Translations under genes and position numbers: made by a program
Part shown: positions 1-28,669 of the stretch, piece after piece
Layout: each line of letters begins with the position of its first letter
Numbering within the stretch: the stretch's first letter is position 1
The notes under the pieces: generated by a model
Told to the model about the DNA's origin: nothing
Seen by the model: only the letters and a program-made list of their open reading frames with translations
Databases searched by the model: none
Assembly (NCBI GenBank): GCA_002403175.1
Contig: DHHG01000011.1
Coordinates: 1 to 28,669 of the forward strand
From: Syntrophaceae bacterium UBA4778
GTDB lineage: Bacteria; Desulfobacterota; Syntrophia; Syntrophales; UBA4778
DNA: 28,669 bases
Reading direction: 5' to 3'

Positions 1-207
1 GCTGTAAATCGCTTCACTCTCATAAATCCTCCTTACATCGGAAGTCCTGTTTGGAAAGACCGGACTGACATCTTTACAATCAGCCGCGACCATAGCAAAA
101 AGCAAAAGCCCATGCAATTCTTTTTCATGTCAGGGTATTCTTTTGAAAAGCTTTTGTTCAGGAAAGGTTACAAACGCTATGGAATTGATTTGGTTCATTT
201 TAGATAG
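1..207 (+). CDS. C-terminal fragment of an unidentified protein
   Basis: An open frame runs from the first base of the window to a TAG stop at 205-207 and gives 68 residues; the start lies outside the window. The fragment is rich in basic and aromatic residues, contains a stretch INPPYIGSPVW near its beginning and ends GIDLVHFR. It has no signal peptide or membrane segment in the visible part. I do not recognise the family. The case for a real gene is an uninterrupted frame of ordinary protein-like composition with no competing gene on the other strand. The next gene is convergent (- strand, ending at 335), so this is the end of a + strand unit. Confidence 0.5.
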   Translation, partial: AVNRFTLINPPYIGSPVWKDRTDIFTISRDHSKKQKPMQFFFMSGYSFEKLLFRKGYKRYGIDLVHFR

Positions 208-334
208 AATCCATAATCGCTGCTTGGCGTTTGCCTAAGCTAAATAGCATGGAAAGCTAATCCGGGGAATGCGCAATCAGGGGCTGTGAAATTCCTTCTC
301 CACTGAATCTGATGGGAACGGGATGACTGCTATA

Positions 335-667
335 TCATTCCAGGCTGTTTTTCCTTGATGAGGATTGTTTGGATGGATCCAATTCATCCCCCAGATAACC
401 TTCCTGGTTGGGTTTTTTCATCAGGAATTTATAGGGAATCGCTACAGGCTCACGACCCGTTGGCAAGGTCCTGTGAGTCAGTATCCAGACCTGGCCTGTT
501 TTCGTATTTACCAGAAAGGCATTTTCGCCGTTTCCAGCAACAACCTGAAATTTTCCAGTATCATGCTGCGCAAAGACTGCCGTAACATGCAGGGCCATAA
601 GCATGACGGCAATTGCTGTTGCTTTGGCAATGCTCGAAATAATTTGTTTATTTCGGATCGAATTCAT
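335..667 (-). CDS. Small secreted hypothetical protein
   Basis: A 110-residue protein with a clear Sec signal peptide: basic start (MNSIRNK), a hydrophobic stretch and a likely cut after HVTAVFA, before QHDTGKF. The mature part is about 80 residues and contains FLVNTKTGQVWIL followed by EPVAIPYKFL, a pattern seen in small uncharacterised periplasmic proteins where a 'DTKTGKVW' strand is followed by a short closing strand. The ATG at 667 is chosen because GAGGTG lies about 8 bases before it; a TTG at 688 would add seven residues before the signal peptide. It is the last gene of the operon that starts at 6037, 53 bases after the FN3 gene. Function unknown; location in the periplasm or outside the cell is inferred from the signal peptide. 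Confidence 0.7.
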   Translation of the reverse strand: MNSIRNKQIISSIAKATAIAVMLMALHVTAVFAQHDTGKFQVVAGNGENAFLVNTKTGQVWILTHRTLPTGREPVAIPYKFLMKKPNQEGYLGDELDPSKQSSSRKNSLE

Positions 668-720
668 TCGTAAACACCTCATGATCAAGACTCCCCTTTT
701 TCAATCATTGCTACGATCTC

Positions 721-2739
721 TCACTTAATTACGATTGATAGTTCCAGGCTTGGCTCACTTTCCAAGTCGTCCTTATCAACAGCCGTGACTACATATATTT
801 TTTGTTTTCCTTTGGCAGTCTCCGTATCTGTGAATTTATTATCTCGGATCGACTGCAGCTTATGGAGCCCAGCGGAATCCTTTTCATAGACAACATAGGA
901 TACTATGTCTGGTTCCTTGTTGGTTTTCCAGGTTATCTCGATTCTGCCTTCGCCACTGTTGATCTTCAATCCGGACGGGCTCTGGGGCCGCGACTTGGTT
1001 AAGGCCGAAATCGTTTCAGAGCTGTTGCTTTCCAATCCGACCCGATTAAAGGTCGTGAGATAATAATGATATCTTGTATTGTCTTCCAGTTTTCGATCAC
1101 CGGTGAAAGAAAAATCGGATTTCCTTTCCGGATCAGTAAAGGTTTTGTTGTTCCTACCCTCGATTTTTTTGATCAATTCGAATTTGCCCGGACCGCTGCC
1201 GGCATCCTTGGCACGGTATAAACAATATCCTTCAACTTCCTCCTGGGCGTTTGCATTCCAGGATAATTGAATCTTTCCAGTCTGGCCGCTGATAGCAGCC
1301 AGTTTTTCCGGCCTCGGGGGCTTACCTCTGGTAACAGCGGAAACCGTCAGAGACGGGGAAGTCTCTAATTCCGGCTGCTCATAGGCCGTCACCTGATAAA
1401 AATATCTCGTGTTATCACCCAGCCCTTCTGTATCTTTAAAGGTAATCTGAACGTTGCCCTTAGGGGCTTCGATTTTGGATATCCTTTTGAAACCGCCGCC
1501 TTCTTCAGCGCTCCGGTAAATATAATACCCGTTGATGAGTGGGGAAACGGGATCCCATTTCAGGTGAATCTCTCGGATCATATCCCCGGCTGCGAAAACG
1601 GTTGAAAGTACGGGTATGGTTTTACCGGGAACCGGGACCGAAAATTCGCTTTCAATTCCCTTCTCGTTCAGTGCGGTCAGTCTGTAAAAATATGTTTTTC
1701 CATCGCCCAACATCCCGTCCACGTAATCCACCTTAAACAGATCGTCCAGAGAGGATTTGCCGAGATCGGAATCCTTCAGTGTCTTCACTTCTTTATATGG
1801 GCCTGTTTCGGAATCGGCACGGTAAATTCTGTAAGCCACTATCGGGAACAGGTCATCACTGTGCTGCGGACTGGGAGCCCATACCAATCGCATAATTTTA
1901 ACGCCGCCCTCGATTTTAAGAATAATCGGCTTGTTCGGAGCGGGTACGGTAACCGCCTTAACTATTTTTGAAAATTGGCTCTGGGCACCTGTTTTGTTGT
2001 ATCCTCTGATCTTGTAAAAATAAGAAGTTTTCTTTTCCAGCCCCTTATCAATGTATTCCACCCCATCTACCTGGGTTATAGACGTAAACGGTCCGGTATC
2101 GCTCGTTGCGCGATATATTTTGTATCCTGCTGCCCGAAATGTAGGGGCATTGTGCCAAGTGAGATGTACGCTCATATTTCCGGGACGGGTTTCAATATCG
2201 AACGGGGCTGTATCCGCGCGCTCACTTTCCAGAATTTCATTATTTACTTTGGCAATAACTGCCGAAACCGATTCGGCCAGCTTTTTCGATTCCGTTTCAA
2301 GACCGGTCTCTCCTAACAATGTCAGTGTAGTATCCAGAATGATTTTCTTCTGCCCCACGTGAACGACTTTACAGCGAACAGAGAGGATCTGCCCGGTTTT
2401 TTCGATCCGGCCCATAACGACCACATCAAGAGCCAATCGCGTTCCGATGAGTATCGCATTTTCCGGGTCATCGTTCTGCTGCAGCTCATTCATGGACAGA
2501 AAGGTTTCCAGTTCCTTTTTATCCAGCAGACAGATGGCTGTATAGTTTCTCAGGGAATCCGACAAAAAATTGGAAACAGTCGTTCCGTACCCGGATGCAT
2601 CCAAACTGGATGATACAAAATTAAAAATGGACAGTTTGACGGGCTGGGCTGAGGCGTTCGCCACAACACACAGGCAAAAGATCATTCCCAGGCAGATAGA
2701 AACAACACGCTTTCTGTTCATTCCTCTTACACTACTCAT
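721..2739 (-). CDS. Secreted CsgG-like protein with five fibronectin type III domains
   Basis: A 672-residue exported protein. Residues 1-32 form a signal peptide ending ANASA-Q. Residues about 33-165 resemble the CsgG/LpoB-type alpha/beta domain: a first strand VKLSIFNF, a helix with a serine-rich N-cap, LLDKKELETFL, then ALDVVVMGRIEKTGQ and a strand pair for conversion of a signal or subunit interface. Five fibronectin type III modules follow at roughly 178-264, 268-372, 375-470, 474-581 and 585-672, each with the typical L-x-W, Y-x-I/V-Y-R and Y-F-Y-x-V/L-x-A strands. FN3 modules usually serve as spacers or binding surfaces. The gene starts 32 bases after the TPR/CsgG-like lipoprotein gene and is surely cotranscribed with it. 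No strong ribosome binding site was seen; an ATG at 2721 is an alternative start. Role in the envelope is inferred; the substrate is unknown. Confidence 0.8.
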   Translation of the reverse strand: MSSVRGMNRKRVVSICLGMIFCLCVVANASAQPVKLSIFNFVSSSLDASGYGTTVSNFLSDSLRNYTAICLLDKKELETFLSMNELQQNDDPENAILIGTRLALDVVVMGRIEKTGQILSVRCKVVHVGQKKIILDTTLTLLGETGLETESKKLAESVSAVIAKVNNEILESERADTAPFDIETRPGNMSVHLTWHNAPTFRAAGYKIYRATSDTGPFTSITQVDGVEYIDKGLEKKTSYFYKIRGYNKTGAQSQFSKIVKAVTVPAPNKPIILKIEGGVKIMRLVWAPSPQHSDDLFPIVAYRIYRADSETGPYKEVKTLKDSDLGKSSLDDLFKVDYVDGMLGDGKTYFYRLTALNEKGIESEFSVPVPGKTIPVLSTVFAAGDMIREIHLKWDPVSPLINGYYIYRSAEEGGGFKRISKIEAPKGNVQITFKDTEGLGDNTRYFYQVTAYEQPELETSPSLTVSAVTRGKPPRPEKLAAISGQTGKIQLSWNANAQEEVEGYCLYRAKDAGSGPGKFELIKKIEGRNNKTFTDPERKSDFSFTGDRKLEDNTRYHYYLTTFNRVGLESNSSETISALTKSRPQSPSGLKINSGEGRIEITWKTNKEPDIVSYVVYEKDSAGLHKLQSIRDNKFTDTETAKGKQKIYVVTAVDKDDLESEPSLELSIVIK

Positions 2740-2771
2740 TTTACACCAGGCTAGATTTCGGCTAGGACGGG

Positions 2772-4754
2772 CTACATATCCTTGGTCAGGTCGTAAATCA
2801 AATCCTTTGCACTTTTGGATATCGGTGTCGCTATCCCCTTTAGGTTTTCATCATAAATAGCATTGATAAATTTCTCGATAGCATCTTCGGTATTTCGTCT
2901 TTTTAACTGTAACTGAGCCTGTTTGAAATATTCTATTTCAAGACTCTGGAAATGCTTGAGAACGCTCTGTCCCATTTCCGAAATTTTCGTGTTTATCAAC
3001 TCATCCAGGACATCCAGTTCCGTAGGCAATTCCAGCAAGTCCTGTGAAATATTCGCCATTGGGACCCCGTCCTGATATTTATCCTCCTTGCTCAGTTTTC
3101 CCGATACCGTATTGGCAAAAAGATTTTCTCCCGTTCTGGTATCTACCAGTTTATAAGAGGTCTCTATGCTTGCCATGATCTTGGCGTACCCCGATTTAAA
3201 TGAAATGAGCTGGTAATTCCTCTTTTTTATGGTTCTGGGCGGGGCTGCTTTCAAATCATTTTCCGTCGGAGTTTTATGCAATATCAGCCAGTCGGAAAAA
3301 GCGGGATTATGCACCTCTTCTTCATCAACCAGGACTTTAACCTGATTGACACTCGGGTAATCCTTGTAATCCGTTGTGAAGCGGAGCACATCACCCATGA
3401 TGAAGGTATCGATTCCGCCCATCTTTCCAACCTTCTGAACGGCGTCGACATCGACAAGGCCGGTCTGGCCGAGCTGTAATTCCTTCAGAATCGATTCAAG
3501 ATTCTCCCGTTCAATAATGCGCAGATCGCCACTGGCATTTTTGTACAGAAAGGTTATCAGTTTATTGGCGACGATCTTCCCTGCATCTTTGCTGCCACTC
3601 GGACCTTTGAAATCGAAGACAGCGATTGATCTTCTGATCCGCTTTTTAATATTATCCCTGGTTTCCTGAACGCGATGAAAAATATTCTTGTAATTCGGAT
3701 CAAGTGATTCGACCATCTGATACCAAATGAGACTGTTCCCCCATTGCGCATGCTCGGCATACTTGTCGGCCCTATCCATCATCCTGCCGCATAGATTATT
3801 GGTAAATTCCTTTTGCAACAGATTATCCCTGAGGGAGGGAGAGTATGAATTCGCAAGTTGCAGTTTTCTGAATGCCTGACCCAGTTTACCCTGTCGCATG
3901 GCTTTCATTGATTCGTCAAAGAGGAACTGGCTCGCTTTCGCCTTGATATCCGTAAGTGTTTTTACAATGAATTTATCATCAGGCTGATATTCCAAAGCCT
4001 TTTCGTACATGAAAACCGCCCTTTCCCAATCGGAAGCCAATACTGCCTTGCTCCCCTCTCGGGTATAATATGGGGCGTTGTCCCTTTCCTTCGACTTTGC
4101 GTAAAGATCTGCCGTGTCCAGGTAATTTGATTTTAGATCCAGAACGGTTTTGAAAGATAAGGCTGCGAGATTCCACCGTTCCTGTCTTCCGAAATCAATT
4201 GCCTGTTTATAATAAAATTGAATGGCGCTTTGCGATGCAGATTCCAATTTGTCCGATGTATCTTCATAACCGGGAAAGATGTTGTTCAAACGCTTAAATT
4301 TATCAATAGCTTCCAACCAATTCTCTTTTTTTAATTCCAGGTCGGCTTGAGTATAGAGTTTTTTTATTGTCTCGAGTAAGTCAATTCTCTTTTTGGCCAT
4401 TTCACTTTTTTGTGCGGCAATTTCTTTATTGTCGGGGTCTAGGGAGCAAGCAATATCCATTTCCTTCAGGACTTGATCCATTTTGGGAATCGTGTCTGCG
4501 GGAAGCGTCTTGCTCATGCGGGTAGCATTTTCGAAATGGACTTTGGCTGACTGCTGCCTGGCCCGTAGGAGAGCCTCCTTATAATCATGTCGTCCGGGAG
4601 AATCGGATAAGGCCTTTTCATAGTAAATGATGGCTTCATCCCAGCGTTTATTTGCGCTCAATTCCTCTCCGATTTTGAAACTCTCGGAAACTACGCATCC
4701 ATACGCCGCTATAATAAAGAGTCCAGATATCACAAACCTCACAATCTTTCCCAT
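2772..4754 (-). CDS. Lipoprotein with TPR repeats and a CsgG-like domain
   Basis: A 660-residue predicted lipoprotein. The signal ends IIAAYGC with the lipidated cysteine at residue 20 (the tyrosine at -2 is slightly unusual). Residues about 24-370 are helical repeats of TPR type, for example NKRWDEAIIYYEKAL, ENWLEAIDKF and SDWERAVFMYEKALEYQP. Residues about 374-600 form a CsgG-like domain: SIAVFDFKGP, a helix, LRIIERENLESILKELQLGQ and GIDTFIMGDVLRF, then YKLVDTRTGENLFANT. One further TPR-like helix pair closes the protein (606-640). CsgG is the outer-membrane curli secretion pore, but many proteins with this fold are not pores, so secretion is not implied. The ATG at 4754 follows GTGAGG at a spacing of 6 bases; a GTG at 4766 is part of that ribosome binding site and is rejected as start. 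It lies between the FlgT-like and FN3 genes in one operon. Confidence 0.82.
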   Translation of the reverse strand: MGKIVRFVISGLFIIAAYGCVVSESFKIGEELSANKRWDEAIIYYEKALSDSPGRHDYKEALLRARQQSAKVHFENATRMSKTLPADTIPKMDQVLKEMDIACSLDPDNKEIAAQKSEMAKKRIDLLETIKKLYTQADLELKKENWLEAIDKFKRLNNIFPGYEDTSDKLESASQSAIQFYYKQAIDFGRQERWNLAALSFKTVLDLKSNYLDTADLYAKSKERDNAPYYTREGSKAVLASDWERAVFMYEKALEYQPDDKFIVKTLTDIKAKASQFLFDESMKAMRQGKLGQAFRKLQLANSYSPSLRDNLLQKEFTNNLCGRMMDRADKYAEHAQWGNSLIWYQMVESLDPNYKNIFHRVQETRDNIKKRIRRSIAVFDFKGPSGSKDAGKIVANKLITFLYKNASGDLRIIERENLESILKELQLGQTGLVDVDAVQKVGKMGGIDTFIMGDVLRFTTDYKDYPSVNQVKVLVDEEEVHNPAFSDWLILHKTPTENDLKAAPPRTIKKRNYQLISFKSGYAKIMASIETSYKLVDTRTGENLFANTVSGKLSKEDKYQDGVPMANISQDLLELPTELDVLDELINTKISEMGQSVLKHFQSLEIEYFKQAQLQLKRRNTEDAIEKFINAIYDENLKGIATPISKSAKDLIYDLTKDM

Positions 4755-4888
4755 AACTGTCCTCACTTTACATCAACTGAAATGAATTGCCGAACCGACT
4801 CAAAATTAACTTGCATATGGGATGATTCCGCCCATATCCCTTTAGCACAAGGGTACGGCAGAAGAACCTTTTTCCAATTGCAAGAGAT

Positions 4889-6037
4889 CTATTTTTCCCC
4901 CGGTTTTTTCTGAGGCGGCGCTTCTTGCCCAGAATCAGAGAGGATGGCGGCCTCAATCTTATTTTGGGTTATTCCTGTTATTCTGATCGTATTTTTTCCC
5001 AGACTCATAGCTGCAATATCTTCAGCCAGTCCGAGCGTTGTTCCCTTGATTTCCACATCGAACTCCGCTGTATTCTGCCGGAACGATCGCTGGTGCAAAT
5101 TTTTTATACCCTTAGCAGACTGCATCAGCTCTTCCTTGAATTGGCCCAAATCCTGGAACGAATTCAGACCGGAAATCATGATTTTGATATTCGCTGTGTT
5201 CGTCAATTCGAAGGACCATTTTTCCAAAACTTGATCAGCTATATTCTGCGCCAGTTTTTGCCCGGTCTCTTCGATCAGCAGCTTTACAACATCGTCCATT
5301 CCTGTACGGGAACCGACAATCGCATCAGAAGCCATAACCTCGCCCGTATCTGCTTTCACTGCTTTGGCCGTAGAAGTTACTTTGTTGAATCGCATGGCAA
5401 CACTGCCGACCTCAAAAGGACTGGTAGCCACATCGACATTCCCCATGAAGACAATTTCTGCGCCGCAGATTTGCCCCATCTGCGCCACCTGCTTTGCATC
5501 AGCCATCTGCGGGATCGACCTTTTCTCCGAAAGATCGCAGGTAACCAGTTTGAAGCCTTTCTCCATGAGGTACTTCGTAATGGCCGCTTCGGCAAGGCTG
5601 TCACGCTTCGCCCCATTATGGATCATAATCAATACGCGTGGTTTGGACTTCCGGGTCAAAATCATATTGACCGCATCCATGCGGTCGCGCAGTTTCTCAA
5701 TACCCACATCTGCATCAAGGACCACTCTGTATTGATTCCCTTCCCGCTCTTCTGAAACGATTTCATATGAGTTCAGGTATCCTTTGGATTCGGAGAGGAT
5801 CAGATCGAGCTTTGTCTGATAATTCTCAATTTCCGTTGCACTGGAGACCATGACCCCTACGACCTTTTCAACTGCGTTACGCTGAGCCTCGTCAATCGCC
5901 TTGGTTCTGGCGATGTCGATCAAGCTGTTGTGAATGGTGGCCATTCCTTGCGCGCGGACCTTATTCTGGGCGAAAATCGCTTCTGGCCGAATAATCAAAA
6001 CCAGAGAGATGATCAGAGGAACCAATTTTCGGAACAT
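4889..6037 (-). CDS. FlgT-like periplasmic protein
   Basis: A 382-residue exported protein with signal peptide 1-23 (EAIFA-Q). Residues about 30-112 match the FlgT N-terminal domain pattern: AQGMATIHNSLIDIARTKAI, DEAQRNAVEKVVGVMV, a 'SKGYLNSYEIV' turn and YRVVLDADV. Residues about 130-280 form a FlgT-middle/CsgG-type alpha/beta domain (RVLIMIHN, EKGFKLVTCDL, GAEIVFMGNVDV). Residues about 285-370 are a small alpha/beta end domain. FlgT belongs to the H ring of the Vibrio sodium-driven flagellar motor, but relatives with this N-terminal domain are common in bacteria without that ring and are then of unknown function. No flagellar gene is nearby, so a flagellar role is not supported here. It is first in the operon of three larger envelope proteins; the gap to the next gene is 134 bases. 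Confidence 0.78.
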   Translation of the reverse strand: MFRKLVPLIISLVLIIRPEAIFAQNKVRAQGMATIHNSLIDIARTKAIDEAQRNAVEKVVGVMVSSATEIENYQTKLDLILSESKGYLNSYEIVSEEREGNQYRVVLDADVGIEKLRDRMDAVNMILTRKSKPRVLIMIHNGAKRDSLAEAAITKYLMEKGFKLVTCDLSEKRSIPQMADAKQVAQMGQICGAEIVFMGNVDVATSPFEVGSVAMRFNKVTSTAKAVKADTGEVMASDAIVGSRTGMDDVVKLLIEETGQKLAQNIADQVLEKWSFELTNTANIKIMISGLNSFQDLGQFKEELMQSAKGIKNLHQRSFRQNTAEFDVEIKGTTLGLAEDIAAMSLGKNTIRITGITQNKIEAAILSDSGQEAPPQKKPGEK

Positions 6038-6422
6038 TTTCTCTCTCTTCCCGATGATACTCAGAAACTTTTAAAATGATCAGGTAATTGCAATTAAGAG
6101 GCCCCGGGAATTCGGGGCTAATTTCATCAATTGCGAGTGATACACCCCAAAAATGGAATGAGCATGGCGGCGCTCCATTCTGATTTGGGGAAAAATGAGT
6201 GAATTGCTAAACCATTTTCAAATAAATCGGTTTGTAGCTTGTAGTCTGTAATCGTATTTTCTTTTGAGTTCAAGTATTTTTTTTGTATCCGGGATAAGCC
6301 GGAGAGTTTAGAAATACAAAGATTAGATAGGTAGGTATACAGAAGGACAGAAATACTCATCCTGTCTGCATTACAAAAGAAATGAAAAATATTCGATTGG
6401 AATCGCTTCTAGTTCAAATACG
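6038..6422. other. Intergenic region upstream of the envelope operon
   Basis: This 385-base stretch separates the end of rfbD from the start of the FlgT-like gene. It holds a GC-rich palindrome GCCCCG-GGAATT-CGGGGC at 6101-6118 and a weaker imperfect hairpin near 6156-6181 (AATG/GAGC arms against GCTC/CATT). A 77-residue open frame at 6127-6360 (-) has no ribosome binding site and no recognisable features and is not called. The promoter of the envelope operon should lie in about 6040-6130, but no convincing -35/-10 pair was seen. Confidence 0.5.
6101..6118. promoter_or_regulatory. GC-rich hairpin or operator-like palindrome
   Basis: GCCCCGGGAATTCGGGGC forms a 6-base-pair GC stem around a central GGAATT. 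It lies about 65 bases upstream of the FlgT-like start and about 300 bases after the rfbD stop. There is no clear T-run beside it, so it may be a weak terminator for rfbD transcription or a 5' leader structure. The role is unresolved. Confidence 0.3.
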
Positions 6423-7253
6423 TCAGCAAACATAATCTTTCAAGGCAATCTGCCAGAATCTCATGGTTTTTTTACAATCCGTGGCAAATTTTTTACAGCT
6501 TAAAACCGAATAAGAGGGTCTCAAGGCCTTCCTTGCCAAGTCGCCTGTCGAGATCGGATTCACTTCTACGTCCTTTTTCCCTGCATATTCCAATATTTTC
6601 AAAGCGAAGTCATACCAACTACACCTGCCCCTGTTCGTAATATTATAAATACCGGAACACCCCTCTTCGATCAGGGTTTTAACAGCTCCCGCCAGATCCA
6701 CTGTGTATGTTGGAGATCCGATCTGATCATTTACAACAGACAGTTTACCCCTCTCGGACTGATCGAGAATGGCCTTTACGAAATTTTTGCCGTTTTTGCC
6801 ATACAACCAGGATGTCCTGATAATAAGAAACTTTCCCGCAAGAGCGCGAAGATACAACTCACCTTGCAGCTTGGCGTGACCATACGTATTAATGGGATTG
6901 GGAGCATCTGTTTCAATATACGGTTCTCCTTTGGTTCCATCAAATATGTAATCGGTGCTGAAGTGCACGACCTTCAGGTTCCGTTCCTTGCAGACAATCC
7001 CGATATTGTTGACCCCTTCCGCATTGATTCGAAAGCATTTATCCGAATTGGTTTCGCAGCCGTCCACATCCGTATATGCGGCTGCATTGATAACAACGTC
7101 CGGATTTGTTTCTTCAACAACCGAATGGCAGTCTCTAAGCGACACGATATTGAAATCATCAATATCCTTTCCGACAACCTCGTGATCGGCCGACAATTTC
7201 GCATAAAGATCATGACCCAGCATGCCTTTATAACCAAGAAGAAGTATTTTCAT
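6423..7253 (-). CDS. rfbD: dTDP-4-dehydrorhamnose reductase
   Basis: A 276-residue NAD(P)-dependent reductase of the extended short-chain family that makes dTDP-L-rhamnose from dTDP-4-dehydro-L-rhamnose, the last step of the pathway that supplies rhamnose for O-antigen and other surface glycans. Visible features: nucleotide-binding loop GYKGMLG (7-13), NAAAYTDVD (56-64) typical of RfbD, active-site STDYIFDG (99-106) and the catalytic Y124-x3-K128 in YGHAK, then RTSWLYG (146-152). Length is close to the usual 280-300. Its usual partners rfbA, rfbB and rfbC are not in the window. It follows truA by 89 bases on the same strand, which suggests but does not prove cotranscription. The ATG at 7253 begins directly at the first beta strand, as expected. 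Confidence 0.93.
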   Translation of the reverse strand: MKILLLGYKGMLGHDLYAKLSADHEVVGKDIDDFNIVSLRDCHSVVEETNPDVVINAAAYTDVDGCETNSDKCFRINAEGVNNIGIVCKERNLKVVHFSTDYIFDGTKGEPYIETDAPNPINTYGHAKLQGELYLRALAGKFLIIRTSWLYGKNGKNFVKAILDQSERGKLSVVNDQIGSPTYTVDLAGAVKTLIEEGCSGIYNITNRGRCSWYDFALKILEYAGKKDVEVNPISTGDLARKALRPSYSVLSCKKFATDCKKTMRFWQIALKDYVC

Positions 7254-7315
7254 TGCATTTTTTCCTATTCTGTTAAGAAAAAAAAGGTTCCTAGGCCCCC
7301 AGCCGGAAAGGCAAA

Positions 7316-7339
7316 GCAGATGAGCAATTCTGAACAGCC
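7316..7339 (-). repeat. Partial copy (one end) of the palindromic intergenic repeat
   Basis: These 24 bases match the right end of the full element at 8299-8322 at about 20 of 24 positions, sharing the blocks GCAGATGAGC and AACAGCC. No matching opposite end was found to its left, so this is a truncated or decayed copy. It lies a few bases beyond the truA stop codon, so truA has element sequence close to both of its ends. Confidence 0.5.
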
Positions 7340-7342
7340 CGG

Positions 7343-8080
7343 TTAATATTTCACCTCTTTAAGAAAAAGGCCTTGCGGTGGCGCCGTCGGACCCGCCAGT
7401 TTTCTGTCCTTGGATTCCAGAATATCTTTAAAATCTGCTGGAGTCAACTTACCCTTTCCCACATAAACCAGAGTACCCATAATATTCCTGACCATATATT
7501 TCAAAAAACCGGTTGCCTCTATGGTAAAATGAACGAAGTCCTGATCGCGTTTCAAACTCCAGTCCAGGACTTCTCTTTCGGAGCCCTCTGTTTCACTATT
7601 CGCCGCACAAAAACATAAAAAATCGTGTCTGCCGCTAATATAGGAGGCAGCCTCTACCATGAGATCGAGCTGAAGCTTTCCGGATACAAACCATGAGAAA
7701 TTCCGATAGAGTCCGGATCGGGTTGCGCTATTAAGAATCTGGTAAAGATAGACTTTGCTTTTGGCGCTGTACCTGGAGTGGAAATCCGGATTCACTTCCT
7801 CTGCGGATTTAATAACAATGTCATAAGGCAGCATGCTGTTGAGTCCGAGCAGAATATTCCGCGGAGGCAGTTGAGAGATTGTTCTGAAATTGGCTACCTG
7901 ATTGATAGCATGGACTCCGGCATCCGTCCTTCCGGAGCTGAAAAGAGTTGCTTTCTGCCCGGTCAGGATCTCAATCTTATCTTCGATAATCTGTTGAATA
8001 GTCTGGAATCGGTTAATCTGTCTTTGCCAGCCATGATATGCGGCCCCATCGTATTCAATAATTAATTTGATGTTTCTCAT
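7343..8080 (-). CDS. truA: tRNA pseudouridine(38-40) synthase
   Basis: A 245-residue TruA, the enzyme that isomerises uridines 38-40 in the tRNA anticodon stem. Visible features: N-terminal IKLIIEYDGAAYHGWQRQ, the catalytic RTDAGVHA motif with Asp53, VYLYQIL, and the C-terminal FLKYMVRNIMGTLVYVGKGK that builds the conserved second half. The length is typical. The frame stays open upstream to an ATG at 8182, but that extension (MHLSIFEQ...) is encoded by the end of a repeat element and is not part of the family, so the ATG at 8080, which begins MRNIKLIIEYDG, is chosen. No strong ribosome binding site precedes it. It lies between pgk and rfbD on the same strand. Confidence 0.95.
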   Translation of the reverse strand: MRNIKLIIEYDGAAYHGWQRQINRFQTIQQIIEDKIEILTGQKATLFSSGRTDAGVHAINQVANFRTISQLPPRNILLGLNSMLPYDIVIKSAEEVNPDFHSRYSAKSKVYLYQILNSATRSGLYRNFSWFVSGKLQLDLMVEAASYISGRHDFLCFCAANSETEGSEREVLDWSLKRDQDFVHFTIEATGFLKYMVRNIMGTLVYVGKGKLTPADFKDILESKDRKLAGPTAPPQGLFLKEVKY

Positions 8081-8156
8081 TCTGCAAAAATGAAAGAGTT
8101 CGGGATTCCTGGAATCGGTCACTTTAAACAGGTTATTGAAAACAACCCGTTTTGCA

Positions 8157-8322
8157 GGCTGTTCAAAAATGCTCAGATGCAAGGCATCGCGCTTGTCCCG
8201 AGGTAGTTGTCGGGGAGGATCGAGCAGCGGAGCGTATTACGAGACACGTGAGCAGCGCTTGTCCCGTGTCCTTTCGGGGAGATCCAAAGCGTAACGCAGC
8301 AGATGAGCGTTTTTCAACAGCC
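8157..8322. repeat. MITE-like palindromic intergenic repeat, 166 bases
   Basis: The element begins GGCTGTTCAAAAATGCTC and ends with the near inverse complement (GAGCG-TTTTT-CAACAGCC); the terminal arms of 24 bases agree at about 20 positions. Inside, the 12-base string GCGCTTGTCCCG occurs twice in direct orientation, at 8189-8200 and 8255-8266. There is no reading frame of note. From memory, similar 'CTGTTCAAAAATG...CAGATGCAAGGC' intergenic palindromes occur in Geobacter and other deltaproteobacteria. It occupies most of the gap between pgk and truA. A decayed end of the same family lies at 7316-7339. Confidence 0.7.
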
Positions 8323-8378
8323 TACCAATGGCCGTTTCCCGGATCCATTGAACCCTTCAGGCATTTACCCTTCTTTAA

Positions 8379-9569
8379 TTAATTACTCTCACATGATTTC
8401 AGGGCCTTGATTGCCGGAAGGTCTTTCCCTTCCAGGAGCTTGATAAAGGCCCCTCCGCCGGTCGAGATATAGGACATGTTGTCGCTCTCGCCTGCTTTAT
8501 CGATAGCGATATCCGTATCTCCACCTCCGACGATGGACAGTGCATATGAGCTTCCGACGCTGTGTGCCAATGCGGAAGTCCCTCTGCTGAAAGCGTCAAT
8601 TTCAAAAACCCCCATTGGACCGTTCCAAACAATAGTTTTAGCGTTGCTGAGCGCTTCGGTAAAGACCGTTATAGTGGCCGGACCGATATCAAGCGCCATC
8701 CACTTGCAATTGATTTCCTGAACAGGAATAATTTTGGTTTCGGCCTCGGCGTTCATCTCTTCAGCAATGACACAGTCAACAGGCAAATATAATTTCACCC
8801 CTAATTTTTTAGCTGAATCCATAATCTCCAGCGCCTTATCAATCAGGTTTTCTTCGATCAGAGATTTACCGACCTCATAGCCCTGTGCTCTCAAAAAAGT
8901 GAAGGCCATCGCTCCCCCGATAATGAGCTTGTTTACCTTTTTCACCATCTGTTCAAGCGTTTCCAGCTTACCCGATACCTTGGAACCACCGATGATCGCT
9001 ACCAGGGGACGCGCGGGGTTTTCCAGCGCTTTATTGAAATAGTTCAATTCCTTTTTCATGAGAAAGCCAGCGCCGCACTCTTTTACATATTTTGTGATTC
9101 CGACATTGGAGGCATGACTTCGATGGGCATTGCCGAAGGCATCATCGATGTATACATCGGCATGATTTGCCAATACCTTGGAAAATTCATCGGAATTGGC
9201 TTCCTCTTCAGGGTGAAATCTCAGATTTTCCAGGAGTATGATATCACCCTCTTTCATATCGCCCACCATTTGTTCGACATCGGGACCAACGCAATCTGAA
9301 GTCATCTTCACTTCTTTTCCAAGCAAGCGAGATAACCTCTTTGCAACAGGTGCCAGGCTTAATTTACTTACATATTTCCCTTTTGGCCTTCCCAAATGTG
9401 AGGCGATGATCACTTTTGCATTCTCGTCGAGTGCATAATTAATGGTCGAGAGGGTTGCCCTGATCCTGGAATCATCCGTTATATTCGCATCCTTATCAAG
9501 GGGAACGTTATAATCAACCCTGCAAAGAACCCTTTTACCTTTTATATTTATGTCATCTATGAATTTCAT
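8379..9569 (-). CDS. pgk: Phosphoglycerate kinase
   Basis: A 396-residue phosphoglycerate kinase, which interconverts 1,3-bisphosphoglycerate + ADP and 3-phosphoglycerate + ATP in glycolysis and gluconeogenesis. Visible features: the family signature RVDYNVPLD (17-25), the substrate-binding ASHLGRPKG, LLENLRFHPEEE, DDAFGNAHRSHAS, the hinge AIIGGSKVSGKLE, and near the C-terminus the nucleotide loop WNGPMGVFE and SIVGGGDT. Length is normal for bacteria. An AGGGGGG stretch just before the ATG serves as ribosome binding site. gapA and tpiA, often adjacent, are not in the window. A sigma-70-like promoter lies about 190 bases upstream. The downstream side is bounded by a repeat element. Confidence 0.97.
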   Translation of the reverse strand: MKFIDDINIKGKRVLCRVDYNVPLDKDANITDDSRIRATLSTINYALDENAKVIIASHLGRPKGKYVSKLSLAPVAKRLSRLLGKEVKMTSDCVGPDVEQMVGDMKEGDIILLENLRFHPEEEANSDEFSKVLANHADVYIDDAFGNAHRSHASNVGITKYVKECGAGFLMKKELNYFNKALENPARPLVAIIGGSKVSGKLETLEQMVKKVNKLIIGGAMAFTFLRAQGYEVGKSLIEENLIDKALEIMDSAKKLGVKLYLPVDCVIAEEMNAEAETKIIPVQEINCKWMALDIGPATITVFTEALSNAKTIVWNGPMGVFEIDAFSRGTSALAHSVGSSYALSIVGGGDTDIAIDKAGESDNMSYISTGGGAFIKLLEGKDLPAIKALKSCESN

Positions 9570-10069
9570 AATCCCCCCTTTTCGGATATGACCCGTGCTT
9601 TTATAATATGAAAGCTAATCAGAACGAAGCAGCTGCAGAAGTTTGTTGCAACCGATTTGGGATGAAGCGATCAGGACTGTTGAATAGCTCGGTTAGATTC
9701 ACGATGCCTTTAGCAATACGAATCCCAGGAAAGCACTCTCAACATCCTGTTTAATATAACCTCTAATATATATAAGCTCCATGCATGAAGGTCAAGAAAA
9801 TACAGACGCATCTGGAATTTCCATTTGCATTAACCCCGGACAAATGTTAATCATTCTCCGCTTCTCAGATAACGTACAGCTTATCTGTTACACGGATTCA
9901 CAATAATGGGCGATAAAGATAACCTACCCTCCGCCTCTGCGATTTTGGGAGGATTTCTAGTTGGATGTCGAACCCCTTATTATGCAGACTGAAAAAAAAT
10001 CAAAGTGCAATGCAGAAAACGAACCTCTATTAGCAGCCTGCTAAACTTATACAAAGGAGATGAGATTAT
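9570..10069. other. Intergenic region between divergent pgk and carboxyltransferase genes
   Basis: A 500-base region without a convincing gene. It carries a good sigma-70-like promoter reading towards pgk (9767-9795). For the + strand carboxyltransferase gene the best I found is TTGCAT-N17-TAATCA around 9825-9855, which is weak. A string ACTGTTGAATAGCTC near 9675 faintly resembles the end of the 8157 repeat, but the match is too short to call. Confidence 0.5.
9767..9795 (-). promoter_or_regulatory. Sigma-70-like promoter for pgk
   Basis: Read on the - strand, TTGACC (9795-9790) and TATATA (9772-9767) are separated by 17 bases, close to the ideal sigma-70 arrangement. The predicted transcript would start near 9760 and give pgk a leader of about 190 bases. 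This is inferred from sequence match only. Confidence 0.5.
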
Positions 10070-11623
10070 ATGGGACTTACAGAAGACAAAATCAGGCAAT
10101 TTGAAGAGAAAAAAGCCCGCCTTTTGACCATGGGCGGAGAGAAAATGATAAATAAACAACACGAGTCAGGAAAACTCACTGCACGGGAAAGGATCGATTC
10201 GCTTTTTGATAAGGGAACCTTTCAGGAGATCCAATTATTCGTGAAACACCGATCAACCCTTTTCGGCCTTGGCGATAAAGAGATTAATGCAGACGGCGTC
10301 ATCACCGGTTTTGGTAAAGTGAACGGCAGAACGGTTTATGCAGCTGCTCAAGATTTCACCAGCTCAGGAGGCAGCCTGGGAGAGATGCACGCGCAAAAGA
10401 TCTGGAAGGTCATGGATATGGCTATTGACGCCCGCAAGCCTTTCATTTCGCTCAACGATTCAGGAGGAGCACGCATTCAGGAAGGCGTTTGCTCTCTGCA
10501 GGGTTATGGCGGTATCTTTTATCGCAACACAATCGCTTCGGGATACATTCCTCAGATCACGGCCGTCATGGGTCCAACTGCCGGAGGTGCTGTCTACTCA
10601 CCGGCCTTGACCGATTGGGTTTTCATGGTTAAAGGAAGCAGTTACATGTATATCACCGGTCCCGATGTCGTAAAGGCTGTAATCGGAGAAGAGATCTCCC
10701 ACGATCAGTTGGGCGGAGCGGAAACCCATGCAGTCAAGAGTGGGGTATGCCATGCCGTTGCTGAAAACGATCAGGACTGCATCGAGAAAATAAAAACACT
10801 GCTGTCCTACCTGCCCGATTCCTGCCACAGCGAGTTGCCGGTTGCACCCTGTACGGATACTCCCGACAGGCTCTGCCCCGAGTTGGACAAGATCATTCCC
10901 GACCGGGCATCCCGCGGATATGATATGAGAAAGGTCATAGCAGCCGTAGCCGATAATGGAATCCTCTACGAGATGCATGAATCCTGGGCCAAGAATATCA
11001 CAGTCGCATTTATCCGAGTCATGGGAAGAACGGTCGGCGTGATTGCCAACAATCCGATGTTCAATGCGGGCGTACTCGACACCAAGGCTTCTGACAAATC
11101 GTCCCGTTTTATCCGCTTCTGCGATGCATTCAATATTCCTCTGCTGACCTTCGCCGATGTTCCGGGTTACATGCCCGGTACCGATCAGGAATGGACCGGA
11201 ATCATCAGCCATGGCGCCAAACTCCTTCACGCTTATTCCGAGGCAACTGTCCCGAAGATCACGGTTGTAACCCGCAAGGATTACGGTGGAGCTTACATCG
11301 CAATGTGCAGCAAAAATCTGGGAGCCGACTACGTAATGGCCTGGCCTTCAGCTGAGATAGCCGTTATGGGAGCGGAAGGCGCCTGCAACATTATCTACCG
11401 ACGGGAGATATCAAGCGCTGAAGATTCGGCTGCGAAAAGAAAAGAACTGGCGGGGGCTTATGAGGAACAGTTTAACAATCCCTATTTTGCCGCCAGCCTG
11501 GGGATCATCGAGGATGTAATCGCCCCGAGGGAAACCAGGGCAAGAATCGTTGCCATTCTGGATTCATTCAAGGACAAGAATAAACAAGGATTGGACAAAA
11601 AACATAACAATATACCTCTTTAA
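10070..11623 (+). CDS. Acyl-CoA carboxyltransferase subunit (PccB/MmdA family)
   Basis: A 517-residue carboxyltransferase of the family that includes the propionyl-CoA carboxylase beta subunit, the methylmalonyl-CoA decarboxylase alpha subunit and the glutaconyl-CoA decarboxylase alpha subunit. These move a carboxyl group between an acyl-CoA and biotin. Visible features: KLTARERIDSLFDKGTF, the first oxyanion/CoA site DSGGARIQEGV (130-140), GPTAGGAVYSPALTD (168-182), the DVPGYMPGTDQE loop (363-374) with the following IISHGAKLLHAY, and the second oxyanion site DYGGAYIAM (404-412). AAGGAG lies about 10 bases before the ATG. No biotin carboxylase, biotin carrier or membrane decarboxylase subunit is adjacent, so carboxylase and sodium-pumping decarboxylase roles cannot be told apart. 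It stands alone on the + strand and ends at a strong hairpin. Confidence 0.9.
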   Translation: MGLTEDKIRQFEEKKARLLTMGGEKMINKQHESGKLTARERIDSLFDKGTFQEIQLFVKHRSTLFGLGDKEINADGVITGFGKVNGRTVYAAAQDFTSSGGSLGEMHAQKIWKVMDMAIDARKPFISLNDSGGARIQEGVCSLQGYGGIFYRNTIASGYIPQITAVMGPTAGGAVYSPALTDWVFMVKGSSYMYITGPDVVKAVIGEEISHDQLGGAETHAVKSGVCHAVAENDQDCIEKIKTLLSYLPDSCHSELPVAPCTDTPDRLCPELDKIIPDRASRGYDMRKVIAAVADNGILYEMHESWAKNITVAFIRVMGRTVGVIANNPMFNAGVLDTKASDKSSRFIRFCDAFNIPLLTFADVPGYMPGTDQEWTGIISHGAKLLHAYSEATVPKITVVTRKDYGGAYIAMCSKNLGADYVMAWPSAEIAVMGAEGACNIIYRREISSAEDSAAKRKELAGAYEEQFNNPYFAASLGIIEDVIAPRETRARIVAILDSFKDKNKQGLDKKHNNIPL

Positions 11624-11628
11624 AAATA

Positions 11629-11672
11629 CTGAACCCGAACAGGCTGGTTTCGAACCGCCTGTTCGGGTTCAG
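11629..11672. terminator. Strong hairpin, probable bidirectional terminator
   Basis: A perfect 16-base-pair inverted repeat (CTGAACCCGAACAGGC at 11629-11644 against 11657-11672) with a 12-base loop. It begins 6 bases after the carboxyltransferase stop codon. On the - strand the stem is followed by TATTTTTA, a usable T-run, so it also fits as the terminator of the 3D-domain gene that ends at 11717. On the + strand the tail (CAATAAAATATT) lacks a T-run. Confidence 0.75.
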
Positions 11673-11716
11673 CAATAAAATATTCTGAATAAATTCTCCT
11701 CTGCTTCAGGATTCTA

Positions 11717-12226
11717 CTAGCGTTCCGTTTTGTATTTATCGGGTAAAATAATTGCGACCTTCAGATATTTTTTACCCCATTTTATCGCCTCTTTATTGGA
11801 TTCGAAGAATACATCGATCCGATCACCTTTTATAGCCATTCCGGTATCTTTAACTTCCCCCCATCCATATCCGGGAACATGCATCTGAGTGCCGAAGGGA
11901 TATCTGTCAACATCAGCTGCAATCGTTCCTCTCATTGCACGGGTTCCGTTTGCAGTAATCCCCGTTAGTTTTACTTTTCCCGGCATGGTGCAATTCGAAT
12001 TCAATTTTGAACCGTATGGCTTCCAGCATGTTGATTTCTGGCAGGCATGGTACGCTGTTACCAGAAATTTTCTGGTTTGCTTATTATTTTTTCCCGGAAT
12101 GGACTTTTCTTCTGTTTTATCTTTCTGCGCCACCTCGGGAGATTTCTCGAAAGGAGTTTTGCATCCAGCAAAAAATAGTAGAGTCAGAATGCAAAACCAG
12201 ATCCCCGCTATTTTAAATTCTGACAC
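11717..12226 (-). CDS. 3D-domain lipoprotein
   Basis: A 169-residue predicted lipoprotein. The signal (GTG-initiated MSEFKIAGIW...) ends LTLLFFAGC, a good lipobox with the cysteine at residue 22. The mature protein has a low-complexity charged linker, then a 3D (Asp-Asp-Asp) domain: TAYHAC, TANGTRAMRGTIAAD, YPFGTQMHVPGYG, and KDTGMAIKGDRIDVFF, where the conserved acidic residues sit. This fold is shared with MltA-type lytic transglycosylases and Rpf/YabE-like proteins and usually acts on peptidoglycan. The start is uncertain: the frame is open to ATGs at 12265 and 12310, but those additions precede a complete lipoprotein signal and lie inside the preceding small gene, so the GTG at 12226, overlapping the end of that gene by 14 bases, is preferred. 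Confidence 0.8.
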   Translation of the reverse strand: MSEFKIAGIWFCILTLLFFAGCKTPFEKSPEVAQKDKTEEKSIPGKNNKQTRKFLVTAYHACQKSTCWKPYGSKLNSNCTMPGKVKLTGITANGTRAMRGTIAADVDRYPFGTQMHVPGYGWGEVKDTGMAIKGDRIDVFFESNKEAIKWGKKYLKVAIILPDKYKTER

Positions 12227-12407
12227 TGACCGCAGTCTGGTTTTTTCCCGGCAAGGAATTGACATGATCCATATCCCGATCGTTATAGATGATAGGAGGA
12301 GGAGATCCATTCGTTTCTCTATTGTCGGTTACGATTTGCGAGTACCAGAATAACCAGCAGTACAAGAGAGAGATAATAATAACTGTCCAAGACCAAAGAT
12401 TTTTCAT
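12213..12407 (-). CDS. Small single-pass membrane protein
   Basis: A 64-residue protein with one hydrophobic helix (WTVIIISLLYCWLFWY, residues about 6-21) after a short basic N-terminus and a polar tail with PPPIIYNDRD. GGGAG lies about 5 bases before the ATG at 12407, which is better than any signal in front of the following gene. The stop codon lies inside the start region of the 3D-domain lipoprotein, so the two are probably translationally coupled. I do not recognise a family. It could be only a leader peptide for the lipoprotein gene, but the length and the helix favour a real small membrane protein. Confidence 0.55.
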   Translation of the reverse strand: MKNLWSWTVIIISLLYCWLFWYSQIVTDNRETNGSPPPIIYNDRDMDHVNSLPGKNQTAVSVRI

Positions 12408-12849
12408 AAACACTCCCGGGTAATCGGAGTAGAGTCCAGTCAATCTGAAATTACGAGATGAGTTCCAGTTTACAAAGGTATAGCTTCAGAAAACTTTTTA
12501 GGCCTTTGGTATCGAACAGTTCTGGAAACGAATCTGAAATTTGGTGCTCCCGAAAAATCCTCGCTTATACAGACGAAAGTAAGGATATTTTCGAAAGGAA
12601 TGAGCAAGACCCATGCCTGATAAAAAAAATACTTCTAATCTATAGATATGATTGAATTTAATTTCCGAGGTAAAAATAAATGGAGAAAGGAAGGCATCAA
12701 TAATTGAAGGTTTTAAGGTTCACTCTGCTGAAAATGGAAATTACAATTCTTTGATATTTTAATTCTTTTTAGTTACGTCTGGTGAATGCTCCTGCATACA
12801 TTACTTTATTTTAAAAGGGAATCGCTACTACCTCAAAGGCAGATTCCAA
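12408..12849. other. Intergenic region, no gene seen
   Basis: 442 AT-rich bases between the end of gltX and the start of the small membrane protein gene. A 65-residue + strand open frame at 12458-12655 has no ribosome binding site or recognisable content. A weak TTGTAA-N16-TAATTT reading towards 12407 is the best promoter candidate. No terminator hairpin for gltX was found. Confidence 0.5.
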
Positions 12850-14307
12850 TTATATAGAGAACTGATCCAAAACATGTCTCAAACGGGCCAAAACCGTATT
12901 ACGGCCCAAAATACCGTAAATTTTATCGAGTTCCGGTCCCTTAAGGACACCGGAAATAGCCGCTCTGATTGGTAAAAATAATGCCTTGCCTTTGAGCATG
13001 GTCTCCTGACGCACCTTATCCATTGTAGCACTGTATGCGTCCGAATCGTCATCCATATCCATATTCGTTAAAGTTTCGTAAAAGGCCTTCAGTACTCGAA
13101 GCGCACTATCTTCCTTAATTACCTGGGCCGCCTCTTCAGAGATTTTGAATGTCTCGTCATAAAAAGGAGCGAGCTCGCGTCCGATATCCGTAAGTAGTAC
13201 CAGATTATCTTTAATTACTTTTATAATAGCAAGCAGACGCGTTTTGTCCATTTTCTCATAATCGTAACCGCATCTTTGAATAAACGGAACCAGCGCTTCT
13301 GTGAGCCTGTCCGGTTCAAGATTTCTGATATAAATACCGTTGAGCCATTTCAGTTTATCCTCGTCAAAAATCGCCCCGCTCTTTCCCGCTCTTTCCAGAG
13401 AGAATCCCGCTATGATTTCCGAAGATGATAGAACTTCTTTTCCATCCGCCTGAGAACTCCCCAGCAGTGATAAATAGTTCAATAGCGCCTCGGGCAAGAT
13501 CCCTTTTTCTCTGAATTCCTTGACGGCAACGGACCCGTGCCGTTTGCTCAGCTTTGAACGATCTTTCCCCAGAATCAGAGAATGATGGGCAAACTCCGGT
13601 TTTTCAAAGCCAAGGGCATTATATAGAAGGATTTGAAGTGCCGTATTAGAAAGATGATCTTCACCCCTGACAACATGCGACACCTTCATCAGATGATCAT
13701 CGATGACTACGGCAAAATTATACGCCGGAATGCCATTTGACCTGACGATAATGAAATCGCCGATATCCCGGCAGTTGAACTTCATCGGCCCGCGAATCAG
13801 GTCTGTAAAGACAATCTCTCCTTCCCCCACCTTAAAACGGTAGGACGGCTCTCCGCCTTCTGCTTCCAGTCTCATTTGTTCCTGACGATCGAGTTTCCGG
13901 CAGCGACCCAGATACCGGGGCGCAAGCCCTTTCGACAGGAGGGCGGCGCGCTCGATTTCCAGTTCCTCTTCCGAACAGTAACAACGATAAACCATATCGG
14001 CCCGGATAAGTTTCTGAAGATAGTCTTCGTATAAATCCAAACGCTGAAACTGATGATAGGGTCCGAAGTTGCCATTTTTTTCCGGTCCTTCATTCCAATC
14101 GATCGAGAGCCATTTCAGGTCCCGGATAATCCCTTTTTCAAATACTTCTGATGTCCTGGCACGATCGGTATCTTCAATGCGCAGGATGAAAGAACCGCCA
14201 TGATGTTTCGCAAACAACCAATTAAAAAGTGCCGTCCTGGCATTTCCGACATGGAGTTCACCCGTTGGAGAAGGCGCAAACCTGACCCTTGGTTTATCTG
14301 TTGTCAT
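12850..14307 (-). CDS. gltX: Glutamate-tRNA ligase
   Basis: A 485-residue class I aminoacyl-tRNA synthetase that charges tRNA with glutamate. Visible features: the HIGH motif as HVGN (19-22) in PSPTGELHVGNARTALFN, RIEDTD (43-48), a CYC...C zinc-site pattern (109, 111, 136), the VVRGEDHLSNT loop, and the KMSKS loop as KLSKR (252-256) followed by HGS. AAGGA stands 9 bases before the ATG. Length is typical. Whether it is discriminating or also forms Glu-tRNA(Gln) cannot be told from sequence alone. It follows ispDF by 58 bases, an order also seen in Bacillus (ispD-ispF-gltX), so cotranscription is likely. Confidence 0.97.
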   Translation of the reverse strand: MTTDKPRVRFAPSPTGELHVGNARTALFNWLFAKHHGGSFILRIEDTDRARTSEVFEKGIIRDLKWLSIDWNEGPEKNGNFGPYHQFQRLDLYEDYLQKLIRADMVYRCYCSEEELEIERAALLSKGLAPRYLGRCRKLDRQEQMRLEAEGGEPSYRFKVGEGEIVFTDLIRGPMKFNCRDIGDFIIVRSNGIPAYNFAVVIDDHLMKVSHVVRGEDHLSNTALQILLYNALGFEKPEFAHHSLILGKDRSKLSKRHGSVAVKEFREKGILPEALLNYLSLLGSSQADGKEVLSSSEIIAGFSLERAGKSGAIFDEDKLKWLNGIYIRNLEPDRLTEALVPFIQRCGYDYEKMDKTRLLAIIKVIKDNLVLLTDIGRELAPFYDETFKISEEAAQVIKEDSALRVLKAFYETLTNMDMDDDSDAYSATMDKVRQETMLKGKALFLPIRAAISGVLKGPELDKIYGILGRNTVLARLRHVLDQFSI

Positions 14308-14365
14308 TATTAAAATCCTTTGTTTCCAAACTCGCGCACATTACCTTTATTTAGCTGGAAGAGCC

Positions 14366-15535
14366 CTAAGGCATACTTTCCTTTACAGCTGCCGTTGCAA
14401 TAACAGCGACTCCTTCCTTCCTACCCACAAACCCCATGCCTTCATTGGTTTTGGCCTTGATATTTACTGAAGAAGGTAAGATTCCGAGTGCGCCTGCAAT
14501 ATTATTTTTCATCAAATTTGTAAATGGCGAAAGCTTCGGTTTTTCTAAAATAATGCTGGCATCAATATGGCTGATGGTAAAATCCTTTTCATCAAACAAT
14601 ATTTTTATTTTTTCCAGCAGCTTCATACTGGATATTCCGCGGTATTCCGGATCTGAATCGGGGAAATGCCCACCGATATCTCCTGCACCAGCGGCCCCGA
14701 GAAGTGCATCGATAATTGCGTGTATCAATGCATCGGCATCCGAGTGGCCCTCAAGTCCCTTATCAAAAGGGATATCGATCCCACCAAGAATCAGTTTTCT
14801 ACCCTCGACAAGACGATGGCTGTCATATCCGATACCGACCTTCATCGATGCGCCCCTCTGATTCAGAATGTATTCACCGTAAAGCAAGTCTTCCGGTGTT
14901 GTGATCTTCATATTTTGATAAGATCCCGGCACCATAACTACTGGAATCCCGAGGCGTTCGACAAGGGATGCGTCATCGGTGCCGAAGTACGCATCAGCAT
15001 ACGCGCGCTTATATGCCTCTTCGAGAATATCTCTCTTGAATACCTGCGGTGTTTGCGTAATCCAGAGATTCTTACGATCGAGTGTATCCTTTACGCGAAA
15101 ATCCGCTCCAGTCGACTTAATCGTATCCTTGACCGGGACTCCTACCGAAACGGCCCCGTGTTTTGCTGCTTCGGAAACAGCAGTGTCGATGAGTTCCTCT
15201 GAAACAAACGGCCTGACACCGTCGTGAACAAGAATCATATCTATATCCGGTTCAACTGCCATGAGACCGTTCCTGACGGAATCCTGCCTTTCTCGGCCGC
15301 CCGCTGTTAAACGTATAACCTTCTTAGGACCGTATCCGGCAATCAACTCCTTTGATGGTTCCATCTCGGATTCAGGTAAAACCAGTAGAATGCGATCTAT
15401 CGATGAAGCCTTTTCAAATGCGCGGATGGTATGAATAATAACCGGAACCCTGCCGAGTAGAAGAAATTGCTTCGGAGATTTCGCTCCCATTCTTTTTCCC
15501 AAACCACCTGCAACGATGATTGCACAAACCTTCAT
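14366..15535 (-). CDS. ispDF: Bifunctional MEP-pathway enzyme IspD-IspF
   Basis: A 389-residue fusion of two enzymes of the non-mevalonate isoprenoid pathway. Residues 1-225 are IspD (2-C-methyl-D-erythritol 4-phosphate cytidylyltransferase): AIIVAGGLGKRMG with K21 in SPKQFLLL, GGRERQDSVRNGL, LVHDGVRPF, TQTPQVF and GTDDASLVE. Residues 231-389 are IspF (2,4-cyclodiphosphate synthase): MKVGIGYDSHRL with metal ligands D238 and H240, GHSDADALIHAIIDALLGA and the C-terminal KAKTNEGMGFVG. The reactions are steps three and five of the pathway; fusions are frequent in proteobacteria. The ATG at 15535 has GAGG five bases upstream; an ATG at 15556 would add seven residues before the first strand. A terminator precedes it, so it should have its own promoter. 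Confidence 0.96.
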   Translation of the reverse strand: MKVCAIIVAGGLGKRMGAKSPKQFLLLGRVPVIIHTIRAFEKASSIDRILLVLPESEMEPSKELIAGYGPKKVIRLTAGGRERQDSVRNGLMAVEPDIDMILVHDGVRPFVSEELIDTAVSEAAKHGAVSVGVPVKDTIKSTGADFRVKDTLDRKNLWITQTPQVFKRDILEEAYKRAYADAYFGTDDASLVERLGIPVVMVPGSYQNMKITTPEDLLYGEYILNQRGASMKVGIGYDSHRLVEGRKLILGGIDIPFDKGLEGHSDADALIHAIIDALLGAAGAGDIGGHFPDSDPEYRGISSMKLLEKIKILFDEKDFTISHIDASIILEKPKLSPFTNLMKNNIAGALGILPSSVNIKAKTNEGMGFVGRKEGVAVIATAAVKESMP

Positions 15536-15580
15536 TTTTCCTCTGTTCAGGAACATATATCCGAATCTGGCCCTGAATCA

Positions 15581-15629
15581 TAAAAAAAATCATAATATGA
15601 CAAGCTGATATTGCCTGTCATATTATGAT
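15581..15629 (-). terminator. Rho-independent terminator after the carD - PIN/TRAM unit
   Basis: A perfect 14-base-pair inverted repeat, ATCATAATATGACA (15589-15602) against 15616-15629, with a 13-base loop. Read on the - strand it is followed by eight T's (15588-15581). It lies 22 bases after the PIN/TRAM stop codon. Confidence 0.85.
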
Positions 15630-15650
15630 CTGTTCATTGGTCTCAAACGA

Positions 15651-16682
15651 TTATTTATTGGACACGACTTCAATAGTATTTCTTTCGAGAACAACCTCTT
15701 TCATTTCCGAAAAAATCATTCTTCCGGCCGTCGTCTGAAGCACGCTCGTTACGATCACTTCCACATTTTTGCCTATATTTTTTACAGCATGATCGACAAT
15801 GACCATTGTGCCATCATCCAGATAGGCAACGCCCTGCCCCGGTTCCTTACCCTCTCTTATTATTTTTACTGCCATCGTTTCTCCTGGCAAGACAACCGGC
15901 TTTAAGGCATTGGCAAGCTCGTTCACATTCAATATCTTGATTCCCTGCAGTTCGGCAACCTTGTTCAAATTAAAATCGTTCGTAATCACCTTGCCTTCTG
16001 TTTTCTTCGCCAGTTCAATTAACTTGCTGTCTACCCCTTTTATTTTCGGAAAATCCTGCTCGGCAATTTCAATTTCCACTCCGGAAGTTTTTTGCATCCT
16101 GTTCAGAATATCCAATCCTCGCCTTCCACGAGAACGCTTCATTGCATCGGCAGAATCGGCAATCTGCTGGAGCTCTTCAAGAACGAACCGAGGTACAATC
16201 AGTTTTCCCTCCAGAAAACCCGTATCACAGATATCTGCGATACGCCCATCAATGATGACGCTTGTATCCAGAATACGGTAATCCTCGATTGCTTTCGTGG
16301 TTTTACCTGTGCTGAAGGGAAAAGGAAATTCATCACTTTTTTTTGAGCCGATCACCAGCCCCAAATAACCCAACACGCAGGTGAGGAGTACATATATCCA
16401 GGGGAGAACAGACTGTTTTTCTGCAATATTCGTGAAACTCAGGCCCAAAGCTAAAAGGAATGCCATTACCAATCCGATAACCGTACCGATAACACTCCCC
16501 AAGATTATCCGAAGAGAAACCTTTTTGATCGCCTGCTCAATTTGTATAACTAATATTGCGACTATAAAACCTATTAAAATACCGAGCAGGGAAAAAGGAA
16601 ATTCGGCAGACTTGGCTGCGATAAAGTAAGCGCTTATCGAACAGGCTAATATCAGGAGAAATTTTATAACAAAATGAAACAT
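15651..16682 (-). CDS. Membrane PIN/TRAM-domain protein (YacL-like)
   Basis: A 343-residue protein of the YacL type. Four hydrophobic helices occupy about residues 4-24, 28-48, 58-82 and 93-112. A PIN nuclease domain follows at about 136-255, with acidic positions D139 (ILDTSVIIDGRI), E169, D218 (GVDSKLIELA) and D236 (VITNDFNLNKVA). A TRAM RNA-binding domain closes the protein (about 262-325, PGETMAVKIIREGKEPGQGVA...). PIN plus TRAM suggests a membrane-anchored RNA nuclease, but the substrate is not known to me. AAGGAGG precedes the ATG. It follows carD by 74 bases, and a strong terminator lies just after it, so carD and this gene form a two-gene unit. Confidence 0.9.
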   Translation of the reverse strand: MFHFVIKFLLILACSISAYFIAAKSAEFPFSLLGILIGFIVAILVIQIEQAIKKVSLRIILGSVIGTVIGLVMAFLLALGLSFTNIAEKQSVLPWIYVLLTCVLGYLGLVIGSKKSDEFPFPFSTGKTTKAIEDYRILDTSVIIDGRIADICDTGFLEGKLIVPRFVLEELQQIADSADAMKRSRGRRGLDILNRMQKTSGVEIEIAEQDFPKIKGVDSKLIELAKKTEGKVITNDFNLNKVAELQGIKILNVNELANALKPVVLPGETMAVKIIREGKEPGQGVAYLDDGTMVIVDHAVKNIGKNVEVIVTSVLQTTAGRMIFSEMKEVVLERNTIEVVSNK

Positions 16683-16756
16683 AATGCCTCCTTTCCATAG
16701 AAATAAGCCTATACAAACATTTCAAAGAGCAAAAATGAAGGTAGGAATGGAAATAA

Positions 16757-17242
16757 TTACTGGATAGGGAAAAGTGCGTTTATATCTTCTTCTATTTGGT
16801 TTTCCGCAGCACGGCAGGCAACCGAGATTTCTTTTATGAGAAGATTTTTGGCAGTGTCCATCATTTTTCTTTCACCGAACGAGAGATCCTTATCCACTTT
16901 CAATACGCACAGATCTCTCAGAACACGGGCAACTTCATAAACAGAACCGGTTTTAATTTTTTCAAGGTAATCTCTGTATCGTTTGTTCCATGTCTGTTTA
17001 TCAATGGACACATCTTTGTCTTTGAGGATAGCATAAATTTTCGGAATTTCTTCTTTTGCAATGATTTCGCGTAACCCGACCGCCTTAGCGCTGTTAAGCG
17101 GGATCATGATCCGCATATTGTTCCCCAGGATTTTCATGATATAAAATTCCTGATGACATCCCATGACCTCTCTATTTTCAATTGCTTCGATTACGCCGAC
17201 TCCTTGCGCGGGATATACTGCTAGGTCTCCTATTTTAAACAT
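16757..17242 (-). CDS. carD: CarD-family transcription regulator
   Basis: A 161-residue protein of the CarD/CdnL/TRCF family. These bind the RNA polymerase beta subunit and stabilise open promoter complexes, notably at rRNA promoters. Visible features: the N-terminal Tudor-like domain FKIGDLAVYPAQGVGVIEAI, YIMKILGNNMRIMIPL, and a helical C-terminal DNA-binding part with W104 in DKQTWNKRYRDYLEKI and the FGERKMMDTAKNLLIKEIS helix. Length is typical. GGAGGT lies about 12 bases before the ATG. A well-formed sigma-70-like promoter stands directly upstream. First gene of the unit with the PIN/TRAM protein. Confidence 0.92.
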   Translation of the reverse strand: MFKIGDLAVYPAQGVGVIEAIENREVMGCHQEFYIMKILGNNMRIMIPLNSAKAVGLREIIAKEEIPKIYAILKDKDVSIDKQTWNKRYRDYLEKIKTGSVYEVARVLRDLCVLKVDKDLSFGERKMMDTAKNLLIKEISVACRAAENQIEEDINALFPIQ

Positions 17243-17275
17243 CTTATGCCCGTTACCTCCATTGATTGACGTCTG

Positions 17276-17304
17276 ACAATAGCATAAACGCCTCTGAAGG
17301 TCAA
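17276..17304 (-). promoter_or_regulatory. Sigma-70-like promoter for carD
   Basis: Read on the - strand, TTGACC (17304-17299), 17 bases, then TATTGT (17281-17276). The predicted transcript starts near 17269, giving a leader of about 27 bases that contains the GGAGGT ribosome binding site. Confidence 0.55.
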
Positions 17305-17495
17305 TTAAAACGATGATTTATCTCTATGCTCTTATAGATATCCATGAAGTTTTTACGTAAGATTTTTAGATATAGACATAAGATATATTTACTTATATTT
17401 TCCACTCGCACCGATTTTTTGAGTTGAATTAGGACAAATTATCGGAGGACAGGCTCCAGATTCAGATGGGAAATTTACCTCAAAGCGCTTCGAAG

Positions 17496-18638
17496 CTATA
17501 TAAAACGTTGTCTTATCCGCGTCAGATCCTTTTCCAGCTTGCCCGGTTGGTTTTTTCTGTAATAATCCAAAGTTAGCTTCAATTCATCGTACGTCGTTTG
17601 ATCCGAAAGATCATCCAGTTGACGGTACATTCCGCGCCTTCTACCACGGGTGAAGATAGCCCGATCCTCTGGGGATAATCCGAGAAACCGGTCCAATACC
17701 GCCAGGAGCTTCAGTTTATCTTCAGGGAGCTTTCCCTCAACTTCTTCCAGCAGATTCATTATGTGATCGCTCACGATTCTGCTCCCGACTCCTTCCAGAT
17801 TCTCAATAAAAAGTCTGATTTCTTTAACGATATCGTCTTCCGAAAGAAGCTCAAACTCCCCTTTTCCGATCGCATCGAACAGTTCTGTTCCCGGAACCGG
17901 CTGGAACGTGCGCAACCTGACGTAATCAGGACCAATCTGATTGAGCACCCTGGCTGTTTCCACTGCATGCTCCCTGGACCAACGTACTCCGCCCAGACCG
18001 GGCATAACATATTCGCTGAGGGAAATGCCCGAAAGCCTGATATTGCGGCCTCCTTCAATTTGCTCGGCCGCAGTGACGCCCTTTCTGATATAAGCAAGCA
18101 AAGGATCGTATCCGCTTTCCATTCCGATATGAATGCGCGTCAGTCCGGCTGCGTGTAATTTTTGGAATTCCTCAACTGTCTTCCTGGCAGCCGTTTTAGC
18201 TCGGCAATAGGACGTGATTCTTTTTACACTCGGAAACTTCTCCCGGATGAACTGAAGCAGATCACATAACTCATCTGTCTTCATAATGATTGAATTGCCG
18301 TCCTGGATGAAAACCGATTCTCCGCCGAAATAGAGCCAGGCCAAGACACTCTGCCAGGCTTCATTGAATTTCGGATTTTGATACAAAGCCTCGATCACAT
18401 TTTGCGTTATTGCACCGCCGGCACCGAACTGCCATGATAAGGTTCTGATCTCGTCGGCAATGTTCCTCGCTGTTTCGACATCTTTTTTAATCTCTGCAAG
18501 GGATCTCAGCTCGAATGTTGTCCCACGATAGGTATGGCAGAAGGTGCATTTATTCCACGGGCAGTTGCGAGTCGCTCTGATGAGGAGACTTTGCGCCTCG
18601 CTGGGTGGGCGAATGGGTCCTTGTTCAAACGAATTCAT
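17496..18638 (-). CDS. Radical SAM protein
   Basis: A 380-residue radical S-adenosylmethionine enzyme. The cluster-binding cysteines are in RNCPWNKCTFCHTY (C26, C31, C34), a CX4CX2C spacing rather than the common CX3CX2C; from memory, a CPWN(K/R)CTFC form occurs in a family of uncharacterised radical SAM proteins, so this need not be a defect. Other core features are WLYFGGESVFIQDGNS (around 103-118), GLTRIHIGMESG and YVMPGLGGVRWSREHAVETARVLNQIGPDYVRLRTF, typical of the barrel. Substrate unknown. The ATG at 18638 has GGAG eight bases upstream; an ATG two codons earlier overlaps that site. It lies 69 bases after the macrodomain gene and probably belongs to the same transcript. Confidence 0.88.
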   Translation of the reverse strand: MNSFEQGPIRPPSEAQSLLIRATRNCPWNKCTFCHTYRGTTFELRSLAEIKKDVETARNIADEIRTLSWQFGAGGAITQNVIEALYQNPKFNEAWQSVLAWLYFGGESVFIQDGNSIIMKTDELCDLLQFIREKFPSVKRITSYCRAKTAARKTVEEFQKLHAAGLTRIHIGMESGYDPLLAYIRKGVTAAEQIEGGRNIRLSGISLSEYVMPGLGGVRWSREHAVETARVLNQIGPDYVRLRTFQPVPGTELFDAIGKGEFELLSEDDIVKEIRLFIENLEGVGSRIVSDHIMNLLEEVEGKLPEDKLKLLAVLDRFLGLSPEDRAIFTRGRRRGMYRQLDDLSDQTTYDELKLTLDYYRKNQPGKLEKDLTRIRQRFI

Positions 18639-18707
18639 AATCATCTCCGATGAGATTCATTGATTCAGATTTCCAAGCTCCATCAGAGCTCAACAGCATT
18701 CTTCAAG

Positions 18708-19253
18708 TCATACCTTCAGAAAATCTGATAATTGCCCTAATTGCTTCGCAAAAACATTATAGGCTTCTTGGCCGAAGAGGACAAAACGAACCCGTTTGAT
18801 ATCCGGATGCGTTTTTAGATAATCGGCAGCAGTGCACAATGCAATCTTTGCGGCTTCCGGCAAGGGATAACCATAGGCCCCTGCGCTGAGGGCAGGAAAG
18901 GCAATGCTCGTCAGTCCTTTTTCCGACGCCAGCTTCAGGCTTTCGAGATAGGCGCTTTTCAGCAGATCGGCCTCGCCCCTCGTTCCATCCTTGTAAACCG
19001 GACCGACTGCATGGATTACATACCTGGCTTTGAGATTGCCTCCTGTCGTTATCACGGCCCTACCGGTCGGACATCCTCCTATTTTCCGACATTCCGCCAT
19101 GATCGTGGGACCACCGGCGCGGTGAATTGCACCATCGACGCCACCTCCGCCCCGCAATCCGGAATTGGCGGCATTAACGATTGCATCCGTATCTTCCCTG
19201 GTAATATCTCCCTCGACAATCTCGATTTCCGATTCATTGACCTTGATTTTCAT
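18708..19253 (-). CDS. Macrodomain protein, probable O-acetyl-ADP-ribose deacetylase
   Basis: A 181-residue single macrodomain close to the YmdB/MacroD type, which removes acetyl from O-acetyl-ADP-ribose or ADP-ribose from acidic side chains. Visible features: GDITREDTDAIVNAANSGLRGGGGVDGAIHRAGG with N27, N30, the glycine loop 35-38 and D40, then CPTGRAVITTGGNL, YVIHAVGP and the second loop SIAFPALSAGAYGYP (117-130). All are as expected for an active enzyme. The ATG at 19253 follows GAGG at 9 bases. This start lies inside the end of the permuted phosphoglycerate mutase gene (overlap of 20 bases), so translation is probably coupled. An ATG at 19286 would add eleven residues and is less likely. 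Confidence 0.92.
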   Translation of the reverse strand: MKIKVNESEIEIVEGDITREDTDAIVNAANSGLRGGGGVDGAIHRAGGPTIMAECRKIGGCPTGRAVITTGGNLKARYVIHAVGPVYKDGTRGEADLLKSAYLESLKLASEKGLTSIAFPALSAGAYGYPLPEAAKIALCTAADYLKTHPDIKRVRFVLFGQEAYNVFAKQLGQLSDFLKV

Positions 19254-20838
19254 ACCTGTCGTCCTCTGAGATGTGTTTTCCTTCACCCCACACCAGCATT
19301 CGATAGGTTTTTTCGATTCGATCCCAGTTCTCTTCCCGGTCCATCGACCAGTAGCGACCGATCACGGAGACTACCCTGCCGACTCCCATCTCAACGGTTT
19401 TATTTTCGATCAGCTCGATGTAGTTGGCACCGCTTTCCGGTTGCTCTCCCCGCCTGCCCAGCATGGCGTGAATAAATACGTCCTGCACCCCTTCCCGCCT
19501 GGCCATTTCCAGCAAAGCCAAAAGATGATTGACGGATCCATGCGAACTGAAGAAGGATACAATCCCCATGAGGTGCAGTGGAACACGGCGCTCTTTTGCG
19601 GCCCGTATTGTACTTAGGAAAGCGGCGTTGGCGAAGAACGATCCATCGGCAATGGCCCGATTTATTCTGACCCGGTCCGAATAGATTCTTCTCCCCGCTC
19701 CAATATGGAGATGGCCGACTTCGGAATTTCCTACCGTTCCCGCAGGAAGCCCAACTGCTTCACCGGAAGCTTTTAAAGCTGTAAAAGGATAAGAAGCAGA
19801 AAGTCTATCCATAACCGGGGTGGCCGCCCTGGAAATCAGATTGGATGCTGATTTTTCCTGAATTCCCCATCCGTCCAAAATCAACAACAGAATACGCTTT
19901 TTGTGCCCGTGCCGACTCCTATTGAAAGACTTCAATAGAGACTGCCCCATCATCATCTGAGATTGAGGTATTCCGAATAATTCAAGAATAGTCGGTGCTA
20001 TGTCCGACAGTTCCCCACCGTGTCTAAGTGTAACCTCGCAATCATCAGAGATCAGAATAAAAGGAACAGGACTATCTGTATGGCCGGTATCGATTGCCCC
20101 ATCCGGATAAAGCCATTTTTCCACCGTGCCGTGATCGGCCGTGATAACAACAGACATTCCTTTTTTCAGGGCGGCATCTACGACCTGTCCCGTGTACTCG
20201 TCCACCGTTTCAACAGCTTGTATTACCGCCGTTTCGTTTTCGATATGGCCGACCACATCCACATTGGGAAAGTTTACCAGAACGAAATCGCATTCGGGAT
20301 CATCTATTTTCTCCAAGACGGCCCCGGTAATACCTTTAATCGACATCTCGGGGGCCTCATCAAAAAGCGCAACATCCTTCCGGGTAGGAATTATTATTCT
20401 TTCTTCATTGCGGACTGAATCATTTTTCTTCCCATTCAGAAAGTAACAGAGATGTACGGCCTTTTCCGCCTCGGTAATCCGGGCCTGCTTTAATCCGCCT
20501 GCTGCCAGTACTTCTCCTAAGGTATCAGAGACCACGTTCTCGGGGGGAAAAGCTGCCTTCACGTTCAGTGTCTTGCTGTACTCGATCATGGTCGCAAATG
20601 TAAGATCCAGATCCGGAACCACCGTAAATTCACTGAATTCTGATTCAGTCAGGCTTCGGGTCAATTCTACTTCCCGCTCACCACGGATATTGTAAAAGAT
20701 GACCGAATGTCCCCGTCCGATTCGCCCGGGAGATTTCCCCTGCGCCCCTTCCAGCACCAGTGGTTCGAGTGCCTCATCTTCGCACCCTCTAGAATAAGCC
20801 ATTCGAACAGCCCGGGACAAGGCTCGGTGATCTTTCAT
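19234..20838 (-). CDS. Circularly permuted 2,3-bisphosphoglycerate-independent phosphoglycerate mutase homologue
   Basis: A 534-residue protein of the GpmI (iPGM) family with its halves swapped. Residues 1-302 match the C-terminal part of a normal GpmI: SVIFYNIRGEREVELTRSL, TEAEKAVHLCYFLNGK, PNVDVVGH, VVITADHG, GHTDSPVPF, LSDIAPTILELFG. Residues 313-520 match the N-terminal part: RILLLILDGWG, LKASGEAVGLPAG, VGNSEVGHLHIGAG, RINRAIADGSFF, SVIGRYWSMDRE, WDRIEKTY. The junction LKSFNRSRHGH joins the old C-terminus to the old N-terminus. Expected metal ligands and nucleophile are present: D194, H198, D235, H236, H253, D322, S372. Substrate arginines and lysine R52, R55, K126, R463, R495, R501 are kept, but SDGGVHSH reads SFFSSHGS (H433 kept) and DGRD reads GRRG (461-464). 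The ATG at 20838 has GAGG six bases upstream. Mutase activity is likely but not certain. Confidence 0.88.
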   Translation of the reverse strand: MKDHRALSRAVRMAYSRGCEDEALEPLVLEGAQGKSPGRIGRGHSVIFYNIRGEREVELTRSLTESEFSEFTVVPDLDLTFATMIEYSKTLNVKAAFPPENVVSDTLGEVLAAGGLKQARITEAEKAVHLCYFLNGKKNDSVRNEERIIIPTRKDVALFDEAPEMSIKGITGAVLEKIDDPECDFVLVNFPNVDVVGHIENETAVIQAVETVDEYTGQVVDAALKKGMSVVITADHGTVEKWLYPDGAIDTGHTDSPVPFILISDDCEVTLRHGGELSDIAPTILELFGIPQSQMMMGQSLLKSFNRSRHGHKKRILLLILDGWGIQEKSASNLISRAATPVMDRLSASYPFTALKASGEAVGLPAGTVGNSEVGHLHIGAGRRIYSDRVRINRAIADGSFFANAAFLSTIRAAKERRVPLHLMGIVSFFSSHGSVNHLLALLEMARREGVQDVFIHAMLGRRGEQPESGANYIELIENKTVEMGVGRVVSVIGRYWSMDREENWDRIEKTYRMLVWGEGKHISEDDRYENQGQ

Positions 20839-21156
20839 AACTGACCTCATTTTCCTATTTCCCTGAGCACAAAAAAAACTCAGATTATCCTGGCGCTCAC
20901 CAGCCTGGAAGCACAGCTTTCTCTCTGCACCAAATAAAAAAAATATGCAGCAAATAAGCCTTTTTGAATGCCCAACAGTAATAAACGATAGCCGGACTTG
21001 ATGTAAAGAAAAATTAATACTACCATCCTTTGGATGGCCGCATTTGCATATATCATTGAAGAGTAGCAAAATTTTTCAAAAAAATGGCCTTTTTAATTGA
21101 AAACTCAAATCCTAAATGATACATGGAACCGCTGACAGAAAGTGGTGCTCCCCCTC
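20839..21156. other. Intergenic region between divergent genes
   Basis: 318 bases between the permuted phosphoglycerate mutase gene (-) and the small hypothetical gene (+). It must hold both promoters, but no strong -35/-10 pair was found; TTGAAA near 21098 reading right and TTTACA near 21007 reading left are weak candidates. A short palindrome CCATCC-TTT-GGATGG lies at 21023-21037 and might be an operator. The leftward frame is open through much of this region, but it has no family similarity and is not part of the enzyme. Confidence 0.45.
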
Positions 21157-21525
21157 ATGGCAGTCCGAAGTGACTATAATGAAAAAACCGAGAATGAGAT
21201 CCTCCAGGAGCGTGCAGAGGTTCTAGGCCGCGCCGGAGAAGCATTATCTGTTGCAATTCATAAGATGCAAATCATAGAGGGGCGTATTCATGAAGCATTG
21301 TCTGACGGACTTACAACCAAAGAGGCTGTACGTTCCATTAACCGACATATCAGGCAATTCAATATTGCCAGAGAGCATGCAAAACTGAGGTTTTATTACT
21401 TGATTGTAACCCGGGAGGCTATGGGGTTTCGAAAACATACAATTGTTGAGGACACTTATCGGATTTCCCCACGTAAAAAACCCATAATGAGGAAGGAATG
21501 GATCGGTATAAAAAACAGCGACTGA
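21157..21525 (+). CDS. Small hypothetical protein upstream of pcm
   Basis: A 122-residue, mostly helical, charged protein. Residues about 12-45 form a likely amphipathic helix ([25 protein letters not shown]), followed by a second helical part with [32 protein letters not shown] and a basic tail ([14 protein letters not shown]). There is no signal peptide or membrane helix. I do not recognise a family. Support comes from its length, composition and its 28-base overlap with the start of pcm, whose ribosome binding site lies within its last codons. The ATG at 21157 is preferred; a GTG at 21142 is possible. Neither has a strong ribosome binding site. Confidence 0.65.
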
Positions 21526-22151
21526 AAATGGCAGATTCTCAACTCCGCTCCCGTGGCATTTCGGATGAGCGTGTGCTGAAAGCCATGGAAAAAGTACCGA
21601 GACACCTTTTCGTGGATGAGGCTCTTAGAGATCAGGCATATAATGACAGCCCCCTTCCCATAGGCGAGAACCAGACGATTTCGCAACCATATATGGTAGC
21701 GACCATGACCTCTGCCCTCGAACTAAAAGGAAGAGAAAAAATTCTGGAAATCGGAACAGGATCGGGATACCAAACGGCGGTCCTTGCCGAGCTGGCTGAT
21801 CAGGTCTTCTCCATAGAACGGATAGCCTTTCTTGCTTCCAGAGCAAGAAAGATTCTGGATTCGCTCAACTACTTCAATGTCGCCATCCGGGTCGGAGATG
21901 GGTCCTATGGATGGAAAGAGGAATCGCCTTTCAATTGCATTATTGTTACCGCAGGTGCTCCGGATATACCAAGGACTTTAGTGGAACAGTTGGGTATCGG
22001 CGGAAAACTTGTGATCCCGGTTGGAACGCGATTATCTCAGAATCTGATGCGGATCACTAGACTCTCCAAGGATTTGGATAACGTTAACCTGGAAGACTTG
22101 GGACCATGTCGCTTTGTCGACCTTGTGGGAGAGTACGGCTGGCGGCAATAG
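21498..22151 (+). CDS. pcm: Protein-L-isoaspartate O-methyltransferase
   Basis: A 217-residue SAM-dependent methyltransferase that methylates L-isoaspartyl residues in aged proteins and so starts their repair. Visible features: [21 protein letters not shown], the substrate loop [23 protein letters not shown]-binding motif [29 protein letters not shown], and [22 protein letters not shown] with GGKLVIPVG. Length is standard. GAGGAAGGA precedes the ATG. It is followed by an nlpD-like gene, the same order as in the surE-pcm-nlpD-rpoS cluster of gammaproteobacteria, though surE and rpoS are not beside it here. Confidence 0.96.
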
Positions 22152-22216
22152 CCGTTATGCAGATGACCTCGACCTCAAGGCTTACCGATTCGTTGCACGT
22201 TGTAAGCAGATGGAAT

Positions 22217-23086
22217 ATGTTTAAGAAAGTTCTCCTGGCATTCTTATTCCTTTTATTTCTGGCCTGCTCCGGTCCCGGCATATCTGTAAAGCCTGAAGCC
22301 AACAAGGGTATCTATCATCGCGTCAAAAAGGGCGAAACGCTCTGGAGCATCTCCAAAACTTACCATATCGATCTCCAGGAACTGGCTGAAATCAACAACA
22401 TAATCAATCCCGCTTTGATCGAAACGGGGGATGCTATTTTCATACCCGGAGCGGATCAAATATTAGAAACCCCGACCTCCGAGCTTAGAGAAGCTCGGGA
22501 AGACACAGCTAAAGTACAGCACAAACGCCCCCAAACGGCATTTTCTTCAAATCCCTTCAAGAAGACACAAAAAGCAAATTCCGACGGGAATGATTCCTCT
22601 GCCCGCCTGACCGAAACGAATCCGGCTGATAAGGAATCAAATACAACTCCTCCGGTTCAAAAAACACATGTCAAGAATGAAAAGAAACCGGATGAAAATC
22701 AAATTGAAATTGACAGAAAACGTTTTATCTGGCCGGTCAAGGGCACTATTTTATCCAGATACGGCATTCAAGCGAATGGATTAAAAAATAACGGAATCAA
22801 GATCGCAGCCCAGGAAAATACGCCTGTTTTGGCCTCTGCCGGCGGAGAAGTTACCTATTCGGATACATTAAAGTATTACGGCAACACCATCATTTTGAAA
22901 CATGATGAAAATTTTTCGACTGTTTACACATCTTTGAAAAGCAGGCTGGTTAAAGTCGGAGATCATGTCAAGAAAGGAGATCAGATTGCCTTGCTGGGAA
23001 ATGGGGAAACAAACAGCAAACCTTATCTGAATTTCGAAATTCGCCAGACAAACAAACCCAGAAATCCCTTATTTTTTCTGCCCTGA
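22217..23086 (+). CDS. NlpD-like LysM/LytM lipoprotein, catalytically degenerate
   Basis: A 289-residue predicted lipoprotein: signal MFKKVLLAFLFLLFLAC with the lipidated cysteine at 17. A LysM peptidoglycan-binding domain (33-78, YHRVKKGETLWSISKTY...IETGDAIFIPG) is followed by a charged linker (80-165) and an M23/LytM domain (172-289). The zinc-binding pattern of active M23 peptidases is lost: HxGxD reads NNGIK (191-195), the HLHFE motif reads YLNFE (270-274), and the histidine in the YxHL position is a serine (239). Such LytM proteins (NlpD, EnvC) act as activators of cell-wall amidases during division, which is the most likely role. The ATG at 22217 starts a complete lipoprotein signal; longer frames reach into pcm. 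It follows pcm by 65 bases. Confidence 0.88.
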   Translation: MFKKVLLAFLFLLFLACSGPGISVKPEANKGIYHRVKKGETLWSISKTYHIDLQELAEINNIINPALIETGDAIFIPGADQILETPTSELREAREDTAKVQHKRPQTAFSSNPFKKTQKANSDGNDSSARLTETNPADKESNTTPPVQKTHVKNEKKPDENQIEIDRKRFIWPVKGTILSRYGIQANGLKNNGIKIAAQENTPVLASAGGEVTYSDTLKYYGNTIILKHDENFSTVYTSLKSRLVKVGDHVKKGDQIALLGNGETNSKPYLNFEIRQTNKPRNPLFFLP

Positions 23087-23099
23087 AAAGGAGATTTGA

Positions 23100-23768
23100 A
23101 TGAAATTAGCTGACGATTTGTATGTTTATGAATGGGACAACCCTTATGAAAATAATTGCAACTCATTCTATATTGGTGGTTCTGTCCAGGCGTTGATCGA
23201 TCCCGGACTGAAACAATTTGTACCCGATCTACTCAAAAGGATGGAAACCGACGGAATCCGCCGGGAGGACATCCGTTATATAGTGAATACCCATTGCCAT
23301 CCCGATCACTATGAGGGTTGCGAATTATTCAGCGGCTCCGGAGAAATTCAAATCGCCCTGCACAGCGTTGAATTGGCCTTTCTGGATGAAATAGGCGCCC
23401 AGATGTATGAATGGTTCGGATTGGATTTCCCGAAAATTGATGTCAACATGGTCCTGTCAGAAGATCATGTCGAAATGGGGACTGAACGGTTTCAGATCTT
23501 CCTGAGTCCGGGACATTCACCCGGATCGATCGGATTGTACTGGCCGGAGCATAAGGTCCTGTTCTCGGGCGATGTGGTTTTCAATCAGAACGTGGGCAGG
23601 TCCGATTTCCCCGGAGGAGATGGCGAACTTCTAAAGGAAAGCATTCGAAATCTGGCGAAGCTCGATATTGATTACCTTCTTCCCGGTCATATGGAAATCG
23701 TAACAGGAAACGAAAACGTGAAGAAAAACTTCAAAGTTATTATTGAGAGGATTTTTCCGTATATTTAA
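23100..23768 (+). CDS. Metallo-beta-lactamase-fold hydrolase
   Basis: A 222-residue MBL-fold hydrolase of glyoxalase II-like type. Visible metal ligands: THCHPDH (H65, H67, D69, H70), a histidine in SPGHSPGSIGLYW, an aspartate in VLFSGDVVF, and a histidine in LLPGHMEIV. The order and spacing suit an active dinuclear site. Substrate is not predictable; relatives include thioesterases, glyoxalases and sulfur dioxygenases. AAGGAG stands 7 bases before the ATG, and the gene begins 13 bases after the NlpD-like stop, so it ends the transcript that starts at the small hypothetical gene. Confidence 0.9.
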   Translation: MKLADDLYVYEWDNPYENNCNSFYIGGSVQALIDPGLKQFVPDLLKRMETDGIRREDIRYIVNTHCHPDHYEGCELFSGSGEIQIALHSVELAFLDEIGAQMYEWFGLDFPKIDVNMVLSEDHVEMGTERFQIFLSPGHSPGSIGLYWPEHKVLFSGDVVFNQNVGRSDFPGGDGELLKESIRNLAKLDIDYLLPGHMEIVTGNENVKKNFKVIIERIFPYI

Positions 23769-23850
23769 TTTAAGAACCGGTGTTAACGGCAGACAAATTG
23801 TAATCTATTTTTTATGCATTTTTATTTAAAGACATTAAAAACCGCATGAA

Positions 23851-23884
23851 AACAAAAAAGGCAGGGCCTCTCGGTCCTGCCTTT
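23851..23884. terminator. Rho-independent terminator, probably bidirectional
   Basis: AAAGGCAGGGCC (23857-23868) pairs with GGTCCTGCCTTT (23873-23884) through a TCTC loop, 12 pairs with one G-T. On the - strand the stem runs into TTTTTTGTTTT, a clear terminator for the PEP-CTERM gene. On the + strand it stands about 90 bases after the MBL hydrolase and may end that transcript too. Confidence 0.8.
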
Positions 23885-23912
23885 ACAAGGCATACCTTTA
23901 TTTCTATAGAGG

Positions 23913-24500
23913 TTACATGATTTTTCGTTTCAGACTGCTAAGCCCAACCAATCCAAGTCCAAGAAGCAGCATCGTTGCTGGTTCCGGCACGGGCGGAGGA
24001 GGGGGTGTACGAGGTCCACTCCAAGTATGATAACCTGAAATCCCATATGTCTTTTGACTATCAGACACAGACTGCTGGATGATAATCGTGTCATTCCAAT
24101 TTAAATTCCCAGTGTACCAAACCTCAGTACCCCAATTCGGGCCGTCATACTTTACCATAACGTAAAATATCGAGGTCGCCGGTAACGTAACACCAACACC
24201 GGTGACAACCTGTCCATTATCTGCAATGAGATCATCGTAACTTGCAATAGGGGTCAGGCTACTGCGCGTGTAAACGTTTGTCTTGGACCCGACCGTGATG
24301 GACTGTGAAGTATTGACAGGCATCGAGAGCAATGTCTCAAGGTAAGTGTCTTGTTCGGTGGGAGCAGCCGGGATACCGGGATCGATCCTACCGACGTAAT
24401 AAGCATCCCCAACAGCGAGGGTATAGCTGGTGGCCTGCGCGCTGCAAACAGCCAACACAAGGACAAACACGCAAATAATACCAATTATGGTCTTTCTCAT
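23913..24500 (-). CDS. PEP-CTERM sorting-domain protein
   Basis: A 195-residue secreted protein. The signal peptide is residues 1-24 (CSAQATS region). The C-terminus has the full PEP-CTERM signal: a proline-rich lead (PPPPPVPEPATM), a hydrophobic helix LLLGLGLVGLSS, then LKRKIM. Such proteins are cut and anchored by exosortase (EpsH) in bacteria that make extracellular polysaccharide. The middle part is a beta-rich domain with no catalytic motif I recognise (SYTLAVGDAYYVG at the start, IFYVMVKYDGPNWGTEVWYTG later). GGGTGGTG precedes the ATG. A sigma-54-type promoter stands just upstream, as is known for many PEP-CTERM genes under the PrsK/PrsR system. The exosortase itself is not in the window. 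Confidence 0.9.
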   Translation of the reverse strand: MRKTIIGIICVFVLVLAVCSAQATSYTLAVGDAYYVGRIDPGIPAAPTEQDTYLETLLSMPVNTSQSITVGSKTNVYTRSSLTPIASYDDLIADNGQVVTGVGVTLPATSIFYVMVKYDGPNWGTEVWYTGNLNWNDTIIIQQSVSDSQKTYGISGYHTWSGPRTPPPPPVPEPATMLLLGLGLVGLSSLKRKIM

Positions 24501-24533
24501 GTATCACCACCCTATTTTTTTATTGTAAAAACT

Positions 24534-24549
24534 AGCAAGACAGATGCCA
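24534..24549 (-). promoter_or_regulatory. Sigma-54-type promoter for the PEP-CTERM gene
   Basis: Read on the - strand the site is TGGCATCTGTCTTGCT. It keeps the GG and GC doublets 10 bases apart and matches TGGCAC-N5-TTGCT except in the sixth base. The predicted start, about 12 bases beyond GC, is near 24523, leaving a leader of about 22 bases that contains the ribosome binding site. Confidence 0.7.
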
Positions 24550-24800
24550 ACTACAATAAGCATCGGATTATACGGATTTTTTATCTTATCAGGGTTTAAT
24601 GGGAGATTGACTTTATAAAGAATACCGACAATCCTGCTAAAGGGGCCCGGCGGGTGGAGCCATATATACCGGATTTTATTAGGCTAATTCTTATTTAAAA
24701 AAACGTAAAGTATCCCGACACATATCCCTTTTCTCACATAACCGCAATGTATTTAAATTATTAACCAATCCGTACGGTCTTTATTTTTTGGTTCATATCT

Positions 24801-24835
24801 AAAAAACGGGCGACCCGGAGAAAATCCGGTCGCCC
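24801..24835 (-). terminator. Rho-independent terminator of the inhibitor-protease operon
   Basis: GGGCGACC-C-GGA (24808-24819) pairs with TCCGGTCGCCC (24825-24835), 11 pairs with one bulged C and a GAAAA loop. Read on the - strand the stem is followed by GTTTTTT (24807-24801). It lies about 40 bases after the protease stop. Confidence 0.8.
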
Positions 24836-24872
24836 CCTCCGGAATTAGTTCGCTTTATTTTACAATATCTAA

Positions 24873-26432
24873 CTAGTAGGTCGTTCCCACTGCAGTATTG
24901 GAGTAAGCGGAGTACCCACCGGCATTGTAGGCCCGAACACGATAGGAATATGTGCCTTTCCTGAGGTTTTTGTTAATGTAAGTTCTTGAATTGGCAGTGA
25001 GGGTAGCAAGCTGTTGAAAATTAATACAATTTCCCCCGCTGCAGCGTTCAACAACAAATCCGTCTTCGTTAACCGCAGTATCTATCCAGGATATATTGAT
25101 CTGGTTCCGGTAAACTCCACTTATCATGAGCCCGCTCGGGGCGGCCGGAGGAGAAGGAGGGGGAAATGTTGTTGCATAAGCCGTATTCGCATAACCTGAA
25201 TTTCCTGCAGAATTGTAAGCTCGAACTCTATATGTATAAGTAATGCCTGCTTTAAGACCCGTATTCGTGTACGTTATTATATTGGGACCGACTATTGCGA
25301 TCTGGGCGAATGATGTGCAGCCGTATCCTTCACAACGCTCAATCTTGAAACCGTCCTCATTATAGGTATTGTCGCTCCATGAAATATTAATTTGACCACT
25401 CGAGGCGGAAGTGGCCACCGCATTTGAAGGGGCTATTGGGATTCCAGCCCTGGCCACCGATTGATAGGCAATCGTATAATTACCAAATTTGACAACACTA
25501 TTAAGCTCCGAATAGGCGATCCGGAAGAAACCCGCCTCACCCCAACTGCTCCCCCAACTGTTTTTCACCCGGAAATAGCCCCCGCCCGGATAGGTGAGGT
25601 CGTCCTGATAACCGACGATGAGAATCGCATGATAGCCAACCAGTGAACCAGAGGTATAGGAGTAAACGCCACCACGGTAATAAGAATAAAAGTCCTGATA
25701 GATGGCCATGGTTGTGACCAGCGGTCCGGTGGAAACCAAAGCGCTTTTAATACCATCCACTGTTGGAGATGAAGTAGCTACATAAGCCCACGAATCAACC
25801 TTATGGGCCTGGGTTGCCCAGTAGGAGGCCGGGGCACAAATCGTCGAGGAGATATTATAGGGATCAGCGACCTCGGTCGCAATACCCGTATCCCGGATAT
25901 AATCGGAAGACGTCGCAATCCCCCCGCCATTGCAACTTCCGGCGCCGCTGCAGGTTATGACCATCTGTTCAGATAGATCACAAGCTCCTAAGTAACATGT
26001 GCTGTCCCCCCCCTGGATCAAAGTATACGATTCAAGCGCCCCGGCTGTTGCGAAAGCCCAGCAACTGCCGCAATTGCCCTGATTGCGTACCGGCGTCACA
26101 TAATTTCGTGCATCATTAAAAGATCCTCCCGTCGACCAATCAAAGGCCGCCGGCAAGGCTGTAAGCGAAGTTGAAGGGGCAAGGACCGGTTCGGTTCCCG
26201 TCAGTCTCGGCTTGATCAGTCCGCCTCCTCGTCGGCCTTTTGCATATTCGGGCGCATACGCAGGCGTTAATGAATTCACCGTATCTCCGGCCACCCAATG
26301 CTTGCCTTTGTCCCGAATTGCTTTCCTTACCGAATCAAGGTTTTCCCCATAGGAAAATGTTCCGGATGAAAACAGCATGAGCACTGTCATCCCAAACATC
26401 ATCACGAGCCTTTTATTGAAAAACCGGTTCAT
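24873..26432 (-). CDS. Secreted papain-family (C1A) cysteine protease with two FN3 domains
   Basis: A 519-residue exported protease. Residues 1-29 form the signal peptide; about 30-92 would be a short propeptide. The C1A catalytic domain covers about 93-327: AAFDWSTGG start, oxyanion Q118 and nucleophile C124 in RNQGNCGSCWAFA, C151/C161-type cysteines with CDLSEQMVITC, catalytic H268 in GYHAILIVGY and N291 in VKNSWGSSWGEAGFFRI. Two fibronectin type III domains follow (about 333-423 and 430-519), with near-identical phrases (EDGFKIERC / EDGFVVERC), suggesting internal duplication. The protein has no PEP-CTERM or other anchor, so it is probably released or bound through FN3 domains. The gene starts 15 bases after a chagasin-type inhibitor gene, whose family inhibits C1A proteases. 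Confidence 0.93.
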   Translation of the reverse strand: MNRFFNKRLVMMFGMTVLMLFSSGTFSYGENLDSVRKAIRDKGKHWVAGDTVNSLTPAYAPEYAKGRRGGGLIKPRLTGTEPVLAPSTSLTALPAAFDWSTGGSFNDARNYVTPVRNQGNCGSCWAFATAGALESYTLIQGGDSTCYLGACDLSEQMVITCSGAGSCNGGGIATSSDYIRDTGIATEVADPYNISSTICAPASYWATQAHKVDSWAYVATSSPTVDGIKSALVSTGPLVTTMAIYQDFYSYYRGGVYSYTSGSLVGYHAILIVGYQDDLTYPGGGYFRVKNSWGSSWGEAGFFRIAYSELNSVVKFGNYTIAYQSVARAGIPIAPSNAVATSASSGQINISWSDNTYNEDGFKIERCEGYGCTSFAQIAIVGPNIITYTNTGLKAGITYTYRVRAYNSAGNSGYANTAYATTFPPPSPPAAPSGLMISGVYRNQINISWIDTAVNEDGFVVERCSGGNCINFQQLATLTANSRTYINKNLRKGTYSYRVRAYNAGGYSAYSNTAVGTTY

Positions 26433-26447
26433 ATGACCTCCTCCCCC

Positions 26448-26918
26448 TTATTCAACCTCAACCTCAATTGTAAAATGTTCCTTAGCCGTGTCGGCCCCTT
26501 CCCAGAGCCGGTAATAATGCATTTTGATGATGGCCGGACCGGATTTCAGGGTGCGAATGTCCCAGATTCCCAGGACCGGTCCGCCGATCCTGCCCGCTCC
26601 ATCCATCGGCTGTGTCGTTTCCCGGACGAGTTCCAGACGGGTTTTGTCCAGATCTTCGAGATACCAGCCATAGCCCGCGCTGCCGAGAAAGGGTAACCGG
26701 ATCTCTATGATGGAGCCGGGAGCCGTTTTTATCCGGCTTCCGTTCTGTTCTTTGGTAATGACGATCGGTGGTATAATGCCTTTTTCTGAAGCTGCGGGTC
26801 CGGCCTCTATGCAGAGAGAAGAACCGCTCAAGATCAAAAAGAGGATAGAAGCAACCCAACCCGCATAATTTCGAAGCAGGGACTTAATACTAGGTAGATA
26901 AGGCTTATTAAACACCAT
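26448..26918 (-). CDS. Chagasin-type (I42) cysteine protease inhibitor, exported
   Basis: A 156-residue protein with an N-terminal export signal (hydrophobic residues 19-36; the end LSGSSLC might be a poor lipobox, otherwise cleavage near IEAGPA). The mature part has the three loop motifs of the chagasin/I42 family: GSAGYGW (79-85, the NPTTGY loop), GRIGGP (109-114, the middle glycine loop) and YRLWE (136-140, the RPWE loop), with LPFLG and FTIEVEV strands around them. Family members bind papain-like proteases across the active site. It is the first gene of a two-gene operon with a secreted C1A protease, which fits an inhibitor held in the periplasm to guard against the protease. Motif matches are imperfect, so function is inferred with fair confidence. 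Confidence 0.82.
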   Translation of the reverse strand: MVFNKPYLPSIKSLLRNYAGWVASILFLILSGSSLCIEAGPAASEKGIIPPIVITKEQNGSRIKTAPGSIIEIRLPFLGSAGYGWYLEDLDKTRLELVRETTQPMDGAGRIGGPVLGIWDIRTLKSGPAIIKMHYYRLWEGADTAKEHFTIEVEVE

Positions 26919-26975
26919 CAGGGCACCATAGAATCGTTTTCTGTATTATTTATCGTCCGTATCAGGTCCGTTGGA

Positions 26976-26991
26976 TGTGACAAAGGTCACC
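26976..26991. promoter_or_regulatory. CRP/FNR-family operator-like site
   Basis: TGTGA-CAAAGG-TCACC matches the CRP consensus TGTGA-N6-TCACA except at the last base. A possible -10 (TAAATA, 26952-26947 on the - strand) puts the centre of the site about 43 bases before the predicted transcript start, the position expected for a class II activator site upstream of the inhibitor-protease operon. Confidence 0.5.
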
Positions 26992-27077
26992 GAATGTACG
27001 GTTCGGTTTGCGGGAGAGGAAACTTAAGGAGAATGATAGTTCAGTAGGCATTCAGGAGGGATTAAAAACAGGCTTAT

Positions 27078-28391
27078 CTATTTATCCGCTTTCACATGAA
27101 TAATCGGCAGACCCAGATGCCTGCGCCTGGACTCTCCGAAGAACCTTGTCTTCTCCCGGTCGGTCGGCTCCCCCCGGCGTCCTTTTCCGAATTGATCGAT
27201 CAAATGGGCTCCTCCCAGATGAAGGGTGTGCTTGCCGAATCTGCCGTTCACAATATCCGCCGCCTCATAGATTTTACGGATATTTTCAGCCCGCAACGGC
27301 TCTTCAAAAAGTGAATATTGGATATTTCGGTCCGGGACAAGGTCGAGCAGAACGGTCCCCGTCGAGCGGTAAATATCTTTCGGATCGTAAATGGATTTGA
27401 AGAGATTCCGCAGCAACTCGGCCAGCTCCAGCGGATAGACGCAGGGACGCGCCAGCTTCGCCTCGCTCCCCACCGAGTTGAAATCGTTCTTTCTCAAAAA
27501 AACGACTATCTTCTTCGGGGCAAGATCGTATCGCCGGGCTTTCATGCAGGCCGATTCGAAATTTCGCAGCAGGTGCGCAAAAAGGTAAGCAGGATTGTTG
27601 GTTGGAGGCGCAAAAGTTTTGGATTTGCAGATAGAGGCATAGGTGCTTTTTTCTTCAGAGGAAACCGGATAGACCGACTCTCCCCGGAGTTCTCTCCAGA
27701 TCTCCTGTCCAGGCTTGGTAAAGCGCTTTAGAACGACTCCTTTAGGAAGCTCGGCGAACTGCAGGGCGGTCCGGATGCCCATTCCACGAAGATATTCGGT
27801 AGTAGCGCGGCCGATCCCCCATATCTTCTCCACCGGAAGTTCCCGGAGAAAGTCGGGAATGGCCCGTCCCGGAATCAATGTCAGCCCGTCCGGCTTTTCA
27901 TATTTGGAGGCCACCTTGGCCAGGACCTTGGTAATACTCAACCCCACAGAAACAGTGAGACCCAGGTCACTATAAATCGCCTGCTTTATCTTCCTGGCAA
28001 TGTCGTCATAGGGAGCCCGCAAGGCCCGGCGCATACCGGTCAGATCTGCGAAAGCCTCGTCAATCGAGTATTCCTCCACCTGAGGCGTAAATTGACGAAT
28101 GATGTTGAACATCCGCCTCGAAAAGAGACTATACGTCTCGTAATCGGAAGGCAGGATGATCAGGTCGGGACAGAGCACCTTGGCTTCGCGGAGGGAGACG
28201 CCACGCTGAATTCCCAACTTTTTAGCCGCATAATTCGGACAGGCAACGATCCCGCGCTCCCCGCCGGTGATGACGGGCTTCCCTTTAAGCTCCGGATGGA
28301 TCACCTCCTCGCAGGAGGCAAAAAAAGCGTCGCCGTCTACATGAAGAATGGCGCGGGGCCAGGAATGTAAGCTGAAAAGTATTTCGTTCAT
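27078..28391 (-). CDS. dinB: DNA polymerase IV (Y family)
   Basis: A 437-residue Y-family translesion polymerase. Catalytic acids: D19 in HVDGDAFFASCEE and D111-E112 in EEYSIDEAFADLTG. Also seen: YAAKKLGIQRGV, VSVGLSITKVLAKVASKYEKPDGL, the helix-hairpin-helix KIWGIGRATTEYL, a little-finger domain, and QYSLF near residue 359, a match to the sliding-clamp-binding motif QxxLF. It is longer than E. coli DinB (351 residues), with a basic tail (KGRRGEPTDREKTRFF). The ATG at 28391 is preferred; a GTG at 28406 is possible. A GAAC-N4-GTTC palindrome sits in the spacer of its promoter, so SOS regulation is likely. Confidence 0.95.
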   Translation of the reverse strand: MNEILFSLHSWPRAILHVDGDAFFASCEEVIHPELKGKPVITGGERGIVACPNYAAKKLGIQRGVSLREAKVLCPDLIILPSDYETYSLFSRRMFNIIRQFTPQVEEYSIDEAFADLTGMRRALRAPYDDIARKIKQAIYSDLGLTVSVGLSITKVLAKVASKYEKPDGLTLIPGRAIPDFLRELPVEKIWGIGRATTEYLRGMGIRTALQFAELPKGVVLKRFTKPGQEIWRELRGESVYPVSSEEKSTYASICKSKTFAPPTNNPAYLFAHLLRNFESACMKARRYDLAPKKIVVFLRKNDFNSVGSEAKLARPCVYPLELAELLRNLFKSIYDPKDIYRSTGTVLLDLVPDRNIQYSLFEEPLRAENIRKIYEAADIVNGRFGKHTLHLGGAHLIDQFGKGRRGEPTDREKTRFFGESRRRHLGLPIIHVKADK

Positions 28392-28531
28392 CTTCCTATT
28401 TTCCACACTGGCCGCTAAAAAAAATCAGGAACAAAGGATCGGATCGCCAGAGCGATTCCGGTGAGCCCCGGAACCGAAGCGCATTGCAGTAGGATGAAGC
28501 ACGTTTCAGCAGACCATAAAATTTAGCTTGC

Positions 28532-28560
28532 ATTTAATAGAACGATTGTTCTATTGTCAA
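28532..28560 (-). promoter_or_regulatory. Sigma-70-like promoter for dinB
   Basis: Read on the - strand, TTGACA (28560-28555, a perfect -35), 17 bases, then TTAAAT (28537-28532). The palindrome at 28536-28555 fills the spacer, so a bound repressor would block it. The leader would be about 130 bases. Confidence 0.6.
28536..28555. promoter_or_regulatory. LexA-type SOS box palindrome
   Basis: AATAGAAC-GATT-GTTCTATT has 8-base inverted arms and contains GAAC-N4-GTTC, the SOS-box core of Gram-positive LexA proteins. It lies between the -35 and -10 of the dinB promoter and touches the -35 of the opposite promoter. Confidence 0.65.
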
Positions 28561-28582
28561 ATGAAATTTGAGCACATATAAA
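28554..28582 (+). promoter_or_regulatory. Sigma-70-like promoter for the gene at 28630
   Basis: TTGTCA (28554-28559), 17 bases, TATAAA (28577-28582). Its -35 overlaps the end of the palindrome by two bases. The transcript would start near 28589, about 40 bases before the ATG at 28630. Confidence 0.6.
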
Positions 28583-28629
28583 AACCATGCAGTTTACAAA
28601 TGCTTTTCTCTTGATCAAGAAGGAGGCGA

Positions 28630-28669
28630 ATGATAGTTCTTCTTCATTCAAAAGAATTGCCAGAAGGTG
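28630..28669 (+). CDS. N-terminal fragment of an unidentified, probably SOS-controlled gene
   Basis: AGGAGG at 28621-28626 precedes an ATG at 28630, and the frame is open to the end of the window, giving MIVLLHSKELPEG. Thirteen residues are too few to name a family; it does not look like the start of a usual LexA. The support is the ribosome binding site and the well-formed promoter with its overlapping SOS-box-like palindrome. Confidence 0.5.
   Translation, partial: MIVLLHSKELPEG

Follow-up and report, generated by a model that had tools for sequence, protein, structure and literature searches.

A gene on the (-) strand of the window, the 28,669-nucleotide stretch of DNA analysed here, encodes a homologue of the phosphoglycerate mutase GpmI in which the two halves of the chain stand in reversed order. 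On balance it seems to represent an undescribed family: a single ancient permutation would have inverted the GpmI chain, become fixed together with a rebuilt GRRGE loop and been carried in several phyla, by proteins that act in phosphomutation or phosphotransfer on something other than phosphoglycerate. Events of circular permutation and the GpmI family are each already known; the novelty lies in a GpmI family that is permuted and carries a fixed pocket change. If an enzyme of central metabolism was here permuted once and then kept across phyla, with an active-site change that is perfectly linked to the permutation in the sequences examined, one could ask by experiment whether the relocation of its chain ends promoted the evolution of a new function.

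Chain order of the permuted protein

The permuted gene (P0001; 19234..20838, (-) strand) is a single uninterrupted frame of 534 aa, running from an ATG at 20838 to a TGA at 19236-19234. In a phmmer search of PDB sequences its best match is 1EJJ, the GpmI of Bacillus (Geobacillus) stearothermophilus, with a whole-sequence E-value of 6.4e-120. The match falls into two pieces in reversed order: residues 313-521 align with 1EJJ 3-211 (201 bits; 97 of 209 aligned positions identical), and residues 10-302 with 1EJJ 219-509 (203 bits; 114 of 289), an identity of 39-46%. The TIGR01307 profile likewise meets the window protein as two out-of-order pieces, which sum to 490.5 bits against a cut-off of 330.65; the better of them places residues 8-302 on profile positions 214-504. 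Among Pfam families, Metalloenzyme has its best stretch at residues 97-291 and iPGM_N lies at 392-523; Phosphodiest and Sulfatase also match.

By alignment, the first part of the chain (residues 10-302; 19933..20811, (-) strand) comprises the end of the transferase domain and the second phosphatase part, and it holds the metal ligands D194, H198, D235, H236 and H253. A linker of residues 303-312 (19903..19932, (-) strand) connects the former C-terminus with the former N-terminus. The second part (residues 313-521; 19276..19902, (-) strand) comprises the first phosphatase part and the start of the transferase domain, and holds D322 and the nucleophile S372. Apart from 1EJJ 212-218 and the outermost ends, everything has an aligned counterpart. 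The initial annotation had described halves swapped within one uninterrupted frame, with nothing large lost, and the piecewise phmmer and TIGR01307 alignments bear this out. Its residue numbers are also right: R52, R55 and K126 correspond to 1EJJ R261, R264 and K336, the five metal ligands to D403, H407, D444, H445 and H462, and D322 and S372 to D12 and S62.

The order is not peculiar to the window. Among the matches listed in three protein searches, all 327 different proteins (query included) are permuted; GRRGE is found in all of them and DGRD in none. These 327 head rankings of some 8000 scored candidates each; they document that the permuted family is large and do not measure the share of all GpmI that is permuted. 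Chance is excluded by the alignment scores and by the recurrence of the same order in all 327 listed homologues. The linker in this set has a median length of 10 residues (range 6-48). One further permuted gene (L014:9644-11698) has an unusually long linker of about 50-57 residues, against the usual 10 or so, within one open frame.

Structure model

Structure prediction, which the initial annotation had proposed as a check, gave a confident single chain for the window protein (pLDDT 88.4, pTM 0.84), and each half of it matches its own part of GpmI, 1EJJ 213-510 and 78-243. Halves that fail to fold into one GpmI-like structure, an outcome that the initial annotation had set as refuting, were thus not seen in this model. 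When the second half was modelled alone, its phosphatase strands did not form. The first half superposes on 1EJJ with an rmsd of 7.0 over 296 residues and on 4NWJ with an rmsd of 1.9 over 292; the value of 7.0 probably reflects a different orientation of the domains in the model. Foldseek and VIA-align depend on chain order and aligned the two halves singly; neither gave a whole-chain match. The changed loop is modelled poorly, with a mean pLDDT of 61 for the block 461-470 and values below 50 for 497-502.

Distribution and origin

In the Syntrophus class (the class of genome G004, whose locus L004 comes from a Syntrophus MAG), the permuted protein is present in 66 of 155 genomes. Sixty of these have one full-length permuted match and six have partial matches of at least 59% identity, including one (G091) whose piece stops short of the junction, so that the chain order is not visible in it. 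The phylum of G026 (locus L033, titled Thermoanaerobaculaceae) has permuted proteins in 14 of 297 genomes, G026 included, and that of G163 (locus L047, titled Chloroflexi) in 1 of 350. The three genome searches left a clean score gap, complete permuted matches reaching at least 528 bits and normal pieces at most 265. Titles and names add WOR-3, Armatimonadetes, Anaerolineae, Chloroflexia and Altiarchaeota, mostly from MAGs, in which binning errors are possible. P0244, a permuted protein from a MAG that bears the name Candidatus Altiarchaeota, is 73% identical to the WOR-3 one, and its presence there may be due either to lateral transfer or to a binning error.

P0035, encoded on a contig of 3,179,300 bp that its source assigns to the isolate Syntrophus aciditrophicus SB, has the same chain order; the same protein is encoded by contig C1 of genome G089. 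Misassembly, which the initial annotation had named as one of two findings that would overturn the permutation, is thereby contradicted. The permuted gene is under purifying selection, with dN/dS values of 0.07-0.23 in eight pairs of close homologues; the lowest value comes from a pair in which dS is saturated.

Two quick IQ-TREE trees were built after the halves of all proteins had been arranged in one shared order (75 rows, 45 of them permuted; 66 rows, 27 of them permuted). In each, the permuted proteins form one side of a single branch with an SH-aLRT of 100. Since all other sampled GpmI are in normal order, the permuted order would be the derived state, and the best reading is that the permutation was ancient, happened once and became fixed. 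Alignments, the 327 listed homologues, the single clade and the confident one-chain model thus agree with the circular permutation of a GpmI-type chain that was originally proposed.

An origin by tandem duplication and loss of the outer parts, as initially suggested, is plausible. A MAG contig titled Parcubacteria SURF_31 carries two normal-order gpmI genes head to tail, with overlapping open frames (L045:9944-13128); the frame before them is presumably an enolase gene, from the way it reads. The two are 40% identical and stand apart in both trees. A permutation could arise from this kind of arrangement, and the locus shows only that such an arrangement exists.

Active site and substrate loop

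According to the available part of PMC3886921, nine residues touch phosphoglycerate in GpmI. Eight of them (S62, H123, R153, R185, R191, R261, R264 and K336 in 1EJJ numbering) are invariant in 379 distinct permuted sequences, as are the nucleophile and metal ligands D12, S62, D403, H407, D444, H445 and H462. The exception is D154, which is Gly in all 379. It lies in the loop where the signature GRRGE (residues 461-465; 19444..19458, (-) strand) replaces DGRD and the residue after it (1EJJ 151-155), and the GRRGE columns are invariant throughout the permuted set. D151, G152, R153 and D154 are kept in 38 of 38 distinct normal sequences, a small set gathered by similarity to permuted queries; none of these 38 carries GRRGE, although they do not amount to a wide search. 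The register of the loop is free of gaps in both phmmer and MAFFT. In every member examined, the loop has lost Asp154 and acquired an Arg and a Glu.

A second signature, SFFSSHGS (residues 428-435; 19534..19557, (-) strand), replaces SDGGVHSH and keeps the substrate-binding His123 as H433. Positions 119-122 in the permuted set read F (H in seven sequences and Y in two), F or Y, S and S.

Both replacements were absent from the initial annotation, and that of DGRD by GRRG qualifies the name 'permuted GpmI' used there. The name is right for the chain, which is permuted; it is not supported for GpmI in the functional sense, as none of the permuted sequences examined retains all nine substrate contacts. 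E465 adjoins the lost Asp, whose place it or the extra Arg may take, and phosphoglycerate could still be handled.

Other phosphoglycerate mutases in the host genomes

Another phosphoglycerate mutase family scores over its cut-off in all 44 permuted genomes tested. These consist of 29 genomes chosen from 39 loci with a full-length permuted frame, and 15 more; the window's own genome is not among them. Within the 29, ApgM is found in 27, a normal but distant GpmI in eight and dPGM in five; the two that lack ApgM (G015 and G026) both have dPGM. Fourteen of the 15 further genomes have ApgM, and the remaining one (G359) has a normal GpmI instead. The idea that the permuted protein is the sole glycolytic mutase of its hosts is thus not supported. 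The normal-order GpmI of the eight genomes (L064-L071) are very distant and form a long branch of their own in the trees.

ApgM is common throughout the Syntrophus class, in 140 of 155 genomes at an E-value of 1e-60 and over its cut-off in 136. It is found in 63 of the 66 permuted genomes of the class, the exceptions being G015, G046 and G101. Because ApgM is class-wide, its coexistence with the permuted protein says only that the latter need not be the glycolytic mutase, and does not indicate a linkage between the two. G046 and G101, which have partial permuted copies, gave no match to ApgM or to normal GpmI in genome searches that covered these two of the three families. For S. aciditrophicus, three archaeal-type iPGMs are named in the available part of PMC2964296, in agreement with the three ApgM of G089; the same part reports two or more mutase families in many bacteria.

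All seven permuted proteins scanned (the window protein, P0035, P0124, P0242, P0244, P0315 and P0231) pass the TIGR01307 equivalog cut-off by summing two out-of-order pieces. In their sources, permuted proteins go by several names: phosphoglycerate mutase, alkaline phosphatase family protein and sulfatase-like hydrolase. With such model passes and such varied names, counts of glycolytic mutases in these genomes may be wrong.

Gene neighbourhood

Immediately downstream of the permuted gene lies a macro-domain gene (18708..19253, (-) strand; Pfam PF01661), which overlaps it by 20 nt if the ATG at 19253 is used. Its product passes the O-acetyl-ADP-ribose deacetylase model (NF001664, 221.6 bits against a cut-off of 200). 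In 23 of 37 scorable loci, among them the window, a macro gene directly follows the permuted gene on its strand, with a 4-nt overlap in six of the 23, and the two genes are probably co-transcribed. Scorable loci number 37 of 40, as three (L015, L023 and L029) were lost by the gene picker. On the other side is a conserved context of divergent neighbours (21142..23086, (+) strand) that encode a 127-aa protein, PCMT and a LysM/M23 peptidase; over the 37 loci these are found in 26 (as the 127-aa protein family), 28 and 30, respectively. The 127-aa protein of the window (21142-21525) has no Pfam or NCBIfam match.

The contexts in the phylum of L033 are different, with either glycosyltransferase, PALP and transaldolase or KDO transferase, M23 and an ABC transporter. 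These were drawn from 16 loci, five of them without a centre gene: the picker missed two (L145 and L149), and three (L147, L151 and L153) have no long motif-bearing frame. No pathway follows from gene context, and as a clue to function the neighbourhood is a weak lead.

Proposed function

In the proposed rearrangement, a bridge of about 10 residues would have connected the original termini, which both lie in the phosphatase domain, and the chain would have been opened within the transferase domain to give the present ones. The phosphatase domain would now be continuous (about 100-386) and the transferase domain split (1-99 and 387-521), the inverse of GpmI.

GpmI uses a metal-activated Ser, a phosphoserine intermediate and transfer of the phosphate within a cavity that is closed by movement of the two domains. 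To judge from its sequence, the permuted protein most likely performs chemistry of this type on a different, still acidic substrate; that the substrate is still acidic is suggested by the retention of all the arginines and the addition of one. Two metals would activate Ser372, which would accept the phosphate of a bound phospho-acid and then either return it or pass it on within the interdomain cavity. On the best reading, the protein would be a phosphoseryl metallo-phosphomutase or phosphotransferase whose substrate has changed. To work like GpmI is a different matter from being GpmI, and the latter fails on the chain order and on D154. The family, an anciently fixed circular permutation of the GpmI chain, is probably a paralogue with a changed substrate or acceptor, not the glycolytic mutase: all members examined lack Asp154 and have an additional Arg and Glu, and the tested hosts have another mutase.

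The invariance of all metal ligands and of eight of the nine substrate residues would also suit a protein that has kept phosphoglycerate mutase activity, as a permuted isozyme retained alongside ApgM or another mutase, with GRRGE filling the role of DGRD. The TIGR01307 equivalog cut-off is passed, several mutase families coexist in many bacteria (PMC2964296, available part), and two genomes with partial permuted copies (G046 and G101) show no ApgM. However, none of the 379 permuted sequences has D151, G152 or D154, which all 38 normal ones retain, and all 44 genomes tested have another family over its cut-off; a retained mutase function is a serious alternative but an unlikely one. If instead mutase function had been lost, with the phosphoserine still formed and water taking the phosphate, the protein would be a phosphatase only. 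This would fit an intact phosphatase site combined with an altered loop on the transferase side, and a superfamily rich in hydrolases, as the Phosphodiest and Sulfatase matches illustrate. This is rather improbable, as the transferase-side substrate arginines and K336 are kept in all 379 permuted sequences, which would not be expected of a useless acceptor site, and the whole transferase domain is retained. An artefact of assembly or gene fragmentation, or a decaying gene, can be dismissed, given the low dN/dS and an order that recurs in many separate assemblies (60 full-length and six partial copies among 155 genomes, 14 of 297 in a second phylum) and in the isolate-attributed 3.18-Mb contig.

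Comparison with known systems

A search of the open-access literature found no description of a permuted GpmI among the papers that it listed. The string 'permut' is absent from the main text of PMC2964296, and the available parts of PMC2876114, PMC6957218, PMC11356508 and PMC5382265 contain no such description.

The closest known family is GpmI itself (TIGR01307; 1EJJ, 1O98), to which both halves are homologous and with which the permuted proteins share the metal ligands, the nucleophile and eight of nine substrate contacts. Unlike GpmI, they have reversed halves, a replaced D154 and DGRD, and probably a continuous phosphatase domain with a split transferase domain. ApgM (TIGR00306) belongs to the same superfamily, but the permuted protein matches its model weakly, over the second phosphatase part only, at 40.7 bits and far below the cut-off of 320; ApgM moreover has a gene of its own in 27 of the 29 permuted genomes of the first tested set and in 14 of the 15 of the second. 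Phosphopentomutase (NF003766) and PhpG (NF038358) are also members of the superfamily and, by the names of their models, have substrates outside the GpmI reaction; the permuted protein scores 37.8 bits against 256 for the former and 17.6 against 545 for the latter. As natural permutations related to a straight-order protein, glutathione synthetase (PMC2876114) and the cpRAS GTPases (PMC2430557), as presented in the available parts of these sources, offer parallels among unrelated proteins.
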